From NCBI RefSeq assembly GCF_000093025.1, contig NC_014207.1:930001-994000 (forward strand): a DNA stretch of 64,000 bases, written 5' to 3'. The notes beneath the pieces are model-generated. The model made no database searches. It was not told where the DNA came from and saw only the letters and a program-made list of their open reading frames with translations. The DNA is from Methylotenera versatilis 301. GTDB lineage: Bacteria; Pseudomonadota; Gammaproteobacteria; Burkholderiales; Methylophilaceae. Each line of letters starts with the position of its first letter. Position 1 is the first letter of the stretch. Both the position numbers and the translations under genes were made by a program. Shown piece by piece: positions 1 to 64,000 of this stretch.

Positions 1-708
1 CGCTTTAACCACATTTACGGTAAAGAAAAAGGCTTTGAAGAAAAAGCCGAAGCAGCAATCAAAAAACTAGGCAGCAAGCGCAGTGCTTTGTATGAAGAAA
101 TGCGCAATGCCTATCAACAAAGCGGTGATGAAGAAGCTCTGGATGCCGCTCGCTCATTGATTGAAGAGCAACAAGGCATGAGCATGGGCGATAAAGAGCG
201 CCTGTTGGGCTACTTAGAAGGCGGTGGCAAGATGATTCTGCTTGAGCCTGAGTACAAACTCACGCCAGCTTCAAAAATGCCAGGTTTAGACGGACAGAAA
301 ATGTCCAAGTCTTATAACAACACCATTTCATTGCGTGAACCAGCGGATGTGGTCGCGAAAAAAATCAAAACCATGCCGACAGACCCAGCGCGCGTTCGCC
401 GCACAGATCCGGGTGACCCAGCAAAATGTCCAGTTTGGCAGTTACATGAAATCTATTCAAACACGTCCACGCAAGAGTGGGTACAAGCAGGTTGTAAAAG
501 CGCAAGTATTGGCTGTATAGAATGTAAAGGCCCTGTGATTGATGGCGTGTTAGCTGAACTGAAACCAATTCAAGAACGTGCTGCGCAATACGCTGAAGAT
601 CCTACCCTAGTTAAAAACATCGTCGCTGAAGGTTGTGAAAAAGCCCGTAAACTGGCGCGTGAAACCATGCGTGATGTACGCGATGCGATGGGCTTGAATT
701 ATTCTTAA
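1..708 (+). CDS. trpS: Tryptophan--tRNA ligase, 5'-truncated
   Basis: C-terminal ~235 residues of tryptophanyl-tRNA synthetase, which charges tRNA-Trp in the cytoplasm. The reading frame is open to the first base of the window, so the start codon and the nucleotide-binding HIGH-type motif lie outside. The class I signature KMSKS is intact at bases 298-312, inside GQKMSKSYNN, which is typical of TrpS. The opening residues (RFNHIYG) also match the family. An internal TTG at 88 could be mistaken for a start, but the homology runs upstream of it. It is followed after 21 bp by an SMR transporter gene and then scpA/scpB, probably one transcript. Confidence 0.95.
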   Translation, partial: RFNHIYGKEKGFEEKAEAAIKKLGSKRSALYEEMRNAYQQSGDEEALDAARSLIEEQQGMSMGDKERLLGYLEGGGKMILLEPEYKLTPASKMPGLDGQKMSKSYNNTISLREPADVVAKKIKTMPTDPARVRRTDPGDPAKCPVWQLHEIYSNTSTQEWVQAGCKSASIGCIECKGPVIDGVLAELKPIQERAAQYAEDPTLVKNIVAEGCEKARKLARETMRDVRDAMGLNYS

Positions 709-729
709 GTAAACACAATTGGGGCTTAG

Positions 730-1062
730 ATGAGTCATTGGTTAGCGCTTGCAATCGCAATAATTGCAGAAGTGATAGGAACAACGGCGCTCAAAGCCTC
801 AAACGAGTTTACTCGACTGATACCGTCATTAATTGTAGTGGTCGGTTATGGCACGGCATTTTATTTCATGTCAATTAGTATGCGCGTACTGCCTGTTGGC
901 ATTATGTATGCTATTTGGTCTGGCATGGGGATTGTGCTGATTTCAGTGTTGGGATGGCTGGTCTTTCGGCAGACCTTAGATATGCCAGCAATGATAGGCT
1001 TAGCTTTTATTATTGCCGGTGTCATCATTATTAACGTATTTTCGAAAACTGTAGGGCATTGA
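730..1062 (+). CDS. SMR-family multidrug/cation transporter (EmrE-like)
   Basis: A 110-residue protein with four predicted membrane helices, the normal size for small multidrug resistance transporters, which work as dimers in the inner membrane and exchange protons for cationic drugs or quaternary amines. The essential membrane glutamate is present at E14 in AEVIGTTALK, and the W/G pattern of helix 3 (YAIWSGMG) fits the EmrE/QacE branch. An ATG preceded by GGGG supports the start. The stop codon overlaps the possible TTG start of scpA, so it sits inside the trpS-scpA-scpB run; family members are often mobile, so this may be an insertion into a core operon. Substrate cannot be read from sequence. 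Confidence 0.9.
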   Translation: MSHWLALAIAIIAEVIGTTALKASNEFTRLIPSLIVVVGYGTAFYFMSISMRVLPVGIMYAIWSGMGIVLISVLGWLVFRQTLDMPAMIGLAFIIAGVIIINVFSKTVGH

Positions 1063-1067
1063 GTCTC

Positions 1068-1853
1068 ATGCAAACTCAGCTCACTTTAGATGCGCGCATT
1101 CACGGTGAAGCTTTTACCCAAGTTCCTCATGACCTCTATATTCCGCCAGATGCACTAGAGGTTTATTTAGATGCCTTTGAGGGCCCACTCGATTTACTCC
1201 TGTATTTAATCCGTAAGCATAATCTTGATATTTTGGATATTCCCATGGCTGATTTAACGCGCCAGTACATGGAGTATGTAGAAAAAATGAAGGCAATCAA
1301 GCTGGAGTTGGCGGGTGATTATTTGCTGATGTCAGCGATGTTGATTGAGATTAAATCACGCATGTTGTTACCTAAACCTGCCGAGATCGAGTCTGAGGAT
1401 GACCCTAGAGCAGAGTTGGTGCGCCGCTTAATGGAATATGAGGCGATTAAGCTCGCTGCGCAGCGCCTTGATGAAATGCCGAAAGTAGGCGAGGATATTG
1501 CCGTTGCCAGTGCCTATTATCAGCACATGAGTGATGTGAAACCACCTGAAGTGAGTTTGGATGATTTAACAGAAGCTTGGCGCAATGTGTTAAAGCGAGC
1601 CAGCCACTTTAAGCATCATAAAGTCGGTAAAGCAGAGCTTTCTGTACGCGAACACATGAGTATTATTTTACGTCGATTAAAAGTGGATAATTTTTTAGAG
1701 TTCTCGCAATTATTTGATGTGGCGAAAGATGGCATTCCAAAACTGGTGGTTTGTTTTTTGGCAATTTTAGAGTTAGCGCGTGAAGGCTTGCTACGTATGA
1801 CACAACAAGCGCCTTTTTCGCCGATTTATGTGCAGTTAAATTCTCGCGAATAA
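1068..1853 (+). CDS. scpA: Segregation and condensation protein A
   Basis: ScpA kleisin, which bridges Smc heads and binds ScpB in the chromosome-condensing Smc-ScpAB complex. The N-terminal block FEGPLDLLLYLIRKHNLDI and the acidic/basic helices that follow are diagnostic, and the C-terminal winged helix (VCFLAILELAREGLL) that contacts Smc is present. About 261 residues, normal for the family. I chose the ATG at 1068; a TTG at 1059 in the same frame overlaps the previous stop codon and would add three residues. scpB follows after 9 bp, the usual pairing. No smc gene lies in this window. Confidence 0.93.
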   Translation: MQTQLTLDARIHGEAFTQVPHDLYIPPDALEVYLDAFEGPLDLLLYLIRKHNLDILDIPMADLTRQYMEYVEKMKAIKLELAGDYLLMSAMLIEIKSRMLLPKPAEIESEDDPRAELVRRLMEYEAIKLAAQRLDEMPKVGEDIAVASAYYQHMSDVKPPEVSLDDLTEAWRNVLKRASHFKHHKVGKAELSVREHMSIILRRLKVDNFLEFSQLFDVAKDGIPKLVVCFLAILELAREGLLRMTQQAPFSPIYVQLNSRE

Positions 1854-1862
1854 CTTAGTGTC

Positions 1863-2414
1863 ATGAACGAACCAGAAAATATTACGCAGAAGAAACAAGT
1901 GTTAGAAGTGGCTTTACTCACTTCAACACAGCCGCTAAGCCTAGATGATATGCAAAAGTTGTTTGCAGACCGTATGGAGCGCGCCACATTGCGTATGCTT
2001 CTGGATGAACTCAAGCAAGATTGGGATGCGCGCACCATGGAATTGGTGCAGGTTGCAACGGGTTATCGCTTTCAAGCACGCGCCGAGTACACTCCTTTTT
2101 TAGCGCGACTAAATCCAGAAAAACAATCGAAATACTCACGAGCTGTCATGGAAACATTGGCGATTATTGCCTATAGACAGCCTGTGACGCGCGGCGACAT
2201 TGAAGAGATTCGCGGCGTGGCTGTAAATCCTAATGTGATGCGCCAGTTACAAGAGCGTGATTGGGTAGATGTGGTGGGGCAGCGCGAAGTGCCTGGTCGC
2301 CCTTCATTGTACGCAACGACAAAGCATTTTTTAGATGACCTTAATTTGAAGTCGCTTGCTGAGCTGCCGGCAATGGAAGATTTTGTGAAAACTGAAACGC
2401 AGCTGGATTTATAA
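1863..2414 (+). CDS. scpB: Segregation and condensation protein B
   Basis: ScpB, the dimeric winged-helix partner of ScpA in the Smc complex. The conserved core ETLAIIAYRQPVTRGDIEEI is present, followed by the second winged helix and GRPSLYATTKHFLDDLNL, both standard for the family. Length 183 residues, within the usual 170-210. It lies 9 bp after scpA and is probably co-transcribed with it; rluB follows after 121 bp, a common arrangement in Gram-negative bacteria. Confidence 0.93.
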   Translation: MNEPENITQKKQVLEVALLTSTQPLSLDDMQKLFADRMERATLRMLLDELKQDWDARTMELVQVATGYRFQARAEYTPFLARLNPEKQSKYSRAVMETLAIIAYRQPVTRGDIEEIRGVAVNPNVMRQLQERDWVDVVGQREVPGRPSLYATTKHFLDDLNLKSLAELPAMEDFVKTETQLDL

Positions 2415-2535
2415 TAAGCTTTCCGACTGAATTTTGTAGCTATTTTAAAACTGATTTTTAAACTAGCCGATTTAATCTGAGGCGATTTCCACTAACTGCG
2501 GTAAAATGCGCTTTTGCAATCAATAGTTTATCAAT

Positions 2536-3660
2536 ATGGCACGTCCTTTTAAAACGCAACGCGACCCGCAAGCGACTCCTCGTCGCCCTAAAACTAATTT
2601 TACTAAATTAGACGCAGACCCCAACGCCCCACCAGAACCAACGCAACGCTTACATAAGTTATTGGCGCTGGCTGGTTTAGGCTCACGCCGTGATATGGAA
2701 ACGCTCATTTCTAGCGGTCGCGTTACTGTGAATGGTGCGCCAGCAACACAAGGTCAAGGTGTGACGCAATTTGATACAGTGCGCTTAGATAGCCGCCCAG
2801 TCAAACTGCCATTTATAGCTGAATTGCCGCAAGTATTGATTTACCATAAACCTGAAGGTGAAATCGTCAGTCAAGATGACCCTGAAGGTCGTGCGAGCGT
2901 GTTTGATAAATTGCCAAAAGTGAAAAATGGTAAATGGATTGCCATCGGTCGTTTGGATATGAATACCAGCGGTTTACTGATATTTACTACGTCAGGCGAG
3001 TTGGCAAACCGTTTTATGCATCCACGTTACGAAGTTGAGCGTGAATATGCAGTGCGTATTTTTGGTGAGTTGACCGAAGGCCAAATGACGCAGCTTAAAG
3101 AAGGTATCGAGCTAGAGGATGGCCCAGCGAACTTTGATAGCATTAGTGCGCAAGGTGGTGAAGGTGCAAATCACTGGTACCAAGTTATTCTGCGAGAAGG
3201 CCGTAATCGAGAAGTGCGCCGTTTGTTTGAAGCATTTCAATTGCCCGTGAGTCGCTTGATGCGCGTACGCTTTGGCCCAGTGAATCTACCTCCACGCGTT
3301 AAACGCGGTACCATGTTGAAGCTTGAACAAAAAGAAGTGGTTGGCTTGCTAGAATGGGCAGATTTACCTGTACCAAGCGCACCGTTAAGACAGCTTACAC
3401 AGCGTGAAAAGCTGAAAGCCACAACCGTGTTTATGCCTAAAGTGCGTAAGCAACGCATTAGCGCGTTAGATCGCGTGCCACGTACAGATGGCGAACCTTA
3501 TAGCAAAAAACCTAGTGTTGCGCGTAAAGAAGCGCCGAAAAAGCCAGCACCGAGAAAAAGTGAGAATCGTAGAGTTAGACAAACCAGCGATTTACCTGCG
3601 CCAGATGCTCAAAAAGCAGGCATGCAAAAGAAAAGCGATAGAAATCGTGGTCGCGGTTAA
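2536..3660 (+). CDS. rluB: 23S rRNA pseudouridine(2605) synthase
   Basis: RluB-type pseudouridine synthase, which isomerises U2605 in 23S rRNA. It has an N-terminal S4 RNA-binding domain (about residues 37-80, RLHKLLALAGLGSRRDMETL) and the RsuA-family catalytic domain with the nucleophile D141 in GRLDMNTSGLLIFT. The order after scpB favours RluB over RluE/RluF/RsuA. The tail from about residue 290 onward is a long, basic, low-complexity extension rich in Lys, Arg and Pro, as seen in many betaproteobacterial RluB proteins; it probably binds RNA non-specifically. A strong terminator follows the stop. Confidence 0.92.
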   Translation: MARPFKTQRDPQATPRRPKTNFTKLDADPNAPPEPTQRLHKLLALAGLGSRRDMETLISSGRVTVNGAPATQGQGVTQFDTVRLDSRPVKLPFIAELPQVLIYHKPEGEIVSQDDPEGRASVFDKLPKVKNGKWIAIGRLDMNTSGLLIFTTSGELANRFMHPRYEVEREYAVRIFGELTEGQMTQLKEGIELEDGPANFDSISAQGGEGANHWYQVILREGRNREVRRLFEAFQLPVSRLMRVRFGPVNLPPRVKRGTMLKLEQKEVVGLLEWADLPVPSAPLRQLTQREKLKATTVFMPKVRKQRISALDRVPRTDGEPYSKKPSVARKEAPKKPAPRKSENRRVRQTSDLPAPDAQKAGMQKKSDRNRGRG

Positions 3661-3690
3661 TTAGAGCTAAGTCTCACATCAGAAAATCTT

Positions 3691-3727
3691 AAAAGGGTGA
3701 TTCTAAAGTTTAGAATCACCCCTTTTT
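3691..3727 (+). terminator. Rho-independent terminator after rluB
   Basis: The left arm AAAAGGGTGATTCTA and the right arm TAGAATCACCCCTTTT pair with one bulged base around a short AAGT loop, followed by a run of T. It lies 30 bp after the rluB stop and separates it from the convergent methyltransferase gene; the A-tract on the other side could make it work in both directions. Confidence 0.88.
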
Positions 3728-3758
3728 TTATACCAATCTAGTTTTATACTAACCTAGA

Positions 3759-3790
3759 TTTAAGCCCTAAGTTTAAGCCCTAGGTTTAAG
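3759..3790. repeat. 13-bp tandem repeat at convergent gene ends
   Basis: Two adjacent copies, TTTAAGCCCTAAG and TTTAAGCCCTAGG, followed by a partial third copy TTTAAG that runs into the stop codon region of the leftward methyltransferase gene. Copies differ at one base. This looks like local slippage; no function is evident. Confidence 0.7.
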
Positions 3791-4964
3791 TTTTAGCTAA
3801 GCGCCACAATGAGGTTACTTCAGCTTTGCGAGCTGCATGTAAAGGATCGGTAGCATCAAGTGTCTTGCCATGTCTTGCTTTGGTATCAGTTCTTTCGATG
3901 ACTTTTAAGCCAGCTTCGTCAATCCAGCCTAGCAATTCTTCGCGTGTTCTTAGGCCTAAAAGTTCAGCAAAGTTAGAAAGAATCAACCAGCCTTCACCAT
4001 TGGTATTTAAGTGCGCATTTAAGCCATTTAGAAAGCCTTTTAGCATTTTACTTTTTTCATCGTAAATCGCAGACTCTAGCGCAGAACTAGGGTGCGCAGG
4101 TAACCACGGCGGGTTGCAGACGATTAAATCTGCTTTGCCATATTCTGCGCTTGGGAATAAATTCGCTTCTACCAATTTCACATTGTTTTTTAAGCCTAGC
4201 AGATTGACGTTTTTCAATGCGCAATCCAAAGCGCGGTGCGAGTTGTCTGTGGCAATGATATTAGTAATGCCGCGATTCGCTAAAATAGCCGCTAACACGC
4301 CCGTACCAGTACCAATGTCAAAAGCCAAGTTGCATGGAATTGGCAACGGTGTGACGTCAACTAAGTCTAAATATTCGCCGCGAATTGGTGAGAATACACC
4401 GTAGCTTGGGAATATTTTATTGTTGATGACTGGGATATCGACACCATTTTTGCTCCATTCATAAGCGCCAACTAAGCCCAAAATCTCACGTAAAGACACC
4501 ACAATAGAATGCGTACTTTTACCGTAAGCATGCTCACAAGCAGCTTTTACATCAGGTGCACGGCGTAAACTGATGTTGTAGCCTACGTTTAACTCAATCA
4601 CTAACATGCCTAAAATACGCGCTTTTTGTGACTGCGCTTGGCGATGCAAATGAAATGCTTCCAGCATGGATTCTGCTGGCTTTTTCGGCTTTTTACCTGG
4701 TCGGTCTATACGACGTGAAAGTGCTTGTAACAGCATTTTGGCATTTTGAAAATCACCGCGCCAAAGCAAGGCAGTACCTTCGCAGCAAAGCTTGTAAGCA
4801 TCATCGGCTTTAGTGGTGTCGTCAGCAATTTGAACGCGTTTAGGCACTGGCGCAGCATTTTCAGAATGCCAAGTACCTGTTTTGGTTTTGTTGGCTTCTT
4901 GCCAGCTAATGGTGTTGTTAACGGCTGGACTGTCAATGGTTGGCTTGGTTGTTTGTGTGTTCAA
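3786..4964 (-). CDS. Class I SAM-dependent methyltransferase (PrmC/RlmG-like)
   Basis: A 392-residue protein with a methyltransferase fold in its C-terminal half: SAM-binding motif I FDIGTGTGVLAAIL and motif IV CNPPWLPA. The NPPW form replaces the NPPY of PrmB/PrmC, and such motifs occur in enzymes that methylate amide or exocyclic nitrogens in protein or RNA. The N-terminal ~150 residues, rich in Lys and helix-forming residues, match nothing I can name and may choose the substrate. The only upstream start in frame is TTG, 8 bp after prmB on the same strand, so it is probably translated from the prmB transcript. The substrate is unknown; rRNA or a ribosomal protein would fit the neighbour. 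Confidence 0.75.
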   Translation of the reverse strand: MNTQTTKPTIDSPAVNNTISWQEANKTKTGTWHSENAAPVPKRVQIADDTTKADDAYKLCCEGTALLWRGDFQNAKMLLQALSRRIDRPGKKPKKPAESMLEAFHLHRQAQSQKARILGMLVIELNVGYNISLRRAPDVKAACEHAYGKSTHSIVVSLREILGLVGAYEWSKNGVDIPVINNKIFPSYGVFSPIRGEYLDLVDVTPLPIPCNLAFDIGTGTGVLAAILANRGITNIIATDNSHRALDCALKNVNLLGLKNNVKLVEANLFPSAEYGKADLIVCNPPWLPAHPSSALESAIYDEKSKMLKGFLNGLNAHLNTNGEGWLILSNFAELLGLRTREELLGWIDEAGLKVIERTDTKARHGKTLDATDPLHAARKAEVTSLWRLAKT

Positions 4965-4972
4965 AATAATGC

Positions 4973-5878
4973 CTATATAAGCTGTGACTTGGTGAGTAAA
5001 AATACAAATTCGTTACCTGACGAAACTTCTAGCCAGTTAAATATAATGTTTGGGTATGCGGCTTCTAGCGCCTCACGATTGTGGCCGATTTCAACAATCA
5101 ATATGCCGCCATCATTTAAGTAGTTTGCGGCTTCACGCAGAATGGTGTGCGTGTGGTCTAAACCCGCATCACCGCTACCCAGTGCTAGCTGTGGCTCGTT
5201 CTGATATTCCTGTGGCAATGCTGCCATGGATGGCGCATCTACGTAAGGTGGATTGCTGATGATTAAATCGTACTTTTTGCCTTTGAGCGCCGTGAACATA
5301 TCAGACTTAATCGCCGTGACTTGCTCTTGTAGGCTGTAGTTTGCAATATTGATATTAGCAACATCAATGGCATCCTGCGAAATATCAATCACATCAATTT
5401 CTGCATTTGGAAACACGCTGGCGAGCAATATGCCTAAGCAACCGCTGCCAGTACAGATGTCGGCAGCGCTCTCGACCATTTCAGGAAACTCAATCCACGA
5501 GCTTAAGCCGTCAGCTAACAGTTCAGCAATGAATGAGCGAGGAATCAACACGCGTTCATCTACATAGAATTTCAAACCTTGTAGCCATGCTTCTTTTAAG
5601 AGGTAAGCCGTGGGCGTGTGCTTGGTAATGCGCTTTTCGATAAAGTGAGCTAGTTTGATGCGTTCGTCCGCAGTGATGCGTGCGTCTAAAAAGTTGTTGA
5701 GCGTATCCATAGGTAGATGCAAGCCACTCATGATGAGCCACACAGCTTCATCGTAAGCGTTATCAGTGCCGTGACCGTAAAACACGTCAGAAGCTTCGAA
5801 TTGGCTTACAGCGTAACGTATCCAGTCGCGGATGGTAAATAGCTCACTAGTAGCCGAAATTTGTGTATTGTTTGCCAT
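4973..5878 (-). CDS. prmB: Ribosomal protein uL3 N5-glutamine methyltransferase
   Basis: PrmB methylates a glutamine side chain of ribosomal protein L3. The SAM motif is CTGSGCLGI (residues 142-150) and the amide-binding NPPY motif is at 209-212 (NPPYVDAP); the block ending EPQLALGSGDAGLD is typical of PrmB and the wider HemK family. 301 residues, close to the E. coli enzyme. It is 8 bp downstream of dapE and followed by a second methyltransferase after 8 bp. PrmB is preferred over PrmC because prmC normally sits next to prfA and has a shorter N-terminal domain; dapE/prmB adjacency is common in betaproteobacteria. Confidence 0.88.
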   Translation of the reverse strand: MANNTQISATSELFTIRDWIRYAVSQFEASDVFYGHGTDNAYDEAVWLIMSGLHLPMDTLNNFLDARITADERIKLAHFIEKRITKHTPTAYLLKEAWLQGLKFYVDERVLIPRSFIAELLADGLSSWIEFPEMVESAADICTGSGCLGILLASVFPNAEIDVIDISQDAIDVANINIANYSLQEQVTAIKSDMFTALKGKKYDLIISNPPYVDAPSMAALPQEYQNEPQLALGSGDAGLDHTHTILREAANYLNDGGILIVEIGHNREALEAAYPNIIFNWLEVSSGNEFVFLLTKSQLI

Positions 5879-5886
5879 GACGTTCT

Positions 5887-7385
<1,499 letters not shown>

Positions 7386-7565
7386 AGAATAGTGTTTAAA
7401 ATAAACGTTTTATATTAAAAACGCATTTTACAGCAATACGCCAGAGAAATAACCCAAAGTGCAGAGATTGTGCTGATAAGTTGGCATAATCTAGATGCGT
7501 AGGTTTGAATTTCGCATTTAAATATAGCGTTGAATGCTAATGAATCAAGCCTGCTCTATACGATG

Positions 7566-9698
7566 CTAGGTTTCGTTGAGTTCTTTAAAAAACAATTGAC
7601 CGTTTTCAGTAAAGTTAAGGTCTAAGTTTTTTAGCAAGCTGATTAGACGCTCTTCAGGAAGTGGGCGGGAGATAAAATAGCCCTGCATCTCATCACAGCC
7701 TAGGTCCGCTAATAGTACGCGCTGACCTTCAGTTTCAATGCCTTCAGCGACGACATTTAAATCTAATGCATGGGCAAGTTCAATCACTGCTTGAATCACG
7801 CCACGTGTTCTATTATTTGTTTCTATATCTTCAATAAATGTTGGATCAAGCTTTAATTCGCTGACTTGCCATTTTTGAAGATTCGTTAAGCTGGACGAAT
7901 ATGTACCAAAGTCATCAAGCGTGACTTTGATGCCAGCTTCTTTAAAACGCGCGAGTTGATTGTTGAATATCGCTTGATTCTTGAGTGCTGTAGATTCAGT
8001 CATTTCAATGATTAAGCTTGTTTTAGGCAAATCATATCTACTTAGCATGGCATTGATATTGCTGACTAAGTTTGCATTGATCATTTGCTGATGCGATATA
8101 TTGACTGAAATATTGAATGGAATACTTAAGCTTGTTAATTGTTGCAATGTGCGGCAACTTTCTTCAATCACCCAGTCACTAATCGCATAACTTAGGCCAA
8201 ACCTATCTGCCGCAAGCATGAAGTCACCTGGGTACAATAAACCTTTTACTGGATGATTCCAGCGTAATAGCGCTTCTGCACCTACGGGTTCTCTGGTGAT
8301 GCTATCAATTTTAATTTGGTAGTGAAGTGTTAGCTCATCATTCGCTAAGGCATTTTTTAAATCATGCTGCATTTCAAGCAGATGATCTGCTGCAGATGCG
8401 ATTTCACTATCAAAAAAGCGATATTGATTTTTCCCATCTTTTTTAGCGCGATACATAGCGGTATCGGCAGCGCTAATGAGCTGTTGAATGTTCCCGTCTT
8501 TAGGGTAAATTGCGACGCCAGCGGAAATTGAGAGGTGTACTTCAGAGTGATTGATAGTGCATGATTCGCGCACTGCGCTCACCATGCGCTCAATCACTGT
8601 GATGCAGTCTTCATATGAATCGACTTCTTCAATAATGGCGATAAACTCATCACCACCAATTCGTGCCACTTCGTCGCAGCCGCGTACTGCTGTGACTAAT
8701 CTTCTAGCGACCTTTTGTAAGGCTAGATCGCCAACTTGGTGACCCAAAGTGTCGTTGATTTGCTTAAAGTTATCAACATCTATAAAAGCCACCGCTAAGC
8801 TAGCGCCATTTCTATCACATCTTCTAGTGGCAGCTTCTAAGTGTTGCATCAAAGCTCTGCGATTAGGTAACTGCGTTAATGTATCGACCAAGGCTAGGCG
8901 ACTTGTCTCTTGAGCGTTTTCGCTTTTTAATGGATTGAATTTAAATGTATCGTAGCCAAACTTATCATAAAAAATAGCCACAATGAACCCTGCCAAGAAT
9001 AAACAAATTAGACCTAGTGCAATAGTCACGCCTAATAACGTGCTATCAAGTTGTGCGTTTGTAACACTATAGGCATTTAGCGGAACTTCAATCGATGCCA
9101 TATACACTAGATGTACACCAGTGATTGCTAATGAGGTTAAAACTGCAAAAATAGATTTGGTTAGTAATTGATACTTGCCAGAGTAGTTTTTAATCCAAAA
9201 GAATATAAGGATGCTGAGTAAGGTGACCGAGAAAGTGGTAATGAGCGCAATTGAGCTAATCAATGGGGTAAATGTGACAGCAGGCTGAATCTCCATTGAG
9301 GCTATGCTGAAGTAGAAAATGGTATAAGCAGAAATGCTGGCAATCAATCCACCAATAATCAGTGTGTTGGCTGGGAGTGTTTTTTGGCTTGAGATATGTA
9401 ATACGATTGCTGAGAATAAAAGCGCAGCAAGCCAAGCGAGTGCTAAATAGATTACTGTGAAGCCTGTGGATTTAATGACTGGAAAGGCCAGCACATCAAT
9501 AAAATGAATTACCCACAAACTAGAGCCGACGGTGATGCTGCTATACACCAGTAAGCTTTTTTTGTCATTAACTTGTGATTTATATAGCTTGCCGACTAGA
9601 TTGAAGGTAAGTAATACCGCAAAATAGCCCAGTAGCATAGAAAGCACGATTAATTTTATATTGTAATGACTCATTGTGACTGGATTATCTAAGCTCAT
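7566..9698 (-). CDS. MHYT-GGDEF-EAL membrane protein (cyclic-di-GMP turnover)
   Basis: 710 residues. Seven membrane helices (about 15-245) form an MHYT-type sensor, with histidines in WVIHFIDVLAF (H65) and GVHLVYM (H196); the second repeat has lost its His-Tyr (FYFSIASME), so the proposed metal site is degenerate. The diguanylate cyclase domain follows, with intact GGDEF (348-352), the metal-binding FIDVDNFK and an allosteric RxxD inhibition site (339-342). The phosphodiesterase domain has EALLRW (475-480), EMTES, DDF (595-597) and EGIET, though DFGTG reads DFGTY. Both activities look possible. The gene stands alone between dapD and the arsC-like/dapE/prmB group and probably has its own promoter. 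The trigger signal is unknown; gas or metal sensing is suggested for MHYT domains generally. Confidence 0.9.
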   Translation of the reverse strand: MSLDNPVTMSHYNIKLIVLSMLLGYFAVLLTFNLVGKLYKSQVNDKKSLLVYSSITVGSSLWVIHFIDVLAFPVIKSTGFTVIYLALAWLAALLFSAIVLHISSQKTLPANTLIIGGLIASISAYTIFYFSIASMEIQPAVTFTPLISSIALITTFSVTLLSILIFFWIKNYSGKYQLLTKSIFAVLTSLAITGVHLVYMASIEVPLNAYSVTNAQLDSTLLGVTIALGLICLFLAGFIVAIFYDKFGYDTFKFNPLKSENAQETSRLALVDTLTQLPNRRALMQHLEAATRRCDRNGASLAVAFIDVDNFKQINDTLGHQVGDLALQKVARRLVTAVRGCDEVARIGGDEFIAIIEEVDSYEDCITVIERMVSAVRESCTINHSEVHLSISAGVAIYPKDGNIQQLISAADTAMYRAKKDGKNQYRFFDSEIASAADHLLEMQHDLKNALANDELTLHYQIKIDSITREPVGAEALLRWNHPVKGLLYPGDFMLAADRFGLSYAISDWVIEESCRTLQQLTSLSIPFNISVNISHQQMINANLVSNINAMLSRYDLPKTSLIIEMTESTALKNQAIFNNQLARFKEAGIKVTLDDFGTYSSSLTNLQKWQVSELKLDPTFIEDIETNNRTRGVIQAVIELAHALDLNVVAEGIETEGQRVLLADLGCDEMQGYFISRPLPEERLISLLKNLDLNFTENGQLFFKELNET

Positions 9699-9927
9699 AC
9701 AGAGTTAGAAAATGCCTCTAAAGTTAGTTAAATGAGTTATTGCAATGTCTATGCCATACTAAAAATTCTGTTTCTATAGATGTGAAAAAGGCTGCAGAAG
9801 CTTATGAGAGCTTACTTGCAGCCTAATAATACAACGGTGTTAGTTAAGTGTTAGTAACTGTTAAGAATATGTAACTGTCGAAATTATGACAACTGTGCAT
9901 GCCAACTAGGCATTAAATACAGTGTAG

Positions 9928-10755
9928 CTAAATACCACGTAATAATTCGTTAATGCCAACTTTGCCCAGTGTTTTCTCGTCCACTTTTTTAACAATCACT
10001 GCGCAATAAAGACTATAGCTACCATCTTTTGAAGGTAAGTTACCTGAAACAACCACTGAACCAGAGGGGATGCGACCATAAGTGACCGTACCTGTTTCGC
10101 GGTCGTAGATTTTGGTTGATTGACCGATGTAAACACCCATAGAAATCACACAGTTATCTTCTACAATCACGCCCTCAACGACTTCAGAGCGTGCGCCGAT
10201 AAAGCAGTTGTCACCAATAATCGTTGGACCAGCTTGAATTGGCTCTAATACGCCACCAATACCAACGCCACCGCTTAAATGTACGTTCTTACCGATTTGT
10301 GCACATGAACCTACTGTTGCCCATGTATCTACCATTGTACCCTCGCCAACGTAAGCGCCGATGTTGACGTAGGAAGGCAGTAACACTGCATTTTTACCAA
10401 TGAATGAACCACGACGCACCATTGCATTTGGCACGACACGGAAACCACCAGCTTTGAAATCTTCTTCAGTGTAATTAGCAAATTTTGGAGGTACTTTGTC
10501 GTAGTATTTAGTGCAGCCGCCATCTAACAAAGTGTTATCTTCTAGGCGGAATGAGAGCAATACAGCTTTTTTCAGCCATTGGTGAGTTTCCCAGTTTTGG
10601 CTATCGCCAATACGAGAAGCAACACGTAGCTTGCCGGCATCTAAATCTGCAATTAAAGAAGCGACAGTTGCTTTAATTTCAGCAGATGCATTGCTAGGGT
10701 TGATATTAGCGCGGTCTTCAAAGGCCGCTTCGATAATACTTTGACGTGGATCCAT
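9928..10755 (-). CDS. dapD: 2,3,4,5-tetrahydropyridine-2,6-dicarboxylate N-succinyltransferase
   Basis: DapD transfers succinate from succinyl-CoA to tetrahydrodipicolinate, committing carbon to the succinylase branch of lysine/DAP synthesis. The 275-residue length matches E. coli DapD. The central region is a left-handed beta-helix made of hexapeptide repeats (for example [20 protein letters not shown]), and [20 protein letters not shown] is family-typical. With dapE downstream this shows that the organism uses the succinylated DAP route. The 145 bp upstream hold the neighbouring gene's terminator, so dapD should have its own promoter there. Confidence 0.96.
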
Positions 10756-10812
10756 AATGCTCTCAGAGATAGTTGATTTAATAAAAGCGTTATTTTAACC
10801 TAAAGTGAGCTT

Positions 10813-10861
10813 TCGCCAAAAACAAAGCGCATATCAGATATTTAATATCCGATATGCGCTT
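10813..10861 (-). terminator. Terminator after the M48 protease gene
   Basis: Arms AAGCGCATATC and GATATGCGCTT enclose a second stem (GATAT/ATATC), giving a nearly continuous hairpin with one A-C mismatch. Read leftward it is followed by TTTGTTTTTGG. It lies 40 bp after the stop of the M48 lipoprotein gene and upstream of dapD, separating the two units. Confidence 0.85.
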
Positions 10862-10900
10862 GAATTAACTTCTAGCTAGCTATTCTTTGGCTAGACTTGC

Positions 10901-11725
10901 TTATCTTTTCTTAGCTGCTTCGTATAGTGGTTTTACTTTTGGTACCAATTTCTGTAGCTCGGCAATGCGAGTGCTATCAGATGGGTGAGTACTAAAGAAT
11001 TCTGATGGTTTATTAGCGCTTAATTTACCCATTTTTTGCCATAGTGTGATTGCTGCATCAGGGTTGTAGCCTGCGCGAGCAGATAGTTCAAGCCCAATTC
11101 GATCCGCTTCAGTTTCTTGTAGGCGACTGTTAGGTAAAGCGAAGAATAACTGTGAACCAACACTAGCAGCCTGCATAGAGGCATTGCCAACGGTAGCACT
11201 GGTGCCATTAGTTAAGATTGCGCCTAATGCTTGCAGGCCAAATTGTTGCACATAAGCTTGAGACATGCGCTCACGACCATGCTCGCGCAGTGCATGCGCT
11301 ATTTCATGGCCGATGACCGCACCTAGTTCGTCATCAGTGGCTTTTAGCTGGTCGATTAAACCCGTGAGTACCATGATTTTTCCACCTGGCATGCAATATG
11401 CGTTCACTTGGTCACTTTTATCAACGTTGACTTCCCATTTCCATTGCACGGCATCTGGCCTAAATACGCCGACTTGTGCAATCAGTCTATTTGAAATGTT
11501 GCGTACACGTTCTAGCTGTGCTTTGTCAGTGTTGAGCGTGTTTTTCTTTTGAGATTCTTGTAAGGTTTGTGTATAAGATTGGCTAGACATAGCAACGACT
11601 TGCGATGCGGGCAGCAACATGAACTGCGAGCGGTTTACACCAGATACACTATCTTTAGTGGTGGTTGCGCAACCGTTAAGCTGTAATAAAATTGCTGTCA
11701 GTAAAATGAGGGTCAGTTTTTTCAT
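10901..11725 (-). CDS. M48-family metallopeptidase lipoprotein
   Basis: A 274-residue secreted zinc protease. The signal peptide ends in a lipobox, LNGC with C19 as the lipidated residue; the following Ala does not direct retention in the inner membrane, so outer-membrane anchoring facing the periplasm is likely. The zinc motif HEIAH is at 140-144 and the third ligand is in QETEADRIG near E206. The layout resembles E. coli LoiP/YcaL-type proteases, which degrade misfolded outer-membrane proteins; it lacks the TPR domain of BepA. A strong terminator follows. The exact orthologue is uncertain. Confidence 0.9.
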   Translation of the reverse strand: MKKLTLILLTAILLQLNGCATTTKDSVSGVNRSQFMLLPASQVVAMSSQSYTQTLQESQKKNTLNTDKAQLERVRNISNRLIAQVGVFRPDAVQWKWEVNVDKSDQVNAYCMPGGKIMVLTGLIDQLKATDDELGAVIGHEIAHALREHGRERMSQAYVQQFGLQALGAILTNGTSATVGNASMQAASVGSQLFFALPNSRLQETEADRIGLELSARAGYNPDAAITLWQKMGKLSANKPSEFFSTHPSDSTRIAELQKLVPKVKPLYEAAKKR

Positions 11726-11838
11726 GATTGTTCCTAAATTCTAAAAATTATAATGCTTATAGCGGAAGTTTTTGAGAACCAATACTGAGTCTAACGTATG
11801 AGTGCAATATAAGGTTGAATATAAACCGTCAATTATTG

Positions 11839-13722
11839 TTAAATTTTTAACTGCGACCCTAGTTCAATCACGCGATTAGGAGGTAGCTTGAATTGGTTGG
11901 TAATGGTTTCAGCACTTCTAAATAAGCCAATGAATATTTTCTTGCGCCAGAAAGACATACCAGATTTTCCACTGGCAATCAGAATTTCTTTGCCAATAAA
12001 GAATGAAGTGTCCATTTCATCTAATACCAAACCTTTTTCGGTACAAAGTTGCAAGTCGCGCGGTAAATCCGGCTCATCTTTAAAGCCGTATTTTACTGTT
12101 ACTCTGTAGAACTCATGTGGGAGCACTTCTAGCTGCACGCGTTCCTCTTCAGAAGTGTGGGGGTAGTCTAAAAATTTAACGGTGAGTATTACCATTTTCT
12201 CGTGTAATACTTTGTTGTGTTTTAAATTGTGCAGCATGGCATGTGGTACCCCATCCGGGTTTGGCGTCATAAATAATGCGGTGCCGGGCACTCGTGTTGG
12301 AGGGTGTGCGCCAATCGCTTCAATAAAAGGGTCTAAAGCCATGGCTTCGTTTTTAAGTCTTGTGTATACGATGGTGCGACCTGTTTTCCAAGTGAGCATC
12401 AATGTGAAAATGACTATACCAATGGCGAGTGGTACCCAGCCGCCATCAGGGATTTTCAGAACGTTTGCACTGAAAAATGCAACATCCACTGTGAGGAACA
12501 TCGCCACTAACAAGCCTGTGCGTAATTTGCTCCATCCCCAAAGGTTATGAAACACAATCCCTGCTAACAAGGTGGTAATGACCATGTCGCCAGTCACTGC
12601 AATACCATAAGCAGCCGCAAGATTACCTGACGATTTAAAAGTTAATACCAATCCCATCACCGCGGCCATTAGGCCCCAACTGACGCGAGGCATATAAATT
12701 TGGCCTTCTTGACTTTCTGAGGTGTGTTCAACATGCATGCGTGGTAAATAGCCTAATTGCAAGGCTTGCCGAGAGACGGAGAATGCGCCAGTAATCACAG
12801 CTTGTGAGGCAATGACCGCGGCAAGTGTGGCTAATATAATCAGTGGGAACAGCATCCATTCAGGTGCAAGTAAATAGAATGGATTCTTAACGGATTCTGG
12901 GTGTTGCAGTATAAGTGCGCCTTGTCCAAAGTAATTTAAAATTAAAGCGGGTAAAACGAAGCCAAACCAAGCAAGGCGAATAGGGAAGCGTCCGAAATGC
13001 CCCATATCTGCATATAAAGCTTCCGCCCCAGTCACTGCCAACACTACAGCACCAAGTGCTACAAAGGCAATCCACGGGCTTACTGTGAAAAAGTGAACAG
13101 CATATATTGGGTTTAACGCATGCAGAATGCTTGGGTTTTGCATGATACTTTGTATGCCTAGAAAACCTAAAGTACCAAACCACAGCAGCATGATCGGGCC
13201 AAAAAAAGCGCCGACTAATGCAGTGCCTTTACTTTGTGCCCAAAATAAAACAAAAAGTACCACTAATGTAATCGGTAGTATGAGGGGATGCAGTATCGGC
13301 GCCGCAAGTTCAAGCCCTTCAACCGCAGATAGCACTGAAATAGCGGGGGTAATCATACCATCCGCATAAAACATACATGCGCCTAAAATGCCCAGCAACA
13401 TGATGGTATGTTGCTTCTTGAGGTTACTGCCTGCGTTGTGGCTGGCTAAGGCAAGTAAAGCCATAATGCCGCCTTCACCACGGTTATCTGCTCGCATAAT
13501 GAATGCAACGTATTTGACAGACACTACCATGATGAGTGCCCAAACAATCAGCGATAATATGCCATACATATTAGCCTCGGTGAGCGGTACAGGGTGAGTA
13601 CCGACGGAGAACACTTCTTTAATTGTGTATAAAGGGCTTGTACCGATATCACCGAATACTACGCCAAGTGCGGCTAAGGTAAGTGCGGGGAGCTTTGTTT
13701 TACTGCCAGTAGGAGATGACAT
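11839..13722 (-). CDS. kup: Kup-type potassium uptake transporter
   Basis: 627 residues, twelve predicted membrane helices in the first ~430 residues and a soluble C-terminal region, as in E. coli Kup, a low-affinity H+/K+ symporter of the inner membrane. The family signature FGDIGTSPLYT is near the N-terminus and NRGEGGIMALLALA follows; both are highly conserved in KUP/HAK proteins. It is a single gene with 113 bp to the M48 gene downstream. No potassium- or cyclic-dinucleotide-sensing riboswitch is apparent upstream. Confidence 0.95.
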   Translation of the reverse strand: MSSPTGSKTKLPALTLAALGVVFGDIGTSPLYTIKEVFSVGTHPVPLTEANMYGILSLIVWALIMVVSVKYVAFIMRADNRGEGGIMALLALASHNAGSNLKKQHTIMLLGILGACMFYADGMITPAISVLSAVEGLELAAPILHPLILPITLVVLFVLFWAQSKGTALVGAFFGPIMLLWFGTLGFLGIQSIMQNPSILHALNPIYAVHFFTVSPWIAFVALGAVVLAVTGAEALYADMGHFGRFPIRLAWFGFVLPALILNYFGQGALILQHPESVKNPFYLLAPEWMLFPLIILATLAAVIASQAVITGAFSVSRQALQLGYLPRMHVEHTSESQEGQIYMPRVSWGLMAAVMGLVLTFKSSGNLAAAYGIAVTGDMVITTLLAGIVFHNLWGWSKLRTGLLVAMFLTVDVAFFSANVLKIPDGGWVPLAIGIVIFTLMLTWKTGRTIVYTRLKNEAMALDPFIEAIGAHPPTRVPGTALFMTPNPDGVPHAMLHNLKHNKVLHEKMVILTVKFLDYPHTSEEERVQLEVLPHEFYRVTVKYGFKDEPDLPRDLQLCTEKGLVLDEMDTSFFIGKEILIASGKSGMSFWRKKIFIGLFRSAETITNQFKLPPNRVIELGSQLKI

Positions 13723-14300
13723 TAAAATGACGGTTAGTTAGAGAAGAACACTATTATCAACCAACTTAAATACTAAACCAATCGTTTTTTAATTAAATAC
13801 TGATTAAAAAAATCAGGTTCACTAATGATTAGTCGTAAGTGCTTTATTTAGTTGCCTGATATTAAACAGTTGTGTTGTGAATGGTGACAATTTTCTTGTG
13901 TGATTTACTGTTGGTTTTAAATGGAAGTAAGCAAGTAATTTGTAAGCATATTTAGATGCATGCCGTAAGCGGTAAGTGCCGCCTTAAAGGCACTTTAGAT
14001 TGTAAACTATTGTTAATACTCGTTGAAAATATACAGATAAAACAAGCGCTTGTTGATTTTGTGGGCATGGGTATGTATTATGTCGCCAGACTTAAAAGGT
14101 AATATACGATTAGTTATTCGTACATTTTTCCCTGTAATACAGAATTCCTGTTTTTAGGTAGAATTTAAGCTTGGTATGGATGTTGCTTGTTGTGCTTGCC
14201 GCGTTGGTAATGACGTATCTGGTTAATATATTTAAATCGTTGACTCTGTTTCACACTTCTCAACTTTATGAATGCTTAATGAAAACTATGGGAATAAATT
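13723..14300. other. 578-bp non-coding region between divergent kup and tolC-ompA
   Basis: No convincing coding frame. It must hold both divergent promoters. Visible structure: a small hairpin, AAGTGCC/GGCACTT, at 13974-13995, and a perfect 14-bp palindrome at 14041-14054, about 250 bp before the tolC-ompA start. The region is AT-rich and unusually long for this gene-dense window, so a long leader or small RNA is possible, but nothing identifies one. Confidence 0.6.
14041..14054. promoter_or_regulatory. Perfect palindrome AACAAGCGCTTGTT, possible operator
   Basis: A 14-bp perfect inverted repeat in the long intergenic region upstream of the tolC-ompA gene. Length and symmetry suit a dimeric repressor or activator; the cognate regulator is not evident. 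Confidence 0.35.
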
Positions 14301-16151
14301 TTGAATAACAATTTCAGCTATAAACTAATTACTTTAGCATTGGTTTCTTGCCTAGGTGGGTTTACAAGCAACACTACGCTCGCTGCTGAGCCGCTGGTCT
14401 CATTAAAAGATATGGTTGAGAAAACCATTACTGCAAATCCAGAAGTGCAATCCCGGTATCACCGCTTTTTAGAGTCAGGTTTCGAGCAAGATGTAGCTCA
14501 CGGTAATTTCCTGCCAAAAGCTGATATCGTCTCTACTTATAGAAAGCAAGAAGAGCTCATCAAGCTAGGTGACGGTACAAATATCCCTCGCTCAAACAAT
14601 GAGTTAGTTTTGCGTCAAATGATTTTTGACGGTTTTGCTACAAGTAATGAGGTTAAACGTCTTGGTCATGCAAACCGTGTACGTTATTATGAGTTGCAAA
14701 GTGCGATGCAAAATACTACGCTAGAATTCATGCGCGCTTACATTGATGCTAATCGTTATCGCGAGTTAAGCCAATATGCAAAAGAAAACTACGTGATACA
14801 TAAGCAATTATTTGACCGTATTCAAGAGCGTGTAAACGCTGGCGTTGCTCGTAAAGTCGATTTAGAGCAAGCCGCAGGACGTTTAGCTTTAGCGGAAGCT
14901 AACTTGCTGACTGAAACAACTAACCTTCATGATGTGACCGCGCGTATGCAGCGTCTATACGGCGAGCTCCCACCAGAAACATTAGAAGCACCTACATTTT
15001 TTAATGCAGGGGTAGAGCCAACCTCAGCAGAAGCCTTAAAAGTTGCATACAATCAAAATCCAGATTTACTTTCAACGATTGAAGACATTCAAGCTAGCAA
15101 AGATGAGATTAAAACAAGAGAGTCACGTTATTACCCCAAGTTGGACTTACAAGCACGTAAGAATTTAGGGGTTAGCAATGATGGCAGATTCAGTTCAAAC
15201 GCAGCTGACTTGCTTGAACTGACCATGAACTTCAATTTGTTTAATGGCTTTTCAGATCGAAATGCCATTAAACAAACAGCAGAAAAGCTCAATAACTCTA
15301 AAGATTTGCGCGATAAAGCCTGTGTGGATACTCGTCAACTTGTAGTGATTGCTTATAACGACATTCAGCAGCTAAAAGAGCAAGAAAAATATCGTACCGA
15401 GCATAAAAACTCTATTGAGAATGCACGCGAAGCTTATCGTAAGCAATTCGATATTGGTCAGCGTACTTTGTTGGATTTGTTGGATACCGAGAATGAGTAC
15501 TTTCAAGCCAGACGGGCATTGGCAAATGTTGAATATGATATTCAAACCGCCTATGCAAGAACATATGCGGGTCAAGGTGAATTGCTGAATAAAATCGGCG
15601 CGGCTCGCGGTGGTTTGCCTGAGTACAAGCGCGAAAGCTATATGGATGATGAAAATATATGTCAAGCTGTGGCGCCAGTTCAGGAGACTGTAGATAAAGC
15701 AGCGCTATTGGCTGATGCAAAACCACTGAGTTCGACTATATCTATAGCTAAGCCAGTTGTGTCGGCAGTAGAGCCAGCAAAAGTCGAAGTGAAGCCCATG
15801 GCTAATAAGGTCGTACCAGACGTACAGTTTGAAACTAACAGCGCAAAAATTAAAGAAATTTCCTATCCTGTATTAGATAATGCGATTAATACTTTGAAAG
15901 AGTGGGGCGATTCAAATGTTGAAGTTGGTGGCCATACCGACCAAAGAGACACATCGAAAGCGGATTACAATCAACGTCTATCTGAAAAGCGTGCTAAAGC
16001 GGTGATGGACTATATCGTTAAAAAAGGTATAGATGCTAAACGTTTATCGGCTAAAGGTTACGGTTATAGCAAGCCTATCGCTGAGAATGATCCTAAAGAG
16101 GGCAACTTGGTTAATCGCCGTGTAGAACTAGTGCGCGAACAGAAAAAATAA
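14301..16151 (+). CDS. TolC-family outer-membrane channel fused to an OmpA-like domain
   Basis: 616 residues. A signal peptide (cleavage near residue 28, TLAAEP) leads into a complete TolC-type outer-membrane factor (about 30-460), with duplicated helical-barrel halves, of the kind that serves type I secretion (AggA/LapE-like: LDLLDTENEYFQARRALANVEYD). A linker of about 45 residues rich in Ala, Val and Lys joins a C-terminal OmpA peptidoglycan-binding domain (about 508-614) with GGHTDQRD and NQRLSEKRA. The fusion would anchor the channel to the cell wall. Start codon TTG preceded by GGGA; no ATG is available in frame nearby. No ABC transporter, membrane-fusion protein or giant adhesin lies next to it, so its partners must be elsewhere. 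A perfect terminator follows. Confidence 0.9.
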   Translation: MNNNFSYKLITLALVSCLGGFTSNTTLAAEPLVSLKDMVEKTITANPEVQSRYHRFLESGFEQDVAHGNFLPKADIVSTYRKQEELIKLGDGTNIPRSNNELVLRQMIFDGFATSNEVKRLGHANRVRYYELQSAMQNTTLEFMRAYIDANRYRELSQYAKENYVIHKQLFDRIQERVNAGVARKVDLEQAAGRLALAEANLLTETTNLHDVTARMQRLYGELPPETLEAPTFFNAGVEPTSAEALKVAYNQNPDLLSTIEDIQASKDEIKTRESRYYPKLDLQARKNLGVSNDGRFSSNAADLLELTMNFNLFNGFSDRNAIKQTAEKLNNSKDLRDKACVDTRQLVVIAYNDIQQLKEQEKYRTEHKNSIENAREAYRKQFDIGQRTLLDLLDTENEYFQARRALANVEYDIQTAYARTYAGQGELLNKIGAARGGLPEYKRESYMDDENICQAVAPVQETVDKAALLADAKPLSSTISIAKPVVSAVEPAKVEVKPMANKVVPDVQFETNSAKIKEISYPVLDNAINTLKEWGDSNVEVGGHTDQRDTSKADYNQRLSEKRAKAVMDYIVKKGIDAKRLSAKGYGYSKPIAENDPKEGNLVNRRVELVREQKK

Positions 16152-16182
16152 GTTTGCATAGTAATTAATCTTTAAAGTAAAT

Positions 16183-16211
16183 AAAAAAGGAAGCCTAGGC
16201 TTCCTTTTTTT
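16183..16211 (+). terminator. Rho-independent terminator after tolC-ompA
   Basis: GGAAGCC and GGCTTCC form a perfect stem, extended by A6/T6 arms and ending in seven T residues, 30 bp after the stop codon. The flanking A-tract makes it potentially bidirectional. Confidence 0.9.
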
Positions 16212-16343
16212 GATTTATTAAAAAGTAAAGCAAAAAAGTATAAATATTTTTCGATTTACTGCAAAAAAACTTATTTTTCGCTTAGAAAAATGCGTACTAC
16301 AGTGTTAGAATACGCTCCGTAATTTGATGTAGACCTTCCATCT

Positions 16344-16429
16344 GCCCGGGTGGTGAAATTGGTAGACACAAGAGACTTAAAATCTCTCGCCTTATGGGTG
16401 TGCCGGTTCGACTCCGGCTCCGGGCACCA
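16344..16429 (+). tRNA. tRNA-Leu(UAA)
   Basis: An 86-base class II tRNA. The acceptor arm GCCCGGG pairs with TCCGGGC (one G-U), the anticodon stem AGAGA/TCTCT holds loop CTTAAAA, giving anticodon TAA, and a long variable arm precedes the T arm GCCGGTTCGACTCCGGC. The 3' CCA is encoded. It reads leucine UUA/UUG codons. Its own terminator follows 6 bp later, so it is transcribed alone or from an upstream promoter in the AT-rich stretch after 16212. Confidence 0.97.
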
Positions 16430-16435
16430 ATTCAA

Positions 16436-16466
16436 CCCCACTGTATCTACAGTGGGGTTTTCTTTT
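16436..16466 (+). terminator. Terminator of tRNA-Leu
   Basis: CCCCACTGTA and TACAGTGGGG form a perfect 10-bp stem with a 2-base TC centre, followed by TTTTCTTTT. It ends 10 bp before the 3' end of the convergent LysR gene. Confidence 0.92.
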
Positions 16467-16475
16467 ATATAGGCT

Positions 16476-17324
16476 TTAAGTTTTGAAGCACTCAACCAAA
16501 AAATCCAATACGGCGCGAACTGCGGGTACGTTTCGTAGATCGTTATGAACTACTAGCCATATATCATTAATCAGCATGTTGCTTTCAATATCTAGAAGCT
16601 TTAAGCCAGGCTCACGATTTGCAACATAGTAAGGTAGCGCGGCAACCCCTACACCTCGCATTGCTGCGATTCTTTGCGTTTCAAGGTCAAAAGTACGCAG
16701 TACGATCGGTCTAGTATTGGCGAATTCTTTAAGCCATTTTTGCTGGATAATATTTTCCATACTTCTATCAAAGGCAATAAAGGTGTAGTTTTCTGGTGGA
16801 GTTGTTGATAAGTAGTCAATTGATGCATACATAGAGAAACTCATCGACCCAACTTTACGGGCAACTAAATTGTTCTCGGTTGGCTGGAACATGCGTACAG
16901 CAATATCACTCTCCCTATGTAGCAATGAAGCTATACGCGTTTCTCCAATCAGTCTGATATGAATCCCTGGGTACTGGCGGCGCAGTTTACCTAGGTGAGG
17001 TGCTATCAAGGCATTTGCCATGGTCGGTGGTGCACTGACAGAAACTTCACCTGTTAAATCAAGTTGTCCAGCCATAGCAGCACGCCCAACTGCGAAAGCT
17101 TCGTCTTCCATTTTTGCGCCCAAAGCAGCAATGTGTTTGCCATTATCGGTAAGTAGGTAAGAACGAGGCCGCCTGTCTACTAACTTTAGGTTTAAAGAGG
17201 TCTCTAGCGCAGTGATTCGACGTGCAATGGTTGCATGATCGACCTTGAGCTGTCGAGCCGCCGCAGAGAGTGACTTTTCTCTAGCAAAAACTGCAAAATA
17301 TCGTAAATCTTCCCAATCAAACAT
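16476..17324 (-). CDS. LysR-family transcriptional regulator
   Basis: 282 residues with an N-terminal winged helix (MFDWEDLRYFAVFAREKSL, then AARQLKVDHATIARRITALE) and a LysR substrate-binding domain from about residue 90. The MFDWEDLRYF opening marks a LysR subgroup common in proteobacteria. It is transcribed away from the RND efflux operon, with 349 bp between the two starts containing several palindromes. By the usual LysR logic it probably controls that operon in response to a pump substrate; this is inference from position. Confidence 0.9.
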   Translation of the reverse strand: MFDWEDLRYFAVFAREKSLSAAARQLKVDHATIARRITALETSLNLKLVDRRPRSYLLTDNGKHIAALGAKMEDEAFAVGRAAMAGQLDLTGEVSVSAPPTMANALIAPHLGKLRRQYPGIHIRLIGETRIASLLHRESDIAVRMFQPTENNLVARKVGSMSFSMYASIDYLSTTPPENYTFIAFDRSMENIIQQKWLKEFANTRPIVLRTFDLETQRIAAMRGVGVAALPYYVANREPGLKLLDIESNMLINDIWLVVHNDLRNVPAVRAVLDFLVECFKT

Positions 17325-17395
17325 TAATTTTCCACTTAAGCATAATTAGTTGACCGGGTATCAAATTTTCATCAATCTGTTTTAATATTAAAAAG

Positions 17396-17429
17396 CACAT
17401 TACATGTGAATTTTTTCACATGTAATGTG
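17396..17429. promoter_or_regulatory. Perfect 15-bp inverted repeat upstream of the LysR gene
   Basis: CACATTACATGTGAA, a TTTT centre, then TTCACATGTAATGTG: fifteen perfectly matched bases per arm, 72 bp upstream of the LysR start. Either an operator for a dimeric regulator or a hairpin in the regulator's leader RNA. No T-run follows immediately in either direction, so it is not a standard terminator. Confidence 0.6.
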
Positions 17430-17586
17430 TATGTATGAGGAATTGTACATGATGCATTATTACAGTAAGCTAGAATTTTAGATATTCAATGTAGATCCAT
17501 AAAATCAGCGCTACCAACATATGCCTAAATTGGTGTTGTCTCGGTAAGATTCCAAGTCATGTAGTGCGTAGTAAATTTTGACATTA

Positions 17587-17656
17587 ATTGTTATTGGCTG
17601 AAATTATCAGCTGATAATCAATATTATGTTGATATCTATGTGTCACCAATAACAAT
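17587..17656. promoter_or_regulatory. Nested palindromes upstream of the RND operon (probable LysR operator)
   Basis: A perfect 16-bp palindrome ATTATCAGCTGATAAT (17603-17618) contains a T-N11-A type LysR core. It lies inside a perfect 11-bp inverted repeat, ATTGTTATTGG (17587-17597) and CCAATAACAAT (17646-17656), the latter ending 17 bp before the RND permease ATG. The placement suits a site that both activates and represses the operon. Confidence 0.55.
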
Positions 17657-17673
17657 ATTAGTTGAAAGTCACT

Positions 17674-20600
17674 ATGTTTAATGTAGTAAGTATTGCCTTA
17701 AAACGCCCTTATACCTTCGTGGTGATGGCATTATTGTTGCTCATCGTTGGCTCACTGGCTGCGTTACGTAGCCCTGTTGATATTTTCCCTGAGATTCGCA
17801 TTCCAGTTATTGCTGTGGCTTGGCAGTACAACGGATTGCCACCAGACGAAATGGCTGGGCGTATCACTACGCTTTATGAGCGGGTATTGACCACGACTGT
17901 AAACGATATTGAGCATATTGAGGCCAACTCTTACACAGGCTTTGGTATTGTTAAGATTTTCTTCCAGCCAGGTGTTAACGTGGCTACTGCTAATGCGCAG
18001 GTTTCAGCAATTTCACAAGTAGTGATTAAGCAGATGCCTACGGGCACAACGCCACCGCTGATTCTGAATTACAGTGCTTCTACAGTGCCAATCTTGCAAA
18101 TCGCATTGTCTGGTAAAGGTATGACTGAGCAGAATCTGGCTGACCTTGGCTTAAATGTGATTCGTACCCGTTTGGTGACGGTGCCAGGTGCTGCGGTACC
18201 GTTTCCATTTGGTGGTAAAAGTCGTCAAGTGCAAATTGATCTTGATCCATCAGCTATTCAAGCACGTGGACTTTCTGCGCAAGATGTAGCCAATGCCTTG
18301 GCTGCGCATAATTTGATATTGCCGGTGGGTACGCAAAAAATAGGTAGCTTTGAATATACGCTACATCTCAATAACTCTGCTGCTGCGATTGAAGATTTAG
18401 GTAATCTGCCAGTTAAGGTGGTGAATGGCGCTACGGTTTATATTCGTGATGTTGCGCATGTGCGTGATGGTAACCCGCCGCAAACCAACATCGTACATGT
18501 GGATGGTGGCCGTTCAGTGTTGATGTCCATTCTTAAAAATGGTGCAACATCTACGCTGTCTATTGTTTCTGGCGTTAAAGACAAACTCGCAGAAATCAAG
18601 TCTAGCCTGCCAGATAATTTGGTTGCTGCGCCTATTAACGACCAGTCAATATTTGTACGTGCTGCAATTAGCGGCGTGGCTTTTGAAGGCGCTCTCGCCG
18701 GTGTGTTGACCAGTTTGATGATATTGCTGTTTTTGGGTAGCTGGCGTTCTACGCTGATTATTGCGACTTCAATTCCGCTTTCTATTCTAGGCGCCATTAT
18801 TGGTCTTTCTGCTATTGGAGAAACGCTCAATATCATGACCTTAGGTGGCTTGGCGCTTGCCGTGGGGATATTGGTGGATGATGCTACGGTGACCATTGAG
18901 AATATCAACTGGCACTTGGAACAAGGCAAAGAAGTTGAAGAATCCATCTTGGACGGTGCGGCGCAGATTGTGACACCGGCCTTTGTGTCGCTATTGTGTA
19001 TTTGTATCGTATTCGTACCGATGTTCTTTTTAGAAGGCGTGTCGCGCTTCTTATTCGTACCAATGGCGGAAGCTGTGATGTTCGCTATGGTGAGTTCGTT
19101 TATTTTGTCACGTACCTTAGTACCAACAATGGCGAATTATTTACTAGAAAAACACGCGCCACATACCAATGAACATGGCACGGTAACGGTACCTACTCGT
19201 AACCCTTTAGTGCATTTTCAACGTGGTTTCGAAGCACGCTTTGAGCGTTTCCGTGCAGGCTATAAAGGCGTGCTAGAGATGGCAGTAGCACATCGTCGAA
19301 TTTTCGTGTTTGGCTTCTTAGCTGTAGTGATGTTGTCATTCTTGTTGATTCCATTCCTAGGGCGTAACTTTTTCCCAGCGGTGGATGGCGGGCAGATACT
19401 CATGCATGCGCGTGTGCCGGTAGGTACGCGTGTGGAAGATACTGCTGCACGATTTGCCGTAATACAGTCGGCTATTAAAAAAGTGATCCCTGCTGAAGAG
19501 ATTGCTACGATTGTGGATAACATCGGTATCCCCATCAGTAGTATTAACATGACCTACAACAATACAGGTTTGATTGGTGCGCAGGATGGCGACATACAGA
19601 TTGCGCTTAAAGAAGGACACAAGCCAACTGCGGACTATGTGCGTCAATTGCGTGAAGTGTTGCCTAAGCAGTTTCCTGGCACTACCTTCTCATTCCCGCC
19701 AGCGGATATTGTGAGCCAGATATTGAATTTTGGCTCACCAGCACCGATTGATTTGCAGATACGTGGTGGAAAATTGGCTGATAACTTTGATTACGCCAAT
19801 AAGCTATTAGCCAAAATTCGCGTGATTCCCGGTGTGGTCGATGCACGTATCCAGCAGTCACGTGCCAATCCAGTGTTTGACATCAATATAGATCGTACGC
19901 GTTCACAAGAGGTAGGCATTAGCACGAGAGATGTGACCAATAGTCTGGTAGTCAATCTTGCCGGTAGCTCACAAGTTTCGCCTACATATTGGTTGAATCC
20001 GAGCAATGGCGTTTCTTATCCTATCGTATTGCAAACGCCGCAATATCGTTTGGATAGCCTGAACGCTTTGGCTAACCTGCCTATCAGCAGTGCTGGTAAC
20101 GCACCGCAAACATTAGGTGCTTTAGCTACGTTTAAACGCAATACGGGTAATGCCGTAGTGAGCCAGTACGATATTCAGGCTATGGTACAAATCAATGCCA
20201 CAACGCAGGATAGAGACTTAGGTGCAGTCGCCAAGGATATTCGTAAAATTATCGCGGATACTGCTGACCAAGTGCCGAAAGGTGCAACTGTTGCACTGGT
20301 TGGTCAAGTCAAAACCATGGATAGTGCTTTTGCTGGCCTGCTATTTGGTTTGTTAGGCGCTATTGTGCTGATTTACTTGCTGATTGTGGTCAATTTCCAG
20401 TCTTGGAGTGATCCATTTGTGATTATTACGGCATTACCTGCGGCACTCGCTGGCATTGTATGGATGCTGTTTGCTACATTTACGCCACTATCAGTTCCAG
20501 CTTTGACTGGTGCCATCATGTGTATGGGTGTGGCAACAGCAAACAGCGTGCTGGTGATTAGCTTTGCACGTGAGCGTTTAGAGCAATTAGGTGACGCAAC

Positions 20601-20865
20601 TGCCGCTGCGATTGATGCAGGCTTCGTGCGCTTCCGTCCAGTGTTGATGACTGCGCTGGCGATGATTATTGGCATGGCGCCAATGGCGCTGGGCTTAGGC
20701 GAGGGTGGTGAACAAAACGCACCGCTAGGTCGTGCGGTGATTGGCGGTTTGGTATTTGCCACAATCGCTACCTTAATCTTCGTTCCTGTCGTATTTAGCA
20801 TCGTACATAGACGCTACAACAAACAATCTGTACCTGATCCAATTGGAGAATTTCATGCAGCCTGA
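17674..20865 (+). CDS. RND efflux permease (AcrB-like)
   Basis: About 1063 residues, the full size of an RND inner-membrane pump subunit with twelve membrane helices and two large periplasmic loops. The proton-relay aspartate pair is present at D402-D403 in GILVDDATVTIEN, matching D407/D408 of AcrB. The N-terminus (ALKRPYTFVVMALLLL) is usual for the family. I prefer the ATG at 17674; a TTG at 17662 in frame would add four residues. The stop overlaps the adaptor gene by 11 bp. Gene order permease-adaptor-channel differs from the acrA-acrB order. Small-molecule export rather than metal export is indicated by AcrB-like motifs; the substrate is unknown. Confidence 0.93.
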   Translation: MFNVVSIALKRPYTFVVMALLLLIVGSLAALRSPVDIFPEIRIPVIAVAWQYNGLPPDEMAGRITTLYERVLTTTVNDIEHIEANSYTGFGIVKIFFQPGVNVATANAQVSAISQVVIKQMPTGTTPPLILNYSASTVPILQIALSGKGMTEQNLADLGLNVIRTRLVTVPGAAVPFPFGGKSRQVQIDLDPSAIQARGLSAQDVANALAAHNLILPVGTQKIGSFEYTLHLNNSAAAIEDLGNLPVKVVNGATVYIRDVAHVRDGNPPQTNIVHVDGGRSVLMSILKNGATSTLSIVSGVKDKLAEIKSSLPDNLVAAPINDQSIFVRAAISGVAFEGALAGVLTSLMILLFLGSWRSTLIIATSIPLSILGAIIGLSAIGETLNIMTLGGLALAVGILVDDATVTIENINWHLEQGKEVEESILDGAAQIVTPAFVSLLCICIVFVPMFFLEGVSRFLFVPMAEAVMFAMVSSFILSRTLVPTMANYLLEKHAPHTNEHGTVTVPTRNPLVHFQRGFEARFERFRAGYKGVLEMAVAHRRIFVFGFLAVVMLSFLLIPFLGRNFFPAVDGGQILMHARVPVGTRVEDTAARFAVIQSAIKKVIPAEEIATIVDNIGIPISSINMTYNNTGLIGAQDGDIQIALKEGHKPTADYVRQLREVLPKQFPGTTFSFPPADIVSQILNFGSPAPIDLQIRGGKLADNFDYANKLLAKIRVIPGVVDARIQQSRANPVFDINIDRTRSQEVGISTRDVTNSLVVNLAGSSQVSPTYWLNPSNGVSYPIVLQTPQYRLDSLNALANLPISSAGNAPQTLGALATFKRNTGNAVVSQYDIQAMVQINATTQDRDLGAVAKDIRKIIADTADQVPKGATVALVGQVKTMDSAFAGLLFGLLGAIVLIYLLIVVNFQSWSDPFVIITALPAALAGIVWMLFATFTPLSVPALTGAIMCMGVATANSVLVISFARERLEQLGDATAAAIDAGFVRFRPVLMTALAMIIGMAPMALGLGEGGEQNAPLGRAVIGGLVFATIATLIFVPVVFSIVHRRYNKQSVPDPIGEFHAA

Positions 20866-22027
20866 CAATAAAGCTTCTGGCATATCACATCACACCTTGC
20901 GCATTAGTGGCATTGTGGCGGTTATTGTTGCCGCTGTCATCGTAGTAACAGGGGTGACGACTCGTGCCAATAACAATACTAGTCTTAAAGCGTGGACAGA
21001 TAAACAAGCCGTGCCTACGGTCAGCGTAGGGCTACCAGGTGGCGCAGACGATGGCTCCAGTCTTGATTTGCCAGGCCGCTTTGAAGCTTACGCACGTGCG
21101 CCTATTTATGCACGCGTGAGTGGCTACCTAAAAAGTTGGAAAGCCGATATTGGCACTAAAGTGACAACAGGGCAGTTATTGGCAGAGATCGAAACGCCAG
21201 ATTTAGATCAGCAATTACTGCAAGCGCGAGCTGACTTAGCCAGCACCCAAGCGAATGTGGGCTTGGCGGCTACCACTGCAAAACGCTGGCAAGAAATGCT
21301 GGTAACGGACTCTGTGTCAAAACAAGAAGTTGATGACAAATCAGGTGATTACGCCAGCAAACAAGCCATGGTGAAAGCTTCGCAAGCGAATGTGGACCGT
21401 TTACTTGCGCTTAAAGGTTTTGCACGTATCGTATCGCCATTCAATGGTACGGTGACTGCACGTAATACAGATACTGGTGCTCTGATTAATGCAGGTGGCG
21501 GCTCGGGTCCTGCATTGTTTGAGATTTCTGATACGCGTAAATTACGTTTATATGTCAATGTGCCGCAAAATTATGTTGCTAGCATCAAGCAAGGTACTAA
21601 AGCGAAAATAACGGTGCCAGAGCATCAAGATAAAACCTACACGGCTACAGTAGAGTCGACTTCTGGTTCTATTGATGTAGCTTCAGGCACGACCTTGGTT
21701 CAACTTGCAGTAAACAATGCTGGCGGTGAATTACTACCGGGTGGTTTTGCCAATGTAAGTCTAGATTTGCCTACCAATAAAACAGTACTTAGTGTGCCTG
21801 CGAGTGCGCTGATTTTTGACCAATCAGGTTTGCGTGTTGCAACTGTAGGGGCAGATAATAAGGTGACTGTGAAAACAATTACCATTGCTCGAGATCTTGG
21901 CAAACAAATCGAAATTCATTCAGGTATAGAAGCCACTGACCGTGTAGTTGAGAACCCACCAGATGGCATTGCCGATGGCGACCAAGTGAACGTTGCGGAC
22001 AATAGTAACAAAAGCGATAAAAAATGA
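20855..22027 (+). CDS. RND efflux periplasmic adaptor (membrane-fusion protein)
   Basis: 390 residues. An N-terminal membrane anchor (about 15-35) is followed by the split lipoyl/barrel-sandwich halves (YARVSGYLKSWKADIGTKVT and IVSPFNGTVTARNTDTGALI) around a helical hairpin, then beta-barrel and membrane-proximal domains, the standard HlyD/AcrA layout. It bridges the RND pump to the outer-membrane channel. GGAG 7 bp before the ATG at 20855 fixes the start inside the end of the permease gene; the stop overlaps the channel gene by 4 bp (ATGA), so all three subunits are translationally coupled. Confidence 0.93.
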   Translation: MQPDNKASGISHHTLRISGIVAVIVAAVIVVTGVTTRANNNTSLKAWTDKQAVPTVSVGLPGGADDGSSLDLPGRFEAYARAPIYARVSGYLKSWKADIGTKVTTGQLLAEIETPDLDQQLLQARADLASTQANVGLAATTAKRWQEMLVTDSVSKQEVDDKSGDYASKQAMVKASQANVDRLLALKGFARIVSPFNGTVTARNTDTGALINAGGGSGPALFEISDTRKLRLYVNVPQNYVASIKQGTKAKITVPEHQDKTYTATVESTSGSIDVASGTTLVQLAVNNAGGELLPGGFANVSLDLPTNKTVLSVPASALIFDQSGLRVATVGADNKVTVKTITIARDLGKQIEIHSGIEATDRVVENPPDGIADGDQVNVADNSNKSDKK

Positions 22028-23454
22028 GGGCATTAAAAATAACTAAAATTTCTTTATTGGTTTCGGTACTTTTTATCAGTACCAGTTTTATCAATGCATG
22101 CTCGCTTGCACCCGAACTAAAAACGCCTGAAGTGCCAGTTGCGCAGAACTACAAAGAAACTGCGCCTTGGATGCCTGCACGACCTGCCGATGAGTTATCG
22201 CGTGGGCCTTGGTGGAAATTGTTTGCTGACCCGCAATTAGATGATTTACAACAAAAACTAATTACCAATAATCCAGATCTTGCAGCGGCAGTGGCGCATT
22301 ATAAACAAGCTCAGGCTTACAGCGACCAATTGCGTTCCGGCTTGTTTCCATCATTAACTGGCAACGCCAATGCGCAGCGTAACCGCCAATCGGATAACAA
22401 GCCATTACGCGGGTCTGCCAGTAATAGTGAATACAGTTCTTACACCATAGGCGTGCAAGCAGATTACGAAGTTGATTTATGGCAACGCGTGAGTAATCAA
22501 GTATCAGCTGGTAAAGCTACTGCCGAAGCTGCACAGGCGGATCTTGAGTCAGTACGATTAAGCTTGCAAGCGCAATTGGCCGAAAATTATGTGATTCTGC
22601 GCGGTTTGGATAAGCAGATAGCCCTATTGAAAGACACTGTTGCCGCTAACCAGAAAAGCCTGGATCTCACCAAAGCAAGGCATGATGGCGGCATTGCGCC
22701 CGGCTTGGATGTAGCACGTGCGCAAACGCAGCGAGATACTGCACAGTCTCAGGTAGAACAAGCATTAGCGCAACGTGCAATCACCGAACACGCCATTGCT
22801 GCACTCGTAGGCGTTTCAGTGTCTAGCTTCAGCATTGCAATCACTACAGCCGAAATACCTGTGCCGGAGATTCCTTTAGGTGTTCCGTCTGATTTACTAC
22901 AGCGCAGACCAGACATTGCAGCAGCGCAACGTCGCGTGGCGGCAGATAATGCCAGTATTGGTGTGGCACGCGCAGCATTTTTCCCTAGCCTTACTTTAAG
23001 CGGCATCATTGGTTTTCAGAGTGACACTGCGGGTAACTGGATAGCGGCACCGAATACTTTCTGGTCTATTGGACCGTCATTGCTACTTAACTTATTTGAT
23101 GCTGGTAAACGTAAAGCGCAGGTTAAGCAAGCTGAAGCAGCATTGGATGAGTCTGGTGCAAGATACCGCAGTGTGGTACTCAGTGCATTTCAGCAAGTGG
23201 AAGATAATCTAGCCTTGCTAAATCATTACAAACTCGCTGCCGACTTTCAACAGTCTGCTGCCGCTGCTGCACAAAAGTCTCTAGATTTTGCACTGAGTCG
23301 TTATCGTGCGGGCGCTGCTAGCTATTTGGAAGTAGCAACTTCGCAAGCATTAACCTTACAAACTCAGCGTGATTCATTAGACCTCAATACAAGGCAATTG
23401 CGTGCCAGCATTCAGTTAATTAGAGCTTTAGGTGGTGGTTGGTCTGGATCCTAG
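22024..23454 (+). CDS. RND outer-membrane channel lipoprotein (NodT/OprM family)
   Basis: 476 residues with a lipoprotein signal ending FINAC (C26) and two outer-membrane-efflux repeats. Signature stretches are WWKLFADPQLDDLQQKL, DLLQRRPDIAAAQRRV and ALGGGW at the C-terminus, all typical of NodT-type channels. It forms the trimeric exit duct of the pump encoded just upstream, with which it overlaps by 4 bp. No terminator is obvious after it. Confidence 0.93.
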   Translation: MRALKITKISLLVSVLFISTSFINACSLAPELKTPEVPVAQNYKETAPWMPARPADELSRGPWWKLFADPQLDDLQQKLITNNPDLAAAVAHYKQAQAYSDQLRSGLFPSLTGNANAQRNRQSDNKPLRGSASNSEYSSYTIGVQADYEVDLWQRVSNQVSAGKATAEAAQADLESVRLSLQAQLAENYVILRGLDKQIALLKDTVAANQKSLDLTKARHDGGIAPGLDVARAQTQRDTAQSQVEQALAQRAITEHAIAALVGVSVSSFSIAITTAEIPVPEIPLGVPSDLLQRRPDIAAAQRRVAADNASIGVARAAFFPSLTLSGIIGFQSDTAGNWIAAPNTFWSIGPSLLLNLFDAGKRKAQVKQAEAALDESGARYRSVVLSAFQQVEDNLALLNHYKLAADFQQSAAAAAQKSLDFALSRYRAGAASYLEVATSQALTLQTQRDSLDLNTRQLRASIQLIRALGGGWSGS

Positions 23455-23541
23455 CTGTGAGTGGTGACTTCAGGGCTTGCGGCTCAGGCTCAGCTGCCAT
23501 GGAAATTGATGTTGCTGCTAATGAACACATTTGTTAATTGA

Positions 23542-23760
23542 TCAGCTAGACAACCATTTTGCAAATATTTTTTCTGCGATTGGATAAGCAAGCAATTGTG
23601 TCACTGGAACGATGACAATCACTTCCACCAATGTTGCTAGTGGAATCGATAAGTAGCGTGTAATGCCGCTCAGCAGAAATAGTATGATTAGTAGGGTTGG
23701 ATATAAAGCAATCCAACCTACAACCAATCGTTTCAAGCGATGTTTTTTAAAAATCATCAT
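23542..23760 (-). CDS. DUF2798-type small membrane protein
   Basis: 72 residues with two membrane helices (about 11-33 and 39-62): a short basic start, then VVGWIALYPTLLIILFLLSGI and a second helix beginning LATLVEVIVIVPVTQLLAY. The pattern resembles DUF2798 proteins, two-helix membrane proteins without a known function. It is the last gene of a three-gene set with the tautomerase (9 bp upstream) and the NTF2-like protein, downstream of a MarR-type operator. Confidence 0.7.
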   Translation of the reverse strand: MMIFKKHRLKRLVVGWIALYPTLLIILFLLSGITRYLSIPLATLVEVIVIVPVTQLLAYPIAEKIFAKWLSS

Positions 23761-23769
23761 TACTCATAT

Positions 23770-24135
23770 TCAAACAACAAATTGTGCAACACCGTCGCTA
23801 AATGACCAGTCGATATCGTGGTTTTCGGTGATGGTAATCAACACATTTGCTGCAGGAATGCCGGGGTTTGCTGCTAGATTCTCAGTTACTTTTTTGTAGA
23901 AAGCTTGTTTAGATTTGTTTGAGCGACCTGCTCTCATGACCAAATGCATCATCACTAGATCACCTTCACGGGTCTGCAACTGCAGGCATTCTGGATCGAG
24001 TTGATGGATAATCTGATAACGGTCGTCGTCAGGAAAGTTCATGGTTTCAATTACCGCTGAATTGACTCCATCAGCAACCGCCTTAATGTATTCAGGCGAT
24101 TTACCCTTAAGTATCGAAATGTTCACGAGAGGCAT
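23770..24135 (-). CDS. Tautomerase-superfamily protein
   Basis: 121 residues starting MPLVNISILKGKSPEYIKAVADG. After removal of Met the N-terminal proline would be the general acid/base of the 4-oxalocrotonate tautomerase superfamily. The length is about twice that of classical 62-residue enzymes and matches the longer two-repeat members (Tautomerase_2-type). AGGAG lies before the ATG. Its gene is 10 bp from the NTF2-like gene and probably under the same MarR-like control. The substrate is unknown; a role in handling aromatic or unsaturated electrophiles would suit the setting. Confidence 0.82.
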   Translation of the reverse strand: MPLVNISILKGKSPEYIKAVADGVNSAVIETMNFPDDDRYQIIHQLDPECLQLQTREGDLVMMHLVMRAGRSNKSKQAFYKKVTENLAANPGIPAANVLITITENHDIDWSFSDGVAQFVV

Positions 24136-24145
24136 GATTTTTCTC

Positions 24146-24526
24146 CTATTGGTTTACGTTCCAAACATGTGTACGAGCTAACCAATGACCATCTGCACTT
24201 AACTCAAATACGCTTGTAGTGATGCCGCCAAATGATGGAGTTTCACCGTTGGCTTCTGCACCTTGAGCACTCCATCTGGCAACCTGATAAATTATTTTGC
24301 CAGAGCCGCCAGCTTCGATAATTTCTAACGTGTGGTTGTGGACTCCAGCATCAACAAAGCCTTTAAATAGATTTGCGATTTCAGCACGACCTACTAGAGG
24401 CACTCCATTTCCTGGAGATAGTATGGCATTTTCTGTGTAAAGTGCTGCTAAGTCCTTAACATTACCACTATTAAGTGCTTTGTTCCATTCAGCATTAGCT
24501 GCTTCAATGATTAATCTATTGTTCAT
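24146..24526 (-). CDS. NTF2/SnoaL-like protein (DUF4440 type)
   Basis: 126 residues forming one NTF2-like cone: AANAEWNKALNSGNVKDLAALYTENAILSPG, then a beta-sheet ending HWLARTHVWNV. The family includes SnoaL-like cyclases, ketosteroid isomerase-like enzymes and SgcJ/EcaC-type proteins, so fold is clear and function is not. A strong AGGAG supports the ATG. It is the first gene of a leftward set of three, and a copy of the MarR-type palindrome lies 57 bp upstream. Confidence 0.78.
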   Translation of the reverse strand: MNNRLIIEAANAEWNKALNSGNVKDLAALYTENAILSPGNGVPLVGRAEIANLFKGFVDAGVHNHTLEIIEAGGSGKIIYQVARWSAQGAEANGETPSFGGITTSVFELSADGHWLARTHVWNVNQ

Positions 24527-24582
24527 TTGTATCTCCTTAAGGTTAAAAAAATTTTAAATAATACCGTACAATTGCAAATTAA

Positions 24583-24598
24583 TTAGCTGGCTAACTAT
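24583..24598. promoter_or_regulatory. MarR-type operator, site 1
   Basis: TTAGCTGGCTAACTAT. Its core TTAGC-TG-GCTAA is palindromic. It is identical over 16 bp to the site before the marR-like gene and lies just upstream of the NTF2-like/tautomerase/DUF2798 genes. The shared sequence implies one regulator for both promoters. Confidence 0.7.
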
Positions 24599-24613
24599 AT
24601 GGTCAAAAAAAAG

Positions 24614-25117
24614 TTAATCGAATACTTTGCTTTGCTCTTTCAATAGTAATAGCTGCTTTAGCAACTCTTCTCTCTGTGGCTCTGGAATAGCACTCATCAT
24701 CTTTTTGACGCGTGGGTAATAATCTGGCATGACTTCATCGAGTTTGTCCTGTCCTGCAGCAGTAAGCCGAATAGAGTAGCTTCTGCGGTCTTTGTTATCT
24801 TCCTGACGCGCGACTAAGCCATCTCGCAACAAGCCGTTAATTAGACCGCTCATAGTGGCTCTACTAACTCCGGCCTTATCAGCAAGCTCCGATGGAGTGG
24901 AAGTCAGGTCATCTTCACGCATAAGTAAAACAAGCACCCACCATCTGCCTTGTAGCAATCCATGCGTTGCAAGAAAGCGATCTAAAGATTCAGCAAGTTC
25001 GGTACCGATACGAAGAATGTTCAAAAAGTGAGTCACTGAGAGTGAGTCAACATCTTCATATCTCTCAGCGAATTTTTTGAGGACTTTTGCGTCTGGAAGG
25101 TCTTTTAATTGAAGCAT
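24614..25117 (-). CDS. MarR-family transcriptional regulator
   Basis: 167 residues with a winged helix (about 60-125): DDLTSTPSELADKAGVSRATMSGLINGL, then the wing DGLVARQEDNKDRRSYSIRLT containing the D-x-R-S/R motif that contacts the DNA minor groove. It is typical of MarR repressors that release DNA on binding small phenolic or oxidising ligands. Identical 16-bp palindromes stand upstream of this gene and upstream of the next gene on the same strand, so it most likely represses itself and the NTF2-like, tautomerase and DUF2798 genes. Confidence 0.92.
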   Translation of the reverse strand: MLQLKDLPDAKVLKKFAERYEDVDSLSVTHFLNILRIGTELAESLDRFLATHGLLQGRWWVLVLLMREDDLTSTPSELADKAGVSRATMSGLINGLLRDGLVARQEDNKDRRSYSIRLTAAGQDKLDEVMPDYYPRVKKMMSAIPEPQREELLKQLLLLKEQSKVFD

Positions 25118-25129
25118 AAGTTATTTTAG

Positions 25130-25145
25130 TTAGCTGGCTAACTAT
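25130..25145. promoter_or_regulatory. MarR-type operator, site 2
   Basis: TTAGCTGGCTAACTAT, identical to site 1, with the palindrome extended here to GTTAGC-TG-GCTAAC. It lies 13-28 bp upstream of the marR-like start codon, where bound protein would block transcription; this is probable autoregulation. Confidence 0.72.
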
Positions 25146-25325
25146 TGTCAATGGCTATTAAATACTCTTCTGACCTGGCTCGATAAGCAAGCTATTTAGT
25201 ATCCGCCTTAAAGTTGTCTAATTTTTGTATATGCCAACGGCATTTTCTATATATATCTGATGCCCTAAATTAAATGGATTTTTAATTCTTGATAATAAAA
25301 AATTTATATACTGATAAAAAATTAC

Positions 25326-25340
25326 TAGACAACTGGTCTA
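25326..25340. promoter_or_regulatory. TetR/NemR-type operator, site 1
   Basis: TAGACAACTGGTCTA, inverted arms TAGAC/GTCTA, 21 bp before the start of the NemR-like gene. TAGAC...GTCTA half-sites are the type recognised by E. coli NemR. A 13-of-15 match lies upstream of the DJ-1/PfpI gene. Confidence 0.68.
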
Positions 25341-25360
25341 CTAGTTGATAATGTGATCAT

Positions 25361-25954
25361 ATGAATACTGAAAATAACAATCTTGATGTTCGCCAGCACA
25401 CACTAGAAACTGCTCAGAAGATTATTAGCAGGAAAGGTTATTCTGCTGTTGGTCTCAACGAGATATTGACTGCTGCTGACGTTCCTAAAGGGTCATTCTA
25501 TTATTACTTTAAATCCAAGGACGCATTTGGCGAAGCCATGCTGCAGAATTATTTTGAAGAGTATCTCGCAACTATGGACACAATTTTTAGTGCCGAGAAT
25601 CAAACAATGGCTCAGCGTCTTTTGAACTACTGGGAACACTGGTTAACGTCACAAGAGACCTTCGATTGCCAAGGTAAGTGCTTGGCAGTTAAATTAGCTG
25701 CTGAGGTGTCTGACTTGTCTGAAGCCATGCGATTGGCGCTTAAATCAGGTACTTTAGGAATTATAAGTCGATTGGCTGGTGTGATTGATGGCGGAATGGC
25801 AGATGGCTCATTGAATATTGAGGCCGATGCTAACAGTTTGGCTCAGACACTTTACCAGATGTGGCTAGGCGCGAGTTTAATGGCTAAGATTACTCGAAGT
25901 ATTGATCCCATGAACAATGCGATGGCTGCAACAAGAAAGATTTTGCATTTGTAA
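25361..25954 (+). CDS. TetR-family repressor, NemR-like
   Basis: 197 residues. TetR helix-turn-helix at about 12-58 (VGLNEILTAADVPKGSFYYYF). The ligand domain has GKCLAVKLAAEVSDLSEAM and MWLGASLMAKITRS, which from memory closely match E. coli NemR, a redox-sensing repressor of electrophile defence genes. C107 and K176 align with the NemR Cys106/Lys175 pair reported to form a reversible sulfenamide bond with hypochlorite; the later NemR cysteine of EVCDL is serine here. A TAGAC/GTCTA palindrome lies before its own start and a near copy before the next gene, so it probably represses itself and the DJ-1-like gene. Confidence 0.88.
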   Translation: MNTENNNLDVRQHTLETAQKIISRKGYSAVGLNEILTAADVPKGSFYYYFKSKDAFGEAMLQNYFEEYLATMDTIFSAENQTMAQRLLNYWEHWLTSQETFDCQGKCLAVKLAAEVSDLSEAMRLALKSGTLGIISRLAGVIDGGMADGSLNIEADANSLAQTLYQMWLGASLMAKITRSIDPMNNAMAATRKILHL

Positions 25955-26016
25955 TAAACAACATTCACTTGTTCAAATTAAATATTCTTAGCTTGAATAT
26001 TTTTTTAATTGAACAA

Positions 26017-26031
26017 TATACGACTGGTCTA
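26017..26031. promoter_or_regulatory. TetR/NemR-type operator, site 2
   Basis: TATACGACTGGTCTA, matching site 1 at 13 of 15 positions, 58 bp before the DJ-1/PfpI start codon. It suggests that the NemR-like repressor also controls the downstream genes. Confidence 0.55.
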
Positions 26032-26088
26032 ATTGTTGGGTGGATCGGAAGTATCTAGTTATCCCAACTTTTTTAAAGGTGCTATCAC

Positions 26089-26781
26089 ATGAAAATTCTT
26101 ACAGTATTAACTTCACACGACCAATTGGGTCAAACCGGTCGTAAAACAGGATTTTGGCTAGAAGAGCTTGCAGCTCCATACTATGTATTTAAGGATGCTG
26201 GTGCTGAGGTTGTTTTAGCATCGCCTAAGGGAGGCCAACCACCGCTAGACCCTAAAAGTAATGAGCCTGACTTTCAAACTGAGGCTACACATAGGTTTGA
26301 AGCTGATACAGAGGCGCAATCTGCACTTGCCAGCACCGTATCTCTGCAATCGATAAGTCTTGACGATTTCGATGCGGTATTTTATCCAGGCGGTCATGGA
26401 CCATTATGGGATCTGGCTGAAGATGGAAACTCTATCAATTTGCTAGCCAGCGCATTAGCTAGTAATAAACCTTTAGCGTTGGTTTGTCATGCGCCTGGTG
26501 TTTTAAGGCACGTTAAGAATACAGATGGCACGCCAGTGGTGCAGGGCAAGAAAGTGACTGGCTTCAAAAACTCAGAGGAAGCCGCAGTTGGATTAACAGA
26601 AATTGTGCCATTCTTGGTAGAAGACGAACTCATCAATAAGGGTGGGCAGTATTCTAGCGCTTCTGATTGGGCATCTTATGTTGTCAAGGACGGTAATCTT
26701 ATTACCGGGCAAAATCCTGCCTCTTCTGCAGAAGCAGCTAAACAGCTCTTACTTCTCATCAGTGAAAGTGTCCGACAATGA
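26089..26781 (+). CDS. DJ-1/PfpI-family protein (Hsp31/glyoxalase III-like)
   Basis: 230 residues. The nucleophile is C133 in LVCHAPG, followed by H134, with E25/E26 in FWLEELAAP, as in class I glutamine-amidotransferase-like proteins of the Hsp31 branch. Some members convert methylglyoxal to lactate without glutathione or repair glycated proteins; that activity is plausible because a NemR-like repressor stands directly upstream, and NemR controls methylglyoxal defence in E. coli. Its stop overlaps the DUF1330 gene by 4 bp. True GATase activity is unlikely, as no amidotransferase partner is present. Confidence 0.87.
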   Translation: MKILTVLTSHDQLGQTGRKTGFWLEELAAPYYVFKDAGAEVVLASPKGGQPPLDPKSNEPDFQTEATHRFEADTEAQSALASTVSLQSISLDDFDAVFYPGGHGPLWDLAEDGNSINLLASALASNKPLALVCHAPGVLRHVKNTDGTPVVQGKKVTGFKNSEEAAVGLTEIVPFLVEDELINKGGQYSSASDWASYVVKDGNLITGQNPASSAEAAKQLLLLISESVRQ

Positions 26782-27071
26782 GTGCCTATGTCGTCATGAT
26801 ACGAGAGCGTACATTGGATCAAGCAGAAATGACTCAGTATGCCAAGCTAGCCACGTTAGCACGAGAAGGGCATGAAATTACTCCTTTGGTTAGATATGGT
26901 GCCTTGGAAGTTCTAGAAGGTGCAAATGTAGAAGGTTGTTTGATTCATCAATTTCCAACAACCAAAGATGCTCAGAATTGGTATCACAGTGCCAAATATC
27001 AAGAAGCTGTAAAACATCGCCACAAGGGTGCTAAGTACAGTGTTTTAATAGTTGAGGGAGTGGAGGGTTAA
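26778..27071 (+). CDS. DUF1330-family protein
   Basis: 97 residues of the dimeric ferredoxin-like DUF1330 fold: MSAYVVMIRERTLDQAEM at the start, GALEVLEGANVEGCLIHQFP in the middle and the family motif NWYHSAKYQEAVKHR. The biochemical role of the family is unknown. It overlaps the DJ-1-like gene by 4 bp (ATGA), so the two are translationally coupled and probably act in the same response. Confidence 0.85.
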   Translation: MSAYVVMIRERTLDQAEMTQYAKLATLAREGHEITPLVRYGALEVLEGANVEGCLIHQFPTTKDAQNWYHSAKYQEAVKHRHKGAKYSVLIVEGVEG

Positions 27072-27190
27072 CAATCTTTCATATTTTTGTATGGTCGCAG
27101 CGAGTATAAAATCATATTTATCTTGCTGCAGCCTACCCCCAACACTTTTCAGTGATTACAATTTTTTCAAAGCGTTACGGACAATAAATT

Positions 27191-28063
27191 ATGCGCAATA
27201 TCAACACTTACCTGATGGCTACGATGGCAGCAGTATTTTGGGGAGCGAATTTCAATTTAGCTAAACCTGTTGTGGCCGAGATGGGTCCTTATGTTGCAGG
27301 CGCTAGCCGCTATATTTTGGCTGCAGCCATCATGCTACTAATTACCCAGATGAGAAAAGAGACAGTCCCATTAAGATACTTCAGAACTTATTTAACCTTG
27401 GGCGTTGTAGGCGTTTTTGGATTCAATCTCTTTTTCTTTCTTGGAATGGAAACAACCTCTGCTGTCAATGGTGCCCTAATAATGGCGTTAAACCCTTTAT
27501 TGACAGCTATTCTAGCTTATCTAATTCTGAATGAAATACCATCAAAACGACAGTTGATTGCATTTCCCATTGGGGTCGCAGGTGTCGCTATCGTTGTGCT
27601 TGGTGCAGGCGCGTACCTAAAAATCTCGACTGGAGACCTTTACATCTTCGTAGCCAATTTAAGCTGGGCGCTCTATAACGTGCTGGTGCGTAAAATGATG
27701 CCTAAGAATGTAAGCGGAATAGCAAATACGGCAGGCATTATGACAATAGGCGCAATGGCATTAAGCCTTGCGGCAATCTTGCATGGTGATAGTTTTATCG
27801 TTCCCACAGTCACTACAGGTGCATCACTGATCATGATGACGGTTGGAGGAGGGGTCTTGGCTTATCTTTTCTGGAACGCGAGTATTGCAAAACTAGGGTT
27901 ATCAAAAGCTGCAATTTTTATGAATCTAGTCCCAGTCACTTCAATGGTCATCGCAACAATTGAAAGCATACCGCCGAATCATGCGCAGATATTAGGCGCC
28001 ATCTTAGTCATTAGCGCGGTGACTTTTAGTTCATTTTCTCAAACAAAATCAACATCTGCCTAG
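27191..28063 (+). CDS. EamA/DMT-family transporter
   Basis: 290 residues, ten predicted membrane helices in two EamA repeats (first MAAVFWGANFNLAKPVVAEM, second GDLYIFVANLSWALYNVLVRK). Drug/metabolite transporters of this type export amino acids or metabolites across the inner membrane. It is 119 bp downstream of the DUF1330 gene and could belong to the same NemR-controlled unit or have its own promoter. The substrate cannot be assigned. Confidence 0.87.
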   Translation: MRNINTYLMATMAAVFWGANFNLAKPVVAEMGPYVAGASRYILAAAIMLLITQMRKETVPLRYFRTYLTLGVVGVFGFNLFFFLGMETTSAVNGALIMALNPLLTAILAYLILNEIPSKRQLIAFPIGVAGVAIVVLGAGAYLKISTGDLYIFVANLSWALYNVLVRKMMPKNVSGIANTAGIMTIGAMALSLAAILHGDSFIVPTVTTGASLIMMTVGGGVLAYLFWNASIAKLGLSKAAIFMNLVPVTSMVIATIESIPPNHAQILGAILVISAVTFSSFSQTKSTSA

Positions 28064-28197
28064 ATGGCAGAATAATTATGATTTAAATTTATTGGATTTA
28101 ACTCGTGCTGAAGTGCGTATATTTTTTTGCAACAAGTTGCTTCAACCAAAGCAGTTCATCCGTATAATCAGCTTTTTTTTTTCGAGCACCTTTTCCA

Positions 28198-29097
28198 ATG
28201 TGGTTTAAAAACGCCTTCATTTATCGCCTAGCTTCACAAAACTCTATTACTCCCGATGTTCTTAATGAAGAACTTACTTTAAGACCACTATTACCTTGTA
28301 GTGGTCTTGATAAACAAAGCCGCGGCTGGGTTCCTTGTCACAGTGAGAAGCTAGTTCACAGTGTGAATAAGCAGATACTTTTTGCTTTAGGTGTAGAGCA
28401 AAAGCTACTGCCTACCACTATCATCAATCGCTTTGCCAAGGAGCGCGCGGCAGAGATTGAAGCTCAGCAAGGTTATAAGGTTGGTCGTAAAGAGATGAAA
28501 GAGCTTAAGGAGTCCATCACAGAGGAGTTGCTACCAAGAGCATTCTCGCTTCAGCGTACCACTTACGCATGGCTAGATACAGTGAATGGCTATCTGGTCA
28601 TAGACGCAGCCTCGTCAGCAAGAGTAGAAGAGCTATTAGAGTTGATGAATAAATCACTAGATAATTTACCGTTCAAACAATTGCATACTGCAATTTCACC
28701 AGTGGCTGCGATGACTGACTGGTTAGCTGGAAATAATCCACCAGCAGGCTTTACCATTGATCGTGAATTGGAACTTCGTGCCACAGGTGAAAGCAAAGCG
28801 ACTATTCGTTATGCCAATCATGAGTTAGAAGGTGAAGAGATTCTAAAGCACATTGCTGCAGGTAAACGCGTCACTAGACTAGGCTTAACTTGGAATGACA
28901 GAATTTCATTTGTCCTGACGGAGCAAATGCAAGTCAAACGGATTGAGTTCTTAGATATTATCAAAAATGAATCTACTGAAATGGCAGAAAATGCTGATGA
29001 GCTATTTGAACTGGACTTTACGCTAATGACAGGAGAGCTTGCTAAGATGCTTGCTGATTTGACTAATGCGCTAGGTGGCGAAGCTGGAATTTCTTAA
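28198..29097 (+). CDS. rdgC: Recombination-associated protein RdgC
   Basis: 299 residues, close to the 303 of E. coli RdgC, a ring-shaped DNA-binding protein that limits RecA activity. Characteristic stretches are MWFKNAFIYRLA at the start, RGWVPC, and LPTTIINRFAKERAAEIEAQ. The protein is a single-copy housekeeping gene of beta- and gammaproteobacteria. It has its own promoter region, with a run of T residues just upstream. Confidence 0.94.
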   Translation: MWFKNAFIYRLASQNSITPDVLNEELTLRPLLPCSGLDKQSRGWVPCHSEKLVHSVNKQILFALGVEQKLLPTTIINRFAKERAAEIEAQQGYKVGRKEMKELKESITEELLPRAFSLQRTTYAWLDTVNGYLVIDAASSARVEELLELMNKSLDNLPFKQLHTAISPVAAMTDWLAGNNPPAGFTIDRELELRATGESKATIRYANHELEGEEILKHIAAGKRVTRLGLTWNDRISFVLTEQMQVKRIEFLDIIKNESTEMAENADELFELDFTLMTGELAKMLADLTNALGGEAGIS

Positions 29098-29423
29098 GGT
29101 AATCATCCATTTAGTTGCTGTGAAAGTAGATACTTCACTCTAACTTTTGATTATCTCTTTTGGGTATGACTATCCCTTGTGGTTCGGTAGCTCCAATTCT
29201 AAGCGTCAGCTCTGAAACAATGCAACTATTTGATAAAACTATAGCCGCTATTAGGTAGGCACTTTGCAAAGATAAATGAACAGCCGATGCCAATTGCTGA
29301 CATTGGTCATCATTTATCTGAAATTTATTCAGTTGTAGTAGGTATTAAGCAAGCTTATAGCCCTGTATCCACTTCCGATTAAGCGCAGAGGAGTATTCTC
29401 GTGGCATAGGCCGCCTCATAATT
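29098..29423. other. 326-bp intergenic region between convergent rdgC and phhB-like genes
   Basis: No supported gene. One hairpin is visible: AGATAAATGA (29270-29279) and TCATTTATCT (29310-29319) match perfectly, with an inner CCAAT/ATTGG stem. It could terminate one of the convergent genes or be part of a small RNA, but it has no T-run. Confidence 0.5.
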
Positions 29424-29813
29424 TTAATGAGCTGCTTTGAGATCATGGTCGGATTTATCCCTGCTGTCGCTAACAAGCTCTAACAAGCGATTAACTTTAG
29501 CGGCCATTATGAAGTCATTTTCGTGCAGACCATTAATTTTATGTGTTTGAAACTCAACTCTACAGTAACCCCAGCCTATCATCAGGTCAGGATGATGGCC
29601 TTCAATTTCACATAACTTACCAACACGTTGAGCGAACCTCATTGCATCTTCAAAGTTATGGAATTTGAAAGTACGTTTCAACTTGGTCGAGTTGTCACGT
29701 AACTCCCAATCGTGGGCTTCAGTCAGATACATTTTTGCAACATCAGCTGTCATTGGTGGAACACCACCTTGGCAAGGCGTGCACTTTTTAGCAGTTAAAT
29801 TTATTACGTTCAT
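29424..29813 (-). CDS. 4a-hydroxytetrahydrobiopterin dehydratase
   Basis: 129 residues of the PCD/DCoH family, which dehydrates 4a-hydroxytetrahydropterin to regenerate the cofactor of aromatic amino acid hydroxylases. Active-site histidines are in EGHHPD (H73, H74) and QTHKINGLHEND (H91). An N-terminal extension KKCTPCQGGVPPM is common in bacterial members. A strong AGGAG precedes the ATG. No phenylalanine hydroxylase gene is nearby; PCD may also serve molybdopterin or folate metabolism. Confidence 0.9.
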   Translation of the reverse strand: MNVINLTAKKCTPCQGGVPPMTADVAKMYLTEAHDWELRDNSTKLKRTFKFHNFEDAMRFAQRVGKLCEIEGHHPDLMIGWGYCRVEFQTHKINGLHENDFIMAAKVNRLLELVSDSRDKSDHDLKAAH

Positions 29814-30031
29814 GATATATTCTCCTCAACCTTCTCCCTAATAAAAATAGATGATTACTCTTGCATTTACAGCAACATTAAGACCATAAAAAAGATAAAA
29901 AGTTTGTCATCTTAAGCTCTATTAAATCTAAGCTTAGCTTTGAACTAATAGTGTATTAATTTAGTCAACTTTACAAAGTGTGGCTGCCTATAACTCAGTC
30001 ACATAGTTGAGATTTCATCAGGAGATGAATC

Positions 30032-30361
30032 ATGAGCGAGTGGATTGATGTTGCAGCAGTAGCAGATTTCTTGCCAGGCACCTGTCGTAAGGTATCTACA
30101 GATGAATCGTCTATTCTTGTATTTAATCTCGATGGCCGCTATTACGCGGTGGAAAATCGATGTACACATGAAGATGCCGAGTTACTTGATGGTGTACTAG
30201 AGGGTGATGAAATCATTTGTCCGCTTCATGGAGCGCGCTTCTCGGTAGTCACTGGAGCCGTTCTTGACCCACCAGCCTATGAGAATCTGTGTACTTTCCC
30301 TGTTAGAGTCACCAATGGTTGGGTCGAGGTCGATGCTGAAGCCGAGTGGGATATCGCATAA
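30032..30361 (+). CDS. Rieske [2Fe-2S] ferredoxin
   Basis: 109 residues with a complete Rieske cluster motif: C44-T-H46 and C63-P-L-H66 (RCTHEDAELL and CPLHGARF). The size and lack of a membrane helix place it with soluble Rieske ferredoxins of non-haem oxygenases (HcaC/NirD type) rather than respiratory Rieske proteins. AGGAG supports the start. No oxygenase or reductase lies next to it, so its electron partners are unknown. Confidence 0.92.
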   Translation: MSEWIDVAAVADFLPGTCRKVSTDESSILVFNLDGRYYAVENRCTHEDAELLDGVLEGDEIICPLHGARFSVVTGAVLDPPAYENLCTFPVRVTNGWVEVDAEAEWDIA

Positions 30362-30536
30362 TATAAGAATTTACTTTTGCTATAGGTGGTCAAAACTCAG
30401 GCTGAATCAGAGCAATTGCTATCCTCATCCATAGTTGGCATCTTGTGCTCTATTAATTTCGATTTGATGCTCGAAGTTACCGTTCATCTCTATCAAATCA
30501 GTTGATAACGCTCCCCAGTTGTATGTTCATTGAACA

Positions 30537-31061
30537 TCATGGAAACATGACATGGTCAGTAGGCCAAGTGCCACTGTAGGCAGCTTCTGGATGCTTTTTT
30601 ATTACAAGCTCTCGAATCTCATTGATTCTATGAAAAGGCACTAGTACCATCATCAATACCTTCCCTCGAGAGATTTGTTTTTCAAATGGTTTCAATCGCA
30701 CATTAGGAATCGTTGTGGCTACTACTGCCGTCCAGAATCCTCCCCCCATGAAGCCTACAAGTGTGCATATCGCCAAAGTTGCAAAAGTTGGTAATGGCTG
30801 TGTATACCACCATACTGGCACTGCGAGAGCAACTAGTCCCAAAATTAGCCCTAGCAATGCTCCTAATCCCATGCCGATTTCCCAGCCTTCAATCAAATCA
30901 GATCGTTCTGAAATAGTTGCCGCTGGTAAATCGCCAAGCTTTGTACTTTCATTTGCGAGAAAATGAATATGGTTCGCGTTAACGCGCGCAAGCAATAGAT
31001 CATCAAACATTCCATGTGCGCTAACGACATCCGGTAAAACAAAATATAGTCGACGGTTCAT
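30537..31061 (-). CDS. DUF1269-like membrane protein
   Basis: 174 residues beginning MNRRLYFVLPDVVSAHGMFDD, with two central membrane helices rich in Gly and Ala (MGLGALLGLILGLVALAVPV and the segment after FATLAICTLVGFMGG) and a soluble end. The pattern resembles DUF1269 and related proteins, whose function is unknown. AGGAG 8 bp before the ATG at 31061 fixes the start, although the frame stays open to 31145 into coxC. It lies 20 bp after coxC and is probably the last gene of the oxidase operon. Confidence 0.7.
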   Translation of the reverse strand: MNRRLYFVLPDVVSAHGMFDDLLLARVNANHIHFLANESTKLGDLPAATISERSDLIEGWEIGMGLGALLGLILGLVALAVPVWWYTQPLPTFATLAICTLVGFMGGGFWTAVVATTIPNVRLKPFEKQISRGKVLMMVLVPFHRINEIRELVIKKHPEAAYSGTWPTDHVMFP

Positions 31062-31081
31062 TTTGATACTCCTATTCAGGC

Positions 31082-31906
31082 TTATAGCCAATATACAAAC
31101 ACAAACAACAATAACCAGATTACATCTACAAAGTGCCAATACCATGAGACTGCTTCAAAGGCGAAGTGGCGTTTTTCTGAAAAATGTCCAGCAAGTACAC
31201 GGCCTAGAATCACCGACAACATAATGGCACCTAGCGTGACATGAGCACCATGAAAGCCAGTCAGCAGATAAAAAGTGGCACCGTAAACGCCTGTTTTTAG
31301 GCTGAAGTCAGCCGAGAGGTATTCGTGTGCCTGCAACACAAGAAATATCACGCCTAGCAGAATAGTGAGGGCTAGTCCGATTTTCAGTTGCAAACGGTTA
31401 TTTTTTTTAAGTCCCCAGTGCGCCCAAGTCACGGTTGCCCCGGAACTAAGCAGTATGAGTGTATTGATGGCGGGGATTCCCCACGCTGCCATAGGCGTAA
31501 ACGGTGTTGTCAAACCAGGCCCTGCGGTAGGCCAAGTTGCGTGATAGTCAGGCCACAGCAATGGTGTGTGACCTAGCCAAGGTACTGAAAAGTGGCGTGT
31601 ATAGAACAATGTGCCGAATAAGGCAGCGAAAAACATCACTTCCGAAAAAATGAACCAACTCATGCCCCAGCGATAAGAAACATCTACTTGGTCGTTAAAT
31701 TTATCTGCAATGCTCTCGCGAATCACCGCCCCGAACCATCCAAACAGCATGACTGCTAGTACGAATGCTCCCGCTAGCATCAGGTAAGGTCCTGCTGGCG
31801 TGTGTTGTAGCAAAAGCAAGAAGCCGCTGGCCAGCATCAATGATGCAACTGAGCCTACGATGGGCCACCAGGATGGGGCAGGTAAGTAGTATCGGCTGGT
31901 CTTCAT
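31082..31906 (-). CDS. Cytochrome c oxidase subunit III
   Basis: 274 residues with seven membrane helices typical of subunit III, which stabilises the catalytic core of haem-copper oxidases. Conserved stretches are WFIFSEVMFFAALFGTLFYT, TGFHGAHVTLGAIM and WYWHFVDVIWLLLFVFVYW. It is 12 bp after subunit I, with GGGGA before the ATG. The assembly factor Cox11/CtaG, often found between subunits I and III, is absent here, so copper insertion must use a gene elsewhere. Confidence 0.94.
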   Translation of the reverse strand: MKTSRYYLPAPSWWPIVGSVASLMLASGFLLLLQHTPAGPYLMLAGAFVLAVMLFGWFGAVIRESIADKFNDQVDVSYRWGMSWFIFSEVMFFAALFGTLFYTRHFSVPWLGHTPLLWPDYHATWPTAGPGLTTPFTPMAAWGIPAINTLILLSSGATVTWAHWGLKKNNRLQLKIGLALTILLGVIFLVLQAHEYLSADFSLKTGVYGATFYLLTGFHGAHVTLGAIMLSVILGRVLAGHFSEKRHFAFEAVSWYWHFVDVIWLLLFVFVYWL

Positions 31907-31918
31907 GACGATTCCCCT

Positions 31919-33490
31919 CTATTTAACTACTGGCGCTATTTCAAAGGTGTGATACGGCGGTGGTGAAGGTAGTGTCCACTCCAGTGTGTCTGCACCCTCC
32001 CAAGGTTTTTCACCAGCAGCATTACCACTGCGAATACATTTAACTACGGTATAGAGAAACAGTAATTGACTAGCCCCCAATACGAATGAGCCTATAGATG
32101 AAATCATGTTGAAGTCTGCGAACTGTAAGGCATAATCTGGCACTCGACGGGGCATTCCGGCCAGACCAGTAAAATGCATAGGGAAGAATGTGATGTTAAA
32201 GGCAATGGCAGTCAGCCAAAAGTGCCACTGCCCCAGCGTTTCGTTATACATGTGACCAGTCCATTTAGGCAGCCAGTAATATACGCCAGCCATGATAGAC
32301 ATTGCAGCGCCAGAAAATAGTACATAGTGGAAGTGAGCCACTACGTAATAAGTATCTTGCAGTTGAATATCGACCGGCACGACGGCCAGTACCAGACCAC
32401 TAAACCCGCCTATAGTGAATAGACAAACGACTGCTACGGCAAATAACATGGGAGTTTCGAAAGAAATAGCACCGCGCCACATGGTAGCAATCCAGTTGAA
32501 TACTTTTACACCAGTCGGCACTGCAATTAGCATGGTAGTGTACATAAAGAACAGTTGCCCTGCTGCTGGCATACCCACGGTGAACATATGGTGTGCCCAT
32601 ACCACGAATGACAGGATAGCAATGGAGGCTGTGGCATACACCATAGAGTGGTAGCCAAACAAGGGCTTACGGGAAAAAGTTGGGATAATGGTAGACAATA
32701 TGCCGAATGCTGGCAGTATCATAATGTAGACCTCGGGATGTCCGAAGAACCAGAAGATGTGTTGAAACATCACAGGATCACCGCCGCCTGCAGCATCGAA
32801 GAAGTGCGTACCAAAGTGACGGTCCATCAATAACATAGTCACGGCTGAAGCCAACACCGGCATTACCGCCACCAGCAGGTAGGCGGTGATAAGCCAAGTC
32901 CATACGAACATCGGCATTTTCATCAATGTCATGCCAGGCGCACGGAGATTGAGTATAGTGGTGATAATATTGATTGATCCGATAATAGATGACAGCCCCA
33001 TAATATGTATCGCGAAGATGGTCATATCGTAGGCAATACCGCCTTGGATATAAAGTGGTGGGTACATAGTCCAGCCACCCGCCACAGCACCACCTGGTGC
33101 GAAGAATGAACCAAGCAGTAATAGCGCTGCCATTGGCAATAGCCAGAAACTCCAGTTGTTCAGTCGAGGAAAAGCCATGTCTGGTGCGCCTATCATCAGA
33201 GGAACCTGCCAGTTAGCAAAACCTACAAATGCGGGCATAATTGCGCCAAAAATCATGATTAACCCATGCATAGTCGTGAACTGATTAAATAAGTTTGGCT
33301 GGAAGAATTGCAGTCCTGGTTGAAACAACTCGGTACGGATCAACATTGCTAAAGCACCTGCAAAGAGGAACATCGCGAAACTGAAACATAGGTAAAGCGT
33401 CCCGATATCCTTATGGTTAGTGGTTGTTAGCCAGCGCTGGACGCCGCTAGGATGCGTATGTTCATGAGAGGGAAGGGTAACGCTAGTCAT
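31919..33490 (-). CDS. Cytochrome c oxidase subunit I
   Basis: 523 residues, twelve membrane helices. It carries the D-channel entry TTNHKDIGTLY, the active-site loop HPEVYIMILPAFG with the proton-gating glutamate and the Cu-B ligands His and Tyr, the Cu-B pair in WAHHMF, and K-channel residues in YHSMVYATASIAIL. It therefore belongs to A-type haem-copper oxidases and reduces oxygen to water while pumping protons. The start overlaps the subunit II stop by 4 bp. With the cytochrome c fused to subunit II the complex is of the caa3 kind. Confidence 0.95.
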   Translation of the reverse strand: MTSVTLPSHEHTHPSGVQRWLTTTNHKDIGTLYLCFSFAMFLFAGALAMLIRTELFQPGLQFFQPNLFNQFTTMHGLIMIFGAIMPAFVGFANWQVPLMIGAPDMAFPRLNNWSFWLLPMAALLLLGSFFAPGGAVAGGWTMYPPLYIQGGIAYDMTIFAIHIMGLSSIIGSINIITTILNLRAPGMTLMKMPMFVWTWLITAYLLVAVMPVLASAVTMLLMDRHFGTHFFDAAGGGDPVMFQHIFWFFGHPEVYIMILPAFGILSTIIPTFSRKPLFGYHSMVYATASIAILSFVVWAHHMFTVGMPAAGQLFFMYTTMLIAVPTGVKVFNWIATMWRGAISFETPMLFAVAVVCLFTIGGFSGLVLAVVPVDIQLQDTYYVVAHFHYVLFSGAAMSIMAGVYYWLPKWTGHMYNETLGQWHFWLTAIAFNITFFPMHFTGLAGMPRRVPDYALQFADFNMISSIGSFVLGASQLLFLYTVVKCIRSGNAAGEKPWEGADTLEWTLPSPPPYHTFEIAPVVK

Positions 33491-34674
33491 TTGACGGCTC
33501 CTTTTCGCAATAAGGCTACTTCTGCCGGCTGTATCTCATCACCAGTGTGATTACCCCAACTATTACGTTCGTAACTGATGACGGCGGCAACTTCAATATC
33601 CGATAATTGTTGTCCTATTGCTTGCATGGCAGTGCCAGTAATGCCATTCATTAAAATGTCAAAATGCTGGTCTTTAGGACCTAGCACGATATGGCCGTTT
33701 TTCCAGAATCCACGTTTTTCTAATGGTGTGGTAACTTCAGCGCTGGCTACGAATGGTGTGCCATCAACTAACGGTGGAAACGTACCTGCGATACCCAAAC
33801 CGTTGGCCTGATGACAGACTGCGCAACGGCTTAGAAATACCATTTCACCTTGCGTTTTCAGTTCGGTTAGCGTGTAAGTCTTCTCGCTAGTATTTGCTGC
33901 TTCAGTGAGACTTATTTTCTGGGTCTTAAGCCAATTATCGTATTGTTCGGATGGTAGCGCTTCTACCACTATTGGCATGAAGCCATGGCCAACTCCGCAC
34001 AGCTCTGCACATTGACCACGATAGATGCCAGGTTTTTCCACTTGAAACCATGCTTCATGAATAAAACCTGGAATAGCATCTTGTTTAACACCAAATTGCG
34101 GTAGCCACCATGAATGGATCACATCTGTTGATGTAAGCAAAATACGTACTTTTTTTCCTGTAGGCACCACCAGTGGGCGGTCAACCTCCAGTAGGTAATG
34201 CTCACCTTTAGCCACCTTGTTGTCAATTTGATCACGTGGTGTGCTGAGATTGCTAACATAGCGCACACCCTCACCAAGGTATTCGTATTCCCATACCCAT
34301 TGGTGACCAGTGATTTTAATGTTCATGTCTGCGTGCTCTACATTTTTCATCGCCAGTACAGTGCTAGTGGTTGGAATGGCGATACCGATTAATATTAAGA
34401 AAGGTATCAGCGTCCACATCACTTCTAGGGGGAGGTTCTGGTGAAAATTCGCTGGCTTGTGACCCAATGATTTGCGGTGCTTAAATAAGGCATAGAACAT
34501 GAAACCAAACACGACAATAAAAATAAGCAAACACACTAGCAAAATGAGCGTGTGCAAATCATAAATCTGATGGGCGATAGGCGTAGCGGGGCTTTGTAGG
34601 TTGAAGTTAAGTGCTGCCTGTGCGTGACTCGTTAGCAAACTTAAGATTGCGGCTTGGCAGGCGGCTTTTTTCAT
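33487..34674 (-). CDS. Cytochrome c oxidase subunit II with fused cytochrome c domain
   Basis: 395 residues: signal-like N-terminus, two membrane helices (about 42-66 and 85-107), a cupredoxin domain with the CuA ligands (H187, C222, C226, H230 and M233 in CAELCGVGHGFM), then a C-terminal class I cytochrome c with CAVCH at 284-288 and a distal methionine near the end (ITGTAMQAIG). This fusion feeds electrons directly to CuA, as in caa3 oxidases. Overlaps of 4 bp link it to the DUF2244 gene upstream and to subunit I downstream. Confidence 0.94.
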   Translation of the reverse strand: MKKAACQAAILSLLTSHAQAALNFNLQSPATPIAHQIYDLHTLILLVCLLIFIVVFGFMFYALFKHRKSLGHKPANFHQNLPLEVMWTLIPFLILIGIAIPTTSTVLAMKNVEHADMNIKITGHQWVWEYEYLGEGVRYVSNLSTPRDQIDNKVAKGEHYLLEVDRPLVVPTGKKVRILLTSTDVIHSWWLPQFGVKQDAIPGFIHEAWFQVEKPGIYRGQCAELCGVGHGFMPIVVEALPSEQYDNWLKTQKISLTEAANTSEKTYTLTELKTQGEMVFLSRCAVCHQANGLGIAGTFPPLVDGTPFVASAEVTTPLEKRGFWKNGHIVLGPKDQHFDILMNGITGTAMQAIGQQLSDIEVAAVISYERNSWGNHTGDEIQPAEVALLRKGAVK

Positions 34675-35153
34675 GACACAAACCCACCTAGTCTAGGTTT
34701 TAACTGGCGAGCTAGTTTTAGACGCTCTTCACTCGTCATATGGCGACCAAATTCGACTTCACGTCCATGAGACCGCAATGCCAGCCGGCGGCAATAGCCA
34801 TCAGGCATGCAATCTAATACAATTTTCGCCCAGTACCCACTAAGTTCTGTACGTTTATCCTGCCCCAGTTCATGAGTTTCTACAGTGACTTTATCGTCAT
34901 CCATGGTCAGTCGCTCAAAATCTCCTGAGTGACGTAAAACATGATAAAAACAGTAACCAAGGGCGATTAACTCAGTCACAGCAAAAGGTAAAACTGGCCA
35001 AGCACCAATTAAAAGAAAGCTGAAAGAAAGGCTCAGAAAAATTAAAACGATAATAGAAAAGACACACAAAGTGCCTGCTGGTGATAGCGAGCAGTTGGGT
35101 CTGGCTGTCACAGAGTAATGCACCGATGATGCAGTTCCGCAAATATCGACCAT
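34671..35153 (-). CDS. DUF2244-family membrane protein, first gene of oxidase operon
   Basis: About 160 residues starting MVDICGTASS, with two membrane helices (about 30-70) followed by a soluble domain containing MDDDKVTVE and KIVLDCMPDGYCRRLALRSHGREVEFGR, as in DUF2244 proteins. GAGG before the ATG at 35153 supports this start over the GTG at 35165. DUF2244 proteins are often encoded beside cytochrome oxidase genes, and the 4-bp overlap with subunit II suggests a role in oxidase assembly; no activity is established. Confidence 0.8.
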   Translation of the reverse strand: MVDICGTASSVHYSVTARPNCSLSPAGTLCVFSIIVLIFLSLSFSFLLIGAWPVLPFAVTELIALGYCFYHVLRHSGDFERLTMDDDKVTVETHELGQDKRTELSGYWAKIVLDCMPDGYCRRLALRSHGREVEFGRHMTSEERLKLARQLKPRLGGFVS

Positions 35154-35379
35154 AACGCACCTCACTTTCTATAGACACACTGCGTTGCCTATCTAGGTAC
35201 CGTTTAGCAGCTACCTCATAGTGTTTTGAGGTAGGCTATAAATAACCGACAGTGGTTTTAGTAAAAAGTTCAAAAATATCGTAATAAATCTTACTAAGAA
35301 ACTAAACTATTTCAATTTGAGAATGCCTAATTGATGCAGTAGTTCATCGTATTAAACCTTATGGAAAGGATGGATTATC

Positions 35380-35982
35380 ATGAACCCGTTGAATTTGTTT
35401 TGGTTATTCAAGTCACCTGTTAAAGGTTGGAGCCACTTAGTGCATACTAAACCTTCAATACCACAGCTTTATTTGGCACATGTAGTCCCATTTTCGTTAT
35501 TACCACCATTAATGATCTATCTTGCGGGCAATAAATATGGTGGACATCTGGTTCAGTTTTTAACGGGTGAAAAGTTGCTTTTAGTGGCTATCATTTTATT
35601 TATAATTGAATTGATAGTTGTGCCAGTAATGGCCGTTATTGTTAGACAGCTTGCGGAGGTGGCGGAAATTCACCCTAGTTATCGTGATGCGTTCACACTC
35701 GCAGCAGTTGCTCCGACACCATTATGGATGGCTCCGATATTTCTATTCATCCCCAATGTGATACTCAATCTGATTGTCATATTGATAGCCCTAATGGCCA
35801 CAGTTGGGCTAATCTACTATGGCATTCCAGTGGTATTTAGACTAAAGGATAAAGGTCACGCCATCCTCATGTTCGGTGCCGTGCTAACTGCGGGGATGGT
35901 GGCTTGGATGTTTATTATGATATCAACCCTAGTGATACTGGGAAGTGTGCAAAACTTGCAATTAGCCATGCCACCACTCTGA
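35380..35982 (+). CDS. Yip1-domain membrane protein
   Basis: 200 residues with five membrane helices and the Yip1-family pattern: PVKGWSHLVHTKPSIPQLYLAHVVPFSLLPP at the start, then AVAPTPLWMAPIFLFIPN. Bacterial Yip1 proteins are inner-membrane proteins without an assigned role. AAGGATGG precedes the ATG. It is transcribed away from the oxidase operon and stands alone. Confidence 0.8.
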   Translation: MNPLNLFWLFKSPVKGWSHLVHTKPSIPQLYLAHVVPFSLLPPLMIYLAGNKYGGHLVQFLTGEKLLLVAIILFIIELIVVPVMAVIVRQLAEVAEIHPSYRDAFTLAAVAPTPLWMAPIFLFIPNVILNLIVILIALMATVGLIYYGIPVVFRLKDKGHAILMFGAVLTAGMVAWMFIMISTLVILGSVQNLQLAMPPL

Positions 35983-36061
35983 GTTCACGTAAAGGATAGG
36001 AGTGCCAAAGTCAAAGTTATATGCCAAGTCTCAGCACATATCGTAAAGCTAAATGAAGCAG

Positions 36062-36874
36062 CTAATACAATTTTAACCAAGCACTAGGAGATTGACCAAT
36101 TTTTGATTTAAATACCCTTGAGAATACAGAGGCATTGCTATAGCCAACCTCATTAGCAACTAAACCGATGGGCTTTCCTTTTTTCAACAAAGTTTGAGCT
36201 ACCCCCATGCGCCATTGAGTTAGATAATCAACTGGGGTAGTGCCAACCGTTTCTCTAAAATGAACGGCAAAACGTGCCCGCGACATGCCTGCTTGCTTTG
36301 CCAACAACTCCAGTGTCCATTGGTGACTTGGGTCGCTATGCATGGCGCTAATGGCTTTTGCTAATCGTTTGTCATTTAATCCTGCAAGTAGTCCAACGTT
36401 GCCTGGACTACTATCCAAAATAAATCGTAGCAGTTGAATCATCAGATATTCAAATAACCGATCGATAGCCGCTTGACGCCCGCACTGTTGCAGCTCTGCT
36501 TCGTCAAATAGCAAACTCAAGGTGCTGGCTAAGCTAGGAACATCCTTGAGTGCCATAAGTAGCATATTAGGTAGCGCCTTTACCAAAAGATTATTCGTGC
36601 CTCCTAAATCAACGATTGCACAAGTGAGTTCAACATTTCCATCAAAAACAAATTGGTGTTTAGCTGGGCTAGGGTAAAAAATTAAGCTAGGTTCTTCAAT
36701 GCTCACTATTGGGTGATGGGAGGAATAAATCTTCAAACTTCCTTTTCGCACCAAGTGCAAAAAACCACCGCCCATATTTTCGTCAAACTCAATGTTGTTG
36801 CATAAAGCACCTGTAAAGAACATACGGGCACTAAATGCAAACTGATTAAAAACTCCCACTAAGCGATCGTTCAT
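36062..36874 (-). CDS. AraC-family transcriptional regulator
   Basis: 270 residues: an N-terminal cupin-like sensing domain (about 1-150, FYPSPAKHQFVFDGNVELTCAIVD) and a C-terminal double helix-turn-helix (about 170-268) with LELLAKQAGMSRARFAVHF and ANEVGYSNASVFSRVFKSKIGQSPSAW. The cupin/AraC layout (AraC_binding_2-like) is common in regulators of redox or aldehyde stress genes. It is divergent from a DsrE-family gene, and the space between holds matching half-sites, so it probably controls both. Confidence 0.9.
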   Translation of the reverse strand: MNDRLVGVFNQFAFSARMFFTGALCNNIEFDENMGGGFLHLVRKGSLKIYSSHHPIVSIEEPSLIFYPSPAKHQFVFDGNVELTCAIVDLGGTNNLLVKALPNMLLMALKDVPSLASTLSLLFDEAELQQCGRQAAIDRLFEYLMIQLLRFILDSSPGNVGLLAGLNDKRLAKAISAMHSDPSHQWTLELLAKQAGMSRARFAVHFRETVGTTPVDYLTQWRMGVAQTLLKKGKPIGLVANEVGYSNASVFSRVFKSKIGQSPSAWLKLY

Positions 36875-36877
36875 GAT

Positions 36878-36923
36878 GATACTTATTGCATGAATATTGA
36901 TACTTAATCATATCATAAGTATC
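36878..36923. promoter_or_regulatory. AraC-type operator: GATACTTA half-sites
   Basis: GATACTTAT at 36878-36886 and GATACTTAA at 36899-36907 are direct repeats exactly 21 bp apart (two helical turns, the classic AraC-family spacing), and ATAAGTATC at 36915-36923 is an inverted third copy. They lie between the divergent AraC and DsrE genes. Confidence 0.6.
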
Positions 36924-36954
36924 TCCTGATGCAGGAGAATGCATTTGTGCATTC
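36923..36954. promoter_or_regulatory. Two abutting hairpins before the DsrE gene
   Basis: CTCCTG-ATG-CAGGAG (36923-36937) is followed at once by GAATGCATTTGTGCATTC (36937-36954), each a perfect stem, 28 bp before the DsrE ATG. They may shape the mRNA leader or form a further operator. Interpretation is uncertain. Confidence 0.45.
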
Positions 36955-36981
36955 GGCACCAATTAGTTTAGGAGATTTAAG

Positions 36982-37341
36982 ATGAGTCACAAAATAGCCA
37001 TTATTATTTTAGCGGATACTGATACTAACGAAGGGTTAGGTCGCGTTGTGAACGCGCTTGCGGCGGCAGGAGAATACAACAAAGCTGGCGATGAAGTTCG
37101 TATTGTATTTACGGGAACTGGCACTAAGTGGCCAACCAGCCTAGAAAAAGCAGATCATCCTGCGCACGGACTATATGAAGCAGCGAGAGGTTTGGTTGAT
37201 GGAGCTTGTGGTTTTTGTGCAAATGCCTTTGGCCAAACTGATGCCATGAAGAAGTACGCGATTAAATTACTTACTGACAGTGGTCCGTTTATGAGTTATC
37301 GCCAATACACAGAGTCAGGTTATCAAATCTTAATATTCTAA
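36982..37341 (+). CDS. DsrE-family protein
   Basis: 119 residues of the DsrE/TusD-like fold: MSHKIAIIILADTDTNEG, then VVNALAAAGEYNKAGDEVRIVFTGTG. A cysteine pair in GACGFCANAFG occupies the usual active-site region, so sulfur transfer or thiol redox chemistry is possible, but no dsr or tus genes are nearby. TTAGGAG precedes the ATG. The divergent AraC regulator and shared half-sites imply inducible expression. Confidence 0.85.
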   Translation: MSHKIAIIILADTDTNEGLGRVVNALAAAGEYNKAGDEVRIVFTGTGTKWPTSLEKADHPAHGLYEAARGLVDGACGFCANAFGQTDAMKKYAIKLLTDSGPFMSYRQYTESGYQILIF

Positions 37342-37355
37342 AATAATACTTTGCT

Positions 37356-37392
37356 AATAAATAAGGTCAGTTAAGTACTGGCTTTATTTATT
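37356..37392 (+). terminator. Hairpin terminator after the DsrE gene
   Basis: AATAAATAAGGTCAGT pairs over its full length (two G-U pairs) with ACTGGCTTTATTTATT around a TAAGT loop, 15 bp after the stop codon. AT-rich and without a clean T-run, so termination strength is uncertain. Confidence 0.6.
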
Positions 37393-37599
37393 AGATATAT
37401 TAAATAAACCTCTTGAGCTTTGTATCTCTGCTTTCGGACTGTCAACGAGATTTTGAGTGGCGACTTTGAACTTGTGCGCAACGCAATTAGCAAATTCGGG
37501 GTTGAAATTCTAGCATAATACAATTTGATATTAGCCTAATTGTAGACATCTAAAATTAAAAGTCTATTAACTGATAGCCTACTAGTACCTTAGCTAACC

Positions 37600-40365
37600 T
37601 CAACCCTGCGGCGAAGTTCCAGTGAGTTTGAAATCCTTGATCCAGTTTAAAAAGACATCTACAGGCATTGGTTTAGCAATAAAATATCCTTGAGCTATAT
37701 CACAATCCAACTCACTGAGCTTATTCCATTGCGCCTGCGTTTCAACACCTTCAGCAACAACTTTTTTCCCAAGATCATGGGCAAGGTCAATGGTTGACTT
37801 CACTATCATTAATGATTCTTTACTTGTTAACATTGCACTTACAAAGGATTGATCAATTTTGAGGAATTGGATAGGTAATCTTTGAAGATAACTTAAAGAA
37901 GAGTAGCCAGTACCAAAATCATCGATGCTTAAATCGATACCTTCTTCACGGATGAGTTGTAGTACTTTTAAAGCTTGCTGGGCATCATCCATAATTGAAC
38001 TTTCGGTCACCTCAATCTCTAAAAGTCCCGTGCCTATACTCCACCTAGTTCTCAAGTGATGTATCCGCTCGACTAGGTCAATCTCATGCAGATTGCGTGC
38101 AGAAAGGTTGATTGCTATAGGCATTATGAATCCATTACGCTCCCAGTCATGTATCAACTGCACCGCGGTATTCATGACCCATTGGGTTAATGGCTTAATC
38201 AAGCCAATTTGCTCCGCAAGGGTAATAAATTCATATGGTGGGATCAATCCTCTTTCAGGGTGATTCCATCGAATCAGTCCCTCTACGCTACAAACTTGTC
38301 CAGTATCAAATGCTACTTTTGGCTGTAAGTAAAGCTCAAACTCTGTGTGATCTATGGCATGTCTGAGCTCTGCAGCCAATGCTGAGCGATGTGGCTTGTC
38401 TGAGTCCTGATTGTGATCAAACACAAAGTATCGTGCTCCTTTCTTCTTTGCAAGGCGAACAGCTAAGTCCACATGTCTATATAAGTCATGTGTAGTTAAG
38501 CCATGCTCAGGGAATATTGCAATGCCTATTTTTGCCGATATATCTAGGGGAATGTTTGATATAAAAATGGGTTGAACCAACACATTTTCAAGTTGATTTG
38601 CCAGATTGACCGTTTCCGCAGACGAACTATTTTTTAATAAAATTGCAAATTCATCGCCTCGAAGTCTTGCAATACAATCAGAATCTTTAACGACAAATTT
38701 TAAACGATTAGCAAACTCTTTTAGCACTTGGTCACCTCGGCCAAATCCCAGTGCATCATTAATTTCACTTAACTTCTCAATATTGATTTGCAAGAGAGAG
38801 AATGATTGATCTAAGGTCATTGAAGATTCAATTGCCTCAATCAACAACTGGGTAAATTGGGTTTCATTTGGCAATCCTGTCAATGCATCAAAATGGGTTA
38901 TTTTATGTAGCGCCAGCTCTGCTAACTTTCTATCTGTGATGTCAGAAATCAACACATAATAGCCATGAACATCCACCGTAGGAACATAGCTGACCATCTG
39001 CCACACATTTGGAAAAGGCTGCCAATCATAGCTAACTGATTTACCCAACAATGCTTGAACTATATTGGGAGCAGCAATCGCATAACGATCGTTTCCAAGC
39101 ACTTCACTTACGGTTAAACCTTCTATACTTTTATATTCTGGAGCGAATTGATTAAGGTACTTTTGATTAGCGTAGATATAACGCTCACTAGCATCCACAT
39201 AAGCGATTAATGCTGGAACATTGTCTGTAACACTTCGTAGTTTTTCTTCGCTTGCGTGCAACTCAAATGTTCGCTCTTGGATTTTTTTCTCAAGTTGATC
39301 ATTTTGTTCCTGAATTGACTTCTCGGCTTGGCGTTCCAAGGTCACGTCTCGGAAAACCAGCACCACTCCACTGATGTTTCCTGATAAATCGATAATGGGG
39401 GCGGCGCTATCTGCAATCGGATACATGTTACCGTTGCGCTGGATGAGTATCGTGTGATCTTCTAAATTCTGAACTTTTCGTGTTGTTATTGCTTTTGCTA
39501 TAGGAATCAAAGCAGGTTGCCCTGTTGATTCATTGATGATGTTAAAGACATCTTCAATAGGATGTCCTTTAGCCTCAGAAAATTGCCAACCAGTCAGCTT
39601 TTCTGAGACTGAATTCATATGGGTAATACGCCCCTCCGTGTCTGTTGCTAATACACCATCTCCAATGGAATGGAGCGTTGTAGAAAGCTTGTTTTCGCTT
39701 TCCGCCAATTTTTTACGACTTAAATAAATTTCCTTAAGTTGTCTTCGAATCAATAGAAAACTAAAAATCAAAAGTATTACAAGTGCAGTGCCGACAACTA
39801 CTCCTGATCTAAGAGTCAACTCTCTGGAGTGCTCTTGTTTGACAAGGCGCAGGTTCAGTAGTTGTCTTTCCTCTTGCTCCATATCAAGTAACAACTTATA
39901 CATTCGATCCCGTGTCTCTTGCAATTGGGTAGCCGCAATATAGGCAGTTGCAGCTTCCTTGCCTTGAGTTTTCATCAGCAATATCATGCGACTTGATATT
40001 ACCAAACGTTGATCAATCACTTCACGCAGCTGATGCCAAAGTAACTGCTGACGAGGGTTGTCAATGGTAGCTTGTTTGATTAAATGTAACGATTCTTCCC
40101 TAGATTGAATGCGTTTATCACGATCGGTGATGTGTTTTTTATCACCCGTAATTCTGTAACTTTGAGTGTTTAGTTCAATTAGATAAGTATCAGACTTGGC
40201 TTGCTCAACGTTGCTGAGCACTTCGTAAGTGTGCTGAACCATTTTCATAGCCATTGTTGCATTTTTAGATAGTTGCAAGGTAATAGCAATAAGCACAATT
40301 ACAACTAGACAGGCTACGGCAAACACCGATAGCAATTTACTATGAAATGAATAATAGTTTTTCAA
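37600..40365 (-). CDS. CHASE3-PAS-PAS-GGDEF-EAL protein, probable c-di-GMP phosphodiesterase
   Basis: 921 residues. Two membrane helices (about 10-30 and 187-206) flank a CHASE3 sensor; PAS domains at about 222-345 and 372-480; GGDEF domain about 482-645; EAL domain about 655-910. The cyclase domain is degenerate: GGDEF reads RGDEF (569-573), and the first metal-ligand aspartate is Asn in LQINIEKLSEIND, so it probably does not make c-di-GMP and may only bind GTP. The EAL domain keeps its acidic residues: EGLIRW (EAL to EGL), EVTES, IDDFGTGYSSLSYL and AEGVET. Start TTG without a clear ribosome site; an in-frame stop just upstream excludes a longer form. Confidence 0.88.
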   Translation of the reverse strand: MKNYYSFHSKLLSVFAVACLVVIVLIAITLQLSKNATMAMKMVQHTYEVLSNVEQAKSDTYLIELNTQSYRITGDKKHITDRDKRIQSREESLHLIKQATIDNPRQQLLWHQLREVIDQRLVISSRMILLMKTQGKEAATAYIAATQLQETRDRMYKLLLDMEQEERQLLNLRLVKQEHSRELTLRSGVVVGTALVILLIFSFLLIRRQLKEIYLSRKKLAESENKLSTTLHSIGDGVLATDTEGRITHMNSVSEKLTGWQFSEAKGHPIEDVFNIINESTGQPALIPIAKAITTRKVQNLEDHTILIQRNGNMYPIADSAAPIIDLSGNISGVVLVFRDVTLERQAEKSIQEQNDQLEKKIQERTFELHASEEKLRSVTDNVPALIAYVDASERYIYANQKYLNQFAPEYKSIEGLTVSEVLGNDRYAIAAPNIVQALLGKSVSYDWQPFPNVWQMVSYVPTVDVHGYYVLISDITDRKLAELALHKITHFDALTGLPNETQFTQLLIEAIESSMTLDQSFSLLQINIEKLSEINDALGFGRGDQVLKEFANRLKFVVKDSDCIARLRGDEFAILLKNSSSAETVNLANQLENVLVQPIFISNIPLDISAKIGIAIFPEHGLTTHDLYRHVDLAVRLAKKKGARYFVFDHNQDSDKPHRSALAAELRHAIDHTEFELYLQPKVAFDTGQVCSVEGLIRWNHPERGLIPPYEFITLAEQIGLIKPLTQWVMNTAVQLIHDWERNGFIMPIAINLSARNLHEIDLVERIHHLRTRWSIGTGLLEIEVTESSIMDDAQQALKVLQLIREEGIDLSIDDFGTGYSSLSYLQRLPIQFLKIDQSFVSAMLTSKESLMIVKSTIDLAHDLGKKVVAEGVETQAQWNKLSELDCDIAQGYFIAKPMPVDVFLNWIKDFKLTGTSPQG

Positions 40366-40914
40366 CGCTATTTGTTCATTAGATGATTGGTCAAGAGCGC
40401 TTTACTTCGAGATTTAGTGTGGTGAACTTGAGGTTGTGATATTTTCATACTGAAAAGCTGCCTGAACATAGTTGCTACCTCCGTAAAAGGATAATTTTCG
40501 TTCAATACCGCTTTTAGCGTAAATCGCTGACGGTACATTTAACGAGGCAGGTTCAGGACCTCAGAATATGGTGCCGGGTTCAGTGGGCAGCCACAACAGT
40601 ATTAGTCAAATAATTCACTAATTATGTATCAATATACCTGATGTAGATAAAAATTTAAACCGTAAAAAGAATTGATCTTACAGCTTAATTTCAAAGTTAA
40701 GAGTTTCATTAGCATGCACAAGAATAGTCATTAGTTCATTCAATTTTAGATTTTGGTCGCTTGCTCTTTAACGCAACAGCTTCATTGTGGCATCTTCTCC
40801 AATCTGCTCTAACTGCGATGCGAAAATTCTAAAATATCACCCTCTAAATCTCTTGCAATGAAAAATATAAAGAATACTATTATCGAAACATTAACGAATA
40901 AAAAATGGGGAAAT
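40366..40914. other. Long intergenic region upstream of the ANTAR gene
   Basis: No gene supported. It holds the left copy of the ~156-bp inverted repeat and 250-300 bp of AT-rich sequence between the repeat and the ANTAR gene, which must contain that gene's promoter; the divergent promoter of the CHASE3 gene is at the other end. Confidence 0.6.
40450..40605 (+). repeat. ~156-bp repeat, left copy (inverted relative to 42172-42328)
   Basis: By eye about 85% identical to the reverse complement of 42172-42328, with conserved blocks AAAGCTGCCTGAACATAGTT, TTAGCGTAAATCGCTGACGG, AACGAGGCA, GTTCAGGACCTCAG, and GTTCAGTGGGC. The element is partly self-complementary: its ends GCTGCC-TGAAC and GTTCAGTGGGCAGC can pair, and AATACCG...AGCG-TAAAT-CGCT...CGGTA forms an inner hairpin. 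No open reading frame runs through it. It looks like a MITE-like or structured-RNA element; identity unknown. Confidence 0.8.
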
Positions 40915-42096
40915 ATGATGGGTAATGTTCATGAGGAAGAATATAAGGCGTTAAGACTGGAAGCTACTATGCGTCTTGACCAGCTTCAATATCCACATAT
41001 GGATACATTACCTACTGATGTTCCAGGCTTGCTACATGATTTACAAGTACACAAAATTGAATTGGAAATGCAGAATGATCAGTTGCAGAGGGCTAATTTA
41101 GCACTGGAAGAATCTAGTCAGCGTTACAGAGATCGCTATGATTTTGCCCCCATTGGTTACTTCTCTATTAGTGATCAAGGTTTAATCACTGAGTTCAATC
41201 GCAAAGCTGCTTCAATGTTTGGCTTAAAGCATAATAAGCTTAATCAATACCGCTTTGCACAATTTGTTGACGACAGTGATAAAAGCCGCTGGCAGGACTT
41301 ATTTTTAGGGATAAAAAAACAAGAGCACGGTGAAGAGCTACTTTGTGACGTTAAATTAATCAACATTGATGGTATAAGTTTCCATGCAAGTATCAATTGC
41401 CTGCGGATGAATGATGATGTTAAAACAGAGATATTACGCCTAGCTGTCATTGATATTACTGATAAAAAAGTGGCTATAGAAAAGCAGCAAGCCTTAGACG
41501 AACAGCATCAGGAAATATTAGACTCATCCATGAATGGCTTTTGGATAGTAGATTTAAATGGCCGATTTTTAGAGGTAAATGCTACTTACTGCAAAATGAG
41601 CGGTTATGCCCTAACTGAACTTTTGACCATGAAAATTTCTGATATTGAAGCGATTGAATCTGTTAGAGATACCGTGACACATATCAAAAAAGTGATCTCA
41701 ATCGGTCAGGATCAATTTGAATCAAAACATCGACGTAAAGATGGAAGCTTATTTGATGTCAGAATAAAAGCTCAGATTATGCATAGTGAAGGTGGTCGAC
41801 TCGCAGTTTTCTTGCAGGATATCTCATCAATTAAGGCGATTACCGAACAAGTAGAGGCGCTGCAACAAGAGCAACAAGTGATGGAAGGAACAACACAGCA
41901 GTTGCAGACTGCACTTGATTCTGAGCGTAGTTTAAGTGTTGCTGTTGGCATTGTTATGGGGCAGCAGCAGGTTGGTAAAGATGCCGCCATGAAGTTGTTA
42001 CGTAAAAGAGCGCGTGACCAAAATCTGAAATTGAATGATCTTGCAACTATCCTCGTCTGCGCTCGGGAAACCTTAAATTTCGAAATTAAACTATAA
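40915..42096 (+). CDS. PAS-PAS-ANTAR protein (probable RNA-binding antiterminator)
   Basis: About 393 residues: a helical start, PAS 1 (about 70-190, RYDFAPIGYFSISDQGLITEFN), PAS 2 (about 205-320, ILDSSMNGFWIVDLNGRFLEVN), a coiled linker rich in Gln and Glu, and a C-terminal ANTAR domain (about the last 60 residues, SERSLSVAVGIVMGQQQVG then MKLLRKRARDQNLKLNDLA). ANTAR proteins bind paired hairpins in leader RNA and block termination. A one-protein sensor-antiterminator of this layout would link a PAS signal directly to transcript elongation. GGGG before the ATG pair at 40915/40918 favours this start over the ATG at 40858. Imperfect inverted ~156-bp repeats bracket the gene. Confidence 0.88.
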   Translation: MMGNVHEEEYKALRLEATMRLDQLQYPHMDTLPTDVPGLLHDLQVHKIELEMQNDQLQRANLALEESSQRYRDRYDFAPIGYFSISDQGLITEFNRKAASMFGLKHNKLNQYRFAQFVDDSDKSRWQDLFLGIKKQEHGEELLCDVKLINIDGISFHASINCLRMNDDVKTEILRLAVIDITDKKVAIEKQQALDEQHQEILDSSMNGFWIVDLNGRFLEVNATYCKMSGYALTELLTMKISDIEAIESVRDTVTHIKKVISIGQDQFESKHRRKDGSLFDVRIKAQIMHSEGGRLAVFLQDISSIKAITEQVEALQQEQQVMEGTTQQLQTALDSERSLSVAVGIVMGQQQVGKDAAMKLLRKRARDQNLKLNDLATILVCARETLNFEIKL

Positions 42097-42548
42097 ATCC
42101 CATTCTTTTCAAGAGTTCTATTTTTAAAGGCATCGTATATCGTTATATGCATTAGTGCCTTGTTTGATTAACAACACTATTGTGGATGCCCACTGAACTC
42201 GGCACCATCACCCTGAGGTCCTGAACTTGCCTCGTTAAAAATACCGTCAGCGATTTACGCTAACAGCGGTATTAGACGAAAATTTTCCTTTAATGGAAGG
42301 TGGCAACTATGTTCAGGCAGCTTTTTAGTTTTTCTGCTTTTTTCAGCCCAATCTCCTTTTCCACACGACTCAACAGAGTTGGTGTGTTTCTTCGCTCTAA
42401 ATTCGCAGCTGTATCCTCCGGATTATTACTTACGCCCATACCCAGAAGTATCCCAAGCCATTTAAACACGCTCTTATCACTAAGCATAATGAAGCTAAGT
42501 TTTACCGCTTTGTATAAAAACAAACTTATCTAACGAAAGTAGAAAATC
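42097..42548. other. Intergenic region between the ANTAR gene and the Aer-like receptor
   Basis: Contains the right repeat copy. From the repeat to 42523 a leftward frame could encode 77 residues ending inside the repeat (KSCLNIVATFH); the left repeat encodes the same KSCLNIVAT in its equivalent frame, so this may be the relic of a gene end carried by the element. There is no ribosome site or recognisable family, so I do not call it as a gene. The receptor's promoter must also be here. Confidence 0.5.
42172..42328 (-). repeat. ~156-bp repeat, right copy (inverted relative to 40450-40605)
   Basis: Reverse-complement partner of the left copy, with about twenty differences including two one-base gaps by eye. 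The AT-rich flanks (TTGATTA against TAGTCAAA) continue a weak match a few bases inward. No target-site duplication is visible outside the pair. The inner hairpin is better conserved here: AATACCG pairs with CGGTATT around AGCG/CGCT. Confidence 0.8.
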
Positions 42549-45500
42549 ATGAAAATCAATATGCCAATCACGAACACTGAAATTATCTTTGATGATAGTC
42601 AGTTTATGCTAACAAAAACAGATACTAAGGGTGTTATCACCTATGCTAACCAAGATTTTATAAAAGTCAGTGGATTCAGTGAGTCTGAACTTGTAGGTTC
42701 AAGTCACAACATGGTGCGTCATCCAGATATGCCTACAGAGGCATTTGAGGATATGTGGCGAAATCTAAAAGCTAATAAACCATGGACTGGAATGGTTAAG
42801 AACCGAACTAAGACGGGTGATTTTTATTGGGTTATCGCCAATGCTGCACCTATTATTGAAAATGGTCAGGTTACCGGCTATCTTTCAGCCCGCAGGAAAC
42901 CCAGCCGAGAGCAAGTGAAACAAGCAACAGACGCTTACCATCAGTTTAAATCTGGTAATGCTAACGGAATGCAAATAAGCGAAGGTCTAGTTGTAAAAAA
43001 CACCCTCTTAAACAGACTGAGAAATAAAACCCATAATATTAGCCTGTCGCAACGATTGACAGGGCTTGTAGCACTGGCATCGCTATCCATGGCTTTGCAA
43101 GCCGGATTGACAATATATATAGATGCGGCCAACAAATTATGGTTTATATACGGCATACCAGCGGTCACTGCATTGTTATTATTTTGGCTAGTCAGCAAGT
43201 TAACTTCATCGATCAAAATCCCATTAAAAACATCGATGCAAATGTTTGAACAAATCGCAGCTAATAAATTGGATTCTGATATTGAAGTTCAAGGGAATAA
43301 TGAAGTCAGCCAACTCTTACGCGGCATCAAGGCGATGCAAACCTTGCTTAGTGCTAACGAGAATGCAGAAAAAGAGTTAGCATTTAAAGTAAAAGAACAG
43401 TCTACTCAATATGAGAACCAGTTAGCCGCAATCAATAAATCTACTGGTGTGATTGAATTTAGCATGGACGGCCAAGTCATCGCGGCCAATGAAATCTTCT
43501 TGAATGCACTCGGCTACAGTCGAGAGGAAGCTATAGGGCAGCAACACAGCACTTTTGTCGAACCAGAATATAAAACCAGTGCGGAATACAAAGCGTTTTG
43601 GCAGAAACTCAATAGTGGAGAGTCTATTTCAGGCCAATTTTTACGCCTTGGCAAAGGCGGCAAAGAAATCTGGCTTGACGCTTCATACAACCCGATTTTA
43701 GGCGTTACAGGCAAGCCATACAAAGTAGTCAAATATGCAACCGATATTACCGAACAAAAACTTAAAAATGCCGACTTTGAAGGGCAGATCAGCGCGATTG
43801 GTAAATCTCAAGGCGTGATAGAAATCAGTTTGAGCGGCATGATTATTAAAGTCAACCAAGTGTATCTTGACATGTTAGGTTACAAAGAGGCCGAACTACT
43901 TGGCAAGCACGTCAGCATGGTACTAGACCCAACTTTCGCCAAGAGCGATGCCTATAAAACACTATGGGATAAGCTGGTCAATGGCGGTACAGATTCAGGT
44001 CAATACAAACGGATTGCTAAAGATGGTAAAGAAGTCTGGATACAAGCCTCTTACAACCCAATCTACGACCTGAAAGGTAAACCATTTAAAGTCGTCAATT
44101 ACACCATGGATATCACCGCACAAAAACTGCAAGCAGCCGATAATGCTGGGCAAATTTCGGGTATCCAAAAAACACAAGGCGTAGTTGAGTTTGACCTCAC
44201 AGGTAAAATTCTGTCAGTCAACGACATCTTTGTAAGTATGTCTGGCTACACCGAAAATCAAATCGTTGGTAATCATCACAGCATGTTTGTAGAGCCTGCT
44301 TATCGTAACAGCCATGAGTACAAAGCATTCTGGGAGTCACTCGCCCGAGGTGAGGCGCAAGTTGGTCAATTCAAGCGCATTGGTAAAGGCAGCACGGTAG
44401 TTTGGATGCAAGCGATTTACAACCCGATTCTAGATATGAATGGTAAACCTTTTAAAGTGGTGAAATATGCCACAGACATCACAGAGCAACACAATAGCGT
44501 AGAAACACTCGCCAACGCTGTAGAAGAGACTCAAGGTATCATTGAAAGTGCAAAATCTGGTGATTTAAGAAGCCGTGTGTCATTAGATGGCAAAACAGGT
44601 GCGATTGCCAGCCTTTGCCATGGTGTGAATGCCCTCATGGATAAAATGACCGAAGTCATAGTTCAGGTACGAGAAGCCGGTGAAACCATCAATACTGCCG
44701 CAGGTGAAATATCATCTGGTAATAATGACCTATCACAACGCACAGAGCAACAAGCCTCAAGCTTAGAAGAAACCGCAGCCAGCATGGAAGAGCTCGCTTC
44801 AACCGTTAAACAAAATGCTGAGAACGCTAAACAAGCCAACCAGCTTGCTGTCTCCGCTTCAGGAGTCGCAGTTAAAGGTGGTGAAGTAGTCGGTCAAGTC
44901 GTTAGCACCATGAGTGCCATCAACAGCAGTGCTAAAAAGATTGAAGACATTATTTCAGTCATTGACGGTATAGCCTTCCAAACCAACATTCTTGCTCTAA
45001 ATGCTGCTGTTGAGGCGGCCCGTGCAGGTGAGCAAGGTCGAGGCTTTGCCGTAGTGGCAGGTGAAGTACGTAACTTAGCGCAACGATCAGCTAGTGCAGC
45101 AAAAGAGATTAAAGAACTCATCACTGATTCAGTAAGTAAAACAGCCGAAGGTACTACCCAAGTAGAACAAGCTGGTAAAACCATGCAAGAGATTGTGTCA
45201 TCAGTACAACGGGTGACTGACATCATGGCTGAAATTACAGCCGCATCTGTAGAACAAAGTACGGGTATAGATCAGGTCAACCAAGCCGTCACAAGTATGG
45301 ACGAAGTAACGCAACAAAATGCTGCCTTAGTAGAGGAAGCAGCAGCCGCAGCTGAATCACTAGTCGATCAAGCGGTCGGTCTGATGGACGTTGTAAGTGC
45401 TTTTCAATTAAACAGAAGCGCTTCGATTTCTGCACCTAAATCTGCAAGTAAAAATACAGTGCGTTTAGTCTCATCAAGTCCAATGGCTAGGTTAGCGCCA

Positions 45501-45554
45501 AATAAGATGGTCGCAAGTGCAGGTAAAGCAAATGAAGATTGGGCGGAATTTTAA
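42549..45554 (+). CDS. Aer-like methyl-accepting chemotaxis protein with four PAS domains
   Basis: 1001 residues. N-terminal Aer-type PAS (about 10-125, [41 protein letters not shown]), which in Aer binds FAD and senses redox. A hydrophobic hairpin (about 170-215) anchors it without a periplasmic domain; a HAMP-like stretch follows; then three tandem PAS repeats of about 122 residues each (from roughly 285, 407 and 529), each starting near [10 protein letters not shown] and ending TDITEQ. The C-terminal signalling domain has the conserved hairpin tip [20 protein letters not shown]. The end has no CheR-binding pentapeptide. It should sense intracellular redox or energy state. Confidence 0.92.
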
Positions 45555-45693
45555 TACAGAGAAAGGTCAATGAGTGCTAGTTTTCAACAAGTGCAATAGC
45601 ATGTTGTTGACTTGCACTCTTATATATTTTCCAACTAATTAACTATAAGTAATAAAATAATCGACATATTTTAATTGGCCTAATGAGAGCTAT

Positions 45694-48621
45694 GTGGTGA
45701 ATACAAAAAATCAATTAGTATCACCGTCATCGGAAAAGCCTACCGAAGTCGATCAGAAGTCAAAAAGAGTTTTTCCCATTGTTGGAATTGGTGCTTCAGC
45801 TGGCGGTTTAGAGGCTTTTGAAGATTTTTTCCGTCACTGCGATCCCGATATAGGGCTTGCATTTGTTTTAGTGCCTCATCTTGATCCTAGCCATGTGAGC
45901 ATGCTCACCGAAATCTTACAACGCAGCACTAAAATGCCTGTGATAGAGGCGCAAGATCAGACTAAGGTTGAAGCTAACCGCGTGTATATCATCCCGCCAA
46001 ATCGTGAAATGGCGATCATTCACGGCAAGTTGCAACTGAGTGTACCAACAGTTTCTCATGGGCAGCGTATGCCGATAGATGGTTTTTTAAGATCACTGGC
46101 TGAAGACCAAAATGAAAATGCGATAGGTATCATTCTTTCAGGCACTGGCAGTGATGGCACCTTGGGTTTGCGTGCTGTTTATGGCGCAGGCGGCAATTGC
46201 TTTGTACAAGAGCCAGCGACAGCTAAATATGATGGTATGCCAACCAGTGCAATTAAAGCGGGTTATGTAACAAAAGTTTTACCCGTCGCAAACATGCCTG
46301 AAGCGCTGCAAGCCGGTGCTAACTCCTTCAATATACTCAGTGAGATAAACACCGAAACTAAGAAAACCCATGGGGTTAGTCATATTTTGATGCAGTTGCG
46401 CACTATCACTGGGCATGACTTTTCGCTTTACAAACAAAGCACTGTGATTCGACGTATCGAACGACGCATGTTAAAGCACGATATTACAGATATTGAAATT
46501 TATGCGCGTTATTTGAAAGAGTTTCCAGCTGAAGCACATATTCTATTCAAAGAATTACTCATCAATGTCACCAGTTTCTTTCGCGATACAGAAGCTTTTC
46601 TGGTGTTAGAAAATGATGTTTTGCCGCAGCTATGCTTAAACAAGTCTGATGAAGATAATTTCCGTGTTTGGGTGCCTGGTTGCGCTTCTGGTGAAGAAGC
46701 ATATTCAATTGCTATTTTACTTAGCGAGCTGATGGATAAAACCCAACAAAATTTCAAAGTACAGATTTATGCTAGCGATCTGGATGATGATGCCATTGCA
46801 ACGGCCAGAGCAGGCTTATACCCAATTAACATCAGTCAAGATCTCACACCAGAACGCTTACGCCGCTTTTTTACTAAAGAAATAACTGGCTATAAAGTTA
46901 AAAAAGAGATTCGTGACATGGTGGTTTTCGCGATTCAAAACGTCATTAAAGACCCCCCATTTACCAAACTTGATTTACTCTCATGCCGTAACCTGATGAT
47001 TTATCTCGGCGCAGAGTTACAAAATAGGCTAATGCCAACATTTCATTACGCACTAAAACCTAATGGGGTGTTGATGGTGTCACCATCAGAGGGAATTGGT
47101 AGCTTTACCTCGTTATTTTCACCGATTAGTCGCAAGTGGAAAATCTACCGTGCTATACATAATCTGAGTTCACCAACCTCAAGATTTAATATTCCGACCA
47201 AAGTTCCTACAACAAATGACAGCAAGACACCTGAGAAAGCGATAAAACAACCTATGGAAAATAGTTTGGCTGAAATAAGCCGTCGTCTGTTGATGCAATA
47301 CTTTGCTCCGGCATCTGTATTTACCGACCTAAAAGGCAATATTCTTTATGTACATGGTGATACGGGAAAATATCTGCGTCCTGCTCAGGGACAAGCTAGT
47401 TTAAATGTCATTGAAATGGCACGCGAGGGTATGGAAATACAGCTACGTGCAGCTATCCACTCGGCAAGCATCGAAAATAAGCCAACACTCAATCATGAAA
47501 TGCAAGTCAAGACCAATGGTGGTTTTACCACGGTTAGTTTAAGTGTACGACAAGTTAACTATGGTTCAGCTGATAAGCAGGCATTTCTATTGGTGAGCTT
47601 TCAGGATGTAGTGACGCCTTCTAATCAAACAAAACGTAAGGTTTCTAGCAAGCCGGAAGAGCTAAAACGCTTAGAGGAGCTTGAAAATGATTTGTTATAC
47701 CTAAAAGAAAACCACCAAGTTCTCATCGAAGAGCAGCAAGCTACCAACGAAGAGCTTAAGTCCGCCAACGAAGAGCTACAATCGACCAATGAGGAAATGC
47801 AGTCTAGCAACGAAGAGTTAGAAACCTCGAAAGAAGAGTTGCAGTCGATTAATGAGGAGCTCATTACGGTCAATTCTGAGCTGCAGACAAAAATGGATCA
47901 GTTGTCTGAAATGCAGAGCGATATGAAGAATCTATTGGAAAGCACAGATATTGGTATCGTTTTTTTAGATGAACACTTAATGATTCGCAGCTTTACTCGG
48001 GAAGCAGTTCGCATCTATCGATTAGTACCATCGGATATAGGCAGACCACTTTCTGATATTCGATCCATTTCTGACCAAGCTGACAATCTTATCGAGGCAG
48101 CTAAAAACGTATTGGACTCACTGATTCCTTTTGAAACCGAGTTACATGTTCTCAATAACTGGATATTGGTGCGCATTCAGCCTTACCGCACTACAGACAA
48201 CTTTATTAATGGCGTTGTTTTAACCTTTACTGACATCACGGCCCGTATTAAGAGTGCTACTACCCAAGAAGCACTAGACTTGGCCGAGGGCATCGTTAAC
48301 ACTGTACGTGAACCACTGATAGTACTAGATGCCAAAATGAATGTGATTTCCATTAATACTGCTTTTGAAACAAGCTTTCAAGTGAGTCGAGAAGATGCCA
48401 TTGGCAGAAAAATTTATCAGTTGGGAAACTTTCAGTGGGATATACCTGCCTTACGTAAATTACTAGAAGAGTTATTAATTACCAGCGACTCTATAGACGA
48501 CTACGTAGTACATCACGACTTTCCTGGAATTGGCCACAAAACTATTCGAATTAAGGCACGCCGCTTAGTAACCAAGATGATTGAAACACAGTTGATATTA
48601 CTGTCATTTGAGATCAATTAA
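45694..48621 (+). CDS. CheB-CheR-PAS hybrid chemotaxis protein
   Basis: 975 residues. A CheB methylesterase domain without its receiver (about 28-215; catalytic Ser in GIGASAGGLEAF, His in VPHLDPSH, Asp in LSGTGSDGTLGL); a CheR methyltransferase domain (about 225-490; INVTSFFRD, SAM site VWVPGCASGEEAYSIA, CRNLMIYL); a long coiled coil of repeated Glu-Leu-x-Ser-x-Asn-Glu units (about 665-745); then two PAS domains (about 745-860 and 870-975). It can both methylate and demethylate receptors. Such hybrids often carry a C-terminal kinase; here the protein ends with PAS. Start GTG, GAGAG just upstream; the Aer-like receptor 139 bp upstream is a likely partner. Confidence 0.93.
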   Translation: MVNTKNQLVSPSSEKPTEVDQKSKRVFPIVGIGASAGGLEAFEDFFRHCDPDIGLAFVLVPHLDPSHVSMLTEILQRSTKMPVIEAQDQTKVEANRVYIIPPNREMAIIHGKLQLSVPTVSHGQRMPIDGFLRSLAEDQNENAIGIILSGTGSDGTLGLRAVYGAGGNCFVQEPATAKYDGMPTSAIKAGYVTKVLPVANMPEALQAGANSFNILSEINTETKKTHGVSHILMQLRTITGHDFSLYKQSTVIRRIERRMLKHDITDIEIYARYLKEFPAEAHILFKELLINVTSFFRDTEAFLVLENDVLPQLCLNKSDEDNFRVWVPGCASGEEAYSIAILLSELMDKTQQNFKVQIYASDLDDDAIATARAGLYPINISQDLTPERLRRFFTKEITGYKVKKEIRDMVVFAIQNVIKDPPFTKLDLLSCRNLMIYLGAELQNRLMPTFHYALKPNGVLMVSPSEGIGSFTSLFSPISRKWKIYRAIHNLSSPTSRFNIPTKVPTTNDSKTPEKAIKQPMENSLAEISRRLLMQYFAPASVFTDLKGNILYVHGDTGKYLRPAQGQASLNVIEMAREGMEIQLRAAIHSASIENKPTLNHEMQVKTNGGFTTVSLSVRQVNYGSADKQAFLLVSFQDVVTPSNQTKRKVSSKPEELKRLEELENDLLYLKENHQVLIEEQQATNEELKSANEELQSTNEEMQSSNEELETSKEELQSINEELITVNSELQTKMDQLSEMQSDMKNLLESTDIGIVFLDEHLMIRSFTREAVRIYRLVPSDIGRPLSDIRSISDQADNLIEAAKNVLDSLIPFETELHVLNNWILVRIQPYRTTDNFINGVVLTFTDITARIKSATTQEALDLAEGIVNTVREPLIVLDAKMNVISINTAFETSFQVSREDAIGRKIYQLGNFQWDIPALRKLLEELLITSDSIDDYVVHHDFPGIGHKTIRIKARRLVTKMIETQLILLSFEIN

Positions 48622-48902
48622 TCTGTACTTAATACATATCCGGGCTCGCTCTAAAAGTAGACGCATCACTTTAAACTTTACAAGTGTTTGCAATGTGTCT
48701 AGATTCTGATTATTAAGGTCAGTTAGCTACAAATGAAAAGTTACTAAAGTAGTGGTCGATGTCATATTTCTAGCAGTAAGTGAAGTTCAACTGTGTGCTA
48801 TTTACAGTGAATTTTAATTCGTATCGCAATAACTGACCTGATGTAAGCCTTGAGTGATGATTACATTTTGTAACTAATACTAATCCCAGTGAACTTTTTA
48901 AC

Positions 48903-51032
48903 TTAATGCATTTCCATTTTAGGAAGCGAGTTTATTGCTGCTGTAGCATTAACCTTAGGTAAACTGATTTCATCACTAAGCACATTTGCGGCTTCGTTAA
49001 GTAAAATATCTTTACTGTTCTTTCTTATCTTTTCAATTTCTAACTCTCGATTTAGGTTACGTTCGTTAACTTGGAGCCCATCATCATGTAGAGCATCATT
49101 CGTTGGAGAGTCACTGGTTTTTTCCCGTGATGCCAAACGTTTGTCTTGCACTTCACGTTCTTTACGACGTTGAGCCTCATTTAATGAGATTAGATTTTTG
49201 TCTAGTTGATTTTTGTACTCCGTAATATCTTCTTGTAAATACTGAAAATCTTTGTCTTTGCTAATACGTGAATTATGGTTAGCGATAAGTTTAGGAATAA
49301 CAGATTTTAAATCGCCTGCTGAGGTAAATTCAGCCGACTTAATTTGTGACCAAGGTAAAGGATTGTCATAACTTGACTCCCCCGAATTATCTAGATCGGT
49401 GATGGTTGGAAGGCTGATATCAGGTGTCACTCCTCGCAACTGAGTTGTGCCGCCGTTGATGCGAAAAAATTGTGCAACCGTCATCTTAAGTTCGCCAAAT
49501 TTAGGCTTATCATTTTTAACAAGTTGATCCAGATTTACTACAGATTGAACGGTACCTTTACCAAAGCTCTGTTCTCCAATAATGACGCCACGACCATAAT
49601 CTTGTATTGCAGCGGCGAAAATTTCAGAGGCTGATGCAGAGCCACGGTTAATTAGAATGCCCAGTGGACCATCCCAGAGCGCGCCTTTTCTTGTATCGCT
49701 ATCAACTTTTATCACCCCTTTATCATTACGCTCTTGTAGTACGGGGCCTTTATTGATAAACAACCCTGTTAATTCAATCGCTTCATCTAGTGAGCCACCG
49801 CCATTGTTACGTAAATCGACTAATACACTGTCAACCTTGTCCTTTTTAAGCTCTTCCAATAGAAGCGATACGTCTCTAGTGGCACTTTTAAAAGTCTTAT
49901 CACCATTTTGGCGGGCTTCAAAATCTTGATAAAAAACAGGCAGGCTAATCACGCCAATCTGATGTGTTACGCCATTATCTGTCACCTTAATGATAGATTT
50001 TTTAGCGGCTTGTTGTTCTAGGCTGATCTTTTTTCTAGTAAGTGCGATCAACTTATGTTGACTATCAGTACCTGCTTTTACAGGCAAAATGTCTAGAACT
50101 ACCACAGAGTTCTCTGCGCCACGAATGAGAGCAACGGTATCATCAAGACGCCAACCCATGACATCTGTAACAGCGCCATTAGCACCTTGACCAACGCCTA
50201 CAATTCGATCTCCTACTTCAAGTTTTCCTGAAAGTGCAGCAGGGCTGCCAACTACCAACTCTCGAATAGTTGTGTATTCGTCTTTATCCTGCAATACAGC
50301 GCCAATCCCAACTAATGATAGTTTCATAGAGATGTCAAAGTCGTCCGACTGCTGAATCCCAAAGTAGTTAGTATGCGGATCAATGGTCATTGTGTAAGCG
50401 TTCATAAAGCTTTGGAACACGTCATCACTCTTGAATTTCGCATTACTTTTTAAGTTATTTTCGTATCGTTTATCTAAGGTGTCGATGATGCTCTTATCGT
50501 TTTTACCTGCTAGTTTAAGGCGAAGCCAATCATTTTTAACGCGCTTACGCCAAATATCATTCATCTCGTCTTGAGATTTTGCCCATGGAGATTTCTCGCG
50601 CGTTAATTGGTAACTCTCATCTACTTTAAAATCAAAGCCTTTTTTGAGTAAAGAGCGAGCATAAGTGATGCGATCAACGATGCGCTGCTGGTACAGATTG
50701 AAAATTTCAAAGGGAATGGATAGATCTTCTTTTAATATGGCGTCATCTAGCATTGTCCGAAATGTAGATAACTGATCAACATCAGACTGTAAGAAAAAGA
50801 TCTTTTGTGCATCCAACGACTTGATATAAGCATCGAATATCTTAGAGGAGCTTGTATCGTCAAGTAACACAGGCTTGTAGTGATATCGAGTCAACACTTC
50901 AGCAGACAAATGAGCCGCTTGAGATTGTTGCTGCGTTGGAGCTAATAAAGGAACCGTTTGAGTCGCATTCGATTGGGCTGCTTGCACTGATATTAAACAA
51001 CCAAACAGTAAGCAGAGCAATTTGTTCTTCAT
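48903..51032 (-). CDS. prc: Tail-specific (carboxy-terminal processing) protease
   Basis: 709 residues, larger than most CtpA proteins and in the Prc/Tsp size range. Signal peptide (about 1-23), an N-terminal helical domain, a PDZ domain (about 235-330, GAVLQDKDEYTTIRELVVGSPA), and an S41 serine-lysine protease core with the Ser in GSASASEIFAAA (near 465) and Lys in GEQSFGKGTVQ (near 490). A C-terminal extension from about 580 matches the Prc family. Acts in the periplasm on proteins with non-polar C-termini. AGGAA precedes the start. It stands alone. Confidence 0.93.
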   Translation of the reverse strand: MKNKLLCLLFGCLISVQAAQSNATQTVPLLAPTQQQSQAAHLSAEVLTRYHYKPVLLDDTSSSKIFDAYIKSLDAQKIFFLQSDVDQLSTFRTMLDDAILKEDLSIPFEIFNLYQQRIVDRITYARSLLKKGFDFKVDESYQLTREKSPWAKSQDEMNDIWRKRVKNDWLRLKLAGKNDKSIIDTLDKRYENNLKSNAKFKSDDVFQSFMNAYTMTIDPHTNYFGIQQSDDFDISMKLSLVGIGAVLQDKDEYTTIRELVVGSPAALSGKLEVGDRIVGVGQGANGAVTDVMGWRLDDTVALIRGAENSVVVLDILPVKAGTDSQHKLIALTRKKISLEQQAAKKSIIKVTDNGVTHQIGVISLPVFYQDFEARQNGDKTFKSATRDVSLLLEELKKDKVDSVLVDLRNNGGGSLDEAIELTGLFINKGPVLQERNDKGVIKVDSDTRKGALWDGPLGILINRGSASASEIFAAAIQDYGRGVIIGEQSFGKGTVQSVVNLDQLVKNDKPKFGELKMTVAQFFRINGGTTQLRGVTPDISLPTITDLDNSGESSYDNPLPWSQIKSAEFTSAGDLKSVIPKLIANHNSRISKDKDFQYLQEDITEYKNQLDKNLISLNEAQRRKEREVQDKRLASREKTSDSPTNDALHDDGLQVNERNLNRELEIEKIRKNSKDILLNEAANVLSDEISLPKVNATAAINSLPKMEMH

Positions 51033-51296
51033 TCATATTCCTGACATTAATTTTTAAAATTTAAATATAACTTCATTAAAATTACTGGGATAGTGCAATT
51101 TTCTGTACTTTACTCTAGACCGATTAACTCATGAATAGTTTAATTACGTTTCTTATAGCATATTTAAGAGCATAAGAAGATGTATCAATAGATACTGTTG
51201 TTATAAATGCAGGCTATAGCTTTTTTAGTAGTAGTTTTAAATTGCAGCAAACTTACAGCTACGAATTTAATGATACATTCACCACTCTTAATTCGC

Positions 51297-52211
51297 TTAG
51301 TTAAAAGAAGGCCATAGCCTTTCTAGTAGGTTTGGGCTTTTCATTTTATCTATCCACCAAGTTAATCCAGCGCCCACTTCTTCAGTGCGCCATGCTAGGT
51401 AGACGGGTTCAGGTTTGCGGGGCTCTTCCACTTCTTTTATGACTAATAAGCCAGATGCGATTGCTTGGCGTGCAATGGCTTCAGGTAAGAAGCCAAAGCC
51501 CATGCCCGCTAATTGATATTCATATTTTGCGCGCATATTAGATACTGCCAAGGTATTTTGTCCGAAAAGCAAGCCTACGGTTCTGGGTTGCATTTTTCTA
51601 ACGGAATCGCTGACGGTGATTGCGAGGTGCTGACTAAGGTCGGCTTTGCTTAGCGGGCTGGCAATGCCGGCTAGTGGGTGGTTTGGCGACACAGCAAACA
51701 CAAAGTCCATATAGCCGATGAGGTGCGAGTGATAGCCGCCACCAGAAGGACCTTCACCAGCCGCTCCAACGAGTAAGTCTACCCGCCTATCAAGTAGCGC
51801 TTCCCATGTACCTGATAGCGTTTCTTGCGAGAATTTCAATCTCGTTAGGTCAGCAACCTTGCAAAACTCAGTGACATCATGAATCAATGAGGTTGGAGAG
51901 AATACTGAGTCCATCCCTATCGTCAGTTCAGTTTCCCAACCTGATGCGACTCTTCTTACTCTATGCTCTAAATCACTGGCTGCTTTTAGTAAGTGGCGAC
52001 CTTCTTTTAGTAGTTCACTTCCTGCTTTGGTAATAGCAACTTTAGGGCCTAGGCGCTCAAAGACCTGCACGCCTAAGTCTTGCTCTAGTTTACTCACAGT
52101 ATATGAAATTGTTGATGGTACTTTATATAGCTCATTTCCCGCTGCTGCAAAAGATCCTAGACGATCAATGGCATCCAATATCAGTAGGGCATCTAAGCTA
52201 ATTCTAAACAT
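51297..52211 (-). CDS. LysR-family transcriptional regulator
   Basis: 304 residues: winged helix at about 1-65 (LDALLILDAIDRLGSFAAAG, then VPSTISYTVSKLEQDLGVQ) and a substrate-binding domain to the end. The LxxLxAI start and the YTVSKLE recognition helix place it with LysR regulators beside pirin genes in many proteobacteria. It is divergent from the pirin gene with 153 bp between starts, so it probably activates the pirin/NmrA pair. The inducer is unknown. Confidence 0.9.
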   Translation of the reverse strand: MFRISLDALLILDAIDRLGSFAAAGNELYKVPSTISYTVSKLEQDLGVQVFERLGPKVAITKAGSELLKEGRHLLKAASDLEHRVRRVASGWETELTIGMDSVFSPTSLIHDVTEFCKVADLTRLKFSQETLSGTWEALLDRRVDLLVGAAGEGPSGGGYHSHLIGYMDFVFAVSPNHPLAGIASPLSKADLSQHLAITVSDSVRKMQPRTVGLLFGQNTLAVSNMRAKYEYQLAGMGFGFLPEAIARQAIASGLLVIKEVEEPRKPEPVYLAWRTEEVGAGLTWWIDKMKSPNLLERLWPSFN

Positions 52212-52364
52212 TCGATTTTTTCGATGATAGGTTGCTATTTTTTCCGTTTTTCATTCCGCATCTTCCAGTTCATACTGCACACATGCTTAGTAAATAAGAT
52301 TAATTAGACAATAATTATATTCTAATTTATTGATGATTTTGTAAAAACTTAAAAGGAGATGACC

Positions 52365-53069
52365 ATGTTAGACATTCATAAAAATAGTAGCCGCGGTGCC
52401 GCAGACCATGGTTGGTTGCAATCAAACCATTCATTCTCATTCGGGCATTATTACAATCCAGAAGCCCTGGGATTTGGGCCATTGCTTGTGATTAATGAGG
52501 ATCGTGTTCAGGCTGGTAAGGGCTTTGGAACACACGGACATGAAGATATGGAGATTATCACTTATGTGTTAAGTGGTTCTTTAGAGCATAAAGATAGCAT
52601 GGGCACTGGCTCAGTCATTCAATACGGTGACGTGCAAAGAATGAGCGCTGGTACTGGTGTGCGCCACAGTGAGTTTAATCACTCAAGTTCTGAGCGTGTC
52701 CATTTTTTACAAATTTGGATTGAGCCGAATGTTAAAGGCATTGCGCCTAGCTATGAAGAGAAACATTTTGATACGGCATCTAAAGTTGGTAGCTTGCGTT
52801 TAATTGGTTCGCCAGATGGTAAAGATGGCTCTGTGCTCATTCATCAAGACGCTTACCTCTATGCTTCAATTTTGAATACAGCAGATCAAGAAGTACAACA
52901 TAACTTAAAAGCAGGACGTAGTGCTTATGTGCATGTGATTCGTGGGCAGCTTGATGTGAATGGCAATACCTTAAAAACGGGTGATGCCTTAAAAATTAAA
53001 GATATTTCTTTAATTTCGTTTGCAAATGCACATGAGGTCGAATTTCTTTTATTCGACTTACCTTATTAA
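52365..53069 (+). CDS. Pirin-family protein (YhaK/YhhW-like)
   Basis: About 234 residues forming a bicupin. The pirin motif is clear: FGTHGHEDMEIITYVLSG with metal-ligand histidines and glutamate, then HSEFNHSSSERVHFLQIW. Some bacterial members act as quercetin 2,3-dioxygenases, others as redox sensors; the metal site looks intact here (HGHEDME and the His of RHSEFNH). AAGGAG 7 bp before the ATG at 52365 fixes the start rather than the ATG at 52359. The NmrA-like gene follows after 30 bp. Confidence 0.9.
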   Translation: MLDIHKNSSRGAADHGWLQSNHSFSFGHYYNPEALGFGPLLVINEDRVQAGKGFGTHGHEDMEIITYVLSGSLEHKDSMGTGSVIQYGDVQRMSAGTGVRHSEFNHSSSERVHFLQIWIEPNVKGIAPSYEEKHFDTASKVGSLRLIGSPDGKDGSVLIHQDAYLYASILNTADQEVQHNLKAGRSAYVHVIRGQLDVNGNTLKTGDALKIKDISLISFANAHEVEFLLFDLPY

Positions 53070-53099
53070 CAAATTTTTTAAAACTTTAGGAGTAATACT

Positions 53100-53978
53100 A
53101 TGAAAACAGAAGCAATTTTAATTATTGGCGCAGCGGGTAATAATGGCGTGGCGACATTAGAGTCGCTCATTCAAAAGAATGATGCTCAGTACGCCATTCG
53201 TGCGGGCGTGAGAAATGTGGAGAAGGGTCAGCAGCTTCAGCAGCAATATCCATCAATTGAAGCTGTTGTGATTAACTTGGATGCGCCAGCAACGCTAGCT
53301 GCTGCTTTTGAAGGCGTAACGAAAGTGTTCATCATTCCAGGTAATGTTGAAAACCGCGCACAGCATGCAAAAAATGCCATTGACGCTGCCGTTGCCGCTG
53401 GTTCAGTCAAACAGGTTGTGCTTTACTCTGTGGTAGGCGCCGAGTGGGAAGCCATCTTGTTTGCACGCCAATTCCGTGAAGCGGAGAAGTATCTTGAAGC
53501 TTCAGGTTTGCCATGGACGCATTTGCGCACCATATGGTTTCAAGAAAACTTTCTGGGCTGGGCTGATGGTGTAAAGCAGGGTGCGTTTTACTTTGGTGTT
53601 AGGGAAGGTCAATTTGCTCCGCTTAACGTTAAAGACATTGGTGAAATTGCGGCCAACATCCTAACGACTAGCGGCCATGAGCGAAAAGCGTATAACGTGA
53701 CTGGCCCAGAGTTGCTTTCTGGTCAGAATATTGCAGATACATTCAGTCATATTACTGGACGAAATGTGGCCTATGTGTCACCAGATGAAAACACCACCTT
53801 GCAGTCTTTACTGGGTGCGGGTTGGCCAGAATGGCAGGCAAAAGGCGCGCTAGAGTTATTTGAGGTGTTCGCGTCAAATCAAGCTGCGGTTGTTAGTCCA
53901 GATGGTGAGGCATTATTAGGGCGGCCATTAACTAAGTTAGCTGATTATTTAGAAAGCAATAAAACTGCATTTGTTTAA
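53100..53978 (+). CDS. NmrA-like NAD(P)-binding oxidoreductase
   Basis: 292 residues of the atypical short-chain dehydrogenase fold. The dinucleotide motif is IIGAAGNNGVATLESL near residue 8; the C-terminal half has the NmrA-like GLPWTHLRTIWFQENFL. The catalytic YxxxK of classical SDRs is not evident, which suits the NmrA/QOR2 group that senses NAD(P) state or reduces quinones. TTAGGAG precedes the ATG. It follows the pirin gene and probably shares its promoter. Confidence 0.88.
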   Translation: MKTEAILIIGAAGNNGVATLESLIQKNDAQYAIRAGVRNVEKGQQLQQQYPSIEAVVINLDAPATLAAAFEGVTKVFIIPGNVENRAQHAKNAIDAAVAAGSVKQVVLYSVVGAEWEAILFARQFREAEKYLEASGLPWTHLRTIWFQENFLGWADGVKQGAFYFGVREGQFAPLNVKDIGEIAANILTTSGHERKAYNVTGPELLSGQNIADTFSHITGRNVAYVSPDENTTLQSLLGAGWPEWQAKGALELFEVFASNQAAVVSPDGEALLGRPLTKLADYLESNKTAFV

Positions 53979-53999
53979 TGATTGTTTAATCGAAAACCA

Positions 54000-54029
54000 A
54001 GATGCTTTGATATGTTCATCAAAGCATCT
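54000..54029. terminator. Bidirectional terminator between nmrA-like and PAS-GGDEF genes
   Basis: AGATGCTTTGAT and ATCAAAGCATCT form a perfect 12-bp stem around ATGTTC. It lies between convergent genes and overlaps the stop codon of the PAS-GGDEF gene by two bases. Confidence 0.78.
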
Positions 54030-55023
54030 AATTCAGCATTGCTTCTTCAAAAAACTTAGCTTGGTTTTTGCCGCTATTTTTAGCTTGATACATTGCCATA
54101 TCGGCATTAATCACTAATAGTTTTTCGTCCTTGCCATGCTGTGGGTAGACGGCAATGCCTATGCTGCAAGTAATATGTAAGTGTGTTTTAGCTACTTTAA
54201 TCGGCTGAGCCACAGCTTCTACAATTTTGCTAGCGACCAATTTCACATCTTCAATTTCGTCAATAATCGGCAGTAAAATTACAAACTCATCCCCACCCAT
54301 ACGTGCGACGGTATCCGACTCACGTACACAGGAAACTAATTGCCTTGAGACTTTTTTAAGTACGATGTCACCAGTTTCATGCCCGTACAAATCATTAATC
54401 TCTTTGAATAGATCTAAGTCAATAAACATGACTGCAAGCATCTTTTTTTCACGTTTAGCGTACGATAGCGCCAGCTTAAGCCTATCGTTAAATAGTGTGC
54501 GGTTTGGTACGTTAGCTAAAGCATCAAAATGCGCTAAGTTTTCTAAGCGAGTTTCCAGTAACTTGCGTGCAGTAATGTCTGTATGGGTTCCGATCATGCG
54601 CAACGGCTTGCCATGCTTGTCACGCTTTACTATCATGCCTCGCGACAGCACCCACTTGATACTTCTATCTTTGCAGATGACTCTATGTTCGTGGATGTAT
54701 TTTTCTGTCTTACCTGATAGATAGTCACTCACGGCCTGATCTAACGATGCCGCATCATCAGGATGCACGCGGTTATTCCATTCTTTTATGTTGTTATCAA
54801 CTTCTTCATTATTAAAGCCCAGCATCTCTTTGTAGCGATCAGAGAAATAGGCCTTGTCGTTACTAATGTCCCAATCCCAAACCCCGTCACCAGCACCTTC
54901 TAATGCAAACTTCCAAAGTTCTTCGCTGTTTCTTAATTTAATATAGTAAAAGCCAACTGCGATTAAAGGCAGTAGCATGATGATTAAAGCGATATTTAAC
55001 GGTAGTGTTTGGCTGAAATTCAT
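54028..55023 (-). CDS. PAS-GGDEF diguanylate cyclase
   Basis: 331 residues: one membrane helix (about 8-28), a PAS_3-type PAS domain (about 35-155, GAGDGVWDWDISNDKAYFS, typical RVHPDD), and a diguanylate cyclase domain with intact GGDEF in ARMGGDEFVILLP, metal ligand in FIDLDLFKEIND, and an RxxD inhibition site (RESD) five residues before GGDEF. It should make c-di-GMP and be product-inhibited. The single helix and lack of a periplasmic loop point to a cytoplasmic signal. Confidence 0.92.
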   Translation of the reverse strand: MNFSQTLPLNIALIIMLLPLIAVGFYYIKLRNSEELWKFALEGAGDGVWDWDISNDKAYFSDRYKEMLGFNNEEVDNNIKEWNNRVHPDDAASLDQAVSDYLSGKTEKYIHEHRVICKDRSIKWVLSRGMIVKRDKHGKPLRMIGTHTDITARKLLETRLENLAHFDALANVPNRTLFNDRLKLALSYAKREKKMLAVMFIDLDLFKEINDLYGHETGDIVLKKVSRQLVSCVRESDTVARMGGDEFVILLPIIDEIEDVKLVASKIVEAVAQPIKVAKTHLHITCSIGIAVYPQHGKDEKLLVINADMAMYQAKNSGKNQAKFFEEAMLN

Positions 55024-55092
55024 TATTATTTTAGTTAATTTACATTTTGCAATTCTCTATACTACATACCAAAAATGACTAAATTGAATGAC

Positions 55093-55635
55093 TCACGGCT
55101 TGTGCTGTAGTAGCTTTAAATCTTCAATAATTTGTTGCGAATGGTTAGACGTATTCACACTTGTATACACCTTAGCAATTTTGCCGGTTGGGCTGATTAA
55201 GAAAGTATGACGCTTGGCAATTTTTATAATGTAAAGATTTGTTAGTGATTGATAGCTCTCTGCCACAGTGCCATTAGCGTCTATCAATAAAGGGAATGGT
55301 AAGTGATACTTCTTAGCAAAATCAGCATGAGAGGCACTATTGTCCACGCTGACGCCCACAACATTTGCCCCTAATTTTTCAAGCTGCGCCATGTCATCTC
55401 TAAAATGGCACGCTTCTTTTGTGCAACCTGGTGTGTCGTCTTTAGGGTAAAAATACAGCACTAGATATTTACCCGCGTAATCAGATAGATAATGAGTCTG
55501 CCCTTGTGCATCATTAAGCGTAAAGCTAGGCGCATCATCGCCAATTTGCAATGATCGTCCAGCTATAGCATAACTGCGATACCCAAAGAATGCTAGCAAC
55601 AACACGCCTGTGTAAAAGATTAACTTGAGTGTCAT
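55093..55635 (-). CDS. Peroxiredoxin, BCP/PrxQ family
   Basis: 180 residues: a single N-terminal hydrophobic segment (about 4-25) ending in SYAIAG, which should place the enzyme in the periplasm or on the membrane, then a BCP-type core FYPKDDTPGCTKEACHF with peroxidatic C71 and resolving C76 (the PrxQ CxxxxC spacing). It reduces hydrogen peroxide and organic peroxides with thioredoxin-like donors. Most Bcp proteins are cytosolic, so the anchor is a variation. Confidence 0.92.
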   Translation of the reverse strand: MTLKLIFYTGVLLLAFFGYRSYAIAGRSLQIGDDAPSFTLNDAQGQTHYLSDYAGKYLVLYFYPKDDTPGCTKEACHFRDDMAQLEKLGANVVGVSVDNSASHADFAKKYHLPFPLLIDANGTVAESYQSLTNLYIIKIAKRHTFLISPTGKIAKVYTSVNTSNHSQQIIEDLKLLQHKP

Positions 55636-55746
55636 ATATTTGGTTTTAGCTGCTTAACAAGCAATCACTAGGTAATTAACAATAAGTTATGTTAACACTA
55701 ATACGAGATGGATTGAAATGTGAGAAAATAGCCGAAATATTGATAT

Positions 55747-55822
55747 GCCCCCGTAGCTCAGTGGATAGAGCATCCCCCTCCTAAGGGGAGGGTCACACGT
55801 TCGATTCGTGTCGGGGGCACCA
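55747..55822 (+). tRNA. tRNA-Arg(CCU)
   Basis: A 76-base tRNA with encoded CCA. Acceptor GCCCCCG/CGGGGGC, D arm GCTC/GAGC, anticodon stem TCCCC/GGGGA with loop CTCCTAA giving anticodon CCT, T arm ACACG-TTCGATT-CGTGT. It reads AGG arginine codons. tRNA-Arg(CCU) is a known island attachment site, and a near copy of its 3' end recurs at 60157-60170. Confidence 0.96.
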
Positions 55823-55823
55823 A
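55808..55823 (+). repeat. Left attachment-site copy (tRNA-Arg 3' end)
   Basis: TGTCGGGGGCACCAA within the last bases of tRNA-Arg(CCU). It matches TGTCGGGGCACCAA near 60157 apart from one G. Two AAGTCC direct repeats 20 bp apart (55828 and 55848) just after it resemble arm-type integrase sites, but no integrase gene is present to support that. Confidence 0.6.
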
Positions 55824-56069
55824 TTTTAAGTCCGTAGCAATCCAAATAAGTCCATAAAACGTCAGACTTAAGCTAAGAAGGAACGTAATAGAACTGGATA
55901 TGTCACAGTAATACTGATTAACTATATGTATAAGTTATTGTGAACGTTAGGTTTTACAAGGCTTCAACTATTGACGATGGTGTCAATAATGGTAATGTGA
56001 TTGCCTACATTGCTATTTTAGTGTGTAGGTTGAACTGAGGAATGGTGGAGTAATCTACTATTTTAAAAT

Positions 56070-56270
56070 ATGAATATCATTCGTATGATGACTAAAGGTG
56101 CTGCTAGCATTGCTGATTCTTATGTAAACCCTATAGCTTACGACAGGAGTTATAGTAACGGCTTTCGTAAAGATAACATTAAGCTACGAGGTGACGTCGT
56201 GGCAGTAGGTAACGATATGAGGAAAGCCTTAGCTTATGGCGAATCGCACGCAACTAAGAACGGTAAGTAA
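56070..56270 (+). CDS. Small hypothetical protein
   Basis: 66 residues, polar and basic, without a signal peptide or membrane helix; the end reads RKALAYGESHATKNGK. No family recognised. It overlaps the DUF2335-like gene by 35 bp in another frame, which would suit translational coupling. The ribosome site is weak, and the ATGs at 56085 and 56088 are alternative starts. Inside the putative tRNA-Arg island. Coding status is moderately likely only. Confidence 0.4.
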   Translation: MNIIRMMTKGAASIADSYVNPIAYDRSYSNGFRKDNIKLRGDVVAVGNDMRKALAYGESHATKNGK

Positions 56271-56565
56271 TGAAGGTGGGACATTAGACTTACAACACAC
56301 GTCTACAGATAGCCCAATTCTACCAGCAGGGAATCTAGAGCAACTAAATCAAATTGACCCGTCGCTAGTGGCGTTTGTAGTTGAGCAAACGAAGTTGGAA
56401 GCTGAACATCGAAGACGTATACAAAAGAGGACTAATCTATACGTATTTACAGAAAGGATTTCTGGTGTTGTAGCTGTGGCATTGGTTGCACTATTTGGCT
56501 TAGGAGCGGGTGCTTATGCAATTGTCAGCGGTCATGATGTTGCTGGAGCAACGTTTGCGGTGTAA
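56236..56565 (+). CDS. DUF2335-like membrane protein
   Basis: 109 residues. The middle has the pattern EQTKLEAEHRRRIQKRTN, then a hydrophobic hairpin (about 73-105) with GVVAVALVALFGLGAGAYA and GHDVAGATF. This matches the layout of DUF2335 membrane proteins, which occur mostly on phages and islands and resemble small holin-like proteins; function is unproven. A clean terminator follows. Its location just inside the tRNA-Arg boundary fits mobile origin. Confidence 0.65.
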   Translation: MANRTQLRTVSNEGGTLDLQHTSTDSPILPAGNLEQLNQIDPSLVAFVVEQTKLEAEHRRRIQKRTNLYVFTERISGVVAVALVALFGLGAGAYAIVSGHDVAGATFAV

Positions 56566-56671
56566 CTCTAGTAACAATTGTTACGGTGCTAGTTACAAAG
56601 AGAAGCCATGAAAATGAAAGTAATCCAAGCTCACCTCCCAAAAAAATCCAGAAGAAAATAATTTATATTAG

Positions 56672-56692
56672 ACCACCTTCGGGTGGTTTTTT
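56672..56692 (+). terminator. Terminator after the DUF2335-like gene
   Basis: ACCACC-TTCG-GGTGGT, a stable UUCG tetraloop hairpin followed by TTTTT. A strong classic terminator, 107 bp after the gene. Confidence 0.93.
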
Positions 56693-56701
56693 AATTTAAT
56701 C

Positions 56702-56896
56702 TTAAAATTTATGCCACAGCGTTGGTACCCCCAACACAACCTTATTGAATGCCGCAATGGCTACATAGAAAAACGCAACCTGTGCTACTAGGTCGGCTAA
56801 TGGCTGACCTTTTGTAAATACAAGCCATAAACCAACCAACAGAAATAGCGATGCTGCAATTGTTAACACGTTTGCGAATATTTTTATATATGACAT
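56702..56896 (-). CDS. Small two-helix membrane protein, hypothetical
   Basis: 64 residues with two membrane helices: VLTIAASLFLLVGLWLVF and VAQVAFFYVAIAAFNKVVLG. No family recognised. Only a weak ribosome site is visible before the ATG. It is followed by the TTCG terminator region of the opposite strand. Probably cargo of the tRNA-Arg island. Confidence 0.5.
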   Translation of the reverse strand: MSYIKIFANVLTIAASLFLLVGLWLVFTKGQPLADLVAQVAFFYVAIAAFNKVVLGVPTLWHKF

Positions 56897-56932
56897 AAAT
56901 TAGTTACTCGTTATTTATTATGCGGATTTAGC

Positions 56933-57259
56933 TTAATTGAAACCAGCAATCATTTTTACTATTTTAACTGGATTTCCACCTTTGATTATCTCAGTAATTG
57001 ATGGGTCATTCTTGTGAAGTTCTGCGTCACCGTCTAATTTATCTACAGCCCATCCAGCACCTAATGAAAATATGGTAGCTACAATCATAACTGTCAATGT
57101 AATCGAACGAGGGCTATTGGGGTGCGTCTTTAATATGCGGTTTAAGATAAATGCTGCTAAAGAAAAGGCAGAGGTAGATATTAGGAAATTCAGCATATTT
57201 AATAAGATTTTACGGCAAAATACGTAGGCTAACGTAACCCAAACATTTAAATGACGCAT
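56933..57259 (-). CDS. Hypothetical membrane protein
   Basis: Up to 108 residues with two membrane helices, ending WAVDKLDGDAELHKNDPSITE and a short tail. The start is uncertain: the ATG at 57259 lacks a ribosome site, and an ATG at 57196 (MLNFLISTS) would give 87 residues and is equally plausible. No homologous family recognised. It lies 37 bp before the 64-residue gene on the same strand, so the two may be one unit. Confidence 0.45.
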   Translation of the reverse strand: MRHLNVWVTLAYVFCRKILLNMLNFLISTSAFSLAAFILNRILKTHPNSPRSITLTVMIVATIFSLGAGWAVDKLDGDAELHKNDPSITEIIKGGNPVKIVKMIAGFN

Positions 57260-57269
57260 TGATTTAGGT

Positions 57270-57312
57270 ATAAAAAACGAATCATACTTTAATTTTTCTA
57301 AAGTACGATTCG
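57270..57312 (-). terminator. Terminator after the His-rich protein gene
   Basis: CGAATCATACTTTA and TAAAGTACGATTCG pair with one mismatch; read leftward the stem is followed by TTTTTTA. It lies 23 bp after the stop of the secreted His-rich gene. Confidence 0.82.
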
Positions 57313-57334
57313 AATTAAGTGCTACAACATTTTT

Positions 57335-57856
57335 TTAGCGTCCGCGGTCGTGATCATCACCATGTTCATTGTCTCTGTGGTCATCGTGGTGCTCCTCGTA
57401 ATGGTTATCTCGGTGTTCATCTTGGCGGCCTTCTCTATGCTCTTCATGATGCTCACCCCTATACTCATCTCGATGCTCGTCACGACGTTCTTCTCGATAC
57501 TCTTCGTGGTGTTCACGATGACTCTCTTGGTAACGTGGGGCATATTCTCTGTTATACCAATCATCGTTTACAAAGTAGACGCGCTCACCACAAGCATTGT
57601 ATTCATGACAATGTCTTTCCCAATGCTTTATGTGACCAGGAGGAACATGTAAATAGATTGGTTCACGTTCTACATATACGCGTTCTACAACTCTTGGTTG
57701 GCTATAGATGACGCGTGGTTGTGGGTAGCCTCCAATATCTAATTGACCATAGAAGCCTGGCTGACCAATGCTAACGGACACACCAACGTCGGCAGCCTGA
57801 GCAGTATTAATTAAACTTGCCGATGCTAGTGCGGCTAAAATAAGTAAATGTTTCAT
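57335..57856 (-). CDS. Secreted His/Glu/Arg-rich protein
   Basis: 173 residues. A signal peptide (cleavage after TAQA, about residue 22), a folded-looking part with VYVEREPIYLHVPPGHIKHWERHCHEYNACG (two cysteines able to form a disulfide), then about 60 residues that are almost entirely His, Glu, Asp, Arg and Tyr in irregular repeats. The N-terminal part resembles small periplasmic proteins common in betaproteobacteria; the tail may bind Ni, Zn or Cu. GGAGA before the ATG. The repetitive tail also creates long false frames on the other strand, which I do not count. Confidence 0.75.
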   Translation of the reverse strand: MKHLLILAALASASLINTAQAADVGVSVSIGQPGFYGQLDIGGYPQPRVIYSQPRVVERVYVEREPIYLHVPPGHIKHWERHCHEYNACGERVYFVNDDWYNREYAPRYQESHREHHEEYREERRDEHRDEYRGEHHEEHREGRQDEHRDNHYEEHHDDHRDNEHGDDHDRGR

Positions 57857-58165
57857 TGTTGTGATTCTCCAAAGTAATATCTTGATTGCTCATTCGAAAC
57901 TAACAAGATCAAAACATACGATACCTGCTTATACTTACGGAAAGCTTACAAGCTTGAATTTTACTAACTGTTAGTTGGCGTTCACAAATTGATACTTTGG
58001 GCTCATCGCAGTTCATCACAATCAGTTATATGTTTTCTCTGACGACTACAACTCTAATTAAGTCTCTCCTACAAATAATTTATGAATAAACAATCAATAT
58101 AATCTATATAGAAAAGGGGCATATATTGCCCCTTTATAAATCACAATGACTTTAATTATCGGAAG
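57857..58165. other. 309-bp intergenic region between two leftward secreted-protein genes
   Basis: AT-rich and without a supported gene. It should carry the promoter of the His-rich gene at its left side; the terminator of the next gene lies at 58113-58135. Nothing else stands out. Confidence 0.5.
58113..58135 (-). terminator. Terminator after the small Lys/Ala-rich secreted protein
   Basis: AAAGGGGCA and TGCCCCTTT form a perfect 9-bp stem with a TATAT loop; read leftward it ends in CCCCTTTTCTA. It lies 31 bp after the stop codon. Confidence 0.82.
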
Positions 58166-58369
58166 TTATTTTTTAGCTGCATCTTTTACCATAGGTGCCG
58201 CTTCCTTAGACGCTGGTGCTGCATCCTTAGCTACTTTTGGTGCACATGTTCCTCCTTTATGATGCTTACCTGTGCCACCTGTCATTTCCTGACCTTTTGG
58301 GCATGCCATTGCTGATGCAGTAGCAAAACCAAATGCAAGTACTAGAACTAATGATAATAATTTTTTCAT
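58166..58369 (-). CDS. Small secreted Lys/Ala-rich protein
   Basis: 67 residues: a clear signal peptide (KKLLSLVLVLAFGFATASAMA, cleavage near 21), then ACPKGQEMTGGTGKHHKGGTCAPK with two cysteines, and an Ala/Lys/Asp tail of repeated KDAAP units. GAGGA precedes the ATG and a terminator follows, so it is a real gene. No known function; short proteins of this kind occur in many betaproteobacteria. Confidence 0.72.
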   Translation of the reverse strand: MKKLLSLVLVLAFGFATASAMACPKGQEMTGGTGKHHKGGTCAPKVAKDAAPASKEAAPMVKDAAKK

Positions 58370-58686
58370 GATTTAAATCCTCTGTTTTGTGATTGAATGT
58401 TTTTACTACAACTTCACTTTATTCCTTAAACCTTACATAAATCTGACATTTATTTTTTACAACTTTATTAACTGCTTGCAAAAAATAGGCGCTAATAATC
58501 GTCACTCTCAACCCATTACGTTTAACGACCTAATAGTTATTTTTTGTATAACAACTTGCTATACACATTGGTAGGCAATTATTTTTAACCGCAGACCTAC
58601 AATAGGATTTATGATGAAGTCATTTACCCAAGACCATGCAGAATGATAGGATGTACCTTGTCCGCTATTTCTAAGAAGTGCTAACT
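58370..58686. other. 317-bp intergenic region with divergent promoters
   Basis: Low-GC sequence between the divergent small secreted protein gene and the 91-residue hypothetical gene. Frames here lack ribosome sites and composition typical of coding sequence. No repeats or hairpins of note. Confidence 0.5.
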
Positions 58687-58962
58687 ATGATTAACATGAG
58701 CCCACTGGCTATAAGAATTTACAAAACCCTTAAGTCATCTGGAGCTAAAAAAGGTATTCCATTCGAGATTACCGTAGAGGATTTAGCTAAAAAGGTAGAT
58801 ATTCATGTAGAAGACACTGCGTTGATTACTGCAGCACTCAACGATTTGTTTCGTGCACAGGTTACGACAAAGACTTCAGGGGGTGATGTTGTACATAGTT
58901 GCATAGACCACATTGAAGTGATGCATGGTGGAGCCTATTTATTAATAACGCTTGGCACCTAA
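58687..58962 (+). CDS. Hypothetical protein, possible winged-helix-like
   Basis: 91 residues, starting MINMSPLAIRIYKTLKSSG. The helix-rich first two-thirds (FEITVEDLAKKVDIHVEDTALITAALNDLFRA) followed by a beta-rich end (VVHSCIDHIEVMHGGAYLLITL) would suit a small winged helix, but no family is recognised. AAGAAG before the ATG at 58687 supports this start; a GTG at 58678 in frame is the alternative. Inside the putative island. Confidence 0.6.
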   Translation: MINMSPLAIRIYKTLKSSGAKKGIPFEITVEDLAKKVDIHVEDTALITAALNDLFRAQVTTKTSGGDVVHSCIDHIEVMHGGAYLLITLGT

Positions 58963-59069
58963 GTCAGTTTTAATCCCAGAGAGGATGCCTCCCTCCATCA
59001 CAGCATGATGTTATTAGCAAACTCCATGTATTTGTATAAGCTAAAGAGCTACCCTTGAGGAATAATAAG

Positions 59070-59945
59070 TTATTTAGATAATATTCTTAACGGTTTCGCT
59101 CTTCTAAGCGATACCTGGTATAAGTCAACATAGCCAGTTTCAAAACTACGTCGGGCTGCATCAAAATAGGTTCGATAATGGTCAAAAAGTTCTTGTCCAT
59201 AGCGCTCTACAATTTTGTTCTGATTGAACTCTAATCTCTTGTTCCATTCGAACAATGTGCGTGCGTAATCTAATCCAATGCGGTGTACTGCTGAGATTTC
59301 ATATTTGTCCACTATCGCAGCTTGAATATCGCTAATTGATGGCAGCGCCGACCCTGGAAACACTTTATCTAGTAAATATCTAGAATCTCTCAGCTCAGAT
59401 AAGGAGTTGGGCGCTCTTGCTATAACAATCGTTTGTAACCCAATTTGCGCCTCTGATGTAGAGACACTCAGACACCAATCAAAAAAGGTTTTATAAATAT
59501 CCCGCTGACGCGACTCTGCCTGATCTTCGAATGAAGCGAAGTGCTCAAAAGCGCCAATTGAAATGATTGAATCAAACTTGCGCTCAGGTGGTATATAGTC
59601 TTGCCAAGAGCGTAAATCAAGCGAAAGATTAGGTCTGGATGCACTGTTAATAAATTCAAATTGTTCGGTACTCAGAGTCAGTCCGTGCACAGACGTATTC
59701 GGGTATTTATCTAATACGGTGTTCATTAAGCCCCCCCAGCCGCAACCTATTTCGATGACGTCATGACCTTGAGTGACATTAGCATAGCGACATAGCCTAT
59801 CAAACTTATCTTCCTGTGCTTGCTCTAAAGTGATGGCTTTCTTCCAAACGCCGCAACTGTACGCACGATACTTTTTATCTAGGAAAAGTGCAAAGAAATC
59901 ATTATCCACATCATAGTGATGTGCAATGTCTGCTTGTGATGCCAT
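59070..59945 (-). CDS. CFA-synthase-family SAM-dependent methyltransferase
   Basis: 291 residues of the mycolic-acid/cyclopropane-fatty-acid synthase family: ADIAHHYDVDNDFFALFLDK, YSCGVW, SAM motif VIEIGCGWGGL (glycine motif at 66-72), HGLTLSTEQ and SIGAFEHF. It lacks the N-terminal domain of E. coli Cfa (382 residues) and so resembles the stand-alone methyltransferases of this fold that modify lipids, polyketides or terpenoids. It is a lone biosynthetic enzyme in a small island, with no acyl or terpene genes beside it; the substrate is open. Confidence 0.85.
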   Translation of the reverse strand: MASQADIAHHYDVDNDFFALFLDKKYRAYSCGVWKKAITLEQAQEDKFDRLCRYANVTQGHDVIEIGCGWGGLMNTVLDKYPNTSVHGLTLSTEQFEFINSASRPNLSLDLRSWQDYIPPERKFDSIISIGAFEHFASFEDQAESRQRDIYKTFFDWCLSVSTSEAQIGLQTIVIARAPNSLSELRDSRYLLDKVFPGSALPSISDIQAAIVDKYEISAVHRIGLDYARTLFEWNKRLEFNQNKIVERYGQELFDHYRTYFDAARRSFETGYVDLYQVSLRRAKPLRILSK

Positions 59946-60156
59946 CTCTAATATCCAAGTTGTTATTTAAATAATTAACTTTAACAGATCACAGGCTTGT
60001 AAATCGAATCATCCATAAATTCCAGAGTAATATCTGATTTTTTACATGATCAGATTCTGGTTATACTAATCATATACGTATAAAAATACGTATAAAAATT
60101 TATGTAAATATAACTACATGACAATATAGCTTGATTAACTTGATAAGTTACATGCC

Positions 60157-60170
60157 TGTCGGGGCACCAA
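60157..60170 (+). repeat. Right attachment-site copy (tRNA-Arg 3' end)
   Basis: TGTCGGGGCACCAA, matching the 3' end of tRNA-Arg(CCU) apart from one deleted G, in the same orientation, 4.3 kb downstream and directly followed by an orphan terminator. The simplest reading is the far end of an element integrated into the tRNA gene. Confidence 0.65.
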
Positions 60171-60176
60171 AAAGTT

Positions 60177-60210
60177 AAAAGGCTGATTCCATAGGGGCAG
60201 CCTTTTTTTT
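60177..60210 (+). terminator. Orphan terminator, probably that of tRNA-Arg
   Basis: AAAAGGCTG and CAGCCTTTT pair around a 12-base loop, followed by eight T residues. No gene ends just upstream on this strand; it follows the partial tRNA copy by 6 bp, as a tRNA terminator would, while tRNA-Arg itself has none nearby. Confidence 0.8.
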
Positions 60211-60448
60211 ATTCAACTGCTTGGTGCCTTATGATTGGTGCATGGTCAATGTTAGTAAGTAGCAATGGCTGAACCCAGAACTTGGTAAGTCATATCTATC
60301 CCGGTTTTTTAAATCACGAATTCGAATTGACCAATTTATACCATTTATATCACTAAATTAAAGTATAAGTAATTTGATTAAAATTACTTATAGTAATAAT
60401 TTATTCTTAATATGAAATTTAGTTAACGGTATATAGGGGAAGTAATTG

Positions 60449-63421
60449 ATGGAAAGGTTAATTAATAAAATGAGCATTCGTTTAAAAATTGCGCTGATTG
60501 TTACAACAATGGCCATCATAGGGTTTGCACTCACGATTTCAATCATTATTTTTCAAGCAATTAACGTCGAGAAAACCACGGCATTTCAACTGGCTGATGA
60601 GTCTGCAAGCATCGCGGGTGCTAAGACGGAAAGGACACTTAATAATGCGATGAGCAATGCGCGAGCGTTAGCATGGTCTTTTCAGTCGATGAAAGTCACC
60701 AACCAAGCCAACAGATCACTCGCCGATAGTATGTTGATTAAAACTCTCAACGAAAATCCAGAGTTTGTTGGGACTTGGACACTTTGGGAGCCCAATGCAT
60801 TTGATAATAAGGATAACAAATACATCAATGAAAAAGGTCATGATTTAACTGGACGCTACATTCCCTATTGGAATCGTGGCAATGGTTCAGTACAACTGGA
60901 ACCACTAGTCGATTATGGTAAACCTGGGGCAGGCGATTATTATTTGTTAGCAAAAAATTCGGGAAAAGAAACCGTATTAGAGCCTTATACCTATAAGATT
61001 TCAGGTAAAGATACCTTGATCACAAGTGTAGTCGTACCTATCACAATAGACGGTAAGTTTTCTGGCGTTGCCGGTGTTGACATGCCCTTAGTCAGCATTC
61101 AATCAGATGTTGATAAAATAAAACCTTATGATGGCAGCTATGCTGAGTTGATTTCATATCAGGGTGAATATGTTGCGAAAAGTAAGTTAAACCCCAATAA
61201 TAAAAACGCAGCTGACAGTGGTATTCCAAACTCAGTGAAAGAAAAAATTAAGGCAGGAAAATCATTTAGCAGTATTGATTTTGATTCAACTACAGGCCAA
61301 GAGGTTTATCGTACATACGTTCCTGTAAATGTTGGGGCTAGCGTCACTCCGTGGACTTTAGTCCTAACGGTACCTACGCAAGTAGTGATGGCTAAAATTA
61401 ATGCAATTCGAAATACCGCTATTTTAATTGGGCTTTTATCAGTTATTTCATTAATAGGTATCCTCTACTACTTTCTCAATCGGATGGTCATTACGCCAAT
61501 GCAATTGAGCGTTAAATCTATTCAAAGATTATCAAAAGGGGATTTGTCCGAAGTAATTTTAGTTAAAGGCAATGATGAAATTGCACAGCTAAATAAGTCT
61601 ATGGTTCAGCTTGGCTCTAATGTCAAATCTTTGATAAATGAGATGACACAAATGAGTAATGCTCATGATGCAGGAGATATTGATAAGGTTGTCAACGAAT
61701 CAACTTTTGAAGGATCTTTTAACACGCTTGCAGCCGGCGTCAACAAGATGGTCGCCGGCCACGTAGACATGAATAAAAAAGCGCTAGCCTGCGTGAAATC
61801 GTTTGGTGAAGGCGACTTAGCCGCGCAATTAGAGAAATTTCCAGGTAAAAAAGCCTTTGTCAACGAAGCCATCGAGCAAGTCAGAGCCAATATTAATGCG
61901 CTGGTTTCAGATGTGAATACACTGTCTCAATCCGCCGTAGAAGGCAACCTATCCATCCGTGCCGATGCAAGTAAACACCAAGGCGACTTCCGTAAAATTG
62001 TACAAGGCGTCAATGACACCCTAGACGCTGTGATTGTCCCTTTAAACGTTGCCGCAAAATACGTAGACGACATCTCCAAAGGCAACATTCCTGCCAAGAT
62101 TGCCGAGACTTACCACGGTGACTTCAATCAACTAAAAGACAATCTAAATCAATGTATCGATGCCGTGAATGCGCTAGTTTCAGATACCGCCATGCTTGCC
62201 GATGCTGCTGACCAAGGCATCTTATCTACACGTGCCGATACCACAAAACATCAAGGCGACTTCCGTAAAATCGTAGAAGGTGTCAACAACACCTTAGACT
62301 CAGTGATCGGCCCATTAAATGTAGCCGCAAACTGTGTTGACAGCATTTCTAGAGGCGATATCCCAGCGAAGATTAACGAACATTACAAAGGTGACTTTAA
62401 CAATCTTAAAGATAACCTCAACCACTGTATCGACGCTGTCAATCGCTTGGTTGAAGACGCCAACATGTTGGCACAAGCCGCTGCCGATGGTCGGGTCAGT
62501 GTACGTGCTGATGCCAGCCTACACCAAGGCGACTTCCGCAAAGTTGTAGAAGGGGTTAATGCCACACTAGAAACCATCGTCGCCCCTATTGCCGCTGTCA
62601 AAGAAGCCATCGAAACCATTACCACAGCAGCCAATGAAATTGCCACTGGCAATAACGACCTCTCCCAACGCACCGAGCAACAAGCCTCCAGCCTGGAAGA
62701 AACCGCATCGAGCATGGAAGAACTTGCCTCAACTGTTAAACAAAATGCCGAGAACGCCAAACAAGCCAACCAGCTTGCCGCAGCCGCCTCAGGCGTTGCT
62801 GTGAAAGGTGGAGAAGTCGTCGGTCAAGTCGTCAACACCATGAGCGCCATCAACAGCAGTGCTAAAAAGATTGAAGACATCATCTCCGTCATTGACGGCA
62901 TCGCCTTCCAAACCAACATCCTTGCACTTAACGCTGCAGTAGAAGCCGCACGTGCAGGCGAACAAGGTCGAGGCTTTGCCGTAGTCGCAGGCGAAGTACG
63001 CAATCTCGCGCAACGCTCAGCCACTGCAGCCAAAGAAATTAAAGAACTCATCGCAGACTCAGTCAGCAAAACTGCCGAAGGTACAACACAAGTAGAACAA
63101 GCTGGTAAAACCATGGCAGAGATCGTGTCATCAGTCCAACGTGTGACTGACATCATGGGCGAGATCTCAGCCGCATCAAGTGAACAAAGCGCCGGTATTG
63201 ATCAAGTCAACAACGCGATTACCAGCATGGATGAAGTGACCCAACAGAATGCGGCACTTGTTGAGCAAGCTGCTGCTGCTGCGGAGAGCTTGGTAGAGCA
63301 AGCCATACAGTTGTCCGATGTGGTGAGTGTGTTTAAGTTGGAGGGTGAAGCGCGCCTAGGACTAAAATCCATGCATAAAGCTAGTCATGTGACACTAGTC
63401 AAATCCAGAACAGGAACTTAA
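60449..63421 (+). CDS. Methyl-accepting chemotaxis protein with dCache and repeated HAMP-like domains
   Basis: 990 residues. Membrane helix about 12-33; periplasmic double-Cache sensor (about 40-320) with [13 protein letters not shown] and [21 protein letters not shown], typical of dCache_1; second helix near 327-347; a first HAMP; then poly-HAMP repeats, with two ~92-residue units sharing [15 protein letters not shown] and NIPAKI-E-Y-GDFN-LKDNLN-CIDAVN and a third partial unit. The signalling domain carries [20 protein letters not shown] and closely matches that of the Aer-like receptor at 42549. AGGGGAAG before the ATG at 60449 fixes the start. The ligand is probably a small organic molecule such as an amino or organic acid. 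Confidence 0.93.
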
Positions 63422-63623
63422 AGCTTGGATTGTCGTTGATGCAGTGAGTTTGTAGAGAGCTAGCTGCAAAGATGACAATCTGTTCTGGTTGACTATCGCG
63501 CACATGCAACAAAATACCAGAGTGCATGTCGCGCGTGACTCTAATTGAAAAGTATTATCTAAACGAACACTCTTTGCTATTTAAATAATAGAAGACTTCA
63601 TGAATTGACCTCATGAAATTGAC

Positions 63624-64000
63624 TTACCTTTCATTCGCAGTCGTTTCACTCACCCAATCTAGCAGTGGCGCCCACTGCTCAATATCCTGAGCGACAAGTG
63701 AAGGGCGCATATCAAAAAGGCTAGCACCGAGTTCTGCGGCTGTGGCGTATACCTGCGCGTTACGAAGGTAAGTGAGTATTGGAAAGCCTGTTTGCTCCAT
63801 AAACTCTGCAAGTGTAGCTGCCGCGTTTGTGCGGCTATTCACGCGCATGCCGACTAAAGCTACAAAGGTTTTATTCTTGCGTATGGCTTTTTCTTCTGCG
63901 AGTAAGTCTAAGAAATCAGTAGTAGCACCTATGTCAAATGCCGACGGTTGTATGGGCACAATGACGCAATCCGCTTGCTTAACCGCATCTGAAAGTTTTT
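63624..64000 (-). CDS. ParA-family ATPase, N-terminally truncated by window end
   Basis: About 125 C-terminal residues of a ParA/MinD-type ATPase; the frame is open to the last base. The Walker B-like/switch region reads DCVIVPIQPSAFDIGATTDFL, typical of ParA-family members in chromosome or plasmid partition, followed by ALVGMRVNSRTNAAATLAEF. The Walker A loop is beyond the window. An internal GTG at 63957-63959 should not be taken as its start. No parB gene is visible here. Confidence 0.85.
   Translation of the reverse strand, partial: KLSDAVKQADCVIVPIQPSAFDIGATTDFLDLLAEEKAIRKNKTFVALVGMRVNSRTNAAATLAEFMEQTGFPILTYLRNAQVYATAAELGASLFDMRPSLVAQDIEQWAPLLDWVSETTANER

Follow-up and report, generated by a model that had tools for sequence, protein, structure and literature searches.

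Inverted repeats around a PAS-PAS-ANTAR gene of Methylotenera versatilis 301 as two candidate ANTAR-controlled RNA leaders of flanking signalling genes

The window analysed here is a stretch of 64,000 nt of the Methylotenera versatilis 301 genome (NC_014207.1, positions 930,001 to 994,000), and all positions below are counted from its first nucleotide. It contains a PAS-PAS-ANTAR gene with one copy of an inverted repeat on either side, and each copy lies 5' of a signalling gene. The features are listed below, where H1 and H2 denote the two predicted hairpins of the RNA core and ORF an open reading frame.

37600-40365, minus strand: CHASE3-PAS-PAS-GGDEF-EAL gene, the proposed left target (ORF, TTG start as predicted; Pfam)
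40368-40469, minus strand: left leader ORF, 33 aa, its stop codon 2 nt ahead of the TTG of the next gene
40467-40469, minus strand: putative start codon of the left RNA; loop 2 CCUGAAC pairs GUUCAGG
40459-40533, minus strand: 3' part of the left RNA with the ribosome-binding site, counterpart of 42244-42318 (89% identical)
40534-40601, minus strand: predicted left RNA core, H1 and H2 (covariance model, 45.0 bits, E 2.8e-10)
40681-40809, minus strand: decayed inverted ANTAR C-terminal remnant (77% amino acid identity over 43 residues; ANTAR part 76% identical at the nucleotide level)
40858-42096, plus strand: PAS-PAS-ANTAR regulator gene, 412 aa (ORF; Pfam PAS, ANTAR; on the RNA-linked side of the 100/100 branch described below)
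42176-42243, plus strand: predicted right RNA core, H1 and H2 (50.1 bits, E 1.2e-11, by a covariance model from which the window copies had been left out)
about 42183-42207, plus strand: predicted hairpin H1 of the right RNA, with a 10-nt loop at 42191-42200
42215-42233, plus strand: predicted hairpin H2 of the right RNA, with a 9-nt loop at 42220-42228
42244-42318, plus strand: 3' part of the right RNA, with further hairpins (89% identical to the left copy)
42295-42300, plus strand: putative ribosome-binding site of the right RNA, GGAAGG
42309-42311, plus strand: putative start codon of the right RNA, with surroundings that complement loop 2 (CCUGAAC pairs GUUCAGG)
42309-42533, plus strand: right leader ORF, 74 aa, its stop codon beginning 18 nt ahead of the chemoreceptor start codon
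42549-45554, plus strand: gene for a PAS-repeat methyl-accepting chemotaxis protein, the proposed right target (ORF; Pfam PAS, MCPsignal)

Three PAS-encoding repeats occur at exact 366-nt spacing within the chemoreceptor gene (43632-44489). Immediately 3' of this gene lies a CheB-CheR-PAS fusion gene (45694-48621; Pfam), at which the covariance model detected no 9-nt-loop RNA.

The original prediction described the repeats as inverted copies of about 156 nt enclosing exactly one gene. The repeats are real: blastn aligned the left and right copies as reverse complements at 88% identity over 155 nt (E 1.7e-49), with arm pairs that are 94% (40449-40480/42298-42329) or 89% identical (40480-40564/42213-42297 and 40568-40603/42173-42208, each). 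The enclosed PAS-PAS-ANTAR gene was confirmed by Pfam, but the inverted ANTAR remnant, which is enclosed as well, had been overlooked. Homology between the two sides continues inward past the repeat (182-nt arms, 71% identity; local alignment score 426 compared to a maximum of 66 among 200 mononucleotide shuffles) because this remnant, with one in-frame stop and a second further upstream, sits beside the left copy. Since a decayed inverted ANTAR end adjoins the left copy, a longer segment was duplicated in inverse orientation, and the repeat is its outer part. The duplicated unit consists of the ANTAR 3' end, the spacer, the element and the start of the leader ORF, and the bracketing of the gene by repeats is a by-product of the head-to-head duplication of this ANTAR-plus-leader unit. 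Left-right identity is 87% and 89% for the two parts of the element, 76% for the ANTAR part, 67% for the spacer and 46% for the leader ORF past its first codons; the element was retained while the adjoining parts of the duplicate drifted.

One gene flanked by inverted copies is also the layout of a MITE-like mobile cassette carrying a regulator, which had been put forward as one reading of the locus. We rejected this reading as extremely improbable. A blastn search of the 3.06-Mb genome did not find many unrelated copies of the repeat; it holds two long copies only, and the remaining matches at E<=1 are of 24 and 22 nt. Among 187 genomes of the family, one other long copy was found (G143, 74%), again ahead of a chemoreceptor gene, and the rest of the matches were short (<=41 nt). 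There are thus no dispersed copies, the inward homology runs into the ANTAR remnant, and relatives share the gene order. A protein search of the genome contigs returned three remote PAS proteins and was uninformative.

The second reading offered for the repeats was a structured RNA placed before both flanking signalling genes. The folding z-scores were -4.26 for the right copy in the ANTAR sense and -2.08 for the left copy in its own sense, with -3.94 and -1.13, respectively, on the opposite strands. Since the right copy folds well on its opposite strand too, single-sequence folding alone cannot fix the strand. Rfam 15 at the gathering score matched no family in the window between 40200 and 42600, where the only match was a chance snoRNA (E 1.8), and at the loci of seven relatives it returned one tRNA and no match at the element.

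The orientation of the element is repeated in relatives. Behind the nearest ANTARs there is a recurrent order of sensor, receiver-ANTAR gene, a gap of about 300-720 nt, and then GGDEF-EAL and chemotaxis genes. The gaps contain the element in the same orientation, 3' of the receiver-ANTAR gene and 5' of GGDEF-EAL, CheW or chemoreceptor genes. The complete order (PAS histidine kinase, GGDEF-EAL, CheW, chemoreceptor) is present in G148 and G145; at other loci some of the genes are absent or contig ends intervene. The ANTAR gene and the element of G143 are on separate contigs, so their adjacency is presumptive. The contig ends at this ANTAR-RNA gap (L067 1-111, L068 3600-3692) have an inverted GGGGCTGTCCTAGATAA-type sequence in common, the trace expected of an insertion sequence lying between ANTAR and RNA.

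A covariance model of the two hairpins was built from eight relatives, with the window copies excluded. It detected exactly the two copies in the window at E<=1 and 15 places in 10 of the 187 family genomes at E<=0.01. Rebuilt from 13 sequences with the window copies included, the model detected 17 places in 10 genomes at E<=0.001. Weak matches (E 0.016-0.065) in G063, G068 and G080 lie 5' of chemoreceptor or CheW genes facing the ANTAR gene and are followed by the same AUGUUCGGG start; these were accepted on position and start region, their scores being no better than that of a match inside a GGDEF sequence of G148 (E 0.05). The RNA was found at E<=0.001 in 9 of the 12 genomes with a close ANTAR (score at least 45 bits) compared to 1 of 175 others (Fisher 3.4e-12), and in 12 of 12 once the weak matches were counted. 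The order (399 genomes) and the class (369 genomes) were searched with Infernal's stricter filters, under which weak matches may be lost. Apart from the genome of the window, the order yielded three borderline matches (E 0.0016-0.0097); all are in open frames with no ANTAR seen alongside, and for this reason we took them to be chance. The class yielded one such match, in G596, a genome without ANTAR.

It is quite unlikely that the RNA is instead a switch for another ligand or protein, standing beside ANTAR genes only through operon history. G115 would fit such a switch: it has an RNA-like leader (E 6.8e-7 with model R2, 0.007 with model R1) without a close ANTAR, and its sole ANTAR, apparently NasT-like, is encoded elsewhere in the complete genome. 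The leader of G115 (L089 1501-1700) lies directly 5' of a solute-binding-PAS gene. The absence of the EutV pocket residues from the ANTAR clade described below would fit as well. The genome counts given above argue against it, as do the unlinked RNA copies at E<=0.001, which are confined to genomes with a clade ANTAR, G115 excepted. G147 and G148 each have an unlinked copy ahead of a CheW gene, and there the RNA also follows paralogous ANTARs, so that the pairing is repeated at two paralogous loci. The two alike loops, as in targets of dimers, are a further argument against another ligand. No RNA was seen at the clade ANTARs of G117 and G148:C12.

In the predicted fold, H1 has a UGCC/GGCA stem above a variable, mostly paired lower helix (CUUCUG/CAGAAG in G186, UUCAAG/CUUGAA in G046), and H2 has a GAGGC/GCCUC stem that is almost invariant. 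The two loops are alike and 9 nt long, apart from the 10-nt H1 loop in the window; position 1 is mostly C and position 4 mostly G, and one unlinked G034 site has CAUGCCCCC in both loops. At the paralog site G148:C67, H1 is absent in the model alignment. In 13 sequences, aligned by fitting to the covariance model, 92.0% of cells were paired compared to 85.2% in shuffles. Six pairs were changed on both sides (a number reached in 2 of 500 shuffles), with 13 such cells compared to 3.4, and the number of further pair types was within chance (74 of 500 shuffles). Covariation supports H1 only because H2 is nearly invariant. Together, the compensatory changes in H1 and the recovery of both window copies by the covariance model indicate that the element is a conserved structured RNA. 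The structured-RNA reading is largely supported by these comparisons, by where the element lies and by its association with one ANTAR clade.

The element has two adjacent stem-loops separated by a short linker, as expected of an ANTAR-target RNA. The canonical form of such a target was not found: none of 10 leaders scanned contained a pair of A1/G4 hexaloop hairpins with a linker of 2-25 nt.

Downstream of H2 there is a variable hairpin, then a hairpin with a purine-rich ribosome-binding site, and then a start codon. The start codon reads mostly AUGUUY and is complementary, together with its surroundings, to loop 2. At the ANTAR-linked site of G034 the start is GUG and loop 2 has CAC instead of CAU. 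Across 16 sites, pairing between loop 2 and its own start region scored 258 compared to a permuted mean of 224.6, and 3 of 5000 permutations were as high, a result inflated by related sites although one of two identical CheW sites had been dropped. Pairing at the start exceeded that at 95% of other positions in the same leader at 12 of the 16 sites, but not at the other four. In the unlinked copies of G147 and G148, the paired AUG is the start codon of CheW itself, with nine perfect pairs. When the loops were forced to be unpaired and the stems to form, the unpaired fraction of the start rose from 0.23 to 0.43 (mean of 13 sites), with a mean change of 0.01 elsewhere. The rise was from 0.22 to 0.56 in the right window copy and from 0.22 to 0.25 in the left, which is one of 5 of the 13 sites with a gain below 0.1 or a loss.

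The start codon opens a leader ORF of 33-108 codons at 13 sites beside an ANTAR gene or its operon. These ORFs vary from one lineage to another, and at 13 of 13 sites the position of the stop ranges from 46 nt ahead of the next gene to 35 nt into it. The junction is an ATGA overlap at five of the 13 sites, and at three the stop lies at most 5 nt before the next gene. The same pattern was seen at three sites beyond these 13: an ATGA overlap at G034:C25, read from the junction, a stop 4 nt ahead of the next gene at G034:C183, and at G147:C155 a leader ORF that overlaps the next gene if TTG is the start. The 14-aa ORF at G148:C67 falls short of CheW. Tandem 5- or 10-nt repeats were seen near the ends of some leader ORFs (L070 5487-5693, L074 5060-5095 and the L069 leader), with CAAGTCAACT 21 times in G148, CAAGG seven times in G046 and a few AAGTC in G147. 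A change in repeat copy number would shift the leader frame, and coupling could therefore be phase-variable.

An ANTAR-bound leader might act by transcription antitermination or by exposure of a Rho site rather than by release of the start codon. EutV and NasR have been proved to act by antitermination (PMC3369931). T-rich stretches lie 3' of the start region of the right window copy, and in a genus outside the family (f37) a GGGGU stretch that precedes T runs is a possible pairing partner of the loop strand (L134, L147), which suggests antitermination there. However, a simple scan of the sense strand of both window elements found no terminator, the paired segment in G147 and G148 is the start codon of CheW, and leader ORFs with ATGA overlaps indicate translation. 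We therefore consider this mode of action rather unlikely, and release of the start codon remains the reading that we develop below.

The ANTAR domain of the window protein (PF03861) scored 47.1 bits compared to a Pfam cut-off of 27.3. In four relatives scanned, the sensor matched PAS-HisKA_2 and HATPase, the latter below the Pfam cut-off in three, and the regulator was a receiver-ANTAR protein in three relatives (Pfam). The front of the window protein resembles the PAS part of the sensor (35% over residues 25-256 compared to G145), and its rear resembles the ANTAR end of the regulator. A fusion in which the kinase and the receiver were lost is therefore the simplest account, and the window protein seems to have arisen in this way.

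The ANTAR tree has a 100/100 branch that separates the RNA-linked ANTARs, together with those of G117 and G148:C12, from 12 NasT-like ANTARs. There was one label change beyond a single group, owing to G117, and G148:C12, where no RNA was seen, carried the RNA-adjacent label. Residue numbers, which follow EutV, were assigned from alignments, and contacts are those named in PMC8934654. The EutV-type contacts R142, K149, E160, Y164 and M172 are replaced in 16 of 16 family members of the clade, including the window protein. Position 142 is D, E, G or S, 147 is V or I, 149 is V, I or T, 160 is not E, 164 is not Y (F in four) and 172 is R; 143 is R and 177 mostly K. In contrast, R142, R147, K149, E160, Y164 and M172 are kept in 12 of 12 NasT-like ANTARs. 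R168 is present in all 28 ANTARs compared. In EutV, loop G4 is stacked on Y164 and the hexaloop is plugged by M172. Since these two residues read the hexaloop and are replaced in the clade, a different loop is expected. The replaced pocket could instead mean that the clade lost RNA binding.

Beyond the family, a search of 399 genomes of the order with the clade alignment found ANTARs in 50 genomes at E<=1e-8, NasT types included. Besides the own locus, 29 loci were fetched and 28 read; one NasT-type locus with 153 nt downstream was dropped. At 8 of the 28 loci, a hairpin whose 9-nt loop (such as CCAGACCCC) is closed by five or more pairs was found within 500 nt (200 shuffles: mean 0.2, maximum 2), with a pattern that was written after the loops had been inspected; no such hairpin was found within 500 nt at the other 20. 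Six of the eight loci belong to the f37 genus and the others to two further families. In a pocket listing that covered 21 of the 29 loci, the remainder being missed by its pattern, R172 and F164 occurred together in 20, and six of these, all hairpin-bearing, kept E160. A search with the f37 hairpin pattern in 13 chosen genomes gave 12 places in 9 genomes (one match in the reversed control), of which no fewer than two fall within coding frames and were taken as chance.

The next gene in the f37 genus belongs to the ODP family (L134, L141, L142, L146, L147 and L156; Pfam on two), and an ODP-family gene also follows the unlinked RNA of G034:C183. The ODP family is a di-iron oxygen-binding family. 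In G213, a 62-aa leader ORF 3' of the hairpin ends in TGATG at the apparent next start, and a second such hairpin lies ahead of a protoglobin-PAS gene. L118 2489-3262 also belongs to these recurring ODP and protoglobin neighbours of 9-nt-loop hairpins or of the RNA. The recurrence of such neighbours hints at an oxygen-related signal. In view of the antitermination-like pairing in f37, families may share the loop and still differ in output.

Taken together, we think it reasonably probable that the repeats are two RNA leaders whose start release by the ANTAR protein turns on the flanking genes. Each copy would be a cis-regulatory leader heading the message of the neighbouring signalling gene, with H1 and H2 and their alike loops 5' of the ribosome-binding site. 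When the regulator is absent, the loop-2 strand would pair with the start-codon region within a long helix, so that ribosomes could not start. Active ANTAR protein would bind both loops, hold H1 and H2 and free the start. Ribosomes would then translate the short leader ORF and, through coupling where stop and start codons overlap or lie close together, the gene behind it, which is GGDEF-EAL at the left copy and the chemoreceptor at the right. This switching may be performed in relatives by a PAS histidine kinase together with a receiver-ANTAR protein; in the window, kinase and receiver would have been lost and the PAS part joined straight to the ANTAR domain. The inverted duplication of ANTAR end and leader supplied each of the two targets with a leader of its own, and the second ANTAR copy decayed. 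The comparisons establish the duplication, the conserved RNA with its position and complementarity, the leader ORFs and the link to a single ANTAR clade; we infer protein binding, activation as the direction of control, coupling and the fusion history.

The element resembles the dual-hexaloop RNAs of EutV, NasR and AmiR (PMC3369931, PMC8934654) in having two hairpins side by side, joined by a short linker and similar in their loops, in a second hairpin that overlaps a competing helix, and in its linkage to an ANTAR regulator. It differs from them in loops of 9-10 nt whose first base is C rather than A and in a competing helix that includes the start codon and is followed by a leader ORF, and the clade differs from EutV in the replacement of pocket residues 142, 147, 149, 160, 164 and 172. 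The NasT-like ANTARs of the family likewise have their ANTAR domain in a receiver-type protein, but lie on the opposite side of the 100/100 branch and keep the pocket residues. PAL is a PAS-ANTAR-LOV photoreceptor, and it has sensor domains and an ANTAR domain in one protein, as proposed for the window protein.

Ramesh 2012 (PMC3369931) defines the dual hexaloop ANTAR-target RNA, and its supplementary legend includes one predicted match over the start of a chemoreceptor gene. The hexaloop is still treated as defining in PMC8164766, and PMC8934654 cuts the minimal motif to one hexaloop, notes that stem-loops of Mycobacterium depart from the dual motif in some cases and mentions a LOV-ANTAR protein of Nakamurella; PMC7496416 deals with RNA-binding residues of NasR. 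No report of this leader RNA was found among open-licence papers. Judged by sequence, the leader RNA and its clade are most likely a new form of ANTAR control that is unmatched in Rfam.

We lean, by a modest degree, towards a broader proposal of a second ANTAR-RNA code. Across several families of the order, a clade with M172R, Y164 changed to F or another residue and K149 changed to V, I or T would read hairpins whose 9-nt loops are mostly C-N-N-G-A-M-C-N-Y. In the family of the window it would prise loop 2 off the start codon and relay the signal to genes for c-di-GMP, chemotaxis and oxygen sensing (ODP, protoglobin) by way of leader ORFs that change fast and are coupled to these genes, and the window would represent a two-component version collapsed to a one-component protein over two divergent targets. 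ANTAR proteins are widespread, and their RNA targets have so far been sought with the A1/G4 hexaloop model. If the proposal is true, a replaced-pocket clade with a 9-nt-loop leader would explain why some ANTAR targets are missed. An RNA of about 70 nt and a domain of 68 residues would provide a compact model for joint protein-RNA divergence. In the organism, c-di-GMP and chemoreceptor genes would then be under translational control by PAS sensing, and a kinase-regulator pair would have been turned into a single protein.
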